DNA from: Dehalococcoides mccartyi 195
GTDB taxonomy: Bacteria > Chloroflexota > Dehalococcoidia > Dehalococcoidales > Dehalococcoidaceae
Assembly (NCBI RefSeq): GCF_000011905.1
Contig: NC_002936.3
Span: 1,178,001-1,242,000 of the forward strand
DNA length: 64,000 nucleotides
Direction of reading: 5' to 3'
Made by a program: the position numbers and the translations under genes. The notes under the pieces were generated by a model. That model ran no database searches, was not told the origin of the DNA, and saw nothing but the letters and a program-made list of their open reading frames with translations. Positions 1 through 64,000 of the stretch are shown here, piece after piece (the first letter of the stretch is position 1; each line of letters begins with the position of its first letter).

Positions 1-198
1 TTTTTGTTTGATACTGTTAGAGTAACTGGTGACCGAGCCCAGATAATAAGCCGAACAGCCGGGAATATTGGTAATGGCGTGTGAAACCAGCCCGCCGGTT
101 GCGGATTCCGTAACGCCCAAACTGAGCTTGCACTTATTAAGCAGCCGGCCTATTTCCCCTGCCAGAAGAGTTAGTTTATAATCTGGGTTATCAATCAT
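1..198 (-). CDS. CinA-family protein, N-terminal part (nicotinamide-nucleotide amidase domain), cut by window edge
   Basis: Partial gene; its ATG is at 198 and it runs off the left edge after 66 codons. The translation carries the CinA C-terminal-domain signature: a V-T-E-S-A-T-G-G-L stretch near residues 28-36 followed by I-P-G-C-S-A-Y-Y-L-G and V-x-S-Y-S-N. In this family the serine of the ES(C/A)TGG motif belongs to the active site of nicotinamide-nucleotide deamidation (PncC). The protein starts directly with this domain, so it looks like the stand-alone amidase form and not full-length CinA. It is divergent from the DUF167 gene, with only 30 bp between the two starts. Confidence 0.8.
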   Translation of the reverse strand, partial: MIDNPDYKLTLLAGEIGRLLNKCKLSLGVTESATGGLVSHAITNIPGCSAYYLGSVTSYSNSIKQK

Positions 199-228
199 AG
201 TATTATATTACCTTTTAGAGGGTTTAAT

Positions 229-522
229 ATGCCAGCCAAAGAAAGCCCGTTTAGGGTAAATTTAAAAATATTGCCTTCTGCCCAGAGGAATGAGCTGACC
301 GGGTATGAAAATGGTCTGCTGAAAATCAAGATAGCTGCCCAGCCGGAAAAGGGCAAGGCCAACAAAGCCCTGGTAGACTACCTGAGTGAGCTGCTTGATA
401 CCCCGAAATCAGAAATAGAAATATGCCGCGGGCTTAGCGGCAGAAACAAAGTGGTAGCCTTTTACTCACTTAGTCAGGCAGATTTTGAGGCAAAGATTTC
501 GGCAATTTTGCGGGGGTCTTAG
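229..522 (+). CDS. DUF167 / YggU-family small protein
   Basis: A 97-residue protein with the DUF167 (UPF0235) pattern: early V-N-L-K-I-x-P-x-A-x-x-N, the central A-Q-P-E-K-G-K-A-N-K-A-L at about residues 37-48, and G-L-S-G-R-N-K at about 66-72. Function of the family is unsettled. The ATG at 229 follows a GAGGG at 9-10 bases. Its last 53 bases overlap the 3' end of the histidine kinase gene on the other strand, so the two are convergent. Confidence 0.85.
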   Translation: MPAKESPFRVNLKILPSAQRNELTGYENGLLKIKIAAQPEKGKANKALVDYLSELLDTPKSEIEICRGLSGRNKVVAFYSLSQADFEAKISAILRGS

Positions 523-1654
523 CGTTTACCTTCACCACCACTACTTCGGCGGCCTTTTTCCGGGATATCCGGCTGTTTTTAACAGGCAAATCTATAATAA
601 ACCGCGTTCCCTGGCCCAGCTTGCTTTCAAGCTGTATCTTGCCGTCATGTTCCATAATAATACCGTAACACACACTCAGTCCCAGCCCCGTACCCCGGCT
701 GTCTTCCTTAGTGGTGAAAAACGGGTCAAATACCTTTTCCGCAATTTCTGGTGAAATACCCGGCCCGTTATCTTCTATTATCATGCGGATATAATTGCCC
801 ATATTCTGGGTCTTAATAAGCAGCCTGCCCCGCCCGTGAGCCTGATACATGGCCTGTTCGGCATTAAGTATCATATTAACCAGCACCTGCTGTATCTTGT
901 AAAAATCCAGCAAAGTAGCCGGCAGATTTTCCGCCAGTTCCAGTTCCACTACTATATTCTGCACAACCAGCTCGTATTCACGCAGTTCCACAGATTTACG
1001 GATAATTTCATTAAGTCCGCACAGCTTCTTTTCCTGCTGGTAGCTGCGGGCAAATGTGCGCAGGTTATCTATTACCTTGGCCGCCCTCAAGGCTTCCGTA
1101 TGGATACGCTCAATATCCCGGTGCTGTTCTTCGCTGGTGCATTTACGGGCCAGCCTTTCCGAAAAACCGAGAATACTGGTAAGCGGGCTGTTTATCTCAT
1201 GAGCTACTCCGGCTGTGAGCGCACCCACCGAGGCTAAGCGGCTGGAAAGATTAAGGTCTTTTTCTAATCTGCGTTGCTTCTCTTCAGCCTTTTTGCGTTC
1301 AGAAATATCCCGGATAGTTAAAAATACCAGATTTCTTTCATCCAGCTGGAATAAATGATAATGTATTTCTATAGGTACAGACCTGTTGTCTTTGGTATTA
1401 TACAGGTATTCTATTGAAAGGTAACGGCTTTCCAGCAGGTCCAGCCATACAATCCGGTTTATATTGAAACACTCAAAACTGACATCCGCAGGCTGTATCC
1501 TTAAAAAATCTTCATGGGTATGGCCGAGGTAACGGCACATTTGCCCGTTGGCCTCCAGGAATTTGAGCGGCTTTCCTTCCCCAGAGGCTTCATAAACCGC
1601 CACCGCATCCAGCATATTATCTAAAAATAAATGAAAAAGTTCGGCTTTTTCCAT
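470..1654 (-). CDS. PAS-domain sensor histidine kinase
   Basis: 394 residues, no membrane segment seen, so probably cytoplasmic. Order of domains: PAS at about 1-118 (ending D-I-S-E-R-K-K-A), coiled linker, dimerisation domain with the phospho-accepting His152 in V-A-H-E-I-N-S-P-L, then the ATPase domain with Asn264 of the N box (N-M-I-L-N-A-E-Q-A), the G1 box D-N-G-P-G-I near 295, the F box F-D-P-F-F-T-T-K near 309 and the G2 box G-T-G-L-G-L near 321. All catalytic boxes are intact. The upstream gene on the same strand is a receiver/HTH fusion that is a natural phosphotransfer partner, but a terminator lies between them. AGGA precedes the ATG. Confidence 0.93.
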   Translation of the reverse strand: MEKAELFHLFLDNMLDAVAVYEASGEGKPLKFLEANGQMCRYLGHTHEDFLRIQPADVSFECFNINRIVWLDLLESRYLSIEYLYNTKDNRSVPIEIHYHLFQLDERNLVFLTIRDISERKKAEEKQRRLEKDLNLSSRLASVGALTAGVAHEINSPLTSILGFSERLARKCTSEEQHRDIERIHTEALRAAKVIDNLRTFARSYQQEKKLCGLNEIIRKSVELREYELVVQNIVVELELAENLPATLLDFYKIQQVLVNMILNAEQAMYQAHGRGRLLIKTQNMGNYIRMIIEDNGPGISPEIAEKVFDPFFTTKEDSRGTGLGLSVCYGIIMEHDGKIQLESKLGQGTRFIIDLPVKNSRISRKKAAEVVVVKVNAKTPAKLPKSLPQNLPD

Positions 1655-1855
1655 CAGTAATTCCTACAAAATATACGGTATCCCGTGCCAAATCTGAGTA
1701 TCCCCGGAAGCAGTATCAATAACGGCCTTCCCAAATACAGCCGGACTTTCTGACACCGCTTAATTTACCCGGATATGTTTTACCCCGCTATACAGATTAT
1801 TACGTCTTTTATTATACATGTTTAAAAATGCCTAATAAAGTACAGAGTTGAAAAG

Positions 1856-1885
1856 AAAAAGACCAGCCTGAGGCTGGTCTTCTTT
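1856..1885 (-). terminator. Rho-independent terminator of the receiver/HTH gene
   Basis: Perfect inverted repeat GACCAGCC/GGCTGGTC with a three-base loop (1861-1879), flanked by A-rich and T-rich runs on both sides, so it can work in both directions. It sits 20-50 bases beyond the stop of the minus-strand gene at 1908. Confidence 0.8.
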
Positions 1886-1907
1886 TAGAGTGAAAAATTA
1901 AAACTGC

Positions 1908-2450
1908 TTAAGCTTCGGGGGAAATGCGGAGAAAATTCTTGGTGGCGTTTATGATATCCATCTCACCGAAGGGCTTGTTCATAACACCAAAGGGACCTTG
2001 TGCCAATACTTTGGCCATAGTGTCGCTGTCAGGATAACCGGTTATGATAGTAACCGGCAGTTTAGGTTTGATGGCCCGAATCTTCTGGTAAAGTTCCGCC
2101 CCATTTAAACCGGGCATTTTGAGGTCAAGGAATACCAGGTCAAAGTCTTTACTTTGCAGCTGTTCCAGTGCTTCGTCCCCGTTTTTGGCCATGCTGACCG
2201 CATGTCCCTGGTCTTCCAAAGTCTCTTTGAAAAGACTGCGCACTGTACTCTCATCATCAATAACCAGGACACTTGCTCTTACGCCAACCGCACTCTTGCG
2301 TAACCATTCGTCAATAGATGACTTGTCAAAACGCCAGCTATGGCTGACCTTCAACGCCGGAATAGCATTACGCTGGAGAAGACGGTAAATTGTTTTCTGG
2401 GTAACTCTGAGATATTCGGCTACTTCGCGAACAGTCATTAAATCAGCCAT
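1908..2450 (-). CDS. Excisionase-type HTH fused to a response-regulator receiver domain
   Basis: 180 residues. Residues 3-52 are an excisionase/MerR-like DNA-binding domain (M-T-V-R-E-V-A-E-Y-L-R-V-T-Q-K-T-I-Y-R, then W-R-F-D-K-S-S-I-D-E-W-L). Residues 60-178 are a complete receiver: acidic pocket at 65-66 (D-D), phosphoacceptor Asp109 in V-F-L-D-L-K-M-P-G, Thr137 in T-I-I-T-G, and Lys159 in M-N-K-P-F. The usual order in response regulators is receiver first, so this head-to-tail arrangement is uncommon. A phosphorylation-controlled DNA-binding role is inferred. The neighbouring PAS kinase (470-1654) is the likely partner. AGGAG lies 7 bases before the ATG. Confidence 0.9.
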   Translation of the reverse strand: MADLMTVREVAEYLRVTQKTIYRLLQRNAIPALKVSHSWRFDKSSIDEWLRKSAVGVRASVLVIDDESTVRSLFKETLEDQGHAVSMAKNGDEALEQLQSKDFDLVFLDLKMPGLNGAELYQKIRAIKPKLPVTIITGYPDSDTMAKVLAQGPFGVMNKPFGEMDIINATKNFLRISPEA

Positions 2451-2507
2451 GATATTCTCCTAATCCTTTGTAACAATATATTTATACTCTTACAAGACTC
2501 TTTTTAC

Positions 2508-2536
2508 ATTATAGCAACTCGCTATGCAAAGGACAA
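2508..2536 (-). promoter_or_regulatory. Sigma-70-type promoter of the HTH/receiver gene
   Basis: On the minus strand TTGTCC (2531-2536), 17-bp spacer, TATAAT (2508-2513). Predicted transcript has a leader of about 50 bases with a clear Shine-Dalgarno sequence. Confidence 0.6.
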
Positions 2537-2816
2537 ATAGGGACAAAATCTTGAACATATTATATACACACTATGATAATCTGGTTACTATATCTTTACA
2601 GCCTGTTCTCAGCCCCAAATCACCCGAATCTCAGGAATAGCCCAATAATCCAGGAGTATCCGCCCAAACAACCATGCTGTATCTTGAATCATGCCAAAGC
2701 TGATGTTACGTTTTTTAGGGTCAGTGTGTTATTATTGTAATCCAGTAAGGTATTTTAAAATAATATCCACCTGAGATACAAGTTAGATACACTGATAAAG
2801 GCAGGGTTTAGTTAGG
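2537..2816. other. Intergenic stretch without recognisable gene
   Basis: AT-rich stretch between the minus-strand HTH/receiver gene and the plus-strand hydrolase. It contains short direct repeats (GGACAAA/GGGACAAAA near 2531-2550; AGATACA/TAGATACA near 2774-2792). No long ORF, tRNA or strong hairpin is visible. It presumably holds the hydrolase promoter. Confidence 0.5.
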
Positions 2817-3926
2817 GTGATTCGTAATATTACAATAAGCCAGACTACTAAAGCTATTTTCCGCTGGGGAATTATACTCGCAAGCATAGCTCTGCTCGGG
2901 TTGCCCATGATAATCAGCGCCGCCATTGTCCCGTACGTAAATTCAAGCCTGGTAGCCCAGTATCAGGTAGGCAACATTCAGGGGCAGATAACCTTTAATC
3001 AGGCGGGCAAAGACCCCGAGGTTCTGGATATTTCAATCTGGTATCCCACCACCGGCCAGGGTTCTTTCTCTTTTGAGGGATTTGACGGCACACTGGCAGA
3101 TTTCAGCGGCGGGCCGTATCCGCTTATTATTTTTAATCACGGACTGAACGCTAATGACATTGATCCCCTTTATCTTAAGGAAAGTCTGGTGGGACAGGGA
3201 TATGTGGTGGCATCAGTAGAGTTTAATGACATGCCGTCAATAATTTTTTCAGATTATATCTCCACTACCCCCAGAACAGACTGGGATAACCGTACTGATA
3301 ACCTTTTTTCAGCAGTAGACAATTTTTTCCGTGATAATTACCTTAACTATCTGGAAAATTACCGCATAAACCAGTCCCGTTTCAGTCTGGATTATGTACT
3401 GAATATGAATAAAAATCCGTCTTCGCCTTTTTACGGGCTGATAGATGCAGATAAAATAGGCATGGCCGGGCATTCACTGGGGGGGCTGACCACGCTCTCT
3501 CTTAGCGGTGCCCACCCTGACCCGGCGGTGGCTGATCCGCGGATAAAAGCCATAATCCTGCTGGCCACACCGGCTTATCCCTTTGAGAACAATTTGGACA
3601 ATGTGAATATTCCGGTTATGGTTATGCGGGGGGATTATGACCTGATGATGACCAGTGCCGAAGATGACCTCTGGGTAACTGACCAGGGGCTTAGCGCACC
3701 TAAATTCTTTCTGGTGGTCAGCCAGTCCCATCACTTTACCTTCAGCCAGTCACCTTACAGCATTTCAGACCCGCTGCCGCATGTAAACCATGACGGGCGG
3801 ATTGAAGTCATTATGACTTACAGTCTGGCTTTTATGAACTACTATCTGAAGGGTGATGCAGATGCCCTTAAGGTACTGGAAAACCAGGACCCCATGCTGG
3901 CCCAATATTATTACGAACTGGAATAG
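2817..3926 (+). CDS. Secreted or membrane-anchored alpha/beta-hydrolase (lipase/PAF-acetylhydrolase-like)
   Basis: 369 residues beginning at a GTG. A hydrophobic segment at about 15-37 after a basic start looks like a signal peptide or anchor. The nucleophile elbow G-H-S-L-G-G is at 218-223 (Ser220); candidate acid in M-R-G-D-Y-D near 273-277 and candidate histidine in S-Q-S-H-H-F near 302-307 complete the triad. I-F-N-H-G-L at 105-110 would form the oxyanion region. The fold resembles lipases and platelet-activating-factor acetylhydrolases; the substrate cannot be read from the sequence. It is a single-gene unit ended by a bidirectional terminator. Confidence 0.8.
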   Translation: MIRNITISQTTKAIFRWGIILASIALLGLPMIISAAIVPYVNSSLVAQYQVGNIQGQITFNQAGKDPEVLDISIWYPTTGQGSFSFEGFDGTLADFSGGPYPLIIFNHGLNANDIDPLYLKESLVGQGYVVASVEFNDMPSIIFSDYISTTPRTDWDNRTDNLFSAVDNFFRDNYLNYLENYRINQSRFSLDYVLNMNKNPSSPFYGLIDADKIGMAGHSLGGLTTLSLSGAHPDPAVADPRIKAIILLATPAYPFENNLDNVNIPVMVMRGDYDLMMTSAEDDLWVTDQGLSAPKFFLVVSQSHHFTFSQSPYSISDPLPHVNHDGRIEVIMTYSLAFMNYYLKGDADALKVLENQDPMLAQYYYELE

Positions 3927-3970
3927 GTTTTCTATTCCTGCCTTTAAAAAAACCTCCGGGGATAAATAAA

Positions 3971-4000
3971 AAGCCCTGCTTTTAAAAGCAGGGCTTTGTT
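3971..4000. terminator. Bidirectional terminator between hydrolase and zinc-ribbon genes
   Basis: Inverted repeat AAGCCCTGC/GCAGGGCTT (3971-3995) with a TTTTAAAA-like loop and T-rich flanks in both orientations, placed between two convergent genes. Confidence 0.85.
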
Positions 4001-4019
4001 TAGTTTCTTAAACTAGTGC

Positions 4020-4337
4020 CTATCTGCCGCCTTTTACGCGGTTGTAGCAATTGCTGCAATACACGGGGCGACCCTGGCGGGGTTCAAAGGGAACCTCGGT
4101 GTCCTGACCGCACTGAGCGCAGACAGCCTGGAACATCTGGCGAGCAGGACCTCTGCTCATACCCCCGAAACCACCGGTCGAACCGCCTCTTTCAGCCTTG
4201 CGGGCCTGGCGGCAGCTAACGCAGCGCTTGGGATCATTGGTGTAGCCGCGGGAAGCATAAAGCTCCTGCTCTGAAGCTGTAAAGGTGAATGAAGCGCCAC
4301 AATCAGCACACTGGATTTCTTTATCCTGGTAAGCCAA
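4020..4337 (-). CDS. Double zinc-ribbon protein
   Basis: 105 residues when started at the TTG at 4337, which has AGGAGGT at the ideal distance; a longer reading from the ATG at 4388 adds 17 low-complexity residues and lacks a ribosome site. The N-terminal half holds C-A-D-C...C-V-S-C, matching the small 'probable zinc-ribbon' family with F-T-F-T-A-S-E-Q-E-L-Y and G-Y-T-N-D-P-K-R-C. The C-terminal half holds C-A-Q-C...C-S-N-C of a second CXXC ribbon. A Gly/Arg-rich linker (G-G-S-T-G-G-F-G-G) joins them. Nucleic-acid or ribosome association is common for such proteins but is only inferred. Confidence 0.8.
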   Translation of the reverse strand: MAYQDKEIQCADCGASFTFTASEQELYASRGYTNDPKRCVSCRQARKAERGGSTGGFGGMSRGPARQMFQAVCAQCGQDTEVPFEPRQGRPVYCSNCYNRVKGGR

Positions 4338-4438
4338 TCTGGATGACCTCCTCTCTGAAAATAGTTGGCTAGAGTTGCGGTCATCCAAAGTGAAGGGTTA
4401 ACCGATGAGACAACCTGTGTTCTAAACCACCGAAGGTA

Positions 4439-4467
4439 ATTATACAATTGTGCCTGGCTATTTACAA
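4439..4467 (-). promoter_or_regulatory. Promoter of the zinc-ribbon gene
   Basis: Minus strand TTGTAA (4462-4467), 17-bp spacer, TATAAT (4439-4444). The predicted leader is about 95 bases. The remaining stretch 4468-4699 toward typA contains no gene; a plus-strand promoter for typA must lie there but no strong match was identified. Confidence 0.6.
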
Positions 4468-4699
4468 ATACCAATTTAACCTTTTTGCCATATTTTCCTG
4501 AAAAGAGTAAAATATTTCTCTAAGCAGTGAATAATAAAGCAGTAAAGACCAACTTGAATAACCTTTTTATCCATATCCCCTACGGCTTACGCCAGCGTTA
4601 CCGACTGGTTTCTTCCGTTTAATTCCCGCTTTTTCATTCTTTTGTGATTTGCAGGGCGAAGTATGCCCTGGTAACCAGGCTATTTTCAGGAGAAAGATT

Positions 4700-6529
4700 T
4701 TGGAAAACTACCAGAGAACCGATATCCGTAATATTGCTATTATTGCCCACGTAGACCACGGCAAAACCAGCCTGGTAGACGTGATGCTTAAACAAAGCCG
4801 CATTTTCCGTGAAAACCAGCACGTTGGCGAGCTTATTATGGACCGAAACACCCTTGAACGGGAAAAAGGCATTACTATTCTGGCCAAAAACACCGCCATA
4901 ACCTACCGCGGAGTAAAGATAAACATCATTGATACTCCCGGACATGCTGACTTTTCGGGTGAGGTTGAGCGGGTACTGAATATGGCAGACGGCTGTCTCT
5001 TGGTGATTGACAGTATAGACGGCCCTATGCCCCAAACCCGTTTTGTGCTTAAGGAAGCCATGCAGAAAAAGCTGAAGCCTATTGTAGTTATAAACAAGAT
5101 AGACCGCGAAAATGCCCGCCCTGAAATAGTGCTGGGGCTGGTACAGGACTTGTTTCTGGAGCTGGCTACCACCGAGGAACAGCTGGACTTCCCGGTAGTT
5201 TATACCTCTGCCCGCGAAGGGTATGCCGTAAATACCCCCGGTACAAAAAGCACTGACCTTATCCCCCTGTTTGAGTGCATACTGGATAAAATTCCCCCGC
5301 CCAGCATCGCCCAGGGTGAATTCCAAATGCTTATTTCCAACCTGGATTATGATACCCACAAAGGGCGGATAGCTATCGGGCGCATTCAGCGGGGTAAAAT
5401 ATGCTCCCATGACCGGGTAGTTAATATAGATTCCCAAAATAAAGCTCACCCTTTTGAAGTGGGTCAGGTATTTACCTTTATGGGATTGGGCAAACAGGAA
5501 GTGGAGTGTGCCGAAGCAGGTGAGATAGTAGCCATTACCGGTCTGGAAAACGCCTCAATAGGTGATACCGTCACCAGCCCTCTCCAGCCTGAGGCCCTGC
5601 CCCGCATTGAAATAGGCGAACCTACTGTCAGAATGACTTTCGGGGTCAATACCTCACCTTTCGGGGGGCGGGAAGGTAAATTCTGCACCTCACGCCAGCT
5701 TCGGGAAAGGCTTTTCCGTGAACTGGAGACCAATATAGGGCTGAGGGTTGAGGAAACTGATTCGCCGGACTCATTTTTGATTTCCGGGCGGGGCGAACTC
5801 CACCTGTCCATCCTGGTAGAGACCATGCGCCGCGAAGGGTATGAATTTGAAATATCCAAACCCGAAGCCATCACGAAAGATATAAACGGCAAAGTCTATG
5901 AGCCGGTGGAAACTCTGACGATAGATGTCCGCGAGGATTTTGTGGGAGAGGTCACCGAACTTCTGGGTAAACGCCAGGCCCGCATGACTGATATGCACAA
6001 TGACGGCGAAGGAAACGTAAGGCTGGAATATAACATACCCACCCGCGGTCTTATCGGCTTCCGCAACTCGTTCCTGACAGCTACCAGAGGCACAGGCGTA
6101 CTGAACAGCCAGTTTCTGGATTTTCAGCCCTGGTGCGGTGAAATAGAGCAAAGCCGGACCGGCGCATTGGTGGCAGCCGAAGCAGGTTTGTCCTGCACTT
6201 ACGGGCTTAATAACTCACAGGAACGGGGCATACTGATGATAGATGCCAATGTACCTGTGTACGAGGGCATGATAGTCGGCCTGCATGCCAGAGGTCTTGA
6301 CCTGGCAGTAAATGTCTGCAAGCAGAAAAAGATGACCAATATCCGTTCGTCTACTTCGGACATTGCCATAAAACTGGTGCCGCCTATGAAACTCAGCCTT
6401 GAGCAATCTATGGATTTTATCGCCGAAGATGAGCTGGTTGAGGTCACTCCCAAAAGTATCCGCCTGCGGAAGAAGATACTGGATACCGAAATGAGACTTA
6501 GGGCTCGCAAACGCACTGAAAGTAATTAG
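4700..6529 (+). CDS. typA: Ribosome-associated GTPase TypA/BipA
   Basis: 609 residues from the TTG at 4700, which follows CAGGAGA at a good distance; upstream in-frame reading adds 17 unrelated residues. G1 H-V-D-H-G-K-T-S, G3 D-T-P-G-H-A-D-F and G4 N-K-I-D are intact, followed by the beta-barrel domain, an EF-G-like domain V region and the TypA-specific C terminus (R-G-L-I-G-F-R-N and the N-V-C-K-Q-K-K-M-T-N-I-R-S motif). Length is typical. The family acts in translation and 50S assembly under stress or cold. It is a monocistronic unit with its own terminator. Confidence 0.96.
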   Translation: MENYQRTDIRNIAIIAHVDHGKTSLVDVMLKQSRIFRENQHVGELIMDRNTLEREKGITILAKNTAITYRGVKINIIDTPGHADFSGEVERVLNMADGCLLVIDSIDGPMPQTRFVLKEAMQKKLKPIVVINKIDRENARPEIVLGLVQDLFLELATTEEQLDFPVVYTSAREGYAVNTPGTKSTDLIPLFECILDKIPPPSIAQGEFQMLISNLDYDTHKGRIAIGRIQRGKICSHDRVVNIDSQNKAHPFEVGQVFTFMGLGKQEVECAEAGEIVAITGLENASIGDTVTSPLQPEALPRIEIGEPTVRMTFGVNTSPFGGREGKFCTSRQLRERLFRELETNIGLRVEETDSPDSFLISGRGELHLSILVETMRREGYEFEISKPEAITKDINGKVYEPVETLTIDVREDFVGEVTELLGKRQARMTDMHNDGEGNVRLEYNIPTRGLIGFRNSFLTATRGTGVLNSQFLDFQPWCGEIEQSRTGALVAAEAGLSCTYGLNNSQERGILMIDANVPVYEGMIVGLHARGLDLAVNVCKQKKMTNIRSSTSDIAIKLVPPMKLSLEQSMDFIAEDELVEVTPKSIRLRKKILDTEMRLRARKRTESN

Positions 6530-6556
6530 CCGTATTTGGGCTGATAGCCTTTACCA

Positions 6557-6583
6557 GGGGGCAATCTAAAGTTGCCCCTTTTG
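6557..6583 (+). terminator. Terminator of typA
   Basis: GGGGCAA/TTGCCCC hairpin (about 6558-6578) followed by TTTTG on the plus strand, 30 bases after the typA stop. Confidence 0.8.
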
Positions 6584-6654
6584 TATGAAACGAGGTGGGT
6601 TTAAGCAGCGCAGACAGCTATCCGATACAGGTCTTTTAAGCTTCTTTTGCCATA

Positions 6655-6687
6655 TAAAACCGTCCGCCCCTCTTTGTGGAGGGGCGG
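6655..6687 (-). terminator. Terminator of the MFS transporter gene
   Basis: Nine-base-pair stem CCGCCCCTC/GAGGGGCGG (6664-6687) followed on the minus strand by ACGGTTTTAT. It lies 65 bases past the stop at 6751. Confidence 0.65.
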
Positions 6688-6750
6688 CACTCATTTACCC
6701 GGCTTGTACTGTTAAATCTTAGAGAGTACTAGCTTATACCTGAAAAAATT

Positions 6751-8157
6751 TTATTTATCCAGTGCCCGTTGGTCAGATTCATGTTTAACCGAAATTGAGG
6801 TGGAAGCATCGGATATATCTACCTTGTTGGTTTCTTTAATAAACATGAAACCAACTACCATACAGATACCGGCAATTGCCATCGGCCACCACAATCCGGC
6901 AAAGTCATTTCCGGTGGCATTGATAAGTATCAAACCTATCATAGGCACCAGACCACCGAAGACGCCGTTACCCAGATGGTAAGGCAAAGACATAGAGGTG
7001 TAACGTATCTTGGTGGGGAACAGCTCTACCAGGAAGGCGGCAATAGGCCCGTAAACCATAGTCACGTAAATTACCTGGATAAATACCAGGATACCCAGCA
7101 TGACAGGATTATAGCCTATATAACCGAACAGGAAGTGCTGGCCGGGGTCTGTAGGCGCAAAGGCCGCCATCAGGCCGTAAATGGGGTAGTAAGTCAGCAC
7201 CGCCAGAAGCATACCGGTAAGCATTACCTTTTTCCGGCCTATCCGGTCTGAGAGAGACCCGAAGAAGACAAAAAACGGCATGGATAGCAGCAGCGCCGCA
7301 CCGACTATCAGGTTGGAATCAATCAGAGGTGTCTCAAATATTTTCTGCAGATAGAACAGCGCATAGAATTGACCTGTGTACCAGACCACGCCCTGACCCA
7401 TGGTAGCCCCGAACAGGGCTATCAGAACCCAGCGCAGGTTATAAGGATTAGCAAAGCTTTCCTTGAGCGGGTTTTTGGAAACAGCTTTGGTATCCTTCAG
7501 CTGCTGGAACAGAGGAGATTCTTTTAAAGCACTGCGTATCCAGAGTGACAGCGCCACCAGTAATATGGAAGCCATGAATGGCAGACGCCAGCCCCATTCG
7601 TTGAAGTCTGCTTCTCCCAGACCCATACGGGTGACTAATATGACACCCAGGGAGATAAGCAAACCCAGTGTAGCTGTAGTCTGAATCCAGCTGGTGTAAT
7701 AACCACGCTTTCCCTGCGGAGCGTGTTCAGCCACAAAAGTAGCCGCACCGCCGTACTGACCACCCAAGGCCAGACCTTGCAGAATACGCATGGTAATAAG
7801 GATTATACCTGCCCAGGCGCCCAGCACGTCCTGAGTGGGCAATAAACCAATGAGGAAGGTGCACGAGCCCATGATGGTAATTGTAATAAGATAAGTAAAT
7901 TTGCGGCCAACCAGGTCACCTATCCGGCCGAAAACTATAGCACCGAACGGGCGAACTAGAAAACCGACAGCAAACGTGCCCAGCCAAGCGATAATATCGC
8001 CGATGGGGGTACCGGTATTATAGAATTTGCTGGCAATGGTAGTTGCCAAAGCACCGAAGATATAAAAGTCATACCATTCTATAACCGTACCGGCAGAGGA
8101 AGCGAATATTACCTTCCATATGCCTTTTGGAGTGGGGGGGCTAGATGTTTGCATCAT
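6751..8157 (-). CDS. MFS transporter, metabolite:H+ symporter (MHS/ProP-ShiA) type
   Basis: 468 residues with about 12 hydrophobic segments. The MFS loop 2-3 signature is G-R-I-G-D-L-V-G-R-K-F (about 76-86) and its second-half copy is S-D-R-I-G-R-K-K. An early S-A-G-T-V-I-E-W-Y-D-F-Y-I-F-G motif is diagnostic of the MHS subfamily (alpha-ketoglutarate, shikimate, proline/betaine symporters). Substrate is not readable; import of a carboxylate or osmolyte is the family expectation. A GGAGGG precedes an ATG-ATG pair. The disrupted uspA gene lies directly upstream on the same strand, so the IS insertion may have removed or replaced its promoter. Confidence 0.9.
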   Translation of the reverse strand: MMQTSSPPTPKGIWKVIFASSAGTVIEWYDFYIFGALATTIASKFYNTGTPIGDIIAWLGTFAVGFLVRPFGAIVFGRIGDLVGRKFTYLITITIMGSCTFLIGLLPTQDVLGAWAGIILITMRILQGLALGGQYGGAATFVAEHAPQGKRGYYTSWIQTTATLGLLISLGVILVTRMGLGEADFNEWGWRLPFMASILLVALSLWIRSALKESPLFQQLKDTKAVSKNPLKESFANPYNLRWVLIALFGATMGQGVVWYTGQFYALFYLQKIFETPLIDSNLIVGAALLLSMPFFVFFGSLSDRIGRKKVMLTGMLLAVLTYYPIYGLMAAFAPTDPGQHFLFGYIGYNPVMLGILVFIQVIYVTMVYGPIAAFLVELFPTKIRYTSMSLPYHLGNGVFGGLVPMIGLILINATGNDFAGLWWPMAIAGICMVVGFMFIKETNKVDISDASTSISVKHESDQRALDK

Positions 8158-8223
8158 ATGTCCCTCCTATACAGTTCTCTTTTAATTTATTTGTTAATTG
8201 CCTTGCCGCCCAGGACAAGCAGA

Positions 8224-8567
8224 TTATTCGCTTGAGCGGATAAGCATAATGGGAATATTGGAGTGGCGGACAACCCGTTCGGCTACGCTTCCCAGTAACC
8301 AGCGGGCAGCACCGCTTCTTCCGTGCGTGGACATGGCAATCACGTCCACCTTCTCTTCCTCTGCTGTTTTCAGTATAACTTCAGCTGCTCCGCCTTCCCT
8401 TAACAGAACCCTGACGTCATACCCTTCGCTTTTAAGTTTGTTTCCAATACTGGCCATATATTCTTTGCCGGTATCTACCTGTTCGTTTACCGAAATAGCG
8501 GCAATGGCAGGGTCAGAAAATGCAAACTCCATAGCGGGGTTGGAGACCACATTTATAAGCAGAATCT
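8224..8567 (-). pseudogene. uspA, 3' fragment (universal stress protein interrupted by IS256-family element)
   Basis: Encodes the C-terminal 111 residues of a universal stress protein: I-L-L-I-N-V-V at the junction, then G-A-A-E-V-I-L-K, D-V-I-A-M-S-T-H-G-R-S-G and the G-S-V-A-E-R-V-V-R-H-S nucleotide-binding end. The N-terminal 34 residues are on the other side of the insertion (10023-10124). Joining the two at the duplicated 8 bp restores one in-frame 145-residue UspA. An open frame continues from this fragment 130 bases into the IS end, giving a chimeric 158-codon reading frame that lacks the N-terminal ATP-binding strand and is unlikely to work. Confidence 0.9.
8560..8567. repeat. Target-site duplication, left copy
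   Basis: CAGAATCT directly abutting the IS left end; the same 8 bases abut the right end at 10023-10030. Removing the IS and one copy restores the uspA reading frame. Confidence 0.9.
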
Positions 8568-10022
8568 GGGAGTGTAAAATATTTTGTGTAAATCCTTCAG
8601 ATGGTAAAATACAATAAAAACCACAATAGGAGGATTTTACTATGGCAAAGAGAGAACGGACATCAGATCGGCTGCCGGAAGGATGGCTGGAAGGATTCAT
8701 TGAAGCTTATGACATCAAAAATGCAGACGATATCAAAGAAGCACTTAAGGATCTGATTGGCAGCACACTGGAATGCATGATGCAGGCAGAACTGGATGAA
8801 GAACTGGGTTATGCCAAATGGGACAGTCAAAACAAGAAAACAGATAACAGCCGGAATGGCACAACACCAAAGACACTTCGCTCTGAATATGGTGAGATAA
8901 AAATTGACGTTCCCCGGGATCGCCAGGGTGAGTATGAGCCGCGGATTGTACCCAAATATCAGCGTGAGATCGACGGCTTGGATAATCAGATTATTTCGAT
9001 GTACGCCAAGGGCATGAGCACGAGAGATATCGCAGAACACGTCAAATCCCTCTATGGGGTTGAGCTGTCTGCAGATCTGATCTGCAGGATTACAGACAAG
9101 ATATTGCCCGAGATCAGGGAGTGGCAGAATCGGCCGCTCAAGCCCCTGTACGCCATGATGTTCTTTGATGCCATTCATTACCCTGTGCGGACAGAGGGCA
9201 TGGTTCAGCAGCGTGCCGTGTATCTGGCTATTGGCATCGATCTGAATGGAAGAAGTGATGTCTGCGGCTTATGGATTGGAGAAACAGAAAGCAGCAAGTA
9301 CTGGCTGAACTGCCTGAATGAATTGAAGAACCGGGGCGTCAGAGATATACTCATTTGCTCTGTTGATGGATTAACCGGTTTTAACGAGGCAATACGGGCC
9401 GTTTATCCAAAGACCGATATTCAACGCTGTATTGTGCATCAAGTGCGCAATTCCATGCGTTTTGTCAGCTACAAGGATCTCAAAGAATATACGGCAGATA
9501 TGAAGAAGATTTACAAGGCGCCGACTGAGGAAGCAGGACGAGCCCAGTTGGACGTGTTTGCAGAGAAATGGGGAAAAAAATACCCTGCAGCCATCAAGTC
9601 CTGGTTCGATCACTGGATCGAGCTGAGCACCTTTTTCAAATACCCGCCTGAAATCCGCAGGTTAATTTATACAACGAACCGAATTGAAAACTTTAATCGA
9701 CGGTTGAGGAGGGTCACTAAAACCAAATCTGCTTATCCATCAGATACGGCTTTGTTGAAATCATTGTATCTGGCTATTTTAGACATAACTGAGAAATGGG
9801 GCAGTGTACAGGGCTGGCACAGTATATTGGGGCAGTTAATGATTCTTTTCAACGACCGGATCCAACCGAGTGATTATGAGTGAGGTCCCCCATTTACAGA
9901 TGAGAGAACCAGCTGCTATAATCAAAACAACAAGGACAATCGTGTATATCAATATTTTAGTTGGTTGTCCAATCATCACTTCAGAGTACTTCTGGAGAAT
10001 ACACAAAATTTCTGACACTACC
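8568..10022 (+). mobile_element. Complete IS256-family insertion sequence
   Basis: 1455-bp element carrying one transposase gene. Imperfect terminal inverted repeats can be read directly: left GGGAGTGTAAAATATTTTGTGTA (8568-8590, first bases GGGAGTGT) against the right end complement beginning GGTAGTGT, about 19 of 23 positions equal. It is flanked by the 8-bp direct repeat CAGAATCT (8560-8567 and 10023-10030), the expected duplication size of the family. The element sits in uspA. About 140 bases after the transposase stop are non-coding IS sequence. Confidence 0.93.
8642..9883 (+). CDS. IS256-family (Mutator-type) transposase
   Basis: 413 residues, full length for the family. Starts with AGGAGG 8 bases before the ATG. 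DDE residues are in place: first Asp in M-F-F-D-A-I-H-Y-P (about 175), second in C-S-V-D-G-L-T-G-F (about 240), and the Glu in T-T-N-R-I-E-N-F-N-R (about 349). The C-x2-H signature of the insertion domain is visible as R-C-I-V-H-Q-V-R-N. No frameshift or stop is seen, so it is probably active. Codon use (ATC, CAG, GAT rich) differs by eye from neighbouring genes, agreeing with recent acquisition. Confidence 0.95.
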   Translation: MAKRERTSDRLPEGWLEGFIEAYDIKNADDIKEALKDLIGSTLECMMQAELDEELGYAKWDSQNKKTDNSRNGTTPKTLRSEYGEIKIDVPRDRQGEYEPRIVPKYQREIDGLDNQIISMYAKGMSTRDIAEHVKSLYGVELSADLICRITDKILPEIREWQNRPLKPLYAMMFFDAIHYPVRTEGMVQQRAVYLAIGIDLNGRSDVCGLWIGETESSKYWLNCLNELKNRGVRDILICSVDGLTGFNEAIRAVYPKTDIQRCIVHQVRNSMRFVSYKDLKEYTADMKKIYKAPTEEAGRAQLDVFAEKWGKKYPAAIKSWFDHWIELSTFFKYPPEIRRLIYTTNRIENFNRRLRRVTKTKSAYPSDTALLKSLYLAILDITEKWGSVQGWHSILGQLMILFNDRIQPSDYE

Positions 10023-10124
10023 CAGAATCTGGCTACCCTCGGAAAAGGCTAAGGCCTTAGCATGAGGTAATACTCCTTCAGCAACCTTTGAACCGTCCAA
10101 CGGAACCAGGATCTTTTTGTACAT
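10023..10124 (-). pseudogene. uspA, 5' fragment
   Basis: ATG at 10124 with AGGAGG 6 bases upstream. Encodes M-Y-K-K-I-L-V-P-L-D-G-S and on to S-Q-I-L, the N-terminal beta strand and first helix of UspA, before running into the IS right end. See the 3' fragment at 8224-8567. Confidence 0.9.
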
Positions 10125-10678
10125 TCATTACCTCCTGATATTACTGGTCTTTGTATATATTAGCGGAAAAGACCTGCTTTTGCGGTTTCCAAATCCGACT
10201 GGATTTTACCTGTTTCTGCCGTTTATATTCCTTTAAACTATAAAATGAGAGAATACTACTCCCCTTCTATTTGTCGGAATTTTTCGGCAAACCAGAAATA
10301 TACTACCAATCAGTCAAGTGCTGTGATTATAGCAGACAGAGGCACCCTGCGTATACTGAAAAGTTATCAGTACCCGCAGAATAGAATAAGAGAAAAGTTG
10401 CTCATGCTTTCCGACCTCCTTAAGATTTACTCAGACAGTTAATGGATAACTATGCCGGGGTAAATTCGGGAACCTTCTCCTATTGGAGAACCAGGGAAGC
10501 AGAGAAATAAGAAGTGCCAACAGAATAACCCAATTCAATAAATAATGTCAAATTTAGCCTGCAAACAGGCTTTTTAAAGCAATTTCACAGCTAAAACAGA
10601 TGTAAAATACGGCACGGCGGCCAAAAAAGCGGCCTTTCAAAGCGGATTATATAATTTCAGGCAAATATATACCGCATT
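10125..10678. other. About 550 bp without a supported gene
   Basis: Between the uspA start and the FAS1 terminator. It holds the uspA promoter region (minus strand), a small perfect hairpin TTCTCC-TATT-GGAGAA near 10475 and a 65-codon open frame at 10245-10442 with no ribosome site and no family resemblance. Nothing else is evident; it may be a decayed gene remnant. Confidence 0.5.
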
Positions 10679-10719
10679 AAAAAAGGACGGCAGTCACCCC
10701 CTCCGGATTAACTGCCGTC
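10679..10719 (-). terminator. Terminator of the FAS1 gene
   Basis: Nine-base-pair stem GACGGCAGT/ACTGCCGTC (10686-10719) followed on the minus strand by CCTTTTTTAA. Confidence 0.75.
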
Positions 10720-10773
10720 TGTTCTGCCTCAAGCCGGGTTACGTATGCACCCGGTAAGACCCGAACAACTATA

Positions 10774-11178
10774 TTATTTGGGCGGAAGTAACACTTTGTC
10801 AATAACGTGTATCAAACCATTTGAGGTCTCTATATCTTTGGTGATAACGTGAGAGGTATTTACAGCCAGCGTTTTGCCCGAAATCCAAATCTCCACCGGC
10901 TTATCCAGAGCCGTATTGGTGGAATAGAGTTTACTCAAATCTTCTACCGTATGCCGGCCGGGTATGATGTGATAAAGCAGCACAGACTTTAATTCAGACT
11001 CATTTCCCATCAGGTAATCCAGCATACCCTCTGGCATTTGGGTAAAAGCATCGTTGTCAGGTGCCAGTATGGTGAAAGGCCCTCCCCGAAGAATATCTAT
11101 AAGCCCAACCTGGGTAACTGCTTTGCACAAGGACGAAAGGCGCACATTTGCCGCTGCGGTATCAACCAGATCCATCAT
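10774..11178 (-). CDS. Fasciclin (FAS1) domain protein
   Basis: 134 residues, essentially one FAS1 domain: F-T-I-L-A-P-D-N-D-A-F at about 36-46 (H1 box), L-L-Y-H-I-I-P-G-R-H at about 67-76, and the final I-T-K-D-I-E-T-S-N-G-L-I-H-V-I-D-K-V-L-L-P (H2 box). No signal peptide or anchor is visible, which is unusual for a domain that normally mediates extracellular adhesion; stand-alone cytosolic-looking FAS1 proteins do occur in bacteria. AGGA precedes tandem ATGs. Confidence 0.9.
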   Translation of the reverse strand: MMDLVDTAAANVRLSSLCKAVTQVGLIDILRGGPFTILAPDNDAFTQMPEGMLDYLMGNESELKSVLLYHIIPGRHTVEDLSKLYSTNTALDKPVEIWISGKTLAVNTSHVITKDIETSNGLIHVIDKVLLPPK

Positions 11179-11406
11179 AGCTCTATCCTTTCAGGTTATT
11201 TTACCCCTCCACCCTAAGTTTAAGCACCCGGCTGACAGAAAGTAAATACCCTTTAACCCGGCAAATATATTTTTTATTATGTAAGTTATTCCGGCAGACT
11301 GTGCCTGCCCTAAGCAGATTACGGGAATACGCACCAATATTTTGCCTTTATTATTTAGAGCTAAAATGAGAAAATATGGCGTTCATCAAAAGACTGGAGT
11401 AATAAA

Positions 11407-11970
11407 TTGGATAACAAGACAAAACTGAAACTTTGCCTGCTGGCCGGTGCAGCTGATGAGTTAAACCTGAAATGGGCAAATTATTTTGCCAAACGCGGAC
11501 ATGAAGTACATATATTCAGCCATGACCAGGTAAAAGACGGGACGGCACTGGATAAGGGAATCCGGTTTCACCATCTGCTATTCCCGGTGAAATACCCGCT
11601 TACTTATCTGACATTTTTTCAGGCTCAGCTTTCGCTGATGTCTCTCAAACCGGATATTATTCATGCGATAAATATGTCTGATTACGGCATACTGGCCGGT
11701 CTGGTCTGCCGTATAGGCCGCTTAAAGCCTATTACCCTGACAGCAGTCGGTACTGATATACTGCATGACGCCCATACCAGCCATGGCTGGGCTATCAAAC
11801 ACGTACTGCCGCTCTCAAAAGTGGTCACCTGTGATACAGACGAAATAGCCCTGGATATGGTCAAGCTGGGTATGAAAGAAGACCATATATTCCTTATGTC
11901 CCGCAGCGGGGAACTGGATTTATCCCGTCTGGAAGCTACCTACCTTGCTATGCGGAAAACCCGCCGATAG
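11407..11970 (+). CDS. Glycosyltransferase family 4-like N-terminal domain only
   Basis: 187 residues from a TTG with GGAG 8 bases ahead. It matches only the donor-distal N-terminal domain of GT-B enzymes: N-L-K-W-A-N-Y-F-A-K-R-G-H-E-V-H-I-F-S, P-D-I-I-H-A-I-N-M-S-D-Y-G, T-A-V-G-T-D-I and a closing V-T-C-D-T-D-E. The nucleotide-sugar-binding C-terminal domain is absent; downstream is a terminator, not a broken continuation. It is therefore either a truncated relic or a half-enzyme needing a partner. Confidence 0.75.
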   Translation: MDNKTKLKLCLLAGAADELNLKWANYFAKRGHEVHIFSHDQVKDGTALDKGIRFHHLLFPVKYPLTYLTFFQAQLSLMSLKPDIIHAINMSDYGILAGLVCRIGRLKPITLTAVGTDILHDAHTSHGWAIKHVLPLSKVVTCDTDEIALDMVKLGMKEDHIFLMSRSGELDLSRLEATYLAMRKTRR

Positions 11971-12010
11971 TACTTCTGACGGTCAGAAACAAGCGCTTTA
12001 CCCCGCGGAT

Positions 12011-12044
12011 ATAAAAGAGGCGGCAGTACGTACTGCCGCCCTCT
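12011..12044. terminator. Palindromic bidirectional terminator
   Basis: Perfect 22-bp palindrome centred at 12029/12030 (half-site GGCGGCAGTAC) extended by AGAG/CTCT, between two convergent genes. Confidence 0.75.
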
Positions 12045-12063
12045 TAGGTACTACAAAACCAGA

Positions 12064-12411
12064 TTACTTAACTGAATCTTTAAACTCAAGCCCCAGGTGG
12101 AAACCCTTGTTCTTTTCCTCATAACCCTTGATGCCCAATAATTTTTCCAGCCAGAGCTTGGTTTCCACATAAGCTTCCTGGGCTATTTCGTGGCGGGGCT
12201 GGCTGAAAGTGCCAGATTCTTTTTTGGCTGAGTGAATTTCCTTTAGTTTAGCTTCAATCTCATTCAGCCATTTAGCTTTGTCAGCTGCAGTATCCGGATT
12301 AAATGTTTCACCGTTTTTCAGATGAAATGCATCTGTATACATGCCTGCAGCCACTTTAGCATACTGCTCATTTAAAACGTAGCGTGTAGCTTCTCCAAGT
12401 GTGAGTTCCAT
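12064..12411 (-). CDS. Conserved hypothetical protein, 115 residues
   Basis: Not recognised. Strong AGGAGG five bases before the ATG. Soluble, mostly helical and charged, with a E-I-E-A-K-L-K-E-I-H-S-A-K-K-E-S segment and a Glu/Lys-rich end. No cysteine, no membrane segment. Single-gene unit. Confidence 0.65.
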   Translation of the reverse strand: MELTLGEATRYVLNEQYAKVAAGMYTDAFHLKNGETFNPDTAADKAKWLNEIEAKLKEIHSAKKESGTFSQPRHEIAQEAYVETKLWLEKLLGIKGYEEKNKGFHLGLEFKDSVK

Positions 12412-12773
12412 GTATCCTCCTAGAAATCTTTGTATTAAATAACAGCCGCCAAACGAAAACCCGCCAACACCCCGGAGTAACTGCCTGTCTTATATAAGCA
12501 AGTACTCCGCCGGCAGACTGTCACCCATTTTTGAACATTATATTATATGCCATACAGTACAATCTCTCAAGACATAAATTAAATATCCGCCGAAGGAATA
12601 AGACCAAACCGAAGCCAATACGCATACTGCCAGACTGAACTCAGGATATAACGGCTATCCCCGAAAAAGCTACTTAGGTACCATCAGACTCTAAAATAAG
12701 TACTTACACTTATTTATTCACCAATATTTATTTGTTTATAATGGTTTAAATAAATAACTCTGAGGAGGCATTT
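12412..12773. other. Intergenic region upstream of the YegP-like gene
   Basis: No gene. Contains the 8-bp inverted repeat AAATAAGT/ACTTATTT with a six-base spacer (12694-12715), possibly an operator, and a TATAAT near 12736 with a poor -35, followed by AGGAGG before the ATG at 12774. Confidence 0.45.
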
Positions 12774-12962
12774 ATGGCATCTAAATTTGAGCTTTTCACA
12801 GACAAAAAAGGGGAATTCCGCTGGAGGTTAATAGCCAGCAACGGGCAGACGATTGCGGATTCCGGTGAAGGTTACACTACCCGTGCCAATGCCCTTAACG
12901 GGATTGAATCCGTCAAGAAGAATGCACCTGCCGCCCCGATTGTAGACATCAGCCAGTCATAA
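12774..12962 (+). CDS. YegP-like DUF1508 protein
   Basis: 62 residues, a single DUF1508 (UPF0339) unit: K-F-E-L-F-T-D-K-K-G-E-F-R-W-R-L-I-A-S-N-G-Q-T-I-A, S-G-E-G-Y-T-T and N-G-I-E-S-V-K. Many homologues have two tandem copies; this has one, which would be expected to dimerise. GAGGAGG lies 8 bases ahead of the ATG. Function of the family is unknown. Confidence 0.9.
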   Translation: MASKFELFTDKKGEFRWRLIASNGQTIADSGEGYTTRANALNGIESVKKNAPAAPIVDISQS

Positions 12963-12985
12963 ACCGTTATATATTCACCAAAGAA

Positions 12986-13016
12986 AGCGGCGGGTCTATA
13001 GCCCGCCGCTAATTTT
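12986..13016 (+). terminator. Terminator of the YegP-like gene
   Basis: Stem AGCGGCGGG/CCCGCCGCT (12986-13010) followed by AATTTTT. Confidence 0.85.
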
Positions 13017-13050
13017 TGATTTACGTACAACCCGCCAAAATGTTTAAAAG

Positions 13051-13878
13051 TCAAAGACCGTTTTGCCCTAAAAACTCCCGCAGCAAACTGTTAAACGCCG
13101 CCGGTTTTTCCAAAGCTGGCAAATGCCCGGCCTGTTTTATTTCCTGGAAAGACGCCCGCGGAATGGACTTAACAAATCTGTCCCCGATGGTATGCATATC
13201 AGGGACATCATGTTCACCTACCAGTACCAGCGTAGGTATTTTAAGGCTCAGATAGTCTTCGGCCTCAGGGCGTTTTAATCTTTGTTCCCGTTTACCGCCA
13301 ACTATTGCCTGATAGTTCTCTTCCAGCATTTTCTTGCACAACCGGTAGACACCCTTGTCTATATCTGCGTCTGTCCGGCCGTTACCGACCAGCCAAATTT
13401 GCAGATAAAGCTCTATGGCTTTGGTTTTCTGTCCAAGCGAAATCAGCTCTTCCAGCTGGCGGTCAAGGTCTAAAAATTTTTCATCTGTATTGCGGTAACC
13501 GCGCATACACGGGTCTACCAGCACCAGGGCGGAAACCATATCCGGGTGGAGCAGAGCCAAATCCAGCGCATACGTACCCCCTACCGAGTTACCCGCAAGC
13601 ACCGCTTTATCTATCCGCAAAAGATGAAGCAACTCCAGCACGTCACGGTAGTAGTTAAAAATATCACCGGTAATGACACTCTGACCGTAACCGCGCATAT
13701 CCGGCGCAATTACATGATAGTCTTTGGCAAATTCGCAGAGCTGGTTATGCCAGGAACGGCTGTCAGTAATGCCGGCGTGCATAAAAACCAGCGCCGGGCC
13801 GCTGCCTGCTTCCCGGTAGGATAAATCTACCCCCGGCAAACGGGCTATCTGAGGTGCAAATTCATTTTCAGCTGTCAT
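13051..13878 (-). CDS. Alpha/beta-hydrolase
   Basis: 275 residues from the ATG at 13878, which has AGGAG at a good distance; longer starts run into the rarA frame. Oxyanion region F-M-H-A-G (about 32-36), nucleophile elbow G-N-S-V-G-G (serine about 96-98), acid in L-V-G-E-H-D and histidine in K-Q-A-G-H-L-P complete a standard triad. Substrate unknown. Its start overlaps the 3' end of rarA by 11 bases, so the two are translationally coupled. Confidence 0.88.
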   Translation of the reverse strand: MTAENEFAPQIARLPGVDLSYREAGSGPALVFMHAGITDSRSWHNQLCEFAKDYHVIAPDMRGYGQSVITGDIFNYYRDVLELLHLLRIDKAVLAGNSVGGTYALDLALLHPDMVSALVLVDPCMRGYRNTDEKFLDLDRQLEELISLGQKTKAIELYLQIWLVGNGRTDADIDKGVYRLCKKMLEENYQAIVGGKREQRLKRPEAEDYLSLKIPTLVLVGEHDVPDMHTIGDRFVKSIPRASFQEIKQAGHLPALEKPAAFNSLLREFLGQNGL

Positions 13879-15226
13879 CCTGTTTTTCTCCTGTAGTTGT
13901 ATCAGCTTTAGCATTTCCCCACCAGGCACGCAGCCTGTTTACGATATTAAGTTCATAACCCAGTTTACCCGGAAAATAAAAACGGCTGTTCTTGATAGCT
14001 TCGGGCAGATTTTGCTGCTTTACAAAGTGGTTTTGATAGTTATGGGCATATTTATAATCTTTGCCGTAACCCAGGTCTTTCATAAGGCCGGTTGGGGCAT
14101 TGCGAAGGTGGAGCGGCACATCTGCCTGAGGGTTTCGGGCTATTTCCTTCTGGACACTGGAATAAGCCGTATATACGGAATTGCTTTTGGGTGAGGCAGC
14201 CAGATAAATAACCGCTTCGGCCAGTGCCAATTTGCCTTCGGGCATACCCAAGAAATGGACTGCCTGCTGGGCGGCCATAGCTACCACCAGCCCCTGCGGG
14301 TCAGCCAGACCCACGTCTTCGGTGGCAAAACGGATTACCCGGCGGGCAATATATAAAGGGTCTTCTCCCGCTTCCAGCATCCTGCCCAGCCAGTAAACAG
14401 CCGCATCCGGGTCAGAGCCCCTCATAGTTTTGTGCAGGGCTGAAATCAAATCGTAGTGCTGTTCACCGCTTTTATCATACCGCAGGCTTTTCTTCTGGGC
14501 GGCATCTTCAACCTGAGGCAAGCCTACTACCCTCCAGCCGTCTTTGTCCGGCGGGGTGGTCATAACCGCCAGTTCCAGTATATTTAAAGCAATACGGGCA
14601 TCACCCTGAGCAAAACTGCTGATATGCTTTTCGGCCTCCTCAAGCAGTCTGGCATGGTAATTCCCCAAACCGCTTGGGTCTTCCAAAGAACGCTTGAGAA
14701 TAAGCGATATTTCTTTCTCCGAAAGGGGATTTAAGACATATACCTGAGCGCGGGAAAGCAGGGCGGAATTCACCTCAAACGAGGGGTTTTCAGTAGTGGC
14801 ACCGATAAGCACCACTGTGCCATCCTCTACATAGGGCAAAATGGCATCCTGCTGGGATTTGTTGAAACGGTGGATTTCATCTATAAAAAGGATAGTCCGC
14901 CTGCGTTCAAATTTCAGGCGTTCACGGGCTTCCTCTACTACCCGCCGCAAGTCCGCCACCCCGGCTGAAACGGCACTCAGGGCCGAAAAATGGGCATCCA
15001 GACGGCGGGCAATTATATTCGCCAGAGTAGTTTTGCCTGAACCCGGCGGCCCCCAGAAAATGAGCGAGGGTATTTTGTCACCCTCTATGGCCAGTCTGAG
15101 GGCGCGGCCTTCACCTATGAGGTGATCCTGCCCCACAAATTCAGACAGCCCCTCCGGGCGCATTCTGGCAGCCAGCGGAGACTGGCTTTTTTTCAGTTTT
15201 TCAGCCCCGGCATCAAAAAGATCCAT
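13868..15226 (-). CDS. rarA: Replication-associated recombination ATPase RarA (MgsA)
   Basis: AAA+ clamp-loader-like ATPase acting at stalled forks. Walker A G-P-P-G-S-G-K-T-T, Walker B I-L-F-I-D-E-I-H-R-F-N-K, sensor region T-T-E-N-P-S-F, and the family C-terminal A-L-H-K-T-M-R-G-S-D-P-D-A-A segment and the terminal G-Y-K-Y-A-H-N-Y-like signature. Two starts are possible: ATG at 15241 (457 residues) or at 15226 (452 residues); the latter has GGAAAG 5 bases upstream and gives M-D-L-F, the usual family beginning. Either way it overlaps the upstream membrane protein gene. Confidence 0.95.
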   Translation of the reverse strand: MDLFDAGAEKLKKSQSPLAARMRPEGLSEFVGQDHLIGEGRALRLAIEGDKIPSLIFWGPPGSGKTTLANIIARRLDAHFSALSAVSAGVADLRRVVEEARERLKFERRRTILFIDEIHRFNKSQQDAILPYVEDGTVVLIGATTENPSFEVNSALLSRAQVYVLNPLSEKEISLILKRSLEDPSGLGNYHARLLEEAEKHISSFAQGDARIALNILELAVMTTPPDKDGWRVVGLPQVEDAAQKKSLRYDKSGEQHYDLISALHKTMRGSDPDAAVYWLGRMLEAGEDPLYIARRVIRFATEDVGLADPQGLVVAMAAQQAVHFLGMPEGKLALAEAVIYLAASPKSNSVYTAYSSVQKEIARNPQADVPLHLRNAPTGLMKDLGYGKDYKYAHNYQNHFVKQQNLPEAIKNSRFYFPGKLGYELNIVNRLRAWWGNAKADTTTGEKQDDS

Positions 15227-15761
15227 AATTCTTTCCGGCATGTTTACTGGCTATCAAAAGCACCTCATCCGGACGGTTGGTAGAAATAACCAGCTTGCGG
15301 TATTTGCTGTTTACCAGGTTTATGGAAACTGTAGGCGTTTTGGGAGTGATACAAACCAGTATCCGCCCCTTTTTATCCCAGGTCATACGCACGCCATAGC
15401 CGCCGTAAAAATCACGGTTGCGGCCGTTTATTTCAGCCGATTCCACATCCAGCCAGGGGAAAAAGCGCTTGAAATAACCGAAACGTATATAAATACCTTC
15501 GGTAGAAAGGCTGATAAACATTTTGCGCATATTGTAAACCAGCAGTGTCACACCCAGCATGACCAGAGCCATAAGCATTATCAGCCAGTAAGGCACCCTA
15601 TCAGTTGGGGTAGGCGGGTTGATGGCTAAATACCCCAGCAATGATACCACCCCCAAACCCACAGCCGCCTCAATAATGGCCATAATCTCCATAACCTTGA
15701 AACGCAGTTCTTCCGAATATATCTCACTGGCGTAAAGAAGCCGGTTATCTACCTTTGACAT
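15213..15761 (-). CDS. Two-TM membrane protein with PH-like cytosolic domain
   Basis: 182 residues. Two hydrophobic segments at about 26-48 and 58-78, then a beta-rich domain (I-S-L-S-T-E-G-I-Y-I-R-F-G-Y-F-K-R...W-L-D-V-E-S-A-E-I) resembling bacterial PH-like domains. Function unknown. Its 3' end overlaps the rarA start by 14 or 29 bases. Part of a four-gene minus-strand run 16050-13051. Confidence 0.7.
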   Translation of the reverse strand: MSKVDNRLLYASEIYSEELRFKVMEIMAIIEAAVGLGVVSLLGYLAINPPTPTDRVPYWLIMLMALVMLGVTLLVYNMRKMFISLSTEGIYIRFGYFKRFFPWLDVESAEINGRNRDFYGGYGVRMTWDKKGRILVCITPKTPTVSINLVNSKYRKLVISTNRPDEVLLIASKHAGKNYGSF

Positions 15762-15774
15762 AAGTCTCCTGCTA

Positions 15775-16050
15775 TTAGGGTATCCAAATACTCTGGGCGG
15801 TGATTATATCTGCCATGCCGGGCAGCACCAACGGAGAAGAAGATTTTGTATAAAAAGCCAGCCCCTTGAAACTGGTAAGGTACTGGTGTCCGGAAACCGG
15901 CCAGCCGGACTTAGCGGTAACTATGAGCGGGTCTTTTATCCGGTTAAGCACAGCCAAAAATTCCTGCGGCTCCAGGCGGACTATAACCCCTGAGGCCTTG
16001 GTTGCCTGAGCGATGGCCGCGTATGCCCCGGCACCACTTCCGTATGCCAT
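15775..16050 (-). CDS. Conserved small hypothetical protein, 91 residues
   Basis: Not recognised with confidence. Glycine/alanine-rich start (M-A-Y-G-S-G-A-G-A-Y-A-A-I-A-Q-A), then a compact alpha/beta sequence with P-L-I-V-T-A-K-S-G-W. No cysteines or membrane segment. It ends 13 bases before the next gene in the operon. Confidence 0.65.
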   Translation of the reverse strand: MAYGSGAGAYAAIAQATKASGVIVRLEPQEFLAVLNRIKDPLIVTAKSGWPVSGHQYLTSFKGLAFYTKSSSPLVLPGMADIITAQSIWIP

Positions 16051-16166
16051 GTTAGTCTGCCTCCAGCTTATAAGCTAAACCAAGAATAAACCAAAGGAAA
16101 TTGTACCACAAGGCAGGCAAATTTACTTGTACCCGCCCGGCAAATATCCCCCGCCGTACTAAAATG

Positions 16167-17483
16167 CTAATAATACCTTTGCACCTCAAAACGGTAAAGC
16201 CTGACCGGGGCGTCCGGGGCTATGCCAGCCTTCTGGCGGCAAATGGCTATCTGTTCTGACGGGGTATCAACCCCCTCCAAATCAGGCAGCAGCAGCCCCC
16301 TTAGGTGGCCGCTTTCCACTATCACCCCGTACTTTTTAGCATCCAGACTGCCCATATCCTCTACCGCCTGGGGCGGGGTCAGCACATCAACACTGTAACT
16401 TAAAAACGGCAGCTCCCACTCTGACACAGGTTCAAAGCGGGGGTCTTTGCTTGAGGAACTTACGGCATTAGAGACAATCTCGTCTGCAATATTATCAAAA
16501 CGGGGTTCAAAAGTGCCTATGCAGCCCCGGAGTTCTCCCAGTTTCTTAAGTGAAACAAAGACACCGGCTTCTCCGGTAAGCTCAGCGGATATTTCGGCTG
16601 ATGGGGTAATAACCTTTTTCTCTCTGACAAAAGTCTCCACCGCCGCTCTGGCCAGTGCCACCTGGGGGGATTCTTCAGTTTGTTCAACAACCAGCCCGGC
16701 ATACCCCACTACCTGGTCCAGATGATGGGTGACATCACCGCTGGTCTGGTAAGCCACCACTCTGGCCCGCTTAGCCCCCATTTCCTTTACGGCGGTAAGC
16801 ATGGCCGCCACCGGGGCAAAACCGCACATAGTTATGTGGTTTTGCTGTATTCTTTCCAGCATCTGGGCGGCATCCAGCTTTATAATAGCATCCAGCGCCA
16901 GGCTGTCTTTTTGGTGGGCATCTGCCTGGGATTCATAATGGGTCATATCTGAGGAGGCAATTATTATCGCCTCCCGCCCGGTTTCCCTGAGGGCACTGGC
17001 AATGCCATGCCCTATTTCAGCCAGTGTTTCTGCCTTGCCGAAAGAGACAGTCAGAGGAACTATTTTTATATCAGGCTTGAAGTACTGGAGTATCGGCAGC
17101 TGTACTTCTATAGAATGTTCATACTGGTGGGCAGACGGGTCTGCCTTTATATGGCGGCAGTATTTCATAATAGAGTGTGCCAGAGTTGAGTCTATTTCCA
17201 CCTCTCCCATAGGCGTCTGCCAGATGCCAGAAGCCATTATGGCATATTCCGCCCCTATGCCCGTATGGCTGGGGCCAAGTATGATAACTGTCTCAGGCAA
17301 GTCCAAACGGGAGGCTACCGCCATGGCTACCCCTCCCGAATACGGATAACCGGCATGGGGCATTACCGCCCCCAAATACCGTTCCTTGGCCACCCCTTTC
17401 ACTTCCATGGGGGCAATAACCGAACGGATTTTCTCTTTGCTGGCCGGATAATAACGTCCGGCTGCAGACGCTGGTCTTAACAT
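16167..17483 (-). CDS. AmmeMemoRadiSam B-A fusion (Memo-like plus AMMECR1 domains)
   Basis: 438 residues, two domains. Residues 1-265 are Memo-like (A-G-R-Y-Y-P at 8-13, M-P-H-A-G-Y-P-Y-S-G, G-P-S-H-T-G, S-S-D-M-T-H-Y). Residues 275-438 are AMMECR1 (G-V-F-V-S-L-K-K-L-G-E-L-R-G-C-I-G-T-F, S-S-S-K-D-P-R-F). These are usually separate partners of the AmmeMemoRadiSam system; here they are one chain. The radical SAM component is immediately upstream, its stop touching this start (17483). The biochemical role of the system is not settled; some members have been linked to modification chemistry with radical SAM partners. Confidence 0.93.
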   Translation of the reverse strand: MLRPASAAGRYYPASKEKIRSVIAPMEVKGVAKERYLGAVMPHAGYPYSGGVAMAVASRLDLPETVIILGPSHTGIGAEYAIMASGIWQTPMGEVEIDSTLAHSIMKYCRHIKADPSAHQYEHSIEVQLPILQYFKPDIKIVPLTVSFGKAETLAEIGHGIASALRETGREAIIIASSDMTHYESQADAHQKDSLALDAIIKLDAAQMLERIQQNHITMCGFAPVAAMLTAVKEMGAKRARVVAYQTSGDVTHHLDQVVGYAGLVVEQTEESPQVALARAAVETFVREKKVITPSAEISAELTGEAGVFVSLKKLGELRGCIGTFEPRFDNIADEIVSNAVSSSSKDPRFEPVSEWELPFLSYSVDVLTPPQAVEDMGSLDAKKYGVIVESGHLRGLLLPDLEGVDTPSEQIAICRQKAGIAPDAPVRLYRFEVQRYY

Positions 17484-18520
17484 TATTCACCTTCCGCCGG
17501 GGAAGAGAGCCGGATATAAAGCTTTGACTGGCAACGGCGGCATCGGTCATTATCCAAACCGCATATTTCGCTGTCATAACCTTTGCGGCGGATAAGTGCC
17601 TGTCCGCACTCAGGGCAGCAGGTGGTCTCGCTTTTATGTCCGGGGACATTCCCCAGATATATGTATTTCAGCCCTTCGCCCTTACCTATTTCAACCGCCT
17701 TTTCCAGAGTCTCAAGCGGCGTAGAGGGCGTGTTCTGCATATCCCGGCAGGGATAAAAGCGGGTAACGTGCCAGGGAGTAAGCTCTCCCAGACGGGTTTT
17801 TATCCAGCGGGCTATGCCGGTAAGCTGTTCAGGGTCATCATTATATGCGGGAATAATATTTGTTACCACTTCCACGTGCATACCCCACTGGGCTTTTGCC
17901 CTCTCGGTAGTAGTCAATATTTTTTCCCAATGCTGTATTTTGGATAATTTCTGATAAGTACCGGCCTTAAAACCCTTTATATCCACCCGGAAAGCATCTA
18001 AATAAGGGCCGATAGTATCCAGTGCCTGGGTAGACATATAACCATTGGTCACATATACGGTATACAAGCCGCTGTTTTTGGCCAGACGGGCACAGTCCAG
18101 GGTATATTCAAACCAGACAGTGGGTTCGTTATAGGTAAAAGCTATTCCCTGGCAATGGTACTCTTTAGCCATATTTACCGCCTGTTCGGGTAAAAGGGTG
18201 CGGGAGTTAAACAGCCTTTCATAAGTATCCGGGCAGGCAATCTCCCAGTTCTGGCAGCCGGAACAGTGGAAATTGCACCCCCAGCTGCCCAGCGAAAATA
18301 CCTGACTGCCGGGATAAAAATGATAGAGCGGCTTCTTTTCTATGGGGTCTACCGCCACCGAGGAAGTACGCCCGTAATTAAGGCTGAACAGAGAACCGCT
18401 TATATTCTGGTAGACCTGGCAAACACCCAGGTGATTGGGGTTTATACGGCAGCTCCACTGGCAGGTATGACAGCGGGTTATGTTGTGAGGCATTTTCTGG
18501 TAGAGCAGGGCTTCGTGCAT
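17483..18520 (-). CDS. AmmeMemoRadiSam system radical SAM enzyme
   Basis: 345 residues. The radical SAM cluster motif is in W-G-C-N-F-H-C-S-G-C-Q-N (about 86-97); an N-terminal C-H-T-C-Q-W-S-C...C pattern and a C-terminal C-C-P-E-C...C-R-R-C ribbon provide further cysteines. Length and layout match the pyruvate-formate-lyase-activase-like AmmeMemoRadiSam group. GGAGGAG precedes the ATG, and a TATAAT sits near 18538-18543. It forms a two-gene operon with the Memo/AMMECR1 fusion. Confidence 0.93.
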   Translation of the reverse strand: MHEALLYQKMPHNITRCHTCQWSCRINPNHLGVCQVYQNISGSLFSLNYGRTSSVAVDPIEKKPLYHFYPGSQVFSLGSWGCNFHCSGCQNWEIACPDTYERLFNSRTLLPEQAVNMAKEYHCQGIAFTYNEPTVWFEYTLDCARLAKNSGLYTVYVTNGYMSTQALDTIGPYLDAFRVDIKGFKAGTYQKLSKIQHWEKILTTTERAKAQWGMHVEVVTNIIPAYNDDPEQLTGIARWIKTRLGELTPWHVTRFYPCRDMQNTPSTPLETLEKAVEIGKGEGLKYIYLGNVPGHKSETTCCPECGQALIRRKGYDSEICGLDNDRCRRCQSKLYIRLSSPAEGE

Positions 18521-18592
18521 AATTGCTCCTCCAACTAGATTATAACACCACCCCCGGTAAAAAACACAGCTTCACACCAGTCTTAACAGGGG

Positions 18593-19501
18593 TTAATCAA
18601 AAAGATTCATGGCGGCAATACCACCCACCGTTAAAACCACCCCGCATATCTGGAGTATCCGCAGCCTTCTGCCGGCAGGCCATTCCAAAAGGAAACCCGG
18701 TATCAGGCGTAACAGCACAAAGGCATATACCAGCACGAACAGGGGACGGGTACTGGAGATAGCCGAAACCAGCGAAATAGGGCCGTGCTGGATAGCCCAA
18801 AGAAGGAGCAGCATTCCCCCGAACAGAAAGAGTTCATCTAAAACTATCAGTGAATAACAAAGCAGCGGCTTTGTAAGACCCTTCAGTTCGGCGAAAACAC
18901 TCCTGCGGAAAGATACTGCCAGCAGAAACAGAGCCAGACACACGCCGCTTATCCAGTAGCTGTTCCAGAAGGTAATCACTTCCAGCACGTGCTTGTTTAT
19001 TACATCAGACCCGGATATAAGCAGCCCGGCCAGTATCAGCAAAACCGTAGTTCTGCCCAGACGGAATGGTCTGCCATTACCGTTTTTGCGGGCAGATACC
19101 AGTATGACACCCCCCACCACCGCCAGTATGGCCAGCCACCTGAGCAAACCTATGCTTTCGCCCAGTAAAGGTACGGCCATAAGGCTTACAAAAATAGGGT
19201 ACGAGTAATAGATGGGTATCACCCGTGAGACTTCTTCAGTCTTAAGGGCAAACAACATTATGTAAACAGAAAAGGCACGCAGAAGACCAGCCGTAACCGC
19301 CAGAAGGATAATGTCCGGGGGAGTGCCTTCGGCAAATGGGAATCCCAAAGCCAGAGGAAGATTGTAGCTTACCATCAGAAGCCCTACCGGCAGGATAAAA
19401 GCTTTTAGACTGGGAAATCTTTTTTGGAGAAGATGCCCGTCCAGAATATTCACCACGCCCAAAAGGGCAGTGGCCAGTAGAGCTGCAAAAAACCAAGACA
19501 T
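18593..19501 (-). CDS. EamA/DMT-family permease
   Basis: 302 residues with ten hydrophobic segments in two five-helix halves, the layout of the drug/metabolite transporter superfamily. Charged residues sit in the short loops (e.g. S-A-R-K-N-G-N-G-R-P-F-R-L-G-R in the middle). Substrate unknown. Its stop is 72 bases from the start of the radical SAM gene, same direction. Confidence 0.85.
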   Translation of the reverse strand: MSWFFAALLATALLGVVNILDGHLLQKRFPSLKAFILPVGLLMVSYNLPLALGFPFAEGTPPDIILLAVTAGLLRAFSVYIMLFALKTEEVSRVIPIYYSYPIFVSLMAVPLLGESIGLLRWLAILAVVGGVILVSARKNGNGRPFRLGRTTVLLILAGLLISGSDVINKHVLEVITFWNSYWISGVCLALFLLAVSFRRSVFAELKGLTKPLLCYSLIVLDELFLFGGMLLLLWAIQHGPISLVSAISSTRPLFVLVYAFVLLRLIPGFLLEWPAGRRLRILQICGVVLTVGGIAAMNLFD

Positions 19502-19586
19502 ATCCGAATGACTTAGTCTACACTATAACAGCATATTTTTAAATGCCTCAGGCATCTTCAAAAACCTTGCCAACCCTTTGCTGCGT

Positions 19587-19615
19587 TTGACTTTGGCGGG
19601 TATTATAACTATACT
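19587..19615 (+). promoter_or_regulatory. Promoter of the initiator tRNA
   Basis: TTGACT (19587-19592), 17-bp spacer, TATACT (19610-19615), 15 bases before the mature tRNA 5' end. Confidence 0.75.
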
Positions 19616-19630
19616 ATCAGGGCATATTGA

Positions 19631-19705
19631 CGCGGGGTGGAGCAGTGGTAGCTCGTCGGGCTCATAACCCGAAGGCCATAGGTTCGAATCCTATCCCCGC
19701 TACCA
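19631..19705 (+). tRNA. Initiator tRNA-fMet (anticodon CAT)
   Basis: 75-nt cloverleaf with encoded CCA. Acceptor CGCGGGG pairs with CCCCGC at positions 66-71, leaving C1 opposite T72, the non-Watson-Crick 1-72 pair of bacterial initiators. The anticodon stem has the initiator GGG/CCC block around CTCATAA, and the D stem has A11-T24. T arm ATAGG-TTCGAAT-CCTAT. In most described bacteria the 1-72 mismatch is C-A; here it is C-U. Confidence 0.96.
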
Positions 19706-19716
19706 ATTCTAAAGCT

Positions 19717-19750
19717 AAAAGCCTTCCGGAATAAGACCGGGGGGCTTTTT
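19717..19750 (+). terminator. Terminator after the tRNA
   Basis: AAAAGCC/GGCTTTT outer stem with CCGG pairing inside (19717-19750), ending in TTTTT. Confidence 0.65.
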
Positions 19751-19766
19751 CTATAGGAGGAGAAAA

Positions 19767-19991
19767 GTGCTTAAAATAGACGGTACCAAAAAAGAAGTGT
19801 CCTACATTACGGTAAACTACAAAGACGGCACCAGAGAAACTCTGGATGACTATGCCCTGGTGGGATTAAGCGGGGAGACCTGGTTCAGCCTGCTCCATGC
19901 CGAGCTGTCTGCAGATGACATGGTGGAAATGAATAACCACGTAGCTGACCTGACCTATAAGATACGGGATTTTTTGGATAAGAAAAAGTAA
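19767..19991 (+). CDS. Small hypothetical protein, 74 residues
   Basis: GTG start with AGGAGG nearby. Acidic, soluble: K-E-V-S-Y-I-T-V-N-Y-K-D-G-T-R-E-T-L-like beta hairpin followed by helices and a lysine tail. No family recognised. The tRNA terminator lies directly in front of its ribosome site, so it may depend on read-through or on a promoter within the tRNA 3' flank. Confidence 0.6.
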   Translation: MLKIDGTKKEVSYITVNYKDGTRETLDDYALVGLSGETWFSLLHAELSADDMVEMNNHVADLTYKIRDFLDKKK

Positions 19992-20036
19992 GCTTTCAGC
20001 TTAAACACTTCCTGAAACAGGCCTATATAAATTATG

Positions 20037-20065
20037 AAGCCCGCTTTTAAAGGCGGGCTTTACTT
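20037..20065. terminator. Bidirectional terminator between the 74-residue gene and yajQ
   Basis: AAGCCCGC/GCGGGCTT (20037-20060) with T-rich flank on the plus side (TTACTTGTTT) and A/T on the minus side. Confidence 0.75.
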
Positions 20066-20083
20066 GTTTATAGGTATAAAAGT

Positions 20084-20575
20084 CTAACGCTTCATGTTTA
20101 CATATTGCAGGGGTACGTCAAAGTCCTGCCCGTTAAGCAGCTGCATTATCTCCTGCAAATCATCAATCTGCTTGCCGGTTATACGTATCTGTTCACCCTG
20201 TATGGCAGAATCCAGCTTGAGCTTGGTTGATTTTATAAACTTGGTTATCTTAGAAGCGGTTTCTTTGGTCAGGCCATCTTTTATTTTTATCTCGGTTTTG
20301 GCAGCCCCCAGCGAAACAGTATGGGCATCTGCAACATCCAGGCACTTGCTGTCCAGCTTGAACCGGACACACTGCTGAATCAAAGTTTCAATAATAGCCT
20401 TAAGTTTAAACTCATCTTCGGCAACTATTTCTATTTTCTTGTCTTTGCGGTTTAAAACCAGCTCGTACTTGGCATTTTTAAAATCATATCGGTTCCCAAG
20501 GTCACGCTTGGCATTATTTACGGCATTGTCCATGGCTTGCATGTCTACTACGCTTACCACATCTAGAGACGGCAT
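20084..20575 (-). CDS. yajQ: YajQ-family nucleotide-binding protein
   Basis: 163 residues from the ATG at 20575 (GGGAGG 5 bases upstream), the same length as E. coli YajQ. Signature S-L-D-V-V-S at the start, N-R-Y-D-F-K, and the duplicated ferredoxin-like fold ending D-V-P-L-Q-Y-V-N-M-K-R. Family members bind nucleotides and in some bacteria cyclic di-GMP. An unassigned structured RNA with a terminator lies just upstream on the same strand. Confidence 0.93.
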   Translation of the reverse strand: MPSLDVVSVVDMQAMDNAVNNAKRDLGNRYDFKNAKYELVLNRKDKKIEIVAEDEFKLKAIIETLIQQCVRFKLDSKCLDVADAHTVSLGAAKTEIKIKDGLTKETASKITKFIKSTKLKLDSAIQGEQIRITGKQIDDLQEIMQLLNGQDFDVPLQYVNMKR

Positions 20576-20734
20576 ATTCCCTCCCATACTGCTTGTATAA
20601 TACCCGCTATTGTAACACGTACCGGATTAAATTTCCGCAAGAAAAACGCTAACAGAAGCTATGCCCGTATATAAATATAAAAATACCCAAGCATAACCTG
20701 GGCTGCAAAAATAAGCAGCCGGCAAACCCTTTTA

Positions 20735-20764
20735 AAACAAAAAAAGAGGCCTTCAAACCTCTTT
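20735..20764 (-). terminator. Terminator of the minus-strand structured RNA
   Basis: Minus-strand stem AAAGAGG/CCTCTTT (20764-20743) with an eight-base loop followed by TTTTGTTTT. It is placed 11 bases beyond the closing stem of the RNA at 20776-20892. Confidence 0.85.
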
Positions 20765-20775
20765 AAAAAATAAGC

Positions 20776-20892
20776 TGGTCCTGCCGCTAGCCCGATTACG
20801 CTCAGGGCTCCGCCCACGGGAGGGGACCTGGATGATAATTAAGCCGCTCGGCGCCTCAACCGACAGCACCCTGATTTCCCCCGGCAGGACCA
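20776..20892 (-). ncRNA. Unassigned structured RNA with perfect 11-bp closing stem
   Basis: The two ends, CGGCAGGACCA and its complement, form an 11-bp closing stem (20776-20786 with 20882-20892). Inside, on the minus strand, TCAGGG pairs with CCCTGA, and CGG/CCG plus GCTG/CGGC give a further hairpin, leaving an asymmetric internal bubble. GC content is well above the flanks. A good promoter (20945-20973) and a strong terminator (20735-20764) on the same strand predict a transcript of about 200 nt. I do not recognise SRP, RNase P, tmRNA, cobalamin or cyclic-di-GMP signatures. The closing stem plus bubble plus length is reminiscent of 6S RNA, but the identity is open. Confidence 0.65.
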
Positions 20893-20944
20893 ACAATGGT
20901 TATCAACTTTTTAATTTTCAACCGTTGTTTATAAGTATGGGTAA

Positions 20945-20973
20945 ATTATGCCAGAATTATTTTATTTTGGCAA
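20945..20973 (-). promoter_or_regulatory. Promoter of the structured RNA
   Basis: Minus strand TTGCCA (20968-20973), 17-bp spacer, CATAAT (20945-20950). The predicted start near 20938 is followed by a hairpin (AACAACGGTT pairing with AACCATTGTT) that leads into the closing stem. Confidence 0.65.
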
Positions 20974-21046
20974 TACTGTTTAAGCGGCAAATATGTATGA
21001 CTTCTAAATTTAACAAATACACCTGAGACGGATATCCCATACAGGC

Positions 21047-21763
21047 TTACTGCTCAAAGAAGGGCGCGGGGTTATTCAGAAAATCACGGTATATGCGATA
21101 GTACTGGGTATCGTAATACCCTATAGGGGAAACAGGTGCGGTATCAAACGTATATATGGCCGCATTCGGGCAAGCCAGCAGAATAGGCGAATGGCTGACA
21201 ATGATAAACTGGTTATGGTCTGAGGCGGATGCCTGACTTAAGAGCTTCAACAGCATAAGCTGGCTTTTGGGTGATAAAGCCGTTTCGGGCTCATCCATGA
21301 AATACAGGCCTTTTATCTTGTAACGGGATTCAAAATACTGCATCAGTGACTGGCCGTGAGAACGGTTGGCAAGGGAATCCCCGCCGAAGTATTTCAGGAT
21401 ATCCGGCGAAGCCGCTGCCCATTCATCCAGAAAACGGGTAAAGTCCTGAAAAGTGCGCGAATCAAAAAAGGAACCTTTTACCCCGCCTTGGGGCAAACCG
21501 AGTTCCAGATAGTCTGAAAAGCGGTCTGCATAGGGGTTATTATCCAGCGTCAGGCGGCTGGTATCTTCCCAGATATGCACACCGGCCCTGCGGCAGATTG
21601 CCCTGAGCAGAGTGGACTTGCCGCTGCCGTTCTCTCCAATAAAAAAAGTAACCGGCTTACTAAAAGTTATTTCGGAGGTTTTATGCAGCACACCCAGATT
21701 AAAAGGGTAAAGGCTGTTATCCGGAAATCTGTCTGACCTGATTATTACCCTGTCCAGAAACAT
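21047..21763 (-). CDS. AAA-type (ABC-like) ATPase, RecF/OLD-like
   Basis: 238 residues. Walker A G-E-N-G-S-G-K-S-T-L-L at about 43-53, ABC-type Walker B L-Y-F-M-D-E-P-E-T-A-L-S with D-loop-like A-L-S-P-K-S-Q, and the switch histidine in I-V-S-H-S-P-I-L-L. It belongs to the stand-alone predicted ATPase group (COG3910-like) with no membrane partner. Function unknown. About 230 bp without a gene separate it from the upstream GNAT gene. Confidence 0.85.
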   Translation of the reverse strand: MFLDRVIIRSDRFPDNSLYPFNLGVLHKTSEITFSKPVTFFIGENGSGKSTLLRAICRRAGVHIWEDTSRLTLDNNPYADRFSDYLELGLPQGGVKGSFFDSRTFQDFTRFLDEWAAASPDILKYFGGDSLANRSHGQSLMQYFESRYKIKGLYFMDEPETALSPKSQLMLLKLLSQASASDHNQFIIVSHSPILLACPNAAIYTFDTAPVSPIGYYDTQYYRIYRDFLNNPAPFFEQ

Positions 21764-21993
21764 CAGCGCTGCCTCGTTGCCATAAACAATTTGCTGCCAT
21801 TGTATGACGCAGGGATAAAGCTGTCAACGCATGCTGCCAAATCAGGCAGGAAATCCGGCTGGCAAAGTGGTATTGAAATAACATCTTAAAGGCGGATAGG
21901 AATATATGGGAACTACGGGCAAAAAGACTCAAAGAAGCCAAGCGAAAATACTTTCCTGCCGGAAATAGCGGCGGATTTTGCCGCTTTACTCCC

Positions 21994-22797
21994 TCAGGGC
22001 TGGAGGAACAGCGCCCGGCTGTAGGCCAGTTCAAAACCAGCCCGGCGGGCATTGCGCTCAGATGAAGTACCCGGAGCAGCTACAAAAACCATCTGGCGGA
22101 CGCCCATTTTGCGGGCAGCTTTCAGGCGGTGCTGGATAAGGGCAGTCTGAACTCCCCGGCGGCGGAAATCCGGTAAAGTGGCATCTCCCCCCAGTTCAGC
22201 CATATGCCCCCGGACATATAAAACCCCGCCCCCGGCCGGTTTGCCGTCCAGATAAGCCAGATAGGCAGAAGAATTGCGGCTGTGATAGTTCGGTTCGCAG
22301 ATAGACTGCATAGAGGGCAGGTCTGCCTCTGCAGCGGAAAAACCCCGGCTGACCACATCCAGCCAGGTAAGGTAGTTATTTTTGTTTACCGGCCAGATAA
22401 CTATACCCGGCGGCTCTTTTATCTCAAGGCGGAAACTGCTTACTTCATGTACCAGCACACTGTCAAACTGATAAACCGTATAACCCCGTTTGCCCAGCAG
22501 ATAAATCATATCTTCTTCGGCCAGCGGACAGACGTCCAGCATAGCCTTAAGACCATGTCCGTTATAAAACTCCTCCAGACCGGTCAGGTCTTCTTCAAGT
22601 ATGCTTTCTTTTAGTCCCAGGCACATTACCCGGTTTATGGGAGATGCTTCTCCGTCATAGATAATAAACGCACCCTTAAACTCACGGACACAGCTGTCTA
22701 AATCAGGGTGCAAACGGACTCTAGCTGCCACATAGTCAGCCCGGCGCTGAGCCTGAAGCTCTTCCAGAGAAGCCGCCAAAGACAGGTTAAGGTTCAT
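21994..22797 (-). CDS. GNAT-family N-acetyltransferase
   Basis: 267 residues. The acetyl-CoA-binding signature is in the C-terminal part: L-G-G-D-A-T-L-P-D-F-R-R-R-G-V-Q-T-A-L-I (about 195-214), followed by R-N-A-R-R-A-G-F-E. The N-terminal half is longer than in simple GNATs and shows a second, degenerate half, so this may be a two-lobe enzyme. Substrate not readable. Confidence 0.85.
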   Translation of the reverse strand: MNLNLSLAASLEELQAQRRADYVAARVRLHPDLDSCVREFKGAFIIYDGEASPINRVMCLGLKESILEEDLTGLEEFYNGHGLKAMLDVCPLAEEDMIYLLGKRGYTVYQFDSVLVHEVSSFRLEIKEPPGIVIWPVNKNNYLTWLDVVSRGFSAAEADLPSMQSICEPNYHSRNSSAYLAYLDGKPAGGGVLYVRGHMAELGGDATLPDFRRRGVQTALIQHRLKAARKMGVRQMVFVAAPGTSSERNARRAGFELAYSRALFLQP

Positions 22798-22944
22798 ATA
22801 CCTAATACTTTAGCCGCTCGGCCCTGTTTCCACAATAACCCGACCCAAATATTTCCGCCTAACGCCCGTATCAAGTCCAAATGGCGGGCAATTCCGGCTG
22901 CTAACGGAAATACCAGCCTGATAGCCTATTTGCCCTAAGACCGT

Positions 22945-23166
22945 TCAGGAAGCTTTGTTCCCCAGCGGCGCCCCGGGTTTACCTTCGCCTGCAGCCGACT
23001 CCAGCTTACGAAGTATGCCGAGCAAAATCTTCTCCCTGGCATGCAGGGCTTTTTTGTAAGTACCCGTTTCAGTATGGATTATTTCTACCCGAAGCTCACC
23101 GATATAGTTTTTGAGTATACCCGCCAGCATCTCATTTTCAGGCACGGTTAAGCTTTTAGTACTCAT
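22945..23166 (-). CDS. Small helical hypothetical protein, 73 residues
   Basis: GGGAGG seven bases ahead of the ATG. Predicted long helix (I-L-K-N-Y-I-G-E-L-R-V-E-I...K-K-A-L-H-A-R-E-K-I-L-L-G-I-L-R-K-L-E-S) with a glycine/proline-rich tail. No known family recognised. Confidence 0.7.
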   Translation of the reverse strand: MSTKSLTVPENEMLAGILKNYIGELRVEIIHTETGTYKKALHAREKILLGILRKLESAAGEGKPGAPLGNKAS

Positions 23167-23385
23167 AAATCACCTCCCGGCGGCAATTCCGCCCTTCATT
23201 TAGGAAGTGCCAACCTATATTTCAACTATCCCACATGGGCCTGCACCTCACAATTAGTATGCATACGTATTTAAAGATAAAGAGTGTCTTAGTTTTGGCA
23301 AGAAGATACGTAGGCAAAACCTGCCTGCCAGCGAAATATGAAAATCTGTTCAGGACATCCAAAAGTATTTGAAGCCGGAATTTAC

Positions 23386-23414
23386 TTGACCTGATTTTTT
23401 TAAAAGACTAGACT
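23386..23414 (+). promoter_or_regulatory. coaE promoter, predicts leaderless mRNA
   Basis: TTGACC (23386-23391), 17-bp spacer, TAGACT (23409-23414), then six bases and the ATG of coaE. No Shine-Dalgarno can exist upstream of the start in such a transcript. Confidence 0.7.
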
Positions 23415-23420
23415 AATTCA

Positions 23421-24017
23421 ATGAAAATTGTAGGCATTACCGGTGGTATCGGCAGTGGCAAGACTACCGTTTGCCGTTATTTAAAGGAACTAGGGGTTAA
23501 TATAATTGACGCCGACGAGATTGGCCACCGCGTACTCCAGAATAAAGGTATCCGCACCAGGATAACTGACGTTTTCGGCAATGAGGTCATGAACCCTGAC
23601 GGGAGTATTAACCGCAAGATACTGGGCGAACTGGTCTTCGGATATCCCGAAAGGCTGGAGCACCTGAATAAAATCACCCACCCCCTGATAGAACAGGCCA
23701 TTGCTTCCCTGCTGGAAGAATACCGCCAAAAAGGCATAAAAGCCGTAGCTATAGAAGCCCCCCTGCTGGTAGAGGCCGGCTGGTTAAAGCTGGTAAATGA
23801 AGTCTGGCTTATTACCGCTCCCAAAGAAAGCATTTTCAAACGGCTGCGCAACCGTATGGGGCTGAGCCGCGAGCAGGTTATGGCCCGTATCCAGTCCCAG
23901 GCCACTGATAATGAACGCCTCAAATACGCAAGTATTGTCATAAACAACAACTGCCGCTTTGAAGACCTGAAAAGCTGTGTGCAGCTGCTGGCTAAGGAAC
24001 GGCTGGAGCTGGCTTAA
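23421..24017 (+). CDS. coaE: Dephospho-CoA kinase
   Basis: 198 residues. Walker [10 protein letters not shown] at 8-16, I-I-D-A-D-E-I-G-H at about 29-37, E-A-P-L-L-V-E-A-G in the middle and the R-x-x-x-R-M lid segment ([12 protein letters not shown]). Catalyses the last step of coenzyme A synthesis. Length is normal. Its 3' end overlaps the convergent epimerase gene by 26 bases. Confidence 0.96.
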
Positions 24018-24900
24018 GGTAATCAAGCCCTTCCGAAAGAGGCTTGGGGTCAAAGCCGAACTCTGTCTTTACGGCATCTTCGGCAGTTATATTGTCTACC
24101 GACAAAGCTTTCAACTCCGGCAGAGTAATGGGCGGGTTGGAACTGGTGCGTTCCATCAGCCAGACCAGCGGACGCATTAAACCCACCGGTACATGCAAAC
24201 GGGGCTTTTTTACCCCCATAGCCTGCATCACCGCCAAAAGAACCTCATCATAAGTAAATATCCGGGGTCCGCCAATCTGTACGCTCTGATGTATCTTTTC
24301 CCCGTCCAGCATTTTCAGCAGGCAGCTGACCACGTCCTCCACCCAAATGGGCTGAAGGCGGGTTTTGCCGTTTCCGGCAACCGGGGCAAGTAAGGGATAG
24401 GGCTTAAATGAACGGATAAGGGCAGTTATAAAACCTGCTCCCTGCCCGAACATGACCGAAGGCTTTAAAATGCTGTAATCCAGACCGGACTTACTGACCG
24501 CTTCTTCAGCCAGATACTTGGAATGGAGGTAAGTAAAACGGGGGTCGGCACTGGCACCCAGTATCCCCATGTGAATAAATCTTTTCACCCCGTTTTGGTC
24601 AGCCGCCGCCAGCATGTTTTTTGTGCCCTCTATATTTACCTTCTCAAAGGTAATATCTTTATTTTCACGCAGTATGGCCACCAGATGGATTACGGCAAAG
24701 ATATCTTTCATACTCTCCATAAGCACCGGCAGGTCATTTACCGTACCATACACAAACTCCACTCCGGGGGTTTTTACCCGTTTGGCTTCGGCCTCATTCA
24801 TAACCAGCAGACGGATTTTAAAGCCGTTTTCAGCCAGCCGGGGCAGCAAATGCCCGCCTACAAAACCGCTGCCGCCGCTGACAAATACTCTGTTAGTCAT
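23992..24900 (-). CDS. NAD(P)-dependent epimerase/dehydratase, NDUFA9-like
   Basis: 302 residues with an N-terminal Rossmann motif [13 protein letters not shown] at about 5-17. The catalytic Y-x-x-x-K appears as Y-L-H-S-K-Y-L-A-E (about 124-132). The C-terminal part lacks sugar-epimerase features and resembles the atypical SDR group related to complex I subunit NDUFA9. GAGGGG precedes the ATG. Role not inferable. Confidence 0.88.
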
Positions 24901-25091
24901 TTTGCCCCTCCTTCGCCGGATACTCTGAGTATAACTCCACAGGCCAACCGAAATGTATATCCCCCCAAAAGAAATTTTTGCTAATTTGGCGGTTTTAAGC
25001 TAAATTATAGGGGTAAATATGGCAGGGGTTCTTGACAAGAGCCGCTCTAACATATTATTTTTAGAAGGTTTTGTTTAAAAGCCAGGTGGCT

Positions 25092-25120
25092 TTGCGTTTT
25101 AATATATTCTACTGTATAAT
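25092..25120 (+). promoter_or_regulatory. Promoter of the rplU-rpmA-rpmE operon
   Basis: TTGCGT (25092-25097), 17-bp spacer, perfect TATAAT (25115-25120). The transcript should start around 25125-25128, which rules out ribosome-site-driven starts at the TTG codons 25127 or 25133. Confidence 0.8.
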
Positions 25121-25147
25121 ATTGCTTTGCTTTTGGGAGGTGTCAAC

Positions 25148-25531
25148 ATTTACGCCATAATTGAATCCGGTGGAAAACAATACAAGGTAACACCCGGCCA
25201 GCTGGTTGAAGTGGATTTGTTTGACCTGGCTGAGGGTGACAGCATTGAACTGGACAAGGTTCTGATGCTTAATGACGGTGAAACCGTTACTATAGGCTCC
25301 CCCACTGTTCCGGGTGCCAAGGTAACTGCCACTGTTGCCGGCCATATCAAGGGTGACAAGGTCTTTGCTTACCGTTTCAAGGCTAAATCCCGCAATCACA
25401 AGAAAACGGGACATCGCCAGCTGTACACTGTACTGACTATAGGTGAGATTCTGACCGGCGGGGCTGCCGAAAAGCCTGCCCGCAAGCCCAGAGCCAAGAA
25501 AACTAACGAGGTAACTACAGATGGCGCATAA
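25148..25531 (+). CDS. rplU: 50S ribosomal protein L21, apparent ATT start
   Basis: 127 residues when started at the ATT at 25148, giving [14 protein letters not shown], the exact family beginning. GGGAGG lies seven bases ahead. The only in-frame NTG codons (TTG at 25127 and 25133) lie at or before the predicted transcription start and would place the Shine-Dalgarno inside the gene. Core motifs G-S-P-T-V-P-G and [14 protein letters not shown] are present; the C-terminal tail is basic. It overlaps rpmA by 11 bases. Confidence 0.93.
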
Positions 25532-25775
25532 AAAAGGTGCGGGTTCTACAAAGAACGGACGTGATAGCAAGCCCAAAATGCTGGGCGTAAAACGTTTTGC
25601 CGGTGAAAAAGTGCACTCAGGGACAATTATTGTCCGCCAGAGAGGCACCCGCATTCACCCCGGTGAAAATGTGGGGCTGGGGCGTGACTATACCATCTTC
25701 GCCACCTGCGAGGGTGTGGTGAAGTTTGAGCCCACCACTAATGACAGGAGGAAAGTCAGCGTAGTTGCTGACTAA
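25521..25775 (+). CDS. rpmA: 50S ribosomal protein L27
   Basis: 84 residues: [16 protein letters not shown] start, the mature N terminus that reaches the peptidyl-transferase centre, with no cleaved pro-sequence. [11 protein letters not shown] and G-R-D-Y-T-I-F-A follow. It overlaps rplU and is followed six bases later by rpmE. Confidence 0.98.
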
Positions 25776-25781
25776 GGCCGT

Positions 25782-25988
25782 ATGAAGGAAAAAATACACC
25801 CTAAATATAATACCGCCACCAACGTAAGCTGTGCCTGCGGCAACACTTTTACAGTGGGTTCTACCAAAGACAGCATCAAGGTAGAGCTTTGTGCCCAGTG
25901 CCACCCCTTCTACACCGGTGAGAAAAGAATGGTTGACACCGCCGGACGGGTGGAGAAATTCCGCCAGCGTTACGGCAACAAAACCTAA
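25782..25988 (+). CDS. rpmE: 50S ribosomal protein L31, zinc-binding form
   Basis: 68 residues. C-A-C-G at about 18-21 and C-A-Q-C at about 38-41 give the four-cysteine zinc site of the C+ type; H-P-K-Y and H-P-F-Y-T-G are family marks. Unusual placement directly after rplU-rpmA makes a three-gene ribosomal operon. Confidence 0.97.
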
Positions 25989-26016
25989 GCATTTACCATT
26001 TAAAAATGCGATAATA

Positions 26017-26047
26017 AAAGGAGCGGTACTAAAAGCCGCTCCTTTTT
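26017..26047 (+). terminator. Terminator of the ribosomal operon
   Basis: AAAGGAGCGG/CCGCTCCTTT (26017-26045) followed by TTG. Confidence 0.85.
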
Positions 26048-26067
26048 GTTTATGACGGAGTAGTATA

Positions 26068-26991
26068 TTGGCAGAAAAATTTTATTACGGCGGACAGGCG
26101 GTACTTGAAGGGGTAATGATGCGCGGCCAGAAAAACCTGGTCACTGCGGTACGCAACCCCGGCGGTGAAATCACCACCGAAGTAAGACCCCTGCATTCGC
26201 TTTATACCAGCAAATGGCGCAAAATGCCCGTGATACGGGGGGCTATTGTGCTTATTGAGAGCATGATTCTGGGCATTCAGAGCCTTATATATTCGGCCAA
26301 TATAGCCCTTAAGGAAGAGGAAGAAGAACTTTCGGGCGGGCTTTTGTGGCTGATGCTTTTGGTGTCACTGGGTTCCAGCGTAGCCCTTTTCTTTCTGGCG
26401 CCCTTGTTCATCACTAACCTTATGAGTTCCTTTTTGGAATCAGCCGTTTTGTTTAACCTGATTGAGGGTATAGTAAGGCTGGTGATATTTGTCATTTATA
26501 TAAAACTGGTCACCCTGACACCGGATATCAAACGGGTTTTCGGCTACCACGGGGCGGAACATGCCACCATAAACGCCTTTGAGGCCGGTGTGCCGCTTGA
26601 ACTGGAAAGGGCTGCCGAAATAAAAACTTACTCTACCGCCCACCTCCGCTGCGGCACCAGCTTTCTGCTGGCGGTAATGGTAATAGCCATACTGGTATTC
26701 AGCCTGATAGGCAAGCCTGCCTTTGCGGTTATGTTTGCTTCCCGGATAATACTGGTGCCGGTAATTGCAGCCTTAAGTTATGAATTTACCCGTTTCAGCG
26801 CCGGACACTGCCACAACCCGGTAGTCCGCTTTTTGATTAAACCGGGCCTGGCTTTGCAGTCACTGACTACCCGCCAGCCGGATATAAAGCAAATCGAGGT
26901 TGCCATCACCGCCCTTAAAAAGACAGTTGAGATGGACAACCCCGATTATATTCCCCAAAAAGCCTGCCCTGAGTGCGAAGCGGCTACTTAA
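26068..26991 (+). CDS. DUF1385 (YqhQ-family) membrane protein
   Basis: 307 residues from a TTG. Starts with the family signature [15 protein letters not shown]. Four or five hydrophobic segments (about 90-115, 130-155, 200-240). H-G-A-E-H in the middle (about 162-166) and F-S-A-G-H-C-H-N-P near 245 are conserved histidine motifs. A C-terminal C-P-E-C. Function of the family is poorly known. Confidence 0.88.
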
Positions 26992-27298
26992 GCTCTACCG
27001 GTGTGAAAAAGCAGCTGCGGTTGCCGGTGTGGCAGGTGGGACCCATAGGTTCAGCCTTTACCAGTACGGCATCCTTGTCACAATCAATATACATTTCCTT
27101 GACAATAAGCTTGTTGCCGGAGGTAGCGCCTTTGTTCCAGAGTTCCTGGCGGCTACGGCTGTAAAACCAGACACTGCCGGTTTCTTGAGTGAGCTTGAAG
27201 GATTCGGGGTTCATATAGCCCAGCATCAGCACCGTGCCATCCTTCACATCCTGTACTATAGCGGCTATAAGCCCTTTGTCGTCCAGTTTGAGTTCCAT
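26984..27298 (-). CDS. hisI: Phosphoribosyl-AMP cyclohydrolase
   Basis: 104 residues, the monofunctional form (no HisE domain). Metal-ligand signature D-C-D-K-D-A and C-H-T-G-N-R-S-C-F are intact, as is [11 protein letters not shown]. Catalyses step 3 of histidine synthesis. Convergent with the DUF1385 gene, overlapping by 8 bases. hisA, the next pathway step, is 600 bp away on the same strand but not in an operon with it. Confidence 0.96.
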
Positions 27299-27428
27299 TT
27301 GAATACATTATCTCCCGTTTTTATTTTTGCGTAGAAAATGTTATTTTATCAGGAATTGGTTTAAAGTGCATCTTGTAAGTGATATTAAACGTACAAGATA
27401 AGTATACATCAAAACACGGGGGTAAATT

Positions 27429-27887
27429 TTGGAGGAAACACTTCGCATCCGCCGGGCAGACAGCCGTGATACAAATACTATTGCCGGTTTTAATGCATCT
27501 ATGGCACAGGAAACTGAAAACAAGGCACTGGATAAAGACGCTACCCTGAAAGGGGCAGCCTATCTTTTCGAAAACCCCGGATACGGCTTTTACCTGATAG
27601 CCGAGTGTAACGGGGAAACCGCCGGTTCGCTTATGGTTACCTACGAATGGAGTGACTGGCGGAATAAATTTTACTGGTGGGTGCAAAGCGTATATATAAA
27701 GCCCGAATTCCGCCGCCAGGGTATCTTCCGGGCTATGTATGAAAATCTGACCGCACAGGCTAAAGAAGCAGGCAATGTCTGCGGCCTGCGTTTATATGTA
27801 GAGAAAGAAAACAAACGCGCCCAAGCCACCTATGCCGAACTGGGCATGACCCCCAGCCATTACCTGATGTATGAAACAGATTTCTAA
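27429..27887 (+). CDS. GNAT-family N-acetyltransferase
   Basis: 152 residues from a TTG preceded by GGGGG. Acetyl-CoA motif V-Y-I-K-P-E-F-R-R-Q-G-I-F-R-A-M (about 86-101), then L-R-L-Y-V-E-K-E-N-K-R-A-Q-A-T-Y, close to the RimI-like pattern with N/K/A/Y. Substrate unknown. Confidence 0.9.
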   Translation: MEETLRIRRADSRDTNTIAGFNASMAQETENKALDKDATLKGAAYLFENPGYGFYLIAECNGETAGSLMVTYEWSDWRNKFYWWVQSVYIKPEFRRQGIFRAMYENLTAQAKEAGNVCGLRLYVEKENKRAQATYAELGMTPSHYLMYETDF

Positions 27888-27893
27888 GCTAAT

Positions 27894-28607
27894 CTAGGAC
27901 AACTCTTCAAAGGCCCGTTTAAGGTTCAGGTCACCGGTATAAATGGCCTTGCCCACAATAGCCCCCTCCGCACCGATATCTTTCAAAAGGCGCAAATGGC
28001 TCAGGCTGGAAACACCCCCTGAAGCTATAACCGGCATATTTATAGCCGAAATAAGGTCTCGTATAGCCGCGAAGTTAGGCTCACTCAGAGTGCCGTCACG
28101 GCTTATATCAGTGTAAATAAAACGCTTCACACCCAGTTTTTTCATACTGCGGGCCAGTTCCAAAGCATCCACTTCGGTACTGTTTACCCAGCCGCGAGTG
28201 GCCACCTTGCCATTCCTGGCGTCTATACTGACGGCTACCGAGTCAGCGTATCTGGCACATATTTCCCTGACCAGCTCCGGGTTTTCCACCGCTACCGTAC
28301 CCAGTATTACCCGGTCAACCCCGGCCGTAAGCAGTTTCTTTACCGTATCCATACTGCGGATACCGCCGCCCACTTCCACCGGTATAAGGGCCGAATTGGC
28401 TATTTCCCGTATAAGCTCAAAGTTAACACTTTCCCCGTCGGCAGCACCGTCCAAATCCACCACATGCAGGCGGGGAGCACCCAAAGATTGCCAGCGCATG
28501 GCTGTACCCACCGGGTCAGGAGAGTACACTGTCTCCTGAGCATAATCACCCTGAAGAAGGCGGACACACCTGCCGCCTAAAATATCTATTGCCGGTATTA
28601 TTTCTAT
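27894..28607 (-). CDS. hisA: HisA (ProFAR isomerase), apparent ATA start
   Basis: 237 residues when started at the ATA at 28607, giving M-E-I-I-P-A-I-D-I-L-G-G-R-C-V-R-L-L-Q-G-D-Y, the standard HisA beginning. GAGAGG lies seven bases upstream. No in-frame ATG, GTG or TTG occurs closer than 28703, which would add 32 residues overlapping the neighbouring DUF2769 gene out of frame and lacks a ribosome site. Both catalytic Asp regions (A-I-D-I near the start; Y-T-D-I-S-R-D-G-T) and the phosphate-binding G-G-G-I-R and A-S-G-G-V-S are intact. Confidence 0.93.
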   Translation of the reverse strand: MEIIPAIDILGGRCVRLLQGDYAQETVYSPDPVGTAMRWQSLGAPRLHVVDLDGAADGESVNFELIREIANSALIPVEVGGGIRSMDTVKKLLTAGVDRVILGTVAVENPELVREICARYADSVAVSIDARNGKVATRGWVNSTEVDALELARSMKKLGVKRFIYTDISRDGTLSEPNFAAIRDLISAINMPVIASGGVSSLSHLRLLKDIGAEGAIVGKAIYTGDLNLKRAFEELS

Positions 28608-28633
28608 TTTGACACCTCTCTTGAAACTACCGC

Positions 28634-28876
28634 CTAAATACGGGATAACGGAGCCGCGCCGCTGCTGCAGTAATATGTCTCCGCAAAATTGTTCAGCTTC
28701 CATACCCGGCACTGGGGGCAGAGACAGCTTGTTTTGCTGATTACATACGGGCTTTTTGCCCGCTCACAGTAGACCACTTTATCCTTATGCCCCGGGTAAC
28801 TGGGGCATTTTTTACACAGACAGAGCTTACTGTTAAACCCCAGTATCAGCCTTTTAACCGGATTATTGTTGTTCAC
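28634..28876 (-). CDS. Small cysteine-rich DUF2769-like protein
   Basis: 80 residues from a GTG with GGGGG eight bases ahead. Cysteine pattern C-K-K-C-P-S-Y-P, V-Y-C-E-R-A-K-S, C-L-C-P-Q-C-R-V and a last Y-Y-C fits the DUF2769 family (probable metal-binding). It ends 26 bases before the HisA start, so it may be co-transcribed with hisA. Confidence 0.8.
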   Translation of the reverse strand: MNNNNPVKRLILGFNSKLCLCKKCPSYPGHKDKVVYCERAKSPYVISKTSCLCPQCRVWKLNNFAETYYCSSGAAPLSRI

Positions 28877-28955
28877 GCTTAAGCCCCCTTTACCGAGACC
28901 TGCCTGAGATTGCCGCCATTATAACATCTTGGCGGTTTTTAGCGAAAGAACGGCT

Positions 28956-29336
28956 CTATTTGGGTTTTACCCGAAGACGCATTTTATCCCGCCCTATTAC
29001 CACCACTTCCTGCCCGCTGGATATGCCGGCTTCGGAAGTAACTGCCTCCCAAAGCTCCCCGTCCAGCCGTACCATCCCCTGAGGGTTTAAGCTTTCCACC
29101 ACTACCGCACTGCTGCCGATAATAGTTTCCGCACCGGTAAGCGGTTTCTGGTCAAGCGTAACTGTACCCACGTGGTAAAAATACACCGCTAGTACCAGCA
29201 AAACCCCTTCGGCAAGCAGCACCACCCAAAGCGGCAGGGGGAAATCCACCTTCGGCAGCAGCCATAAACCCAGCAGGGCAATGCCTGCCCCTTCTAAAAG
29301 CGTAGTAAATACAGTCCAGACCAGACGGATATTCAT
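28956..29336 (-). CDS. NfeD-like membrane protein
   Basis: 126 residues from the ATG at 29336; upstream reading is the antisense of gatC and is discarded. Two hydrophobic segments (about 7-28, 30-50) and a C-terminal OB-fold domain (A-V-V-V-E-S-L-N-P-Q-G-M-V-R-L-D-G-E-L-W-E-A) typical of NfeD. A TATAAT (29343-29348) lies only six bases before the ATG, so the mRNA should be leaderless. NfeD proteins usually accompany stomatins; none is adjacent here. Confidence 0.85.
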   Translation of the reverse strand: MNIRLVWTVFTTLLEGAGIALLGLWLLPKVDFPLPLWVVLLAEGVLLVLAVYFYHVGTVTLDQKPLTGAETIIGSSAVVVESLNPQGMVRLDGELWEAVTSEAGISSGQEVVVIGRDKMRLRVKPK

Positions 29337-29342
29337 AGCGTT

Positions 29343-29348
29343 ATTATA
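29343..29348 (-). promoter_or_regulatory. -10 element of the nfeD-like gene
   Basis: Perfect TATAAT six bases before the start codon; the -35 is poor. Transcription would begin at or next to the A of the ATG. Confidence 0.55.
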
Positions 29349-29390
29349 CCAACAACCCCCGTACCTTAATACAACCAAAAGGGGGCTTTG

Positions 29391-29419
29391 TTGCCCGTAT
29401 TTGGCGGCGGTGTTATAAT
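29391..29419 (+). promoter_or_regulatory. Promoter of gatC-gatA
   Basis: TTGCCC (29391-29396), 17-bp spacer, TATAAT (29414-29419). It leaves a 20-base leader with GGGGG before the gatC ATG. Confidence 0.7.
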
Positions 29420-29445
29420 CTGGGGACTTGTAAACGGGGGATATT

Positions 29446-29733
29446 ATGAAGCTAAACCGCGAAGATGTACTCCACATTGCCCGCTTGGCTAAACTGGGGC
29501 TGGAGGAAGATGAAATAAACCGCTTGAGTAAAGAGCTTTCGGCCTTGCTGGAGCATTTTGAGGTACTGCAGCAGGTGGATACCACCGGCGTAGAGCCGAC
29601 CGCCCAATCCACCCCGGTTAAAAGCGTACTTAAAGAGGATATTATAAAGCCCTCTTATGACCGTGAGGAGATACTTTCAAATGCCCCCAGACGCGAGGGT
29701 GATTACGTGCGGATACGGGCGGTGATGGAATAA
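29446..29733 (+). CDS. gatC: Asp/Glu-tRNA amidotransferase subunit C
   Basis: 95 residues: V-L-H-I-A-R-L-A-K-L-G-L-E-E-D-E at the start and the G-V-E-P-T belt motif near 46-50. Stabilises GatA-GatB. Its stop overlaps the gatA ATG by one base. gatB is not in the window. Confidence 0.95.
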   Translation: MKLNREDVLHIARLAKLGLEEDEINRLSKELSALLEHFEVLQQVDTTGVEPTAQSTPVKSVLKEDIIKPSYDREEILSNAPRREGDYVRIRAVME

Positions 29734-31193
29734 TGACAGATTTAATCAAGCTGACCATTGCCCAGTCCCACAAACTGCTGAAAGAACGGAAACTGTCATC
29801 CGCCGAGCTTACCCGAGCCCATCTGGACAGGATAGAAAAACTTGAGCCTGAGATAAAGGCTTTTATGACTGTCTGCCCGGAAAGTGCTTTAGCCCAGGCT
29901 AAAGCGGCTGACGAAGCTATAAAACAGGGGCATATCCGCCCGCTGACAGGTATCCCCATGGCCCTTAAAGATGTATTATGCACCAAAGGTATCCGCACCA
30001 CCTGTTCCTCCAGGATGCTGGAAAACTTTGTGCCGCCGTATAATGCCCACGTGGTGGACAAACTGGCCGAAGAAGGGGCGGTGCTGCTGGGTAAAACCAA
30101 CATGGACGAGTTTGCCATGGGTTCTTCCACCGAAAACTCGGCCTTCTTTACCACCCATAATCCCTGGAATACCGCCAAAGTTCCCGGCGGCTCTTCCGGC
30201 GGTTCGGCTGCCTGTGTGGCTGCTTCGGAAGCAGTCTTTTCACTGGGTTCGGATACCGGCGGTTCTATCCGCCAGCCGGCCAGCTTCTGCAGTGTTACCG
30301 GACTGAAACCCAGCTACGGTATGGTAAGCCGCTACGGGCTGGTAGCCTTTGCCAGTTCGCTTGACCAGATAGGCCCTTTTACCAAAGATGTTCTGGACTG
30401 TGCTCTGGTAATGAATGCCATTGCCGGCTTTGATGACCGTGACTCCACCTCCGTACCCCAGACAGCGCCTGATTTCAGCAGCTGCCTTGACGGGGATATA
30501 AAGGGGTTTAAACTGGGTGTACCCAAAGAATATTTCAGCCATAATATGCGGGCAGATATAGCCGAGAAGATAAATGACGCCTTGGGAGTACTTTCGGGTC
30601 TGGGTGCAAGCGTAGACCGGGAGGTATCCCTGCCCCATACTCCATACGCACTGGCGGTTTATTACATACTGGCACCCTCCGAGGCTTCGGCCAATTTGTC
30701 ACGGTATGACGGGGTAAAATACGGTTATTCTTACAACCAGACCGAAAACATGTGGGAAGCTATGGAAAAGACCCGCGCCAAGGGATTCGGTCCGGAAGTA
30801 AAACGGCGTATCATGATAGGCACTTACGCCCTTTCAGCCGGCTATTATGACGCCTGGTATGTCAAAGCCCAGAAAGTGCGCACTCTGATAAGCCAGGAGT
30901 TTAACAACGCCTTTGAAAAATATGACGCCCTTATAACACCCACCACCCCCAACTTGCCTTTCAGTATCGGTGAAAAGCTGAGTGACCCCTTTGAGATGTA
31001 TATGTGTGACACCTGCACTATCCCCATAAATATTGCCGGATTGCCCGCCATAAGCATACCGGCCGGGTTTGTAGATGGTTTACCAGTGGGTTTACAAATT
31101 ATAGGCAAGCCCTTTGCTGACCAGACTATTATGCGCATAGCCCATGCTTTCCAGTGCGCCACCGCCTGGCACAAGGAAACTCCCCGGTTATAG
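29733..31193 (+). CDS. gatA: Asp/Glu-tRNA amidotransferase subunit A
   Basis: 486 residues, normal length. Amidase-signature triad visible: Lys in P-M-A-L-K-D-V (about 78), cis-Ser in G-G-S-S-G-G-S-A (about 153) and the nucleophile in G-S-D-T-G-G-S-I-R-Q (about 177). Releases ammonia from glutamine for transamidation of Glu-tRNA(Gln)/Asp-tRNA(Asn). The organism carries gltX in the same window, consistent with the indirect pathway. Confidence 0.97.
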   Translation: MTDLIKLTIAQSHKLLKERKLSSAELTRAHLDRIEKLEPEIKAFMTVCPESALAQAKAADEAIKQGHIRPLTGIPMALKDVLCTKGIRTTCSSRMLENFVPPYNAHVVDKLAEEGAVLLGKTNMDEFAMGSSTENSAFFTTHNPWNTAKVPGGSSGGSAACVAASEAVFSLGSDTGGSIRQPASFCSVTGLKPSYGMVSRYGLVAFASSLDQIGPFTKDVLDCALVMNAIAGFDDRDSTSVPQTAPDFSSCLDGDIKGFKLGVPKEYFSHNMRADIAEKINDALGVLSGLGASVDREVSLPHTPYALAVYYILAPSEASANLSRYDGVKYGYSYNQTENMWEAMEKTRAKGFGPEVKRRIMIGTYALSAGYYDAWYVKAQKVRTLISQEFNNAFEKYDALITPTTPNLPFSIGEKLSDPFEMYMCDTCTIPINIAGLPAISIPAGFVDGLPVGLQIIGKPFADQTIMRIAHAFQCATAWHKETPRL

Positions 31194-31210
31194 AGAGGTG
31201 TGGAAAATCC

Positions 31211-31675
31211 ATGATTAAGCAGCCAAGTGATTGGTATCAGGCCAGTATTGAAACTGTTACCAACCTGGAAACGACCCTTAGCCCCAAAGAGGTCAAAAAA
31301 TACCGCCTGAAATGGCTTGAGACCGTCCTTTACCAGATGGATAACTTCGGACAGAACTGCGAAGATTGCAGTATGTTCCGCCATGCCCTGACCGCCTGTT
31401 TGAAAACTCTGGGCAATAAACCTGTTGCCAAAACAGATGAAGAGTCATACTTCAACACCTTAAACGGGGTTGTTATCCACCTGCAAAGTAAGCACAAGCT
31501 GACACCCCCCGGCGAAAATATAGGTATCTGGCTGGCGCTAGGGCTGGCCCTGGGTGCCGGGCTGGGTTTTGTGTTGAGCAATATGGCCACCGGGATTGCC
31601 ATAGGGCTGGTTACCGGGCTGGTCATAGGCGCTATTCTGGATATTGCCGCCCGCAAACAGGGGCGCGGCATTTAA
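31211..31675 (+). CDS. Membrane protein with C-terminal glycine-zipper segments
   Basis: 154 residues from the ATG at 31211. The N-terminal two thirds are soluble and helical, with C-E-D-C-S-M-F and a further cysteine at A-C-L-K-T-L. Two hydrophobic Gly/Ala-rich segments at about 107-125 and 127-146 follow. It lies 17 bases behind gatA and is likely co-transcribed. No known family recognised. Confidence 0.7.
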   Translation: MIKQPSDWYQASIETVTNLETTLSPKEVKKYRLKWLETVLYQMDNFGQNCEDCSMFRHALTACLKTLGNKPVAKTDEESYFNTLNGVVIHLQSKHKLTPPGENIGIWLALGLALGAGLGFVLSNMATGIAIGLVTGLVIGAILDIAARKQGRGI

Positions 31676-31702
31676 AACCTGATTCTTTAAGTCAAAGAAC
31701 AG

Positions 31703-31727
31703 GGCGGCTGGCAAACAGCCGCCTTTT
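31703..31727 (+). terminator. Terminator of the gat operon
   Basis: GGCGGCTG/CAGCCGCC (31703-31723) followed by TTTTG. Confidence 0.85.
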
Positions 31728-31761
31728 GCTTATGTAATAGTTTCTAAAATGTATATATACC

Positions 31762-31790
31762 TTGACATTTTGTAAATACAGCTTTACAAT
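31762..31790 (+). promoter_or_regulatory. Promoter and candidate operator of the HTH-ABC operon
   Basis: Consensus TTGACA (31762-31767), 17-bp spacer, TACAAT (31785-31790), eight bases before the ATG: leaderless. The spacer and -10 are covered by a perfect inverted repeat TGTAAA-N6-TTTACA (31771-31788), a good operator for the HTH protein encoded as second gene, suggesting self-repression. Confidence 0.75.
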
Positions 31791-31798
31791 ACCAATCT

Positions 31799-32173
31799 AT
31801 GAATATCAAAATTTACCGCTATATAGTTATTTTGCTATCGGTAATACTGGGTATCGGCATAGGCTGGGCTGCAGCCAACGGATTGTACCTGTTCGGGCTG
31901 CTGGTAGTGCCTATCTTTATAGGTATGAATATATTTTTAAGAAACCAGGTCAAGGGCATACTGGCAGACGAACGCCAGTACCGTATTCAGGAAAAGGCTG
32001 CCAGTTTCACCATCCGCATTTTCGGCCCGGTAATAGGTCTTGCCCCTCTGGTTTACATGGTGATTAATGAAGACGCCGCCTCTTCTCCCGAATACTGGCT
32101 GCTGGTAGGCATGGCCTTATTCTTTATTTTGCTGTATGACCTGGCTAATCTGTATTACCGGAATAAAATGTAA
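31799..32173 (+). CDS. DUF2178-like four-TM membrane protein
   Basis: 124 residues with four hydrophobic segments (about 5-25, 28-46, 70-88, 100-118) and a charged loop D-E-R-Q-Y-R-I-Q-E-K-A in the middle, the typical layout of DUF2178 proteins, which often sit next to small XRE regulators as here. First gene of a four-gene operon. Confidence 0.75.
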   Translation: MNIKIYRYIVILLSVILGIGIGWAAANGLYLFGLLVVPIFIGMNIFLRNQVKGILADERQYRIQEKAASFTIRIFGPVIGLAPLVYMVINEDAASSPEYWLLVGMALFFILLYDLANLYYRNKM

Positions 32174-32178
32174 ATATT

Positions 32179-32388
32179 ATGCAAAATAAACTCCGGGTTT
32201 TAAGAGCCATACACAACCTTACTCAGGAGGAACTGGCGGACAAACTGGGTATAACCCGCCAGACCGTTATCGCTATAGAGTGGGGAAAGTACTCCCCCTC
32301 CCTGGAGCTGGCTTTCAAGATAGCTTCCCTTTTCAAAGCACCAATAGAAGAAATATTTACATACAATACTGAACAGGAAAGGCAATGA
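32179..32388 (+). CDS. XRE-family HTH transcriptional regulator
   Basis: 69 residues, entirely one Cro/CI-type HTH: L-T-Q-E-E-L-A-D-K-L-G-I-T-R-Q-T-V-I-A-I-E-W-G-K-Y-S-P-S (short YozG-like group). Its last bases overlap the ABC ATPase start by four. Likely binds the inverted repeat in the operon promoter. Confidence 0.92.
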   Translation: MQNKLRVLRAIHNLTQEELADKLGITRQTVIAIEWGKYSPSLELAFKIASLFKAPIEEIFTYNTEQERQ

Positions 32389-33305
32389 TAGAAGTAAACA
32401 ACCTTAGCAAAACCTTCAAGGGCAAAACAGTACTGGATAATATCAGTTTCAGTGTAGCTCCGGGGGAAATATTCGGTTTTCTGGGGCCAAACGGCGCCGG
32501 AAAAACCACCACCATGAGAATTATTTTAGGTCTTTTAAACCCCAGCAGCGGCCAGGCCACCCTGAACGGCAAAAATCTGGCTAAAGATGATGCCGCCAGA
32601 AGCAAAGTGGGGGTTCTGCTGGAAGTGGACGGCATTTATGACCGCCTGAGCGCCTATGAAAACCTGCGGTATTTTGCAGATATCTACCGGATACCTAACC
32701 GCGAAGCCCGGATAAACGAACTGCTGGAATTTTTTGACCTGAACGGACGCCGGAATGACCCGGCAGGCAAATTTTCAAAAGGCATGAAACGCAAACTGGC
32801 GCTGGCCAAGGCTATTATGCACAAACCGGAGGTTCTTTTTCTGGACGAACCGGCCTCCGGGCTTGACCCCGAAGCCCAGAAAAACTTCCGTGACCTTATC
32901 CTGTCCCTCTCACGCGAGGGCAATATGACTATTTTTCTGAATTCGCATGACCTGGACGAAGTTCAGCGTATCTGCAATAAAGTGGCCATTATCAAGGGCG
33001 GCAAACTGCTGGCCTGGGACAGTCTGGCCAACCTGGGCAGGAAAAACCGCCAGCCCGGCATGGAACTTTCCTTTGGCAATACGGCTGATATTGAGCAAGC
33101 CGAAAAACTGCTCACCTCAGCCAAACTGGCAATTGATATTCACCGTACCCAGGAGGGCCTGACCCTGACTCCGGCTGAAGGTGCGGACACCTCCCAGATA
33201 ATCACTTATCTAGCCGGTCATGATATTAAGCTGGAAGAAGTGCGCAAACTAAAACGGTCTCTGGAGGAAATATATCTGGAGACTATGAAACAGGAGACCA
33301 GGTAA
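32385..33305 (+). CDS. ABC transporter ATP-binding protein
   Basis: 306 residues. Walker [11 protein letters not shown] (about 36-45), signature [10 protein letters not shown] (about 130), Walker [14 protein letters not shown], switch H in L-N-S-H-D-L. The C-terminal extension is that of NatA/CcmA-type exporters. Pairs with the following permease; start and stop share a base. Confidence 0.95.
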
Positions 33306-34000
33306 TGCAAAATATATTTACGGTAGCTAAAAAGGAAATCCGGTATAACTTCAGCAACAGGGGTATGCTTATTCAGGCGCTCATTATGCCCGTACTGTTC
33401 GGTTTTCTGTATTCCAATAATCTGTCCAGTCAAGCTGGTATGAATTTATCCATTAACGGCATAGTCTTTTACCTGTCCATTATGATAAGTGCCTTTATGT
33501 CTTATATGTTCCTCAGCCAGGCATTCGTAATGGAAAAATACACCCGCACTATTGAAAGCCTGATGTGCACCCCGCTCAGCCTGCGGGATATTCTGCTGGG
33601 CAAAGTGCTGGGGGTAAGCGTCTCCACCTACCCGTTTGTCCTGCTGGCCGTCTTGATACCCATTATCCGTACCGGTCTTGAAAACGGGGAGTTTATACTG
33701 CCCTCGCTGGCGATATTTGTTCAGGTGCTGTTTGTGACCCCGCTGGTTATTATGGGCTTTGTAAACCTGATGGGCTTTTTAAACCTGTATGTGGGGCTGA
33801 AGGAGTACCGCATTCTAACCCTGATAGTCTTCGTACCCCTGTTCGGCCTGATGGGTGCGGGTATAGGCCTGGCCAGCAATATTGATGCCCAGTGGGCTCT
33901 GGTAGGCATAGTAGCCGGTGTGGCAGTATTGCTGCTGGCTATTTCTACTTACCTGACCCGCTTTCTCAGCCGGGAAAGGATAGTAACCACCCTGCCCTAA
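33305..34000 (+). CDS. ABC-2-type permease
   Basis: 231 residues with six hydrophobic segments; a K-E-I-R-Y-N-F motif at the start and the E-K-Y-T-R-T-I-E-S-L-M-C-T-P cytosolic signature (about 75-88) identify the ABC-2 family. Exported substrate unknown. Last gene of the operon. Confidence 0.9.
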   Translation: MQNIFTVAKKEIRYNFSNRGMLIQALIMPVLFGFLYSNNLSSQAGMNLSINGIVFYLSIMISAFMSYMFLSQAFVMEKYTRTIESLMCTPLSLRDILLGKVLGVSVSTYPFVLLAVLIPIIRTGLENGEFILPSLAIFVQVLFVTPLVIMGFVNLMGFLNLYVGLKEYRILTLIVFVPLFGLMGAGIGLASNIDAQWALVGIVAGVAVLLLAISTYLTRFLSRERIVTTLP

Positions 34001-34020
34001 AATATTTTTATCAGCCTGTT

Positions 34021-34058
34021 TGCCCCCTGCGTACATAATACTCAGGGGGCATTTTTTT
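34021..34058 (+). terminator. Terminator of the ABC operon
   Basis: TGCCCCCTG/CAGGGGGCA (34021-34051) followed by TTTTTTT. Confidence 0.9.
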
Positions 34059-34138
34059 GACAGCGGCAAGTAAAGAGGAGTATTTTTTAGATTTAAATAT
34101 ATCTGTTATAATAGCTCTACCACAAACAGGAGAAAATA

Positions 34139-34621
34139 ATGCTTAGTGACATTTTAAAAATCCTGGAAAATGACTCCCGTATTACACCTGACAGACTGGC
34201 CTGCATGACCGGCCTTGCCGAAGGGGATATCAGCCGTGAGATAAAGCAAGCCGAAGCTGACAAGACTATCCTCAAATATAAAACCGTCATAAACTGGGAG
34301 AAACTGGGACACGAACAGGTTTTTGCCCTGATTGAGGTCAAGGTCAGCCCCCAGAGAGATGTGGGTTTTGATGCCATTGCCGAAAGGATTTACCGCTACC
34401 CGGAGGTGCGCTCCTGCTATCTGCTTTCAGGCACTTATGACCTGCTGGTAATGGTAGGCGGCAAGACTATGCAGATGGTGGCTAATTTCGTAGCCCAAAA
34501 ACTGGCTCCGATAGAAGGCGTACAGGGAGCGGTCACCCATTTTCTGCTTAAGCGGTTCAAAGAAGACGACGAAATAATTGACGGCAATGATGATATCAAA
34601 CGCGAGCCGGTAGTCCTTTAA
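34139..34621 (+). CDS. Lrp/AsnC-family regulator
   Basis: 160 residues: N-terminal winged HTH (L-E-N-D-S-R-I-T-P-D-R-L-A-C-M-T-G-L) and C-terminal RAM ligand-binding domain (V-R-S-C-Y-L-L-S-G-T-Y-D-L-L-V-M-V). AGGAG before the ATG and TATAAT at 34107-34112. The aminotransferase gene follows after 22 bases, so the pair is probably one operon in which the regulator senses an amino acid. Confidence 0.93.
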   Translation: MLSDILKILENDSRITPDRLACMTGLAEGDISREIKQAEADKTILKYKTVINWEKLGHEQVFALIEVKVSPQRDVGFDAIAERIYRYPEVRSCYLLSGTYDLLVMVGGKTMQMVANFVAQKLAPIEGVQGAVTHFLLKRFKEDDEIIDGNDDIKREPVVL

Positions 34622-34643
34622 TAAATATTCAGAGGTTTAGGCC

Positions 34644-35840
34644 ATGACATCACAGGTGGAAACGGACAAAGGTTTTATCTCAGACAGAGCCAAAGAGCTC
34701 AAGCCTTCTGGCATACGCAAATTCTTTGACCTGGCCGCCAAGATGGGCAGCGGAGCTATATCTCTGGGTGTGGGTGAACCTGACTTTACAACCCCGTGGC
34801 ATATCCGCGAATCTGCCATTTACGCTCTGGAAAAGGGCTACACCATGTATACCTCTAACGCCGGGCTTTTGGAACTCCGCCAGGAGATAGCCAAATACCT
34901 GTACCAAACCTACAAACTGGAGTACAACCCCGAAACCGAAATCTTAATAACCGTGGGCTCAAGTGAGGCTTTGGACCTGGTTATGCGGGCTACCCTGAAC
35001 CCCGGTGACGAAGTGCTTATGACTGACCCGGCTTATGTAGCTTATCCTTCCTGTGTCTTTATGGCATACGGCAACCCGGTCCAGATACCCACTTTTGAAG
35101 CTAATAATTTTGAAATAAGTGCGGCAGATATTGCCCCCAGAATTACCCCCAAGACCCGTTCAATTTTGCTGGGGTATCCTTCAAACCCCACCGGGGCGGT
35201 TATGCCCAAGGCCAAACTGGCCGAGATTGCCAAGCTAGCGTGCGAGAAGAACCTGCTGGTGGTATCTGACGAGATATATGACAAGATTATCTACTCCGGT
35301 TTTGAACATACCTGCTTTGCCACTTTGCCGGGTATGCGCGAACGGAGTGTAATTATCAACGGCTTTTCCAAAACATATGCCATGACCGGCTGGCGGATTG
35401 GCTATGCGGCCGGTCCGGCGGATATTATTCAGGCTATGACCAAGATACATCAGCATACCATGCTGTGTGCTCCCATTGCTGCCCAGAAAGCCGCCCTGGA
35501 AGCCCTGAAGAATGGTCATGATGACGTGCGGCTGATGGTAGAGGAATATGACCGCCGCCGCCGGTTTATAGTAAAAAGTTTCAACGATATGGGGCTGTCC
35601 TGCTTTGAGCCCAAAGGCGCTTTTTACACCTTTCCTTCAGTCAAAAAAACCGGACTGAGTTCAGCCGAATTTGCCGAAAAGCTGCTCCTGGAAGAAACGG
35701 TGGCCGCCGTACCCGGCACTGCTTTTGGTGATAGCGGCGAGGGTTACCTGCGCTGCTGTTACGCTACCTCCATGAAAGATCTAGAAGAAGCCATGAAGCG
35801 TTTCCGCCACTTTTTAAAGCACAACTGCCCCGGGATGTAA
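34644..35840 (+). CDS. Class I/II PLP-dependent aminotransferase
   Basis: 398 residues. Family G-E-P-D-F at about 44-48, Y-P-S-N-P-T-G-A, D-E-I-Y-D and the PLP lysine in S-K-T-Y-A-M-T-G-W-R-I-G-Y (about 239). Closest in layout to aspartate/alanine-type (AT-I gamma) enzymes of the PatA group. Exact amino acid specificity cannot be decided. GAGG precedes the ATG. Confidence 0.92.
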   Translation: MTSQVETDKGFISDRAKELKPSGIRKFFDLAAKMGSGAISLGVGEPDFTTPWHIRESAIYALEKGYTMYTSNAGLLELRQEIAKYLYQTYKLEYNPETEILITVGSSEALDLVMRATLNPGDEVLMTDPAYVAYPSCVFMAYGNPVQIPTFEANNFEISAADIAPRITPKTRSILLGYPSNPTGAVMPKAKLAEIAKLACEKNLLVVSDEIYDKIIYSGFEHTCFATLPGMRERSVIINGFSKTYAMTGWRIGYAAGPADIIQAMTKIHQHTMLCAPIAAQKAALEALKNGHDDVRLMVEEYDRRRRFIVKSFNDMGLSCFEPKGAFYTFPSVKKTGLSSAEFAEKLLLEETVAAVPGTAFGDSGEGYLRCCYATSMKDLEEAMKRFRHFLKHNCPGM

Positions 35841-35865
35841 GCCGCTTATCTATACTGTAAAACTA

Positions 35866-35892
35866 AAGCCCCGCCAAAAGCGGGGCTTATTT
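35866..35892. terminator. Bidirectional terminator between the aminotransferase gene and trpS
   Basis: AAGCCCCGC/GCGGGGCTT (35866-35888) with T-rich flanks both ways. Confidence 0.85.
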
Positions 35893-35921
35893 TATAACCT
35901 TAAATTTGCTAGTGATTGGAA

Positions 35922-36893
35922 TCAGCGGAGATTCATTTTCCGGCGGACTTCATCAATAGTCTCCCGGGCTATCGCTCCTGCCCGTTCCGCCCCGTCTGCC
36001 ATAATGCGGTAAATCTCATCAGGGTTTTCAGCCAGCTTGCTTCTTTTTGCCCGGATGGGGCGCAAGTAGACGTTGATAGCTTCGGCCAGAGCCCGTTTGC
36101 ACTGAACACAGCCTATGCGGGCGTTCCGGCAGTCATCTGCAATCTGGGCTACTGCCTGGGGACTGAAATAATTATGCAGTTTGTACACGTTGCAGATATC
36201 GGGGTGGCCGGGGTCGGTCTTATACTGGCGGGCAGGATCAGTAACCGCACTCATTACTTTTTTGGCAGTCTCTTCCTCTGACAGAGCCAGCTCAATATGA
36301 TTGTTGAGCGACTTGCTCATTTTGTCCTTGCCGTCCAGACCAACCACCGTGGGAAAATTGGTCAGGCGTGCCTGCGCCTCAGGGAAAGTATCCCCGAATT
36401 TTTCATTGAACCGGCGGACTATCTCACGGGTAAGCTCCAGATGAGGCAGCTGGTCAACCCCCACCGGCACTAAGTCAGCCTTGTAAAGGGATATATCTGC
36501 CGCCTGAAGCACCGGATAGCCTACCAGACCATAGTTAACATTGTCAGGGTGCATCCTGACCTTTTCCTTGAAGGTGGGCACCCGAAGCAGCCAGCTTAGA
36601 GGGGTAATCATGCCGAACAGGGTAAAGAGTTCGTTTATTTCCGGCACCTGAGACTGAACAAACAGGATACACTTTTTGGGGTCCAGACCCGATGCCAGCA
36701 AATCCAGCATCATTTCATATATGTTTTCTTTTAAGGCATCCGTTTCTTCCAGAGTGGTCAGGGCGTGAATGTCTACTACGCAGTAAATACATTCGTAATC
36801 ATCTTGCAAGGCCACATAGTTTTTAACCGCTCCAAGGTAGTTGCCCAGATGGAGACGGCCTGTGGGACGGACACCGGAAAAAACCCGTTTCAT
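35922..36893 (-). CDS. trpS: Tryptophanyl-tRNA synthetase
   Basis: 323 residues. HIGH-type motif T-G-R-L-H-L-G-N-Y near 11-19, K-M-S-K-S near 191-195, and Y-P-V-L-Q-A-A-D in between. AGGAGGAG precedes the ATG. Compact form without extra domains. Confidence 0.97.
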   Translation of the reverse strand: MKRVFSGVRPTGRLHLGNYLGAVKNYVALQDDYECIYCVVDIHALTTLEETDALKENIYEMMLDLLASGLDPKKCILFVQSQVPEINELFTLFGMITPLSWLLRVPTFKEKVRMHPDNVNYGLVGYPVLQAADISLYKADLVPVGVDQLPHLELTREIVRRFNEKFGDTFPEAQARLTNFPTVVGLDGKDKMSKSLNNHIELALSEEETAKKVMSAVTDPARQYKTDPGHPDICNVYKLHNYFSPQAVAQIADDCRNARIGCVQCKRALAEAINVYLRPIRAKRSKLAENPDEIYRIMADGAERAGAIARETIDEVRRKMNLR

Positions 36894-36947
36894 TTGCTCC
36901 TCCTAAATAACAGGTGGATTGTAACATAAGCTAAAGCTAATTTAAAG

Positions 36948-37802
36948 CTAAGTTCCGGCTGAAAGGCTGCCCAGATACGAACAAACTTCGGATATAGTAG
37001 TTTCGTCAGTGGAAGCCCCGGAGGTAATGCCGATGCGGTTTACCCCCCTAAGCCATCCGGTTTGCAGTTCCGAAGCAGTCTCTATCAGATAGGTGTTTGA
37101 TACGGTCTTGCACAAATCCAGCAGGTGGCGGGTATTGGCGCTGTTATGCCCGCCGATAACCAGCATCAGGTCTACCCTGCCTGCCAGTTCCAAAGCGGCT
37201 GTCTGCCGCTCCCGGATATCGTGGCAGAGAGTATCCGCTATACGGATTTCAGCATCTTTCACCAGAGCCTGGTCTATCACATTTTTAACAAACGAGGTGA
37301 AGCCGGTGGGTATCTGGGTGGTTTGGGAAAGCACCCCTATATAACGGGATACATCTGGCACGTCAACCAGTCCCTGCGGATTAAGGGTAGCCAACCCGTC
37401 CCCGCCTGCCCAACCCATAATGCCCTTAACCTCCGGGTGGTTTACATCACCGTAGATTACGGTAAAAAAACCGGCATCATGAAAGCGTTTGGCAGCTACC
37501 TGAGCCCTTTTTACAAACGGACAGGTGGTATCCACTACCTCCAGCCCCTTAGATTTCAGTTCATCTAAAACTAAAGGCCCCACCCCGTGGGAGGAAATGG
37601 CTACCGTCCGGCCAGAAATGTCTTCTATATTTTTTACTACCCGGACACCCATGCCCGAAAGGCGGTTTAAGACCTGCTGGTTATGCACCAAAGCCCCCAG
37701 CGTCTCCACCCCACCCTTTTCGGCGGCAGTTTTCTCCAGTATGTTTATGGCACGCCGTACCCCAAAACAAAAACCGATATTAGATGCGCATTCCACTTTC
37801 AT
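36948..37802 (-). CDS. ispH: 4-hydroxy-3-methylbut-2-enyl diphosphate reductase
   Basis: 284 residues. Cluster cysteines in G-F-C-F-G-V-R-R-A (about 12), T-T-C-P-F-V (about 94) and in the region D-T-L-C-H-D (about 192) are present, as are H-N-Q-Q-V and S-S-H-G-V-G. Terminal step of the MEP isoprenoid pathway. The TATAAT lies 11 bases from the ATG, giving a 5' leader of only about four bases. Confidence 0.96.
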   Translation of the reverse strand: MKVECASNIGFCFGVRRAINILEKTAAEKGGVETLGALVHNQQVLNRLSGMGVRVVKNIEDISGRTVAISSHGVGPLVLDELKSKGLEVVDTTCPFVKRAQVAAKRFHDAGFFTVIYGDVNHPEVKGIMGWAGGDGLATLNPQGLVDVPDVSRYIGVLSQTTQIPTGFTSFVKNVIDQALVKDAEIRIADTLCHDIRERQTAALELAGRVDLMLVIGGHNSANTRHLLDLCKTVSNTYLIETASELQTGWLRGVNRIGITSGASTDETTISEVCSYLGSLSAGT

Positions 37803-37813
37803 AGCTAAAAGCC

Positions 37814-37842
37814 ATTATATCCCGTATATCCTGCCAAAACAA
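37814..37842 (-). promoter_or_regulatory. ispH promoter
   Basis: Minus strand TTGTTT (37837-37842), 17-bp spacer, TATAAT (37814-37819). Back-to-back with the aldolase promoter; only seven bases separate the two -35 boxes. Confidence 0.7.
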
Positions 37843-37849
37843 ATAGTTC

Positions 37850-37878
37850 TTGATTTAGATGCTTTAATGCTACATAAT
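37850..37878 (+). promoter_or_regulatory. Promoter of the aldolase/kinase pair
   Basis: TTGATT (37850-37855), 17-bp spacer, CATAAT (37873-37878), then eight bases and the ATG: leaderless mRNA predicted. Confidence 0.7.
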
Positions 37879-37886
37879 GGCTTAAG

Positions 37887-38897
37887 ATGACTATCAGTGC
37901 CGGTAAACTGCTTAACCTGACTGCTCTGGCCAGCCAGAGAGGTTTATTTGAGATTGCGGCTATGGACCACCGCGGCTCCATAAAAAAGCACCTCTGCCCG
38001 AAAACCACCGAAGAAGAATGCTACCGCAGCCTGGCTGATTTCAAACTGAGCCTTTGCCGGGCTTTTTCAGGGCAGGCCAGCGCCGTACTCCTTGACCCCA
38101 TTTACGGGCTGCCTGAGTGCCTGGCCCAAAACGCCATTGCACCCGGCTGCGGCTTGCTTGTCAGCCTGGAATCAAGCGGTTACTGCGGAGAGGCTGAGTA
38201 CCGGACTACCGAACTTCTTAAAAACTGGGGGGTAAACAAGATAAAACTGCTGGGGGCAAACGCCGTCAAGCTGCTGCTTTATTACCGCCCGGATATAAAA
38301 GATTTAGCCAAGACCCAGCAGCTTCTGGTAAAAACCGTGGCTGACGAATGCCGCAAACTGGATATCCCCTTTGTGCTGGAGCCTGTTACCTACCCCACCG
38401 GGCAGGAACTGAAAAATGCCGGGCTTTTTGCCAAAAACAAACCGGGTTTAGTCCTTTCCACCGTAGAAGATTTGGCAGGACTGGGTATAGATATACTCAA
38501 GGTGGAGTTTCCCGCCGACCTCCGCTTCAGCCTGACCGAAGATGAGGCCTTTATATCCGCCCGAAAACTGGACTCCATCTGTCCCGTACCCTGGGCTATA
38601 CTCTCTGCCGGGGCGGATTTTAACCTGTACGTGCGTGAACTGGAGATAGCCTGCCAGTGCGGGGCATCCGGTTTTCTGGCCGGCAGAGCCGTCTGGCAGG
38701 AAGCTTTGGAGATAACCAACCCGGTAAACCGCCAGGATTTTATAAACCGCGTGGCCGCCGAAAGGTTTAAACGCCTGTGTCAGATAGCCGAAAATACGGG
38801 ACGCCCCTGGCATGAAAAACTGGGACTTAAAGCGGGTAATTTTATAAACCCCAGCCCCACCTGGTATGCCAACTACCAGCCGGGAGAAAACCCATGA
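37887..38897 (+). CDS. Tagatose-1,6-bisphosphate aldolase-like (LacD family) protein
   Basis: 336 residues. A-A-M-D-H-R-G-S-I-K-K-H at about 27-38 is the LacD-family start; candidate Schiff-base and active-site lysines lie in K-I-K-L-L-G-A-N-A-V-K-L-L-L-Y-Y-R (about 116-132) and in D-I-L-K-V-E-F-P. The adjacent PfkB kinase overlaps by four bases, so the pair would phosphorylate and cleave a ketohexose phosphate, or run in reverse in this autotroph-like carbon economy. The exact sugar is not readable. Confidence 0.82.
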   Translation: MTISAGKLLNLTALASQRGLFEIAAMDHRGSIKKHLCPKTTEEECYRSLADFKLSLCRAFSGQASAVLLDPIYGLPECLAQNAIAPGCGLLVSLESSGYCGEAEYRTTELLKNWGVNKIKLLGANAVKLLLYYRPDIKDLAKTQQLLVKTVADECRKLDIPFVLEPVTYPTGQELKNAGLFAKNKPGLVLSTVEDLAGLGIDILKVEFPADLRFSLTEDEAFISARKLDSICPVPWAILSAGADFNLYVRELEIACQCGASGFLAGRAVWQEALEITNPVNRQDFINRVAAERFKRLCQIAENTGRPWHEKLGLKAGNFINPSPTWYANYQPGENP

Positions 38898-39826
38898 TTA
38901 CCACCGTTACCCTAAACCCCTGTCTGGACAAACACATAGACGTGCATGGTCTGGTACTGTACGAAACTAACCGCTGGCATCTTATGTCCAAATATGCCGG
39001 CGGCAAAGGCATAGATGTGTCACGGGCGATACATGAAATGGGAAATGATACCATTGCCTGCGGTTTTCTGGGCAGTGAAGAGGGACGGGAGATAGAAACC
39101 CTGCTTGCAAAACAGGGGCTTAAATACCGCTTCACTCCCATAAGCCAGCCTACCCGAAGCTGTTTTATAATATACGACACTAAAACCCGCCGCCAGACTA
39201 ATCTTAACGCCCCCGGCCCGCGGATAACGCCGTCTGAACTGAAACTTTTTCACGAAGACCTGCACAGGGAAAGCGCTTCGTCAAACATTATTGTTATGTC
39301 AGGCAGCGTACCGCCGGGAATACCTTCAAACGTCTATTTCACCCTTATCAAGAGCGCCCATAAACTGGGCAAGCAAACCATACTGGATACCACCGGCAAA
39401 TACCTGCGGGCAGGGCTTAAGGCTAAACCCTGTCTGGTAAAGCCTAATATCCGCGAAGCGGAAGAGCTGCTGGGCAGGAAACTGGAAACCGAGGCTGAAA
39501 TAATACTGGGGGCTAAGGAAATAGTCCAAATGGGAGCGGGCATAGCGGTAATCTCCATGGGCAAAAAGGGGCTGATAGCCAGTGACGGCAAGCAGGTTAT
39601 AAAAGCCAGCTCTCCCTATGTGCGGGTAAAAAGCGCGGTGGGGGCGGGTGATTCAACGGTGGCCGGCTTGGCCATATCCCTTTGCCGAGGGGACAGTCTG
39701 GAAGAAGCCTGCCGTTTAGGTGTAGCCATGGGGACAGCCGCCGTGATGACGCCGGGCACCGAACTCTGCCACCGCGAAGACGTTTTGTACTGGCTGCCCC
39801 GCATTAAAATCCGCCGTTTAGCTTAG
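38894..39826 (+). CDS. PfkB-family sugar-phosphate kinase (LacC/FruK type)
   Basis: 310 residues. T-V-T-L-N-P-C-L-D near 4-12 and G-G-K-G-I-D-V-S-R-A near 37-46 are typical of 1-phosphofructokinase/tagatose-6-phosphate kinase, and the catalytic base is in S-A-V-G-A-G-D-S-T-V-A-G (about 250). Coupled to the LacD-type aldolase. Specificity unknown. Confidence 0.9.
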   Translation: MITTVTLNPCLDKHIDVHGLVLYETNRWHLMSKYAGGKGIDVSRAIHEMGNDTIACGFLGSEEGREIETLLAKQGLKYRFTPISQPTRSCFIIYDTKTRRQTNLNAPGPRITPSELKLFHEDLHRESASSNIIVMSGSVPPGIPSNVYFTLIKSAHKLGKQTILDTTGKYLRAGLKAKPCLVKPNIREAEELLGRKLETEAEIILGAKEIVQMGAGIAVISMGKKGLIASDGKQVIKASSPYVRVKSAVGAGDSTVAGLAISLCRGDSLEEACRLGVAMGTAAVMTPGTELCHREDVLYWLPRIKIRRLA

Positions 39827-39829
39827 TTA

Positions 39830-40699
39830 TCAGGGGATATCCATAATATTTAATAGCCGCTGGTAAGCCGCAATGGTATTGGCAATTACCCAGGCCATAT
39901 CCTCACGCACATCATCGGAAGCCCTTTCCAGCGCCAGATTAAGCGCATCCTGATTGGCAATGGCGGAAAGGAAGATATAATACTGGGTAGTCCCAACACT
40001 GCCGCCCGGAGTTTCAGGCATCCCCGGGGTTTTATCAGGTGCTTCTACTGAGGGCAAACCCAATATTTCAGTATCATCTCTGCCTTGGGAATTATCAGCA
40101 GACATCATACTGCTTTCAGCCCATATCAGGTTTGCCATAACAGACAGAGCGGAATTCAGCTTGTCATTAGTCTGCCTTAAAAGGCTGACCTGATTGGTAT
40201 CCGACAGATAAATTATCTCGGCAACCCTTCTGTCGGCAATCTGGTTCATGGTATTCAGCTTACCCTCATCACTAAAGGAAACGTTCAGCCAGAGTTCTTC
40301 GGTTGCCAGCTTTACACTGTAAAGGGGGCTGTCAGGCATACTGCCGGAAGCCGCCACCGCTACCCCTCCGCCTGAAACGAACAGGAACATCAGAGCGCCG
40401 ACAAGGCCGCTTGCCCAGTTAAGACGCCACCGGAAAAAGCCTTTCTTGTGCTTGCTTTCATTCAGGGCAGACATAAATTCGTAACGGGCTTTGGCTTTGA
40501 ACGACTCCGAAGGCTTGCAGCCTGAGGCAAGGGCATTAATACCGATAGCTGTTTTCAGTAAAGGAGCCAGCTCCACCGCCTGGTCGGGATATAAGCGGAG
40601 ACAGCTTTCCAAATCCTGCCCGTCTATAAGAATACGGTCCAGGCATTCACTCAGGATATTATCAAATTCGGGGTTATTTTTTACATTCATTTTATTCAC
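39830..40699 (-). CDS. Single-TM DUF5667-type protein partnered with an ECF sigma factor
   Basis: 289 residues. Cytosolic N-terminal part (about 1-90) with a L-R-L-Y-P-D-Q-A-V-E-L-A-P-L-L helix motif, one membrane segment at about 97-118, then an outside domain starting G-S-M-P-D-S-P-L-Y-S-V-K-L-A-T-E, the DUF5667 signature. Start overlaps the sigma gene stop by four bases. The arrangement suggests an anti-sigma or signal-sensing partner; that role is inferred. Confidence 0.82.
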   Translation of the reverse strand: MNKMNVKNNPEFDNILSECLDRILIDGQDLESCLRLYPDQAVELAPLLKTAIGINALASGCKPSESFKAKARYEFMSALNESKHKKGFFRWRLNWASGLVGALMFLFVSGGGVAVAASGSMPDSPLYSVKLATEELWLNVSFSDEGKLNTMNQIADRRVAEIIYLSDTNQVSLLRQTNDKLNSALSVMANLIWAESSMMSADNSQGRDDTEILGLPSVEAPDKTPGMPETPGGSVGTTQYYIFLSAIANQDALNLALERASDDVREDMAWVIANTIAAYQRLLNIMDIP

Positions 40700-41235
40700 G
40701 CTCCAGAGAGCATTCGGCGGAGTGATGACACTGCACTGTGCTGCAGCGCCTTGACCGCACCCGGAGTTTTATTCATTATTTTGGCCACTTCGGCAATAGG
40801 CAAATCCGAAGAAAACCGCAGGGAAATGACCTCCTGCTGGGCGGGTGTAAGTTTACCGGATACCTCCACAAACTTTTCATAATCTATATTTACTTCGGTA
40901 GTTTCCACCGGGTCATCGGCACAGGCCAGCGGGGTGACTACTTCTATATCCAGCACAGGCTGGCGGCTTCTCTTCCGCAGATAGTCCACTATCTGGTTAT
41001 GGGCAATACGGTAGAGCCAGGCAGAGAAAGGGGTATTATCCTGCCACTTGAAGGAAGATATAGACCGGAGCATGTTCATAAAGACCTGCTGGGTCAAATC
41101 TTCGGCCTCCATTTTATTCCCGATTTTCAAGGCAATATAGCGATAAATCTTATCGAAATATTCCTCATATAATCTGGCAAAGGCATGCTCGTCTTTTTGT
41201 TGAGCAAGCTCAACCAGGCGTTTCTCTGTCTGCAC
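40696..41235 (-). CDS. ECF-type RNA polymerase sigma factor
   Basis: 179 residues from the GTG at 41235 (AAGGGG upstream). Region 2: F-A-R-L-Y-E-E-Y-F-D-K-I-Y-R-Y, D-L-T-Q-Q-V-F, S-A-W-L-Y-R-I-A-H-N. Region 4: L-T-P-A-Q-Q-E-V-I-S-L-R-F...I-A-E-V-A-K-I-M-N-K-T-P-G-A-V-K-A-L. A longer 197-residue reading exists but its extra segment lacks a ribosome site. Divergent from the pilus locus, whose control by this factor is possible but unproven. Confidence 0.93.
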   Translation of the reverse strand: MQTEKRLVELAQQKDEHAFARLYEEYFDKIYRYIALKIGNKMEAEDLTQQVFMNMLRSISSFKWQDNTPFSAWLYRIAHNQIVDYLRKRSRQPVLDIEVVTPLACADDPVETTEVNIDYEKFVEVSGKLTPAQQEVISLRFSSDLPIAEVAKIMNKTPGAVKALQHSAVSSLRRMLSGA

Positions 41236-41597
41236 CAGTAAGATCCCCTTTTTTGGCCGGCCTCTTTTTGAGGACTCCCGGCCGGTCAAACCCGGTTATT
41301 TACCCGTGCACAAATTATAACGAAGCAGTTTTTAAAAAGATAGCAACCCGAATTCGCCAAATCCCAGCCAGCAGCAAATATTTTTTTATAAAATCCGCTT
41401 TATTTAGACCCGGGGGTTGCAATCCTGAGCGGTTTCCGTCATTATAGGAAATATATCCCTTTTGGCTTCCTCAAGTTATCTTAACTCATATTACTATTTT
41501 CCTATAACGGTTAGTACATTCGGGGGATTGGATAGTACAGTTTATATCATGTATAGTTCTGAATAGTTAGGTTAAGATACTTTAAGAAAGGACTGCC
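41236..41597. other. Divergent intergenic region between the sigma factor and pilus-locus regulator
   Basis: No gene. Plus strand TTGGAT (41528-41533), 18-bp spacer, TATAGT (41552-41557) is a usable promoter for the HTH gene; on the minus strand a TATAAT (41314-41319) with poor -35 may serve the sigma operon. AT-rich in the middle. Confidence 0.5.
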
Positions 41598-41816
41598 ATG
41601 TCAAATCATGAAGATACTACAGTTTCCCCGATGCTGACTACCAGTGAAGTCGCCCATATGCTGAATGTACACATAAATACCGTCCGCCGCTGGAGCAACC
41701 AGATGGTGCTGAAATCCTACCGGATAGGGGCACGCGGTGACCGGCGTTTCCGCAAGGAAGATGTGGAACAATTTTTGGAGCGGGAAGGCAAGACCAAATC
41801 CCTCAAAGAAACTTAA
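41598..41816 (+). CDS. Excisionase/MerR-like HTH protein
   Basis: 72 residues: L-T-T-S-E-V-A-H-M-L-N-V-H-I-N-T-V-R-R-W-S-N and G-D-R-R-F-R-K-E-D-V-E-Q-F-L. Related in fold to the HTH part of the receiver fusion at 1908-2450, but free-standing. AGGA before the ATG. A regulator gene follows after 21 bases; the two may act together on the pilus locus. Confidence 0.9.
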   Translation: MSNHEDTTVSPMLTTSEVAHMLNVHINTVRRWSNQMVLKSYRIGARGDRRFRKEDVEQFLEREGKTKSLKET

Positions 41817-41837
41817 AGCTAAAAAAAGAGGCGGGCA

Positions 41838-42515
41838 ATGGAAGACAACAGTAAGATCAGGGTAATGGTCATAGATGAGCAACCTTTTTTCAGGGCGGGT
41901 GTTGCCCAGGCCTTATCCGACAACAACTTTGAGATACTCCCAACCGATACCCACAGAGACCCAATGGAACAGATTGAGAGCAGCCTGCCGGATGTGGTAC
42001 TTTTGGGTTCAGACCTGGTGGCGTACAGCGGGCTAGATTTGGGCAGGCGGATTGTACGCACCTTCCCCAATACCAAGGTTATTATCCTTTCCCCAAACCC
42101 GAATGATACCGAGCTGTTTGAATGCATCAGGACAGCGGCTGTGGCCTGTTTGAAAAAAAGCAGCACGGCTGATGAGCTTATTGAGACTATCCGCCGGGCT
42201 AACCGGGGAGAATACCCTATAAATGAAAGCCTGATGACCAGCCCCAACCTGGCCAAACAGGTGCTGGCCCAGTTTCAAGACGTATCCCTGCTGGGCAAAG
42301 ATGCTTCCAATTTCGTTACCCCTTTAACCAACCGCAAAAAACAGATACTGACCCTTATTGCCAATGGCAATACCAACAAACAGATTGCCAACAATCTGGA
42401 AATAAGTGAACAGACCATAAAGAACCACGTCAGCGCCATTTTACGCAAATTGAACGCTAATGACCGGGCACACGCTGTTGTAGTGGCCATCCGCTGCGGC
42501 TTGATAAATATATAA
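41838..42515 (+). CDS. NarL/LuxR-type response regulator with degenerate receiver
   Basis: 225 residues. Receiver domain at 6-125 and LuxR HTH at about 155-220 (L-T-N-R-K-K-Q-I-L-T-L-I-A-N-G-N-T-N-K-Q-I-A). The acidic pocket (I-D-E) is present, but the phosphoacceptor aspartate expected after P-D-V-V-L-L is a glycine (G-S-D-L). It is therefore probably not phosphorylated in the usual way. Located directly before pilB. Confidence 0.9.
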   Translation: MEDNSKIRVMVIDEQPFFRAGVAQALSDNNFEILPTDTHRDPMEQIESSLPDVVLLGSDLVAYSGLDLGRRIVRTFPNTKVIILSPNPNDTELFECIRTAAVACLKKSSTADELIETIRRANRGEYPINESLMTSPNLAKQVLAQFQDVSLLGKDASNFVTPLTNRKKQILTLIANGNTNKQIANNLEISEQTIKNHVSAILRKLNANDRAHAVVVAIRCGLINI

Positions 42516-42621
42516 ATTTGGCTTATTTTTGACAAATAGTTGCACCTTTAGGTGAATTATGCGTAAGATATGATAAGTAACTGGATAAAAAGCCAATAAA
42601 CAAGCTGGAATGTAGTAAGAA

Positions 42622-44958
42622 ATGTTGCAGAACAAAGTTAAAGATACAGAACTCCGCAAACTGGTTAGTAAACGGGTGGCAGATTATCTGTCCAGCCACA
42701 GCTACCAGGTGGAAACTGATGTCAAAATAACCGGTCAGTCCGGTGTGGAGCACGTCTTTGATATAGTAGCCCGCCGGAATGACGGTTTTACTACCAGAAC
42801 AATGGCGGTTTGCATAACTCTGGGTTCAAACCAGGAAGAAGAAAGCAGCGCTATTTTTAACTTTGCCAATAAGGCTTTTGACACCGGTATAAATGAACGT
42901 ATTCTTATTGCCATACCCAAACTCACCCCCGAAACCCGCAATCTGGCTGAAAAACAGCGAATAAAAGTCTTTGATGAAGACCGTCTGGAAGACCTGCTGG
43001 TCAGCAATACCAAACACCCCAGCCGTCTGGAGAGTATAGGCAACATCTCCACCCGCGAAGACCTTATTAACGCTCTGACCGGCCTGGGCTATACCATAAG
43101 GGAAAATGCCCGTATCAAAGGGCGTTCCGGCATTTCACACGTGTTTGACATAGTGGCTAATGATATCAATACTGACAACTATACCCTGGGGATAGACATT
43201 ATCAAAAAACAGCCCTCCCTTGAGCTTCAGGATGTGGCTCTGTTTGACGCTAAAGCCTTTGATTGCGGCATAGTTGACAAGCTGATAGCTACCGCCTCCC
43301 AGATAACCGCTGATGCCCAGCAGTTTGCTGATGCCCAGAAGGTCAAGCTTATAAAATTTAAACCCGTTACTATAGCTACCGAAGAGGGGGCTGCGGTAAA
43401 TACAGCCCAAGAAGTTATAAAGACCTCAGCCAAAACCGACACTAAAAACGGCAAAACTGCCATAACCGACCTGCGCCAGTCACCCCGCCCCGAAGCGCTC
43501 AAGCTCATTCCCGAAGTGCTTGCCCGGCGTTACACTGCTATACCCCTGAATGTAGTGGGTAATACCCTTGAGATGGCCATGGCAGACCCGTCTGACATAC
43601 TGGCACTTGAAGCCTTTTCCGCCCATTCCAAACGCCGCATCAAGCCCATACCGGCAGATGCCCGCGAAATACGCGAAGCTATAGACTTTAACTACAAAGG
43701 TTACGGGGATATTGAAAAATACCTTTCCCGCATGTCAATACCCAGCGAAGTCACCGATGACCGTCTGGCTATTGATGCCGCTATTGACGCACCTTTAGCC
43801 CAAGCCCTGAACCTGATTATTGAAGAAGCGGTAAAAGCCCGCTCGTCAGACGTACATATTGAGCCCAACGAAGACCGTCTGCGGGTGCGTTTCCGTATTG
43901 ACGGCACACTTCAGGATATGATGTCTTTACCCATCACCGCCCACCGGGCTATTATTTCCAGAATAAAAATCCTGGGTGATATGAATATTGCAGACCATTT
44001 CCACGCACTTGACGGCCAGTTTACGGTAAATGCCGGCGGACGGGAAATAGATATCCGGGCGGCAACCGCTCCTACCGTAAACGGGGAAATGTCGGTGCTG
44101 CGGCTGCTGGATAAAAGCCGGGCTACCATAGAACTTTCCCAGCTGGGCTTTTTGCCGGACAGCCTGGAAAAATACAACAAAATGCTCAAAGTGCCCTACG
44201 GCATGATACTTATCAGCGGCCCTACCGGCGCCGGTAAGACCACTACCCTTTATGCATCTATAAACTCGCTGGATATCATGCGGCAAAATATTATTACCAT
44301 AGAAGACCCGGCGGAATACCGCTTTAAAAATATAAACCAGATACAGGTAAATACCCAGGCCGGCATTACCTTTGCCAGCGGCCTGCGTTCTATCCTCCGC
44401 CTTGACCCTGATGTAATCCTGGTAGGTGAAATACGTGATGCTGAAACAGCCAATATAGCCGTTCAGGCAGCCCTTACCGGCCACCTGATGCTTTCATCTA
44501 TACACGCCAATGACACTACCGGCGTCCTTTACCGCTTGATAGACCTGGGAGTAGAACCCTTCCTGATTGCTTCAGCTGTGGTAGGGGTAGTAGCCCAGCG
44601 TATGGTCAGGCGGATTTGCCCGTACTGCCAGCATACCATTGAAGTACCGGTTATTGAGCAGGTAGCTTACGAACGGGAAATCGGGGAGAAACGAACCAAA
44701 TTTGTATATAGCAGCGGCTGTAAATCATGTGCCTTCACCGGCTATCTGGGCCGGGTGGGCCTGTTTGAGATAATGACTATAAGTGATGAAATCAGGCGGC
44801 TGATGCTAAGCGGGGCTTCCCCGTCCGAAATACACGCCCAATCCATTAAAGACGGCATGATTACCATGATGAAAGATGGTATGCTGAAGGTAAAAGACAA
44901 TATAACCACCCCCTCCGAAGTACTACGCAGTGCCTATTCTCCGGAGGAGCAGTATTGA
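42622..44958 (+). CDS. pilB: PilB/GspE-type pilus assembly ATPase with duplicated nuclease-fold-like N terminus
   Basis: 778 residues, about 200 more than usual. Residues about 5-125 and 135-255 are two related units sharing S-G-x-x-H-V-F-D-I-V-A and A-F-D-x-G-I; they resemble restriction-endonuclease-like (Mrr-type) folds but lack an E-x-K, so are probably inactive. Residues about 285-370 are the PilB N-terminal (MshEN-like) domain. The motor follows: Walker A G-P-T-G-A-G-K-T-T near 533, Walker B L-V-G-E-I-R-D-A-E near 601, and the zinc site C-P-Y-C...C-K-S-C near 668-702. It powers pilus extension. Confidence 0.93.
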   Translation: MLQNKVKDTELRKLVSKRVADYLSSHSYQVETDVKITGQSGVEHVFDIVARRNDGFTTRTMAVCITLGSNQEEESSAIFNFANKAFDTGINERILIAIPKLTPETRNLAEKQRIKVFDEDRLEDLLVSNTKHPSRLESIGNISTREDLINALTGLGYTIRENARIKGRSGISHVFDIVANDINTDNYTLGIDIIKKQPSLELQDVALFDAKAFDCGIVDKLIATASQITADAQQFADAQKVKLIKFKPVTIATEEGAAVNTAQEVIKTSAKTDTKNGKTAITDLRQSPRPEALKLIPEVLARRYTAIPLNVVGNTLEMAMADPSDILALEAFSAHSKRRIKPIPADAREIREAIDFNYKGYGDIEKYLSRMSIPSEVTDDRLAIDAAIDAPLAQALNLIIEEAVKARSSDVHIEPNEDRLRVRFRIDGTLQDMMSLPITAHRAIISRIKILGDMNIADHFHALDGQFTVNAGGREIDIRAATAPTVNGEMSVLRLLDKSRATIELSQLGFLPDSLEKYNKMLKVPYGMILISGPTGAGKTTTLYASINSLDIMRQNIITIEDPAEYRFKNINQIQVNTQAGITFASGLRSILRLDPDVILVGEIRDAETANIAVQAALTGHLMLSSIHANDTTGVLYRLIDLGVEPFLIASAVVGVVAQRMVRRICPYCQHTIEVPVIEQVAYEREIGEKRTKFVYSSGCKSCAFTGYLGRVGLFEIMTISDEIRRLMLSGASPSEIHAQSIKDGMITMMKDGMLKVKDNITTPSEVLRSAYSPEEQY

Positions 44959-44967
44959 GGTAAGTAG

Positions 44968-46173
44968 ATGGACTTTAATTACGTAGCTTACGGTCAGGAC
45001 AAAAGGCTTGTAAAAGGGAAAATCCCGGCGACCTCTCTGGAGGCAGCCCAGAGGCTGCTGAGCCACAGCGGTTACCAGATTTTAAGCATAAAACCCATTA
45101 CGCCTTTTTTCAGCACCAGCGGTTCATTTAACTTCTCCAAGGTAAAACCCAGAGAAGTTATTCTGTTTTCCCGCCAGCTGGCTCTGCTGCTTGAATCCGG
45201 TACGGATATTGTCACTTCACTGGAACTGCTCCAGGAACAGACAACCAATAAACTTTTCCGTGAGATTATAGGCGAGATTGTAAATGATATCCGGGGAGGC
45301 AGTTCGCTCTCTCTGGCTATGAGCAAACACCCCAAGGCTTTCCCGCCCCTGTATCACCGGGTAATTGCCGCCGGCGAACAGGGAGGCAGCCTGGAAGTAG
45401 TACTGCGTAATCTGGCTAACTTTGTCCAGCGGAACGTGGAAACTGAAAAGAAGATAAAGAGCGCCCTGACTTACCCCAGCGTAGTGGCGGTGGTAGGTAT
45501 TCTGGTGCTGCTGCTCATGGTAACCTTCGTATTACCGGCCTTCACCAGTTTATACTCCCAAATGGGCACTGAACTGCCCGCCGCCACCAGAATACTCATT
45601 GGCATAAGTGATTTTTTTGGGGCTTGGGGTTTGTATGTAACCGGCATTTTTATAGCAACCATAGCCGGGTTGGTAATATATCTGCGCACACCCGCAGGAC
45701 GCTACCAGAGAGACCGGATAGCCCTGAAACTGCCTATAATCGGGCGGATTCTGCTCCTTTCAGAACTTTCCCGTGCCTGCCAGACTATGTCACTGCTGTT
45801 TAAAGCCGGTCTGCCCCTGCCCGAAATCATGAATCAAACCACTGCCGCAGCCAACAATAAACTTATCAGCAACGCCCTGGCAGAGGTTCAGCATGACCTG
45901 ATAAGGGGTGAAGGGCTTTCCCGCCCCATGACCAAAAACCCCCTCTTCCTGCCCATGATGGTTCAGATGGTAAGCGTGGGTGAAGAAACCGGTAAACTTG
46001 ATGATACCCTTGCTACTGTATCAGCTACTTATGATACCGAAGCTGACGACCGCATAAGTTCCGCCATAGGCATGATACAGCCGGTTATGACCATAGCTAT
46101 AGGCTTGATAGTAGGCTTTATTGCCGTTGCCCTGGTGTCTTCCATGTACTCTTTGTACGGGCAGATTGGCTAA
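44968..46173 (+). CDS. pilC: Type IV pilus inner-membrane platform protein PilC/GspF
   Basis: 401 residues with two T2SSF domains, each with hydrophobic segments (about 170-195, 215-240, 372-398). F-S-R-Q-L-A-L-L-L-E-S-G and its second copy L-S-R-A-C-Q-T-M-S-L-L-F-K-A-G mark the repeats, and G-E-E-T-G-K-L is typical. Ten bases behind pilB. Confidence 0.95.
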   Translation: MDFNYVAYGQDKRLVKGKIPATSLEAAQRLLSHSGYQILSIKPITPFFSTSGSFNFSKVKPREVILFSRQLALLLESGTDIVTSLELLQEQTTNKLFREIIGEIVNDIRGGSSLSLAMSKHPKAFPPLYHRVIAAGEQGGSLEVVLRNLANFVQRNVETEKKIKSALTYPSVVAVVGILVLLLMVTFVLPAFTSLYSQMGTELPAATRILIGISDFFGAWGLYVTGIFIATIAGLVIYLRTPAGRYQRDRIALKLPIIGRILLLSELSRACQTMSLLFKAGLPLPEIMNQTTAAANNKLISNALAEVQHDLIRGEGLSRPMTKNPLFLPMMVQMVSVGEETGKLDDTLATVSATYDTEADDRISSAIGMIQPVMTIAIGLIVGFIAVALVSSMYSLYGQIG

Positions 46174-46184
46174 GGATAAATAAT

Positions 46185-46640
46185 ATGAGAAGAAAGCTGC
46201 TTCGGCGTCAAAAGGGGTTTTCCCTGATTGAGGTGCTTGTGGCACTGGCTATACTGGGGCTCATCGGGGTGGCTTTTCTGACTGCCCTCAATACAGCCGT
46301 AAAAGCGGTATCCATAGCCAATGTGCGCACCACTTCCGAAAGTTATGCCAAGAGCACTATGGAACAGTTGAAGAGCTTTTCATATATAAAGGCGGATGAC
46401 GGCTCAGTAGCGGATTATGTCTTCCTCAGCCCGTCTGACACTTCCTTTATCATCAGCACCTATAACCGGGACGGCAACCTGATACAAAACAAGATTTACG
46501 GTATTCCCTGGGATGTGGCTACCAATAACCAAAGCATCACGGATAAAGGTATCCAGAAGATAACTATAGTTGTACAGCACAATGAGGGCGGGATAAACAA
46601 GATTATCTTTACCCTTATAGACTATGTGACACAGAGATGA
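46185..46640 (+). CDS. Pseudopilin, PilV/GspI-like
   Basis: 151 residues. Prepilin motif K-G-F-S-L-I-E-V-L-V-A-L-A-I-L-G at about 10-25: cleavage after Gly, Phe at +1 and Glu at +5, followed by the hydrophobic helix. Rest of the protein is a small globular domain. Overlaps the next gene by four bases. Confidence 0.92.
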   Translation: MRRKLLRRQKGFSLIEVLVALAILGLIGVAFLTALNTAVKAVSIANVRTTSESYAKSTMEQLKSFSYIKADDGSVADYVFLSPSDTSFIISTYNRDGNLIQNKIYGIPWDVATNNQSITDKGIQKITIVVQHNEGGINKIIFTLIDYVTQR

Positions 46641-47191
46641 AAATAAAGCTGCTGAAATACCGCCAAAAACAGGGCGGCTTTACTCTGGTAGAGCTGCTGG
46701 TTGCCCTGGCTATTACCGGTCTTATCATGGCAGGTTTGACTACCAGTGTCTTCCAGCTGTTTACCATTACCCAGCGAAGCAGTGACCATATGACTATTAT
46801 CCGCCATCTGGATATTACCAGCAGCTGGCTGTCTAACGATATTCAGATGGCCAACGAACAGCCCGAATGGGATTCGGGTACCCATACTTTGACTATTAGA
46901 CAGACAAGGTCACTGGCAGACCCTACTGACCCGGAGTCTGCCATAACCGATTACATAATTACCTACACCTATAATACGGCTACCGGTACACTTACCAGAA
47001 CCCAGCTGAGGCTGCTGGACAATTCCACCCAGATAAGCCTCATTGCCGAGTATGTTAGTGGTATAATGTATGAAGATGAACTGGCATCAAATGAACAAAG
47101 CGGTGCCGTAGATATTAAAATAATAATAACCTTAAATACCCAGACTGAAGAAAGAATATTGCACATTAAACCAAGGATAAGCAGCACCTAA
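46637..47191 (+). CDS. Pseudopilin, PilW/GspJ-like
   Basis: 184 residues. Prepilin motif G-G-F-T-L-V-E-L-L-V-A-L-A-I at about 12-25 with Glu at +5. The globular part has T-S-S-W-L-S-N-D-I-Q-M-A, like GspJ minor pilins. Likely tip component. Confidence 0.92.
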   Translation: MKIKLLKYRQKQGGFTLVELLVALAITGLIMAGLTTSVFQLFTITQRSSDHMTIIRHLDITSSWLSNDIQMANEQPEWDSGTHTLTIRQTRSLADPTDPESAITDYIITYTYNTATGTLTRTQLRLLDNSTQISLIAEYVSGIMYEDELASNEQSGAVDIKIIITLNTQTEERILHIKPRISST

Positions 47192-47215
47192 CACATCCGG
47201 TCTGGCCGGGGAGGT

Positions 47216-48349
47216 GTGGAGATGAAGAATTTAATAAGCATAAGCAGAAAACTCAGAAACCAGCAGGGACAGGCACTGGTTATTGCCCTTGTGTTCCTGG
47301 GTATAGGGGCGCTTACCCTGCCCCCGCTGATGACGCTCATGGGTTCGGCCCTAGTGCAGGGGACTACCTTTGAAAACCGGACTGCCGGACTTTATGCCGC
47401 AGATGCCGGTATAGAGCAGGCTATCTGGTATCTGGACCCGGAAAACAGCCCCCTGATACCCGGCGGTTTGCCGGCGAATACCGGCGAAAGCCGCACCCTG
47501 CCCGGTATCTCTATAGACGGGCGGACGGTGAGCGTAACTTTAGCCTACCTTACGGAGGATACCTACCAGATTGTATCCACCTCCGCCAGCCCCACTGAAA
47601 CTATCAGTGTGACTGCGGTAGTCAGTGACACCTATAATAACTATACGGACATAATGAATCACGTCATGACTTCTAAAGGGGAGATAACTGTTAAAGCCGG
47701 AGATTACGAGGTGAATTACCCTTCTGAAGATAATGCCCCTATTGAATATTATACCGGTGCATGGCCTAGTGCTAATGAACTATCTTCTTTTTATTATGTA
47801 AACACCACTCCGTATGCTTCAGATACCCTGAATCTGGCAAATTACCCGGCTGGCATTCTGGAAATACTGCGGTTGGGTACACTGAACATCGTAGCTACCT
47901 CAACCTCCACTTACACGCTAACCGGGGATATCTACATAACCGGTGACACCTTAATAGGTAAAACAGGACATGATTTTACCTTAGACCTGAATGGTCACTC
48001 TATATACGTACAGAGTAACACACTCGGAAATCAATATGCTTTGGAAATCGGAGGGAAATGCACTCTAACCGGCTCGGGAAGCATTATTGCTGAAGGTAAT
48101 ATCTTTTTCTACCCAAATATAAGTTCCACCGAAGATGATTACATATTTGTCCTCTCAGTAAACGGTAAAACCTTAATGCAACCTGGTGGTGATTTCCATG
48201 GCACTCTGGCTGGTTCAACTGAAGTTGAACTTAAAAACGGTTCTATAACATATGCAAGCCCGTTTGACGAATACGGGAACTACAAAATAGATTTTCCCGG
48301 CAGCGGTCTCAGCCACTTCTGGGGGATAATAACCTGGAGCATTAGCTAA
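47216..48349 (+). CDS. PilX-like pilus-associated protein, first copy
   Basis: 377 residues. N-terminal G-Q-A-L-V-I-A-L-V-F-L-G-I-G-A-L-T-L-P-P-L helix (about 18-40) without a classical cleavage Gly-Phe, then the PilX-like segment R-T-A-G-L-Y-A-A-D-A-G-I-E-Q-A-I. The C-terminal part (about 140-377) is beta-rich and threonine/serine-rich with T-G-D-I-Y-I-T-G-D-T-like repeats. Shares its N terminus with the following gene. The 3' half is more AT-rich by eye than the flanking pil genes. Confidence 0.82.
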   Translation: MEMKNLISISRKLRNQQGQALVIALVFLGIGALTLPPLMTLMGSALVQGTTFENRTAGLYAADAGIEQAIWYLDPENSPLIPGGLPANTGESRTLPGISIDGRTVSVTLAYLTEDTYQIVSTSASPTETISVTAVVSDTYNNYTDIMNHVMTSKGEITVKAGDYEVNYPSEDNAPIEYYTGAWPSANELSSFYYVNTTPYASDTLNLANYPAGILEILRLGTLNIVATSTSTYTLTGDIYITGDTLIGKTGHDFTLDLNGHSIYVQSNTLGNQYALEIGGKCTLTGSGSIIAEGNIFFYPNISSTEDDYIFVLSVNGKTLMQPGGDFHGTLAGSTEVELKNGSITYASPFDEYGNYKIDFPGSGLSHFWGIITWSIS

Positions 48350-48463
48350 TATATGCCCAAAAGTACTATCTGTTGGGTTGAATATGACACCGCAGACCTG
48401 TTAGTATAGTGGGATATAGTCCATATTTAGCAAATTTGCGTGGGCAGCACTGGAGAATATAAC

Positions 48464-49822
48464 ATGATTAGTATGAAAAAGCTTATCAAGGGGGAAAAAG
48501 GGGCTTCACTGGCCATAGCCCTTATCTTTCTGGCAATAGGTGCCATCATGTTGCCTCCCCTGCTGATGCTGATAGGTTCCGGACTTCAACAGGGTACAGC
48601 TATTGAGGAACGTACTGCAGGGATTTATGATTCGGATGCCGGAGTGGAATGGGCTATAAATCTTATCAAAACCGGCGGCGAAGGAGTAACTGACTCTGAC
48701 GGGAATATTGGTCTGCCAAACCAAGATTCCCCTCGTCGCTATATCCTGTCCGCCCTTAACGGCGATACCTTAGAAGTAAAACTGACCTACCATAACGTAG
48801 GCAGTTATTATGAAGTGGTCTCAAAAGCCAGCCTGAACGGCAAATCCATCACCACTCGGGCCACCTTAAAATATCAGCTAGGTGGAAGCGGGCTGTTTGA
48901 TAATGCCATTACCTCTCTTGACGGTGATGTAATTATAAAGAACAACACCACTGTTTCCTCATTTCCCAATATGGATAATGGTAATATAATCGCCAATGGC
49001 GATATTATCGTAGGTTCTTCAGCTAATATTGATATCGAAGGTTCTGCTACCGCCAGCGGCACAATAACTGGTGGGGTAGGCAATATTGAACAAGGCTATT
49101 TCCCCAATACCGCCATAAATACTTCAACACTGGATACTTCTTTATTTATGCTTGAGGCAATGAGTGCTGCTGATGGCACTATTAAAATAGCCAGTGCCTA
49201 CAATTCTGGCGGTACTATAAATGGAGACACCCATCTAATTGGCAATCTCAGCATCAGCAGCAATAAAACCCTTACAGTTAACGAAAACCTTTATATAGAA
49301 GGCTCATTCACAACAACAAGCAATTCCACATTTAACTTCGGGGGAACAGCTCTTTACGTAAGTGGTAATCTGGATTTCAAATCAAACTCGCATATAAATT
49401 TTACTAACCCTGCCGGTTGTCTTGTTTACGTTGCTGGCTCAATGACTGTATCTTCAAACAATACTTTTAATGGTCCGCTCACATTTATCGCTAACGGCAA
49501 CCTTACACTGAATTCCAATACAGATTGTCTTCTTACCCCGAATCAACGCCCCCCTCTTATTATTTCCGAAACAGGCACAGTAATTATAGATAGCAATGTT
49601 GATATTATCGGAATTGTTTATGCCCCGAATGGGCATCTTGAACTTTCAGCAAATACCGATATAACCGGCTGTGTAATTGCCCAAAGTATCACCATGAACA
49701 GCAACTCTTCCATCACTTTCCGCACTGACTGGAATTTATCTGCACTTGATCCATATCTCAATGGTAATTCTGTTGAACTTAAAATACTCACATGGGACAC
49801 ACAGACTGTACTAGGCGGCTAA
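48464..49822 (+). CDS. PilX-like protein with beta-helix-like C-terminal domain, second copy
   Basis: 452 residues from the ATG at 48464 (GGAG nine bases ahead). N terminus G-A-S-L-A-I-A-L-I-F-L-A-I-G-A-I-M-L-P-P-L and D-S-D-A-G-V-E-W-A-I are a clear paralogue of the previous gene. From about 150 onward short repeats built on N-x-N/S-N-x-T and S-x-N-G-(N/D)-(I/L) recur (e.g. L-S-I-S-S-N-K-T-L, L-T-L-N-S-N-T-D), the pattern of a right-handed beta-helix or bactofilin-like stack. Surface-exposed adhesin or tip role is inferred. AT-rich relative to its neighbours. Confidence 0.82.
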   Translation: MISMKKLIKGEKGASLAIALIFLAIGAIMLPPLLMLIGSGLQQGTAIEERTAGIYDSDAGVEWAINLIKTGGEGVTDSDGNIGLPNQDSPRRYILSALNGDTLEVKLTYHNVGSYYEVVSKASLNGKSITTRATLKYQLGGSGLFDNAITSLDGDVIIKNNTTVSSFPNMDNGNIIANGDIIVGSSANIDIEGSATASGTITGGVGNIEQGYFPNTAINTSTLDTSLFMLEAMSAADGTIKIASAYNSGGTINGDTHLIGNLSISSNKTLTVNENLYIEGSFTTTSNSTFNFGGTALYVSGNLDFKSNSHINFTNPAGCLVYVAGSMTVSSNNTFNGPLTFIANGNLTLNSNTDCLLTPNQRPPLIISETGTVIIDSNVDIIGIVYAPNGHLELSANTDITGCVIAQSITMNSNSSITFRTDWNLSALDPYLNGNSVELKILTWDTQTVLGG

Positions 49823-49831
49823 GGAGTATTT

Positions 49832-50407
49832 ATGAAAATAAGTAAAACGTCGTGGGCACTGCTGGCATTCGGCTTAATTATCATTGCCGGAGCCAGTCTG
49901 TTTATCCTCTTCGAAAATGAGGATAGCCGCAAAACAGACCTTGAGGATAGACTGGCACTGGCGGAAGCATCCATTCCCGCTGTAGTTGCCAACATTGCCA
50001 CCACTACCGAACAGGCAGACCAGCTTTGCGCCCAGCTGGAGGAGGTTTTAGGCAAACTGGCTCAGGCAAAAGGGCAGTTCCCGGAAACAATTCAGTCCAT
50101 AGAGTATGCCAGCGCACTGGTACAGATGGCAGCTAATTCCGGAGTGGATTTGCTCAGCTTTGAGTCTTCTGAAGCCAGCAAACTTACACTTAGCAAACTT
50201 AATTTTGAAATGACCGAGTTCACTCTTGTAGTCCGGGGAGACATTAACCCCATGCTCAGCTTCATATCCGCTATAGACAAGGGTGCAGACTTCCTGACCG
50301 GCAGCATGGACGTGATAAAGCTGACCTTTGATACCATCACCGCTGAGGATGATTTGCCCAAACCTACCACTACTATTACTCTTTTACTGATAAGTTACGA
50401 GGGTTAA
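49832..50407 (+). CDS. PilO-like pilus alignment protein
   Basis: 191 residues. One membrane segment at about 8-27, a coiled-coil-like stretch at about 35-80, then an alpha/beta domain (V-R-G-D-I-N-P-M-L-S-F-I-S-A-I-D) as in PilO. AAGGAG before the ATG. Positioned just before pilM-N, the natural place for its partner. Confidence 0.78.
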   Translation: MKISKTSWALLAFGLIIIAGASLFILFENEDSRKTDLEDRLALAEASIPAVVANIATTTEQADQLCAQLEEVLGKLAQAKGQFPETIQSIEYASALVQMAANSGVDLLSFESSEASKLTLSKLNFEMTEFTLVVRGDINPMLSFISAIDKGADFLTGSMDVIKLTFDTITAEDDLPKPTTTITLLLISYEG

Positions 50408-50412
50408 ATAAG

Positions 50413-51870
50413 ATGGCTAAAACAACTACGCTCTATATTGAAGATGCCGCAATAAAGGTCCTTGTAAACAACGGTAAAAAGGTTGAAAAATGGGCCAGCG
50501 CCCCCCTTGAAGCCGGGCTGGTTATAGATGGCTTGATTCAGGATGAAACCAAGGTATCAGAGGAGATAAAATCTTTATTTTCCCGTGAGAAGATACCCAC
50601 CGGCAGAGTGATAGCGGCCATGAGCGGCCTTAAATCTATCTTCCGGATTATCAGCTTGCCGGCCGTACCAAAGAATATACTTGACGAAGCTATTAAAAAC
50701 GAAGCTAACCGGGTAATTCCCACCCCTATGGACCAGAATTACCTGTCTTACCAGGTACTTCCCTCCGCTCAGGGTGAAGTAAAGGTATTTATAGTAGCCC
50801 ACCCCAAAAACACCACTGATTCGGTAATAAAAACCATAAACAAAGCCGGCCTCAGGCTGGAGGTACTGGATATTGCCCCGCTGGCCCTTTGCCGCTGTGC
50901 CAATCTGGAAAAGGTTATTATTGTAAGCAACTGGCTGGATAACGTGGATATTGCCGTCATTATAGGCCGCATTCCGGAGGTTATCCGCAGCCTGTCACTG
51001 CCGGTTGAAAGCCAGTCTGTTGCCGAACGGATAAGCACCATTGCCGAGGAACTGAACCGGACCATCACCTTTTACAATTCCAGCCATGCTGAAAGCCCGC
51101 TGGATGAAAGCGTACCGGTACTGGTATCCGGCGAACTGGCCAATGAACAGGATTCGTGGTCTTCTCTGCTGGATGAGCTGAGCAACCAGATTTCCAGCCT
51201 GCCCTCGCCCTTTATTGCCGGTGAAGGCTTTGACCCCAGTGTTTATATTGTAAATATGGGTATGGCCCTCCGGGCGCTGCCGGCCGGAACTGAACACCAG
51301 AATTCGCTAATCAATATTAACGCCATGCCGGGTTTTTACAAACCCAAAGGCACTTCCCTGGCGTCTATCCTGGTGCCCACAGTCATAGTTCTGCTGGTGG
51401 GCGGCCTGGTTTGGGGCTGGTTTTATATTGATGATATGAAGCAAAAGAACAACGTCTTAGAGCCGCAGGTGCAGGAGCAGGAAGCTACCCTGATACAAAA
51501 AAGAGCCGAACTTTCAGCCCTTAACAGCCAGATTGCGGAAACCCAAAAATCTCTGGACGCCGCCAACCCGGTGGTAACCGCCCTGAACGATATGCTCTGG
51601 GATATGTATCAGGGAAGAGAGGCCATCACCGGGGATTATAAAGCCATTTACAACCTGCACTCCAGCAATATTGCCCTTTCTACTATTGATTTTGACGGTG
51701 AAAGTATTACGGTTACAGGTTACGGCCTGACCAAGACGGCTGTGCTGGAATATGCCGGCATACTCCGCGGCAGCAACCGCTGGCTGGATGTAGTGGTAAT
51801 CAGCATGGACAAGATACTGACCGAAGACCCGAATATGCCTATATACAGTTTTAATTTCCTTTTGAAATAA
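50413..51870 (+). CDS. PilM-PilN fusion protein
   Basis: 485 residues. Residues 1-290 are an actin-like ATPase of the PilM type (L-Y-I-E-D-A-A-I-K-V start, G-R-V-I-A-A-M-S-G, E-A-N-R-V-I-P near 95-102, and V-L-V-S-G-E-L). A single membrane segment at about 315-336 and a PilN-like coiled coil and beta domain (to 485) follow. PilM and PilN are normally two proteins that bind through the PilN N terminus; here they are one chain, so the cytosolic ring is tied to the membrane scaffold. Confidence 0.85.
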   Translation: MAKTTTLYIEDAAIKVLVNNGKKVEKWASAPLEAGLVIDGLIQDETKVSEEIKSLFSREKIPTGRVIAAMSGLKSIFRIISLPAVPKNILDEAIKNEANRVIPTPMDQNYLSYQVLPSAQGEVKVFIVAHPKNTTDSVIKTINKAGLRLEVLDIAPLALCRCANLEKVIIVSNWLDNVDIAVIIGRIPEVIRSLSLPVESQSVAERISTIAEELNRTITFYNSSHAESPLDESVPVLVSGELANEQDSWSSLLDELSNQISSLPSPFIAGEGFDPSVYIVNMGMALRALPAGTEHQNSLININAMPGFYKPKGTSLASILVPTVIVLLVGGLVWGWFYIDDMKQKNNVLEPQVQEQEATLIQKRAELSALNSQIAETQKSLDAANPVVTALNDMLWDMYQGREAITGDYKAIYNLHSSNIALSTIDFDGESITVTGYGLTKTAVLEYAGILRGSNRWLDVVVISMDKILTEDPNMPIYSFNFLLK

Positions 51871-51886
51871 ACTAGTCTGGTAAAAC

Positions 51887-53002
51887 ATGGACGTTATAAA
51901 ACTTATCTACGAAGCCGAAGAAAAAAAAGGCTCTGACCTGCATCTGGTAGCCCAAAGCCCGCCGCTGGTGCGGGTAAGAGGGGATTTGGAAGCCCTGAAC
52001 TCTTATGAACAGCTGCAGCCGGCAGATATCAAAACCGCTTTTGAACAGCTGACTACCCATGAAGAACGGGAAACTTTTTACAAGGAATGGGAGCTGGATT
52101 TCGGCTACTCACTGGAGGGAGTGGGACGCCTAAGGTGCAATGCCGCCATGCAAAGGGGAGCCATAAGTCTGGCTATCCGCCTGCTGCCGCCCAGCATACC
52201 CACTATCAGCGAGCTGGAATTACCGGATATTTGTGAAAAACTGATTACCAAACCCCGCGGCTTGGTGATTGTAACCGGACCTACCGGCAGCGGCAAGAGC
52301 ACCACCCTGGCGGCTATGATACAGCACCTGAACAACACCGAAAACAAGCACGTGGTCACTATTGAAGACCCGATTGAATACGTTCACCCCTGTATAAAAT
52401 GCGCCGTCACCCAGCGCCAGCTTGGCTCAGACACCCTTTCCTTCGGCCATGCCCTGAAACACGTACTCCGCCAGAACCCTGACGTAATCATGGTGGGTGA
52501 AATGCGTGACCTGGATACGGCCGCGGCAGTGCTGACTATTGCCGAAACAGGCCATCTGGTGCTCTCCACCTCCCATGCACCCAGCGCCTATCAGGCCCTG
52601 GAGCGGATTATAGACCTGTTCCCGCCCCATGAAAGGCATCTGGCCCAGACCCGTCTGGCCTCGCTGATTGAGGGCGTTCTCTGCCAGACCTTAGTACCCC
52701 GTGCCAATAGCGACGGGCGGGTGGTGGCAGTGGAAATAATGCTGGGCAGCCCGGCGGTCAGAAACCTTATCCGCGAGGGTAAGTTTTACCAGCTGCCGAA
52801 TGTTATCCGCACCAGCCGGGATGAGGGCATGATAACCATGGACGAGGCTTTAGTGGAACTTTACCGCCAGCAGGTAATCAGCCGGGAAGACCTGTTTAAC
52901 TACTGTCAGGACGCATCCGAGGTGGAAAAGCTGATAAGCAGCAGCTCCGCCAGCCAGAAACGCAAAAAGCTGGTGGAAAGCAGCAAGAGCCTGCTTTTTT
53001 AA
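51887..53002 (+). CDS. pilT: PilT-type retraction ATPase
   Basis: 371 residues. G-P-T-G-S-G-K-S-T-T Walker A near 131-140, V-T-I-E-D-P-I-E-Y Asp box, V-G-E-M-R-D-L-D Walker B, E-T-G-H-L-V-L-S-T-S-H-A His box near 224-235. The family A-I-R-L-L-P motif occurs as I-R-L-L-P near 98-102. Drives pilus retraction; PilB and PilT in one locus predict a dynamic pilus. Confidence 0.95.
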   Translation: MDVIKLIYEAEEKKGSDLHLVAQSPPLVRVRGDLEALNSYEQLQPADIKTAFEQLTTHEERETFYKEWELDFGYSLEGVGRLRCNAAMQRGAISLAIRLLPPSIPTISELELPDICEKLITKPRGLVIVTGPTGSGKSTTLAAMIQHLNNTENKHVVTIEDPIEYVHPCIKCAVTQRQLGSDTLSFGHALKHVLRQNPDVIMVGEMRDLDTAAAVLTIAETGHLVLSTSHAPSAYQALERIIDLFPPHERHLAQTRLASLIEGVLCQTLVPRANSDGRVVAVEIMLGSPAVRNLIREGKFYQLPNVIRTSRDEGMITMDEALVELYRQQVISREDLFNYCQDASEVEKLISSSSASQKRKKLVESSKSLLF

Positions 53003-53026
53003 AGAAGCTGCTACTAAAAACAGATT

Positions 53027-53056
53027 AAGGGCGGTCTAAACTAACCGCCCTTTTTG
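53027..53056 (+). terminator. Terminator of the pil operon
   Basis: AAGGGCGGT/ACCGCCCTT (53027-53052) followed by TTT. A few bases beyond the pilT stop. Confidence 0.85.
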
Positions 53057-53083
53057 TTTGGCCAAACAAGGTTACGAAATATA

Positions 53084-53113
53084 ATAAAGGTCTGCTTTAG
53101 GGCAGACCTTTAT
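53084..53113 (-). terminator. Terminator of pilA
   Basis: AAAGGTCTGC/GCAGACCTTT (53086-53111), minus-strand flank ATTATATTT. Confidence 0.65.
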
Positions 53114-53136
53114 TAATTAGCTAATTAATAGAAACT

Positions 53137-53481
53137 TTAAGACTCAGTTTGTGTCACTACACCCGCAGTTGTAATGGCATAGTAAAATTCAGTAGTCAAA
53201 GTCACCAGATACGGGGCAATAGCAGTCCCACTAAAGCTATTGGTTTTAGCAATAGCTGCTGGCAACTGATCAGTGGTATTATCAGCCATATAAGCTGTAA
53301 CAGCCAACTGAATTGTATGCAATTCTGTTGCCATAGCCTCAGTCTTACCGGAACCAATGAACTTGGCAACGTTAGGAACAACTACGGCCGCCAGAACGCC
53401 CAGAATGGCTACCACTACCAGAAGCTCAATCAGGGTAAAGCCCTTCTGGTGCTTGCGGAGTTTCTTCATGAAATTGTACAT
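53137..53481 (-). CDS. pilA: Type IV pilin (major pilin candidate)
   Basis: 114 residues. Leader ending K-G, then F-T-L-I-E-L-L-V-V-V-A-I-L-G-V-L-A-A-V-V-V-P; Glu at +5 present. After the helix only about 70 residues remain, with few aromatics (Tyr in A-Y-M-A, F-Y-Y-A-I) and no cysteine pair. GGTGG precedes the ATG. It is the only gene of the pilus set on the minus strand, isolated by terminators on one side and by a ~220-bp intergenic region facing pilD on the other, so it can be expressed independently and at higher level. Confidence 0.93.
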   Translation of the reverse strand: MYNFMKKLRKHQKGFTLIELLVVVAILGVLAAVVVPNVAKFIGSGKTEAMATELHTIQLAVTAYMADNTTDQLPAAIAKTNSFSGTAIAPYLVTLTTEFYYAITTAGVVTQTES

Positions 53482-53667
53482 TTGTCTTTCACCACCTTTC
53501 TTTTTTTGAATTATGTTTTACCATGTTTTGTAATGATAGTTACACTAAAGATACTTTACAGACCTTTATGGGGTCAATAGTAATATAGTAACACTTTCAC
53601 ATAGTGATTATAATACACTCTATGCCCATTTGTATACAACCCGGCAGTACTTTAGTATGCAAATCAC

Positions 53668-53696
53668 TTGACGGTTCGGCAAAAAAAAGCCACAAT
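53668..53696 (+). promoter_or_regulatory. pilD promoter, predicts leaderless mRNA
   Basis: TTGACG (53668-53673), 17-bp spacer, CACAAT (53691-53696), then seven bases and the ATG. Confidence 0.6.
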
Positions 53697-53703
53697 ATAG
53701 TTC

Positions 53704-54471
53704 ATGTTTACGGGTTGGGTTATATTTTTCTTCGTTTTAGGAGCGGAGCTGGGCAGCTTTATAAATATGCTGTCTGACCGCCTGCCGGCCAATAAATCCA
53801 TCGTCACCCCCGGCTCTGTATGTGATGCCTGCGGCAAAAGGCTGGGCGCAGCTGAGCTGATACCTGTTTTCAGTTATATTTTCCTAAAGGGACGCTGCCG
53901 TTCCTGCGGGGCCAAGATACCCGCCAGAGCTTTGTGGGTGGAGATAGCCACCGCCAGTTTGTTTGCCATTTTCTACGTGATAATAGGCCCAAGCGCGGAG
54001 CTGGCCATAAGCCTGGTATACCTGTGCGTATTTATCACTCTGTTTGTGATAGACCTGGAAAAAGGGCTTATCCTGAACGTGATTATTTACCCCTGTATGC
54101 TGCTGGCACTGGCGCTTTCACCCCTGTACCTTCAGGCAGACGGGATACTGGCGAACCTGTCTTCTTCGTTTTTCGGCGGGCTGAGCGGTTTCGGGCTGTT
54201 TCTGCTTATTTATATTGCTTCACGCGGGGGTATAGGTGAAGGCGATATAAAAATGGCCGGATTTATCGGGCTGGTGTGCGGTTTCCCCAATATTTTTGTA
54301 GCTATATTTACCGGCATAGTGCTGGGCGGCCTGGCAGCCGCCGCTCTGATGCTTTCAGGCAAACGCCGCAAGGGGCAGACTATGCCCTTCGGCCCTTTTC
54401 TGGCAGTAGGGGCTGTAACCGCCATGCTGTTTGGCAGCCAGATTATGGACTGGTATCTGGGTCTCGCCTGA
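53704..54471 (+). CDS. pilD: Prepilin peptidase / N-methyltransferase
   Basis: 255 residues, about eight hydrophobic segments. The cytosolic N-terminal loop has the four-cysteine site C-D-A-C...C-R-S-C (about 40-65). The catalytic aspartates are in F-V-I-D-L-E-K-G and G-I-G-E-G-D-I-K-M (GxGD motif). It matures the pilins of the locus. Confidence 0.95.
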   Translation: MFTGWVIFFFVLGAELGSFINMLSDRLPANKSIVTPGSVCDACGKRLGAAELIPVFSYIFLKGRCRSCGAKIPARALWVEIATASLFAIFYVIIGPSAELAISLVYLCVFITLFVIDLEKGLILNVIIYPCMLLALALSPLYLQADGILANLSSSFFGGLSGFGLFLLIYIASRGGIGEGDIKMAGFIGLVCGFPNIFVAIFTGIVLGGLAAAALMLSGKRRKGQTMPFGPFLAVGAVTAMLFGSQIMDWYLGLA

Positions 54472-54589
54472 GCCTTTCTGCCAAAACCATTTCCCAAACC
54501 TTAAACCTTGATACCTGCCCGGTTTCAGCCTAAAATAAGGCTGTACGCCGTACCGGCGCACTTAGACCTGTTCAAAGGAGTTTTCCATT

Positions 54590-56674
54590 ATGCGCATTGA
54601 AAGCCTGCGTCCCGCCGAACACCTGGGGAATGTAACCATACACGGCGTAAGGCGTTTTTTAGAACTTGATTCCGGGGCTCCCAGCCTGCCTCACCTGCAG
54701 GAAAGCCGTGAGGTGGAGATGGTAGACCAACAGGCCATTTCAGATGTTGAAAAGAAAATGGCCATTATCCTGCCCATAAAAGACGAAGACCTTAAAGTTT
54801 TTGAGGGTGTGCTGAGCGGCATACCCCATGACTGTTTGATGATAGTTATCAGCAACAGCTCCAAACAGGAAGTGGATAACTTTAAAAACGAAAAGGATAT
54901 TGTCAGCCGCTTTTGCCGTATAACCCACCGCCAGGCGATAGTTGTCCACCAGAAGAACCCCGAACTGGCAGGTGCCATTGCAGATGCCGGCTACCCCGAA
55001 CTGCTGGGTAAAGACGGGCTTATCCGCAGCGGCAAAGCCGAGGGCATGATACTGGGGATTATCCTGACTATGTTCAGCGGGCGGGAATACGTGGGTTTTA
55101 TAGATACCGACAACTATATACCGGGAGCGGTCTGGGAATACGCCAAACATTTTGCTACAGGTTTTAATCTGGCTCAGTCACCCTATTCCATGGTGCGGGT
55201 GCTCTGGAAGTACAAGCCCAAGCTGGTGGGAGACCTGTATTTCAAACGCTGGGGCAGGGTTTCCGAGGTTACCAATAAACACCTTAATCACCTGATATCC
55301 AGCAAGGGCAAGTTTGAAACCGAGATTATCAAAACCGGCAATGCGGGTGAGCACGCCATGAGCATAGAGCTGGCTAAACGCCTGACTTACGGCACCGGCT
55401 ATGCGGTGGAAACCAAAGAGATTATGTCCATACTGGAACAGTTCAGCGGGATACTGCCTATAGAGGACAGGGAAGTGGCGGAAGAAGGGGTGGAGATACT
55501 CCAAACCGAAACTATCAACCCCCACCTCCACGAGGATAAAGGCGGTGACCACCTGATACAGGATATGCTTTTGCCCAGCCTGGCAGTTATCTATCACAGC
55601 CCGCTGGCGGATGAAAGCGTGAAAAAAAAGATTGAAAACCAGCTGGCAGGAATTGAGGGGCTGGAAAACAACCCTGAGATACCCCAGGTAAAGCTGATTC
55701 CCCCGCCCCAGAAGATGGACCTGGCGAAGTTTTCAGCCGTTATTGAAAAGTATCTGCCCCAGATGGTTCTGCCTGACGGAGAGCTGATTTCACGGATAGC
55801 CCGCCCCTCCCGGCTGCCGTCTTCGGGACAGTTTAAAAAGGTTATCTATACTGATTTGGACGGCACTTTGCTTAGCCCCCTGACTTATTCATATTCAACC
55901 GCACTGGATGCTTTGCGGCTGCTCAAAGACAAAGAGCTGCCACTGGTATTCTGCTCTGCCAAGACTATGGGCGAGCAAGACCTGTACCGCAACGAACTGG
56001 GTATCAAAGACCCCTTTATAACCGAAAACGGGGGAGCTATCTTTATCCCCAAAGATTACTTCCGCCTGCCCTTTGCCTATGACAGAGTAGCCGGAAATTA
56101 TCTGGTGATTGAGCTGGGTATGAGCTATAAAGATATCCGCCATATTCTTAAAAAAGCCCTGGCCGAGGCCTGTACCGAAATAGAAAACTCTGAAAGAGCC
56201 GGCAATATATTTATTACCAGCTTCGGGGATATGTCTGTTGAAGACGTCAGCCGCCTTACTGACCTTAACCTGAAGCAGGCCGAGCTGGCCAAACAGCGTG
56301 AATACAGCGAGACCGTACACATAGAGGGCGATAAACGCAGTACCAATATAGTCCTGAATCATATCCAGCAAAACGGGCTGGAATACAGTTTCGGGGGGCG
56401 TTTCTACGAAGTCACCGGCGGCAATGACAAGGGCAAGGCCATAAAGGTACTGAACGAGCTGTTCCGCCTGAATTTCGGCAATATCCACACCTTTGGTTTG
56501 GGTGACAGCGAAAATGACTACTCCATGCTGGAAACAGTGGATTCCCCCATACTGGTGCAACGCCCCGGCAACAAGTGGCACAAGATGCGTTTGCGTAACC
56601 CCAGTTATGTCAGAGGGGTAGGGCCGGAGGGTTTCAGCCGGGCAGTTACCGATATAATACTGCCCATGGAATAA
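54590..56674 (+). CDS. mgsD: Bifunctional mannosyl-3-phosphoglycerate synthase/phosphatase
   Basis: 694 residues. Residues 1-390 are a GT55 mannosyl-3-phosphoglycerate synthase (metal-binding region F-I-D-T-D-N-Y near 167-173; S-P-Y-S-M-V-R-V-L-W-K-Y-K-P-K). Residues about 420-694 are a HAD phosphatase (D-L-D-G-T-L-L near 424-430; G-L-G-D-S-E-N-D near 638-645; K-A in G-N-D-K-G-K-A-I-K). It makes the compatible solute mannosylglycerate from GDP-mannose and 3-phosphoglycerate. The fusion is a known mark of Dehalococcoides. Confidence 0.96.
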   Translation: MRIESLRPAEHLGNVTIHGVRRFLELDSGAPSLPHLQESREVEMVDQQAISDVEKKMAIILPIKDEDLKVFEGVLSGIPHDCLMIVISNSSKQEVDNFKNEKDIVSRFCRITHRQAIVVHQKNPELAGAIADAGYPELLGKDGLIRSGKAEGMILGIILTMFSGREYVGFIDTDNYIPGAVWEYAKHFATGFNLAQSPYSMVRVLWKYKPKLVGDLYFKRWGRVSEVTNKHLNHLISSKGKFETEIIKTGNAGEHAMSIELAKRLTYGTGYAVETKEIMSILEQFSGILPIEDREVAEEGVEILQTETINPHLHEDKGGDHLIQDMLLPSLAVIYHSPLADESVKKKIENQLAGIEGLENNPEIPQVKLIPPPQKMDLAKFSAVIEKYLPQMVLPDGELISRIARPSRLPSSGQFKKVIYTDLDGTLLSPLTYSYSTALDALRLLKDKELPLVFCSAKTMGEQDLYRNELGIKDPFITENGGAIFIPKDYFRLPFAYDRVAGNYLVIELGMSYKDIRHILKKALAEACTEIENSERAGNIFITSFGDMSVEDVSRLTDLNLKQAELAKQREYSETVHIEGDKRSTNIVLNHIQQNGLEYSFGGRFYEVTGGNDKGKAIKVLNELFRLNFGNIHTFGLGDSENDYSMLETVDSPILVQRPGNKWHKMRLRNPSYVRGVGPEGFSRAVTDIILPME

Positions 56675-56840
56675 TATACCGGTATCCCAAAATAAATCCT
56701 TTTTAACCGTTGCCAAGCCCTGCTTCCGGTAAGCTTAACCATTCAGGTGGAATCCGACCTTGCCTTTGGGTTACTAGGATTAAGCCCCATTTAGATGTAT
56801 AATACCCACAGCCAAATCTGGCGGGAGTGTGACATCAAAA

Positions 56841-57341
56841 ATGACCCACATAAAAAGCCCTCTGGCTCTGGAATTCGCCGGTTTCTGGCGGCGGTTCGGG
56901 GCATTTATTATAGACGATATAATTATCAGCCTTACTTCCCTGGCCTTTGTGCCTGTGCACTGGTTTGAAATACCTGTTTTCTGGAATATAGACAGCCTGT
57001 CCGGCATCTGGTGGCTGGTAGCCCCGGTCAGCGCATTTACCAATGTGCTTTCTTTATCAGTCATGGTGGCTTACTTTGTGTTTTTCTGGTACTGGCGGGG
57101 ACAGACCATCGGCATGATGGCCGCCCAGATAAAAGTTATCAGGACAGACGGTTCCGGGGTTTCGCTGGGAAACTCACTCATCCGTTTTGCGGGGCTTATT
57201 CTGGCCAGCCTGCCTTTAGGGCTGGGGCTTTTCTGGATTGCCTGTGACCGACGCAGACAAGGCTGGCATGATAAAATGGCTGATACCGTGGTAGTAAAAC
57301 TGCCCAAACCCCCTGAAGTGACCGCCCCCCAGGCTACCTGA
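56841..57341 (+). CDS. RDD-family membrane protein
   Basis: 166 residues. G-F-W-R-R-F-G-A-F-I-I-D-D near 14-26 is the RDD signature, with three to four hydrophobic segments. The start is uncertain: GTG at 56829 stands almost on the GGGAG, while the ATG at 56841 lies 13 bases behind it. Ends 59 bases before gltX, perhaps co-transcribed. Function unknown. Confidence 0.85.
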   Translation: MTHIKSPLALEFAGFWRRFGAFIIDDIIISLTSLAFVPVHWFEIPVFWNIDSLSGIWWLVAPVSAFTNVLSLSVMVAYFVFFWYWRGQTIGMMAAQIKVIRTDGSGVSLGNSLIRFAGLILASLPLGLGLFWIACDRRRQGWHDKMADTVVVKLPKPPEVTAPQAT

Positions 57342-57400
57342 AAATAAATATTTAAACAGCCGCAATACCCGGCAGGCTGTACTTATAAGGCAGGAACAAG

Positions 57401-58855
57401 ATGACAAACGAAGTAAGAGTACGCTACGCCCCCAGTCCCACCGGCTACCCCCATCTGGGCAATATCCGCACTGCTATGTTCAACTGGCTCTTTGCCAGAC
57501 ACAATGGCGGCAAGTTTATTGTCCGGATAGAAGATACTGACCGCGAACGCTACGTGGAAGGGGCGGTGGAATCTATACTGGAAAGCCTGAACTGGCTGGG
57601 GCTTGACTGGGACGAAGGCCCGGACAAAGGCGGAGACTACGGCCCGTACTATCAGTCTGAAAGGCTTTTCCTTTACCGCCAGGCGGCTGAAAGGCTGGTT
57701 ACCGAGGGCAAAGCCTACTACTGCCATTGTTCTTCCGAAAGGCTGGATAAAATGCGGGAAGAGCAGATAGCCCGCAAAGAACCCCCGGGTTATGACCGCT
57801 GCTGCCGTGATTTATGCCTGGGACAAAAAGAGGGGGCGGTTATCCGCTTTAAAATACCCCTTGAAGGACAGACCACATTTATAGACCTGATACGCGGTGA
57901 AGTAACCTTTGACAACGCCAAACAGGATGACTTTGTTATCTTGAAATCAGACGGCTTTCCCACCTACCATCTGGCCAGTGTGGTAGATGACCATGCCATG
58001 CAGATAAGCCATGTCCTGCGGGCGGAAGAATGGCTACCCTCCACTCCCAAGCACCTTATGCTGTATAAGGCACTGGGCTATACCCCACCCCAATATGCCC
58101 ATTTGCCCATGATACTGGGACCTGACCGCTCCAAACTTTCCAAGCGGCACGGGGCAACTTCTACTATAGAATACAAACAGGCAGGCTACCTGCCTGAAAC
58201 TATGGTAAATTTCTTGTCCCTGCTAGGCTGGGCTTATGATGACAAGACCGAACTATTCAGCCGGAAGCAGCTGATAGAGTATTTCTGTCTGGAAAAGGTA
58301 AGCAAGACTGCCGCCATTTTCAACTATGAAAAGCTGGACTGGATGAACGGCATGTATATCCGTACCCTTTCCGCCCCGGACCTTGCCAGCCGGGCTATAC
58401 CCTTTCTGGAAAAAGACGAACGGATTGCCGCATCCGGGCGTTTAAATTTTGACTATACCACCAAAGTAATGCCCCTGATACAGGAAAGGGTCAAAAAACT
58501 AAGTGAGCTGGCAGAGCTTTGCTGGTTTATCTATTCGGACAATATCAGCTATGACCCGGCTTCGCTTATTGATAAGAAACTGACCAAAGATGAAAGCCTC
58601 TGTGCCTTGAAAGCGGCCTTTGCCCGGCTGGAAGCCCTGGCAAACTTTGATGCCGTAAGTATGGAGGAACATATCCGTCCGCTGGCTGCCGAACTGGAAC
58701 TAAAACCGGGGCAGCTATTCGGTATGCTCCGCACCGCATCCACCGGCCAGCAGGTTGCCCCTCCCCTTTTTCAGACAATGGAGGTGCTGGGCAGGGAAAG
58801 ATGCCTGGGGCGGATAGCCATGGCTATTGCCAGACTGTCTGAGCTGCCTTCTTAG
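57401..58855 (+). CDS. gltX: Glutamyl-tRNA synthetase
   Basis: 484 residues. HIGH-type Y-A-P-S-P-T-G-Y-P-H-L-G-N near 8-20, K-L-S-K-R-H near 244-249, and the full anticodon-binding domain. A zinc-like C-H-C...C-C-R-D-L-C pattern is in the catalytic domain. With gatC-gatA in the window, a non-discriminating role is plausible but not decided by the sequence. Confidence 0.96.
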   Translation: MTNEVRVRYAPSPTGYPHLGNIRTAMFNWLFARHNGGKFIVRIEDTDRERYVEGAVESILESLNWLGLDWDEGPDKGGDYGPYYQSERLFLYRQAAERLVTEGKAYYCHCSSERLDKMREEQIARKEPPGYDRCCRDLCLGQKEGAVIRFKIPLEGQTTFIDLIRGEVTFDNAKQDDFVILKSDGFPTYHLASVVDDHAMQISHVLRAEEWLPSTPKHLMLYKALGYTPPQYAHLPMILGPDRSKLSKRHGATSTIEYKQAGYLPETMVNFLSLLGWAYDDKTELFSRKQLIEYFCLEKVSKTAAIFNYEKLDWMNGMYIRTLSAPDLASRAIPFLEKDERIAASGRLNFDYTTKVMPLIQERVKKLSELAELCWFIYSDNISYDPASLIDKKLTKDESLCALKAAFARLEALANFDAVSMEEHIRPLAAELELKPGQLFGMLRTASTGQQVAPPLFQTMEVLGRERCLGRIAMAIARLSELPS

Positions 58856-59219
58856 CGGAGTAAAACAGATAGCAAAGGGTCAGGCCAAAAATGCTCCTGC
58901 CGGCTGTCATTTTGGATGCCTGCCGCCAAGAAAGCGGGCTAAAAAGCATGGCCGCAAGAAGACATTTTACTGCCGCATGGTTTAGTTTTTATCCTTTTTA
59001 TACGCTGAAAATTTACTTGATGAAAACGCCAAAAAGAGGTATAAATCAGTAACAGATGCCGCTTGGCTGTAAGTAGCAGCCTGAGAGTACCGGCAAATAA
59101 AGCTGGCATAGAGGTCCGCTGAATATGACAATAGGTCACTCCTCGTTTATCCCCCCTCCCCAGACGCACCCATGCCGCCCTGTTTTTTAAAGACTTTAAC
59201 AAGCGAGGAGTAGATATAT
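58856..59219. other. 364-bp intergenic region with a long-range hairpin over the next ribosome site
   Basis: No convincing gene. ACTCCTCG (59138-59145) is a perfect complement of CGAGGAGT (59204-59211), which includes the Shine-Dalgarno sequence of the gene at 59220. In the mRNA this 8-bp pairing across a 58-base loop would hide the ribosome site. Shorter stems (CCGGC/GCTGG near 59088-59105) lie upstream. Confidence 0.55.
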
Positions 59220-59477
59220 ATGAGCCAGCAGGTAAATAAAGAAGAAGCTATAAACTGGTTAATAAAGATAGGCACTATCCCCTACTGGGATTCTATAGAT
59301 AACCGCCCCCTGTTCCGCCGGATTGTAAAGAAAAATGACGGCACCAAGGTTGACCGGGTAACCGAAGAGGAGGCCTGGCCGTTTATCATAAACGCTTTGG
59401 GCATGAAAACCGAAACTGAAACTGAATCCGTACGCAAAACTATTGAAAAAGCCCTGAAACTCCAGGGAAGGATTTAG
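59220..59477 (+). CDS. Small hypothetical protein, 85 residues
   Basis: GAGGAG nine bases ahead of the ATG. Acidic-basic soluble protein: E-A-I-N-W-L-I-K-I-G-T-I-P-Y-W-D-S-I-D-N-R and a helical tail E-T-E-T-E-S-V-R-K-T-I-E-K-A. No known family recognised. One base separates it from the radical SAM gene, implying translation coupling. Confidence 0.7.
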   Translation: MSQQVNKEEAINWLIKIGTIPYWDSIDNRPLFRRIVKKNDGTKVDRVTEEEAWPFIINALGMKTETETESVRKTIEKALKLQGRI

Positions 59478-59478
59478 C

Positions 59479-60483
59479 TTGAACCGGGACACTTCCGAAT
59501 ATACTCCCAGATACCTTGAGCTTTATGAATCAGGGGAGCTAAAGCAGAGGCTTTTACGTCTTGAGGAACGTATGGCGGAGTGTGACCTCTGTCCCCGGAA
59601 ATGCGGGGTAAACCGCCTGATAAACGATACCGGCGGGTACTGCCACAGCGGAAACGCCCCCATAGTGGCAGCAGTCTGTGAGCATCTGGGGGAAGAACCG
59701 GCCATATCCGGGGATAACGGCTCCGGCACTGTTTTCTTTTCAAACTGCAACCTTAGGTGTGCCTTCTGCCAGAACCACCAGATAAGCCAGGATTATGAAA
59801 ACCAGCAGAAAAACCTGACAGACTGCCAGACTCTGGCCAGACAGATTGTAGACCTGCAAAATACCAAAGGGGTACACAATATTAACTTTGTTTCACCCTC
59901 TCACTTCGTCCCCCAAATGCTGCGCACCCTGATAGAGGCCATACCCATGGGGCTGAGAGTGCCGGTAGTCTACAATACCAACGCCTATGACTCTCTGGAA
60001 ACGCTGTATGAGCTGGACGGGGTGGTAGATATATACCTGCCAGACCTCAAGTTTGCCAATAACGAATGGGCGCGCCAGATTTCCGGCTGCAAAGACTACG
60101 TCAGCCATGCCCGTGCCGCCATACGGGAAATGTTCCGCCAGGTGGGACGGGTGCGTTACAACTCCGAAGGAATTGCCGAGAGGGGGCTTATTGTACGCCA
60201 CCTGATTTTGCCGGATGATTTAGCCGGCAGCAAAGAATCCCTCCGGTGGATAGCAGATTTATCAACCGAGATTACAGTCAGCCTGATGGCCCAGTACTAC
60301 CCCTGCCACCGGGCTTTGGATATGCCCCCGCTTGCCCGAACTATATCTGTGGCCGAATACCGCACCGCCATAAATATGCTGGATATTTTGGGAATAGAAA
60401 ACGGGTGGCTTCAGGAACCGGATGCCAAGGACTACTATATCCCTGATTTCCAGCGCAACGGCCACCCGTTTATAAGTTACTAA
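59479..60483 (+). CDS. Radical SAM protein, COG1313/PflX-like
   Basis: 334 residues from a TTG. Radical SAM motif C-N-L-R-C-A-F-C-Q-N near 93-102; an N-terminal C-D-L-C-P-R-K-C-G-V-N-R and a further G-Y-C are typical of the group annotated as putative pyruvate-formate-lyase-activating enzymes. Real substrate unknown. It is a distant relative of the AmmeMemoRadiSam enzyme at 17483-18520. Confidence 0.9.
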   Translation: MNRDTSEYTPRYLELYESGELKQRLLRLEERMAECDLCPRKCGVNRLINDTGGYCHSGNAPIVAAVCEHLGEEPAISGDNGSGTVFFSNCNLRCAFCQNHQISQDYENQQKNLTDCQTLARQIVDLQNTKGVHNINFVSPSHFVPQMLRTLIEAIPMGLRVPVVYNTNAYDSLETLYELDGVVDIYLPDLKFANNEWARQISGCKDYVSHARAAIREMFRQVGRVRYNSEGIAERGLIVRHLILPDDLAGSKESLRWIADLSTEITVSLMAQYYPCHRALDMPPLARTISVAEYRTAINMLDILGIENGWLQEPDAKDYYIPDFQRNGHPFISY

Positions 60484-60501
60484 TTAAAGTTTTTGTGAAA
60501 A

Positions 60502-60651
60502 CTAACCGTGGCGTTTGCGGTTGCAGAAGGCAAAGTGGATTTTCAGGCCGCTGACCTTATCCTTTTTGTTTACCCCGGTTATAAAGGTTTTGAGGTCAGG
60601 CAGTTCCTGAGCGGTTTTGGTATTTTCAATCTTTTCGGTTTTGACAGCCAT
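60502..60651 (-). CDS. Tiny basic protein, 49 residues
   Basis: ATG at 60651 with GGAG about 8 bases upstream. Reads M-A-V-K-T-E-K-I-E-N-T-K-T-A-Q and ends F-A-F-C-N-R-K-R-H-G. Lysine/arginine-rich, one cysteine, no membrane segment. Frame ends 19 bases before the convergent radical SAM stop. Codon choice resembles neighbouring genes, which supports a real gene; no family recognised. Confidence 0.6.
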   Translation of the reverse strand: MAVKTEKIENTKTAQELPDLKTFITGVNKKDKVSGLKIHFAFCNRKRHG

Positions 60652-60750
60652 TATATTTACTCCGTAATTATTTACAAACTAAAGAAGCATTATAGCACGT
60701 ATTCGCTTCCAACAAAAGCCGCTTCGCCGCAGACACCGCTTAAAGCCTGA

Positions 60751-60780
60751 TTGTGCCGCCTTTCCGGGCTGTGATATTAT
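60751..60780 (+). promoter_or_regulatory. ybeY promoter, predicts leaderless mRNA
   Basis: TTGTGC (60751-60756), 18-bp spacer, TATTAT (60775-60780), eight bases before the ATG at 60789. Confidence 0.55.
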
Positions 60781-60788
60781 TTAGGCAT

Positions 60789-61271
60789 ATGGAAATAAAC
60801 GTTATAGTCAAACCGCCTTTTAAAAAACTGGTGTCCACCCCATTTCTTAAAAAGATAGCTTCCAAAACCCTTAAAGCCCAGGCCGCAGACCCGAATTCGG
60901 AACTGGGTATAGTTATTACCGGTCAGGAAGAAATAAAAGACTTAAACTTAAAATACCGGGGGCTTGACGAGCCTACAGATGTGCTTTCGTTTTATATGCT
61001 GGAGGAAAACCCCGAAAACCTGACCGCAGCGGATGATTTTCCTACCCCGCCTGACGAAAACATCCATCTGGGAGAGGTAATAATCTCTTACCCCCAGGCA
61101 GAGCTTCAGGCAACTGCCGCCAGTCACAGCGTGAGCCATGAAATAGCCTTTTTACTGATTCATGGGGTGCTTCACCTGCTGGGGTATGACCATCACGAAG
61201 TTGTGGCCGAAGCAGTTATGAAGTCACACCAGGATATAGCCATGAAACATATACGGGAGATACTGGAATGA
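60789..61271 (+). CDS. ybeY: Endoribonuclease YbeY
   Basis: 160 residues from the ATG at 60789; the longer reading would begin before the predicted transcript start. Zinc site H-G-V-L-H-L-L-G-Y-D-H near 126-136, preceded by D-E-P-T-D-V-L-S-F. Acts in 16S rRNA maturation. Overlaps the next gene by four bases. Confidence 0.95.
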   Translation: MEINVIVKPPFKKLVSTPFLKKIASKTLKAQAADPNSELGIVITGQEEIKDLNLKYRGLDEPTDVLSFYMLEENPENLTAADDFPTPPDENIHLGEVIISYPQAELQATAASHSVSHEIAFLLIHGVLHLLGYDHHEVVAEAVMKSHQDIAMKHIREILE

Positions 61272-61840
61272 GAGTACTGGGTTTATCCGGCAGCCCCCGC
61301 CTTGGCGGCAACAGTGATACCCTGCTGCACGAAGCTATCAGAGGTGCCAAAGACAAAGGAGCGGAAACCCATGTTATTTACCTGTCAGATCTGGATATAG
61401 GCCACTGCCCGGCCTGTGATGACTGTTTTTATACCGGTGAGTGCCGCTACCGTGATGACATGGACGAAGTAATCAGCCAGATGGAAAAGGCTGACCGGAT
61501 AATAGTATCCAGCCCTATTCACTTTATGGGTGTCAGCTCACAGCTTAAGGTTATGATAGACCGCTGCCAGTCACTCTGGGCACGCAAGTACAAGCTGAAA
61601 ACACCGCCCCTGGGTGATGACCGGGAACGCAAAGGCATGTTTGTGGCCGCCGGAGGTATGAAAAACGGGGATGTTTTTGAAGGCGCCAGAGCTACCATGA
61701 GAGCTTTCTTTGCGGTACTGAACGTAAAGTACACCTATGAACTGCTGATAAGCGGAGTGGACAATCTGGGTGCTATTCAGACCCAGTCTGATACCCTCAA
61801 GAAGGCTTATGAACTGGGCCAGATGCTGGCAGAAAAATAA
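61268..61840 (+). CDS. Iron-sulfur flavoprotein (NADPH-dependent FMN reductase family)
   Basis: 190 residues. Flavodoxin-like start L-G-L-S-G-S-P-R-L-G-G-N-S-D-T, then a cysteine motif C-P-A-C-D-D-C-F-Y-T-G-E-C near 48-60 typical of archaeal/anaerobe Isf proteins that carry a 4Fe-4S cluster beside FMN. S-S-P-I-H-F-M-G is the FMN loop. Redox partner unknown. Confidence 0.9.
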   Translation: MRVLGLSGSPRLGGNSDTLLHEAIRGAKDKGAETHVIYLSDLDIGHCPACDDCFYTGECRYRDDMDEVISQMEKADRIIVSSPIHFMGVSSQLKVMIDRCQSLWARKYKLKTPPLGDDRERKGMFVAAGGMKNGDVFEGARATMRAFFAVLNVKYTYELLISGVDNLGAIQTQSDTLKKAYELGQMLAEK

Positions 61841-61841
61841 C

Positions 61842-62774
61842 CTAGCTTCTGGCTATGCCCACTATTTCCCGTATGTTTTTCAGCCCCTCGGCTCTGGCAT
61901 AAGCTTCCAGCCCCTCAAGCACCTCTAGGGGGGCACGCGGGTTGACCAAGTTGGCTGTGCCTATCTGAACAGCAGTTGCCCCGGCCATTATAAATTCAAG
62001 CGCATCTTCGGCATTCATAATACCGCCGCCGCCGATAACAGGCACATTCACCGCACCGGATACCTGATAGACCATGCTGACAGCCACCGGTTTTATAGCC
62101 GGTCCTGAAAGCCCCCCGGTATGATTACCCAGTATGGGACGCCGTTTTTTAATATCTATACGCATACCCCGCAGGGTATTTATAAGCGAAATAGCATCCG
62201 CCCCGGCATCCGCCACTGCCCTGGCCAGCTCGGTTATGCTGCTGGTATTGGGGGTCAGTTTTATTATCAGGGGCAGAGTGGTGGCATTCCTGACTGCATC
62301 AGTCACTCTGGCGGCAGATTCGGGTGAAGAACCAAACTCTATACAGCCGCACTTAACGTTGGGGCAGCTGATATTTACTTCTATACCGCTTACACCGGGC
62401 ACTTTATCCAGCCGCCGGGCAAGCTCAGCATAATCTTCAATGCTTTCAGCCGCAATATTTACTATTACAGGCACGCCCCAGGTGTACCACTGGGGCGCCT
62501 TTTCCCGGATAACCGCCTCCACCCCCATATTTTGCAGCCCGATGGAATTAAGCATGCCGTTTGGAGTTTCGGCTATGCGGGGCTGGGGGTTTCCCTCCCT
62601 CGGTTTCAGGGTAGTGGCTTTGCAGACAATGGCACCCAAACGGTTACGGTCAAAAAGGTGGGGGTACTCATCACCATAGCCAAACGTCCCGGAAGCCACT
62701 ATAACCGGATTGGCCAGCCTGAGCTGGCGGGCATTATACGGGGCGATATCTACATTTAAATTAAGTTCAGCCAT
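61842..62774 (-). CDS. pyrD: Dihydroorotate dehydrogenase, class 1B-like catalytic subunit
   Basis: 310 residues from the ATG at 62774; the extra 13 codons upstream contain the promoter -10. N-P-V-I-V-A-S-G-T-F-G-Y, N-S-I-G-L-Q-N and catalytic Cys in V-N-I-S-C-P-N-V-K-C-G (about 130) identify the class-1 enzyme of the PyrDB type. G-N-H-T-G-G-L-S-G-P is the FMN region. No pyrK is adjacent. Confidence 0.94.
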   Translation of the reverse strand: MAELNLNVDIAPYNARQLRLANPVIVASGTFGYGDEYPHLFDRNRLGAIVCKATTLKPREGNPQPRIAETPNGMLNSIGLQNMGVEAVIREKAPQWYTWGVPVIVNIAAESIEDYAELARRLDKVPGVSGIEVNISCPNVKCGCIEFGSSPESAARVTDAVRNATTLPLIIKLTPNTSSITELARAVADAGADAISLINTLRGMRIDIKKRRPILGNHTGGLSGPAIKPVAVSMVYQVSGAVNVPVIGGGGIMNAEDALEFIMAGATAVQIGTANLVNPRAPLEVLEGLEAYARAEGLKNIREIVGIARS

Positions 62775-62783
62775 ACGCCCAAG

Positions 62784-62813
62784 ATTATAAGGCTTGGAGA
62801 TGGCGGAACACAA
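62784..62813 (-). promoter_or_regulatory. pyrD promoter, predicts leaderless mRNA
   Basis: Minus strand TTGTGT (62808-62813), 18-bp spacer, TATAAT (62784-62789), nine bases before the ATG. Confidence 0.65.
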
Positions 62814-62847
62814 CCTCTCTTTCCAAGCTGTGCCCTAATATTTTATC

Positions 62848-62876
62848 TTGCTTATTTGGGTTTTATAGACTACACT
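62848..62876 (+). promoter_or_regulatory. Promoter of the 45-codon sORF
   Basis: TTGCTT (62848-62853), 17-bp spacer, TACACT (62871-62876), six bases before an ATG. Confidence 0.6.
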
Positions 62877-62882
62877 GAAAAC

Positions 62883-63020
62883 ATGAAGCGAAACACCTCC
62901 TGTTTTAGCTTTGTTGTTATTAGGGGACACACAAAATCCCGCTTGGGTAGTTTGTTCTTTACGCACACGGGGGAGGCCAGGGCAGATTTTATGCCGGCTT
63001 CTTCCCGGATGCTAGATTAA
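62883..63020 (+). CDS. Possible 45-residue leaderless small protein or sRNA
   Basis: Open frame M-K-R-N-T-S-C-F-S-F-V-V-I-R-G-H to R-M-L-D-stop, starting exactly where the promoter at 62848-62876 would begin transcription and ending inside a terminator (63019-63041). The compact promoter-ORF-terminator unit of about 160 nt could also be a small RNA or an attenuated leader of the dksA-like gene. No similarity recognised. Confidence 0.4.
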   Translation: MKRNTSCFSFVVIRGHTKSRLGSLFFTHTGEARADFMPASSRMLD

Positions 63021-63043
63021 AAAACCAGAATCCGGTTTTTTCA
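63019..63043 (+). terminator. Terminator of the sORF/sRNA unit
   Basis: AAAAAACC/GGTTTTTT hairpin (63019-63041) with its own T run; a GC-poor stem but well placed. Confidence 0.55.
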
Positions 63044-63114
63044 TTCGGAATTTCCGGCAAAACGGCACAGTACCGAAACATACCCGAAGGTATCATAGCA
63101 ACCAGGAGGACCCA

Positions 63115-63486
63115 ATGGTGGCAAAGAAAAAAAGTGGATTAAACCCGATATACCGTTTACGGCTGGAAGCAGACCTGAAAAGGCTGACCGACCAGCTTGA
63201 ACAGATGCGTTCTTTACGGGTGGCTGAAGACCGCCGTGAGGGAAGCCCTTTTGGCAAACGTGAAGAAGAGGCAACCGAAACAGCCGAGCTTGAAAACGGG
63301 CTGGCTATGGAAAAGAAACTGCTTGACCAGATTGCTGAAACTGAGTACGCACTGGATAAATATGACCGGGGTGTTTACGGCCTCTGTGAAATGTGCAAAG
63401 AGCCTATAGACCCTGCCAGACTTGAAGCTTTGCCGCAGGCCAGACTGTGTATGCAGTGCAAGTCTAAAGCAGCCAAGTCTTACTAA
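63115..63486 (+). CDS. DksA/TraR-type zinc-finger protein
   Basis: 123 residues. N-terminal coiled coil (about 12-75) and the C-terminal zinc finger Y-G-L-C-E-M-C...A-R-L-C-M-Q-C-K. The DksA-type acidic D-x-x-D-A tip is not clear, so RNA-polymerase secondary-channel action is possible but unproven. AGGAGG before the ATG. Confidence 0.9.
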   Translation: MVAKKKSGLNPIYRLRLEADLKRLTDQLEQMRSLRVAEDRREGSPFGKREEEATETAELENGLAMEKKLLDQIAETEYALDKYDRGVYGLCEMCKEPIDPARLEALPQARLCMQCKSKAAKSY

Positions 63487-63511
63487 ATCAGCTTGAAAAG
63501 GGTTGGGGTTA

Positions 63512-63994
63512 ATGACCAGGGGATTAGTATTTTTTGTCAGCGCCGCTTGCGGCGTTCTGGCTGACCAGCTAAGCAAATTTATTATTGCCGCTAACCTTAC
63601 CCCGGGCACAGCCATACCGGAAAGCGGTTTCTTCCAGATTGTCCACGTTCATAATACCGGCGCGGCTTTCAGTATTTTCAGGGGGCACACCGAGTGGCTT
63701 ATTGCCGCCAGCTGTCTGGGAGTAATACTGGCCCTGACCGCTTTCTTCTTAAGGAAAAAACTGCCGTTTTTGGATACCCGCCCCGGTGTAGCCGCTTTGG
63801 GAATTATCCTGGCAGGTACGATAGGCAACCTGATTGACCGGGTGCGGCTGGGTTATGTTACTGACTTTATACAGGTAGGGAATTTCCCTACTTTCAATAT
63901 GGCTGATTCCTGCCTGACGCTGGGCATTATCTGGCTGGTGCTCTTATACCTGACATCTTCCCATTCGGGAGGAGATGCCAGTGAAAACGCGTAA
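63512..63994 (+). CDS. lspA: Signal peptidase II (lipoprotein)
   Basis: 160 residues from the ATG at 63512 (GGGG upstream). Four hydrophobic segments. Catalytic aspartates in G-N-L-I-D-R-V-R and F-N-M-A-D-S, with D-Q-L-S-K near the start and V-H-N-T-G-A-A-F-S. Follows the dksA-like gene after 25 bases. Confidence 0.95.
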   Translation: MTRGLVFFVSAACGVLADQLSKFIIAANLTPGTAIPESGFFQIVHVHNTGAAFSIFRGHTEWLIAASCLGVILALTAFFLRKKLPFLDTRPGVAALGIILAGTIGNLIDRVRLGYVTDFIQVGNFPTFNMADSCLTLGIIWLVLLYLTSSHSGGDASENA

Positions 63995-64000
63995 ACTGGT
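63981..64000 (+). CDS. Start of a further gene, cut by window edge
   Basis: GTG at 63981 with GGAGGAG six bases upstream, reading M-K-T-R-K-L. It overlaps the lspA stop by 14 bases in another frame. An RluD-type pseudouridine synthase often follows lspA, but six codons do not allow a call. Confidence 0.4.

Follow-up and report, generated by a model that had tools for sequence, protein, structure and literature searches.

A structured RNA family of the Dehalococcoidia with a predicted pseudoknotted core and a putative stand-alone gene near yajQ in Dehalococcoides

The locus ahead of yajQ

The window analysed here is a 64,000-nt stretch of the Dehalococcoides mccartyi 195 genome (contig NC_002936.3, positions 1,178,001 to 1,242,000). 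On its minus strand, ahead of yajQ, lies an element spanning 20892-20776. A perfect 11-bp closing stem (UGGUCCUGCCG/CGGCAGGACCA, in which 20892-20882 pairs with 20786-20776) encloses 117 nt, and the interior is GC-rich. This is the outline given in a preliminary description of the locus, and the sequence bears it out. The features of the locus, all on the minus strand, are as follows.

20945-20973, minus strand: putative sigma-70-type promoter, TTGCCA-17-CATAAT, with an extended -10 (TG before the -10 box); both boxes unchanged among three Dehalococcoides species
20735-20938, minus strand: predicted transcript of ~200 nt, start and end placed from the promoter and terminator
20882-20892, minus strand: P1 5' strand (closing stem); all 10 of its modelled pairs show two-sided changes across the family
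20878-20881, minus strand: P2 5' strand, GGGG; pairs with 20825-20822, crossing P3; 97-98% paired, with G-C to C-G and A-U changes
20875-20877, minus strand: near-invariant AAA linker; 92-97% identity among the distinct sequences of the alignment
20869-20874, minus strand: P3 5' strand, UCAGGG; partner 20807-20802; 97% paired, with two-sided changes at 5 of 6 pairs
20843-20867, minus strand: variable P4 hairpin; two-sided changes at all 7 modelled pairs; missing in minimal members
20822-20825, minus strand: P2 3' strand, CCCC; partner of GGGG at 20878-20881
20815-20820, minus strand: P5 5' strand, CCCG, and conserved UG; pairs with 20794-20791, crossing P3; 98.8% paired
20802-20807, minus strand: P3 3' strand, CCCUGA; partner of UCAGGG
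20791-20799, minus strand: near-invariant GUAAU, then P5 3' strand, CGGG; 90-98% identity among the distinct sequences of the alignment
20776-20786, minus strand: P1 3' strand; perfect stem, covarying across the family
20743-20764, minus strand: intrinsic terminator, 9-bp hairpin and U-run; kept in two sister species

The predicted 203-nt transcript folds with an energy of -77.3 kcal/mol (z = -3.4), and none of 200 dinucleotide shuffles was equally stable. A search of the window element against Rfam 15 gave no matching family, even with E values up to 10 allowed. The earlier view that the element is noncoding and lies outside known RNA families is supported. Ten diverse members of the family described below likewise gave no Rfam 15 match overlapping the element core, EAR included. 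A sub-threshold match, Spy1186876 at 20890-21049, lies in the upstream flank.

We compared the locus with two sister Dehalococcoides species. The -35 and -10 boxes are identical and the terminator, which starts 12 nt past the element, is kept in all three species, while the flanks have diverged. Within the element there is a single substitution in 124 nt; it falls at an unpaired bulged G, and no stem-breaking change was found. The minus-strand promoter and terminator of the preliminary description are thus both present and conserved. Judging from these two signals, the window copy would be transcribed as a free-standing small RNA gene of ~200 nt. Our search of the literature on Dehalococcoides small RNAs found nothing on this locus.

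The relationship to yajQ is a different matter. In the sister species G001 and G002, one or two oppositely oriented genes separate the element and its terminator from yajQ. Because these antisense genes intervene, we regard the window locus as a stand-alone RNA gene that merely precedes yajQ. The element is not kept upstream of yajQ or co-transcribed with it, so a role as yajQ leader was rejected. The suggestion of a terminator riboswitch controlling that gene fails on the same observation; in addition, the terminator is peculiar to the window locus within the family. A second terminator-like hairpin lies between the element and yajQ (window 20685-20703, minus strand) and shows a weak, below-threshold resemblance to NsiR1.

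Distribution and consensus fold of the family

The window element belongs to a structured RNA family, ~125 bases long, that had not been recognised before. BLAST with the element showed that its own genome has one further copy and that other genomes of the order Dehalococcoidales have many. Of 156 genomes of that order, a covariance-model search detected the family in 62, at up to 16 copies each; with the strict filters applied, no copy was detected in the other 94. Copy number is highest in genomes G140 (16) and G037 (15), and Dehalococcoides has two. Five genomes of the class Dehalococcoidia outside the order also carry the family, and among 400 genomes sampled from the phylum every match fell in the same order. 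Across these searches of order, class and phylum sample, the family is restricted to the class Dehalococcoidia. A plasmid collection yielded no homologues. One contig of a viral collection carries a full-length element (L217:5357-5481, 86 bits) and may be Dehalococcoidia virus or host DNA.

In total, 136 copies were collected and examined in their genomic context. Some stand in tandem ahead of one operon, with two copies at L038, two at L155 and three at L142. Six minimal members (L150, L151, L152, L153, L159 and L161) have no P4 hairpin and retain only the chained pseudoknot core predicted below, ~55-60 nt inside P1. Five of these are located at L150:4000-4095, L159:3926-4025, L151:737-843, L152:1539-1650 and L153:4061-4157.

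The consensus fold was tested on 109 distinct sequences and 31 pairs. Its helices are P1, P2 (GGGG/CCCC), P3 (CCAGGG/CCCUGG), the P4 hairpin and P5 (CCCG/CGGG). Standard pairs form in 91.6% of cells, and 27 of the 31 pairs change on both sides, in 437 such cells versus 118 expected from shuffles (0 of 500 shuffles reach the observed count). Sliding the partner columns by 1-3 positions destroyed the covariation, and a one-column slide alone lowered pairing to 51-60%. The covariation that the preliminary description had proposed to look for in related genomes is therefore strong, and it extends to the closing stem.

From this alignment, the core is predicted to consist of two pseudoknots linked in a chain and enclosed by P1, with P2 and P5 each crossing P3. 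The alignment was fitted to the nested helices only, with P2 and P5 absent from the model, and pairing in these two helices is therefore an independent check. Both vary little and are compensatory when they change: P2 occurs as CGGG/CCCG, and P5 as CCGG/CCGG in L011 and L017 and as CCAG/CUGG in L153. The nested fold described earlier was incomplete, because plain minimum-free-energy folding cannot show pseudoknots.

Unpaired AAA after P2, UG after P5 and GUAAU before the P5 3' strand are 88-98% conserved. In paired columns, G-U combinations outnumber A-C combinations (199 versus 71), which points to RNA of the sense strand as the molecule that functions.

Genomic context of the copies

With ORFs called by length, without an annotation pipeline, the next large ORF is co-oriented with the element in 95 of 115 cases, and just 2 copies run antisense to the genes on both sides. 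A conserved, covarying, aptamer-like fold in mRNA leaders is what one finds in riboswitches, and it is found here; about one-third of the copies also lie close (≤160 nt) behind a co-oriented upstream ORF, so that placement is best described as leader or intercistronic. Some copies lie just 2-40 nt past the upstream gene or have no co-oriented gene after them. OmpR response regulators or divergent MarR/AsnC regulators are often found upstream.

The genes downstream have no single metabolite in common. Most frequent are SBP_bac_5 lipoproteins (26), followed by adenosylcobalamin (B12)-type ribonucleotide reductases (11), TAT-signal iron-sulphur subunits adjoining molybdopterin enzymes (Mo hydroxylases; 9), DppB-type permeases (8), radical SAM proteins (6), TRAP binding proteins (5) and the molybdate transport genes modA/modB (3), with single occurrences of MttB, a corrinoid protein, a UroD-like protein and a CoA-transferase. 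Several of the transporter operons run on into aldehyde:ferredoxin or other molybdopterin oxidoreductases. In Dehalogenimonas-like genomes, the ribonucleotide-reductase or radical-SAM gene is often the first of an operon that includes a reductive dehalogenase.

The second Dehalococcoides copy (L033:4790-4911) lies at ~0.963 Mb and the window copy at ~1.199 Mb. The three Dehalococcoides species all have, immediately after the second copy, a conserved hydrophobic mini-ORF of ~26-28 codons (MSGLGLWLILIALILSIG...; L033:4600-4770, corresponding to G000:C1 ~962.6-962.8 kb, minus strand). It has a GGGG stretch resembling a ribosome site, and a terminator follows it.

We scanned the copies for an expression platform by simple means, without a pseudoknot-aware model. 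Intrinsic terminators follow 6 of 133 scanned copies, 3 of these being the window locus, versus 7 in control stretches; a classical terminator riboswitch was rejected, as most copies have no terminator. The C-rich CCCCUCCC tract is predicted, in a scan of the same simple kind, to pair with the Shine-Dalgarno sequence in just 1 of 53 cases, and sequestration of that site by the conserved tract was likewise rejected. With few terminators and no predicted sequestration of the ribosome site, a classical switch is unsupported.

Regulatory reading and its competitors

We tentatively favour, as a reading with a good though not prevailing chance of being correct, a cis-acting regulator that binds a signal or a protein and whose window copy has been released to act in trans. 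The element would act as an RNA on the transcribed strand, typically in a 5' UTR or intergenic region of catabolic or respiratory operons. There, this compact pseudoknotted domain may bind a small-molecule or protein signal and so tune downstream expression. In Dehalococcoides, the window copy would have become uncoupled from target genes, its conserved promoter and terminator yielding a ~200-nt RNA that presumably functions in trans, one possibility being titration of that signal. A cis-acting regulatory RNA is favoured because of the conserved core and its placement; the near-invariant AAA, UG and GUAAU segments surround the pseudoknots, as expected of an aptamer core. Orphan riboswitch candidates share with the family a pseudoknotted conserved core, near-invariant loops, sense placement before transporter or enzyme operons and tandem copies. 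Unlike them, the present family has no terminator or Shine-Dalgarno switch and no single metabolic theme, and it includes many near-identical copies. Counting against the regulatory reading are the absence of a visible expression platform, the lack of a metabolite common to the downstream genes, the copies placed 2-40 nt behind a gene or with no co-oriented gene after them, and the dispersal shown by near-identical copies with unrelated flanks.

A more far-reaching proposal is that the family represents a new signal-sensing or catalytic RNA class with a chained double-pseudoknot core, which disperses as a module within genomes, regulates operons for uptake, molybdenum/tungsten enzymes and organohalide respiration across the lineage, and in Dehalococcoides has been released as a stand-alone RNA too. 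We regard this as possible but somewhat doubtful.

The near-identical copies bear on a competing explanation, in which the element is a small mobile or repeat element with the P1 strands as its ends. It would persist where insertion in sense orientation between genes is harmless, and its fold would serve its own spread, for example as a ribozyme or guide-type scaffold. There are within-genome pairs with 96-100% identity whose flanks fall to background identity (~0.58) starting at the P1 edges, the pattern of a mobile repeat. In genomes G008 and G006, identity reaches 97-99% between copies that head different genes, versus a median of 90% for copies before the same gene in other species. Near-identical copies with unrelated flanks show that, inside genomes, the module either disperses or undergoes homogenisation. 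The patchy copy number, from 0 to 16, also fits a mobile element, as do apparent decayed remnants, which lie ≤~130 nt upstream of a radical-SAM ORF (a scrambled core at L252, the last ~25 nt only at L259) and precede genes whose paralogues have an intact element. No clean empty site is evident: leaders of element-free paralogous operons (L233, L241, L234 and L270) are unrelated. At L194 (G008:C1:484800-498600) and L046, one genome has several near-identical ribonucleotide-reductase operons, each headed by a nearly identical element (98-100%), which suggests that operon or element was duplicated recently.

Other observations speak against a mobile element, which we hold to be less likely than the regulatory reading. 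Orientation is strongly biased, the same gene families recur downstream, the G-U asymmetry points to the sense strand, and one locus is near-perfectly conserved in three species. The inspected flanks of near-identical copies show no obvious target duplications, and an unsystematic look at the contexts gave no mobility gene consistently linked to the element. Mobile and repeat motifs, such as MRSC-65-2 (PMC11109978) or REP/MITE-like sequences, resemble the family in being multi-copy and dispersed, with P1 ends like terminal inverted repeats. They differ from it in that the present family has interlocked covarying pseudoknots, a bias of orientation and gene family, and one stand-alone locus shared across species.

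The absence of a local expression platform, together with sense-only placement in leaders or between genes, would also suit a nascent-RNA element of the EAR or put type that relieves polarity or prevents termination by acting on RNA polymerase in long operons. EAR and put RNAs are likewise compact, lie in leaders or between genes, and lack a local expression platform. By this analogy, a compact pseudoknotted RNA might serve long operons as functionally diverse as those seen here. The window copy, however, precedes a conserved terminator, followed in the sister species only by antisense genes, rather than a long operon, and the family matches no Rfam sequence or structure, EAR included. We consider anti-termination rather improbable.

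For the window locus itself, it could be argued that the Dehalococcoides copy is a trans-acting small RNA, base-pairing or sponging a protein, by a mechanism unrelated to that of the mRNA-linked copies. It has its own promoter and terminator and no target gene behind it. Its core is nevertheless as intact as in the cis copies (116 bits in the covariance model versus 122 for the best family copy), which suggests the same binding function and leaves a separate mechanism distinctly improbable.

The proposal of a diverged 6S or other housekeeping RNA is almost certainly wrong: the locus shares with 6S RNA (RF00013) a stand-alone gene of ~200 nt and a GC-rich, long hairpin-like outline with an internal bubble, but RF00013 gave no match genome-wide or at the element (E up to 10), though this search does recover 6S from 5 of 14 control genomes, and the family has a covarying core predicted to be pseudoknotted, is multi-copy and linked to mRNA genes, and is undetected in most genomes of the order. 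A single lineage-wide housekeeping gene was likewise rejected, given two copies in Dehalococcoides, 0-16 elsewhere and none detected under strict filters in 94 of the 156 genomes.

On RNA control in Dehalococcoidia, the papers searched gave one weak rdhA candidate alongside mentions of Moco and cobalamin riboswitches. That candidate, the rdhA motif WRC-34-1 (Narunsky et al. 2024, PMC11109978), is the closest published item; it is a weak structured-RNA candidate of Dehalococcoides immediately upstream of rdhA, and it resembles the present family in its link to reductive dehalogenases. Neither family copy in the window genome is near rdhA: the dehalogenase family has 19 matches there, the nearest at 0.804 and 1.372 Mb, and the elements lie at 0.963 and 1.199 Mb. 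Identity with WRC-34-1 was rejected on position relative to rdhA. Nothing in Rfam corresponds to the element, and we rate it as a probable new RNA family whose general kind is known, its separation from WRC-34-1 being positional only.

RNA-based control seems little known in the Dehalococcoidia, which are hard to manipulate. Here, a covariation-backed family is attached to genes that define the lifestyle of these organisms: dehalogenase operons, B12- and molybdenum-dependent enzymes, and peptide and TRAP transporters. Its compact core, ~55-90 nt long and with invariant loops, lends itself to direct testing in vitro. In these pollutant-respiring bacteria, the copies usually lie just ahead of uptake, molybdenum-enzyme or dehalogenation operons, and their number, which reaches 16 in one genome, suggests that the signal is in broad use.
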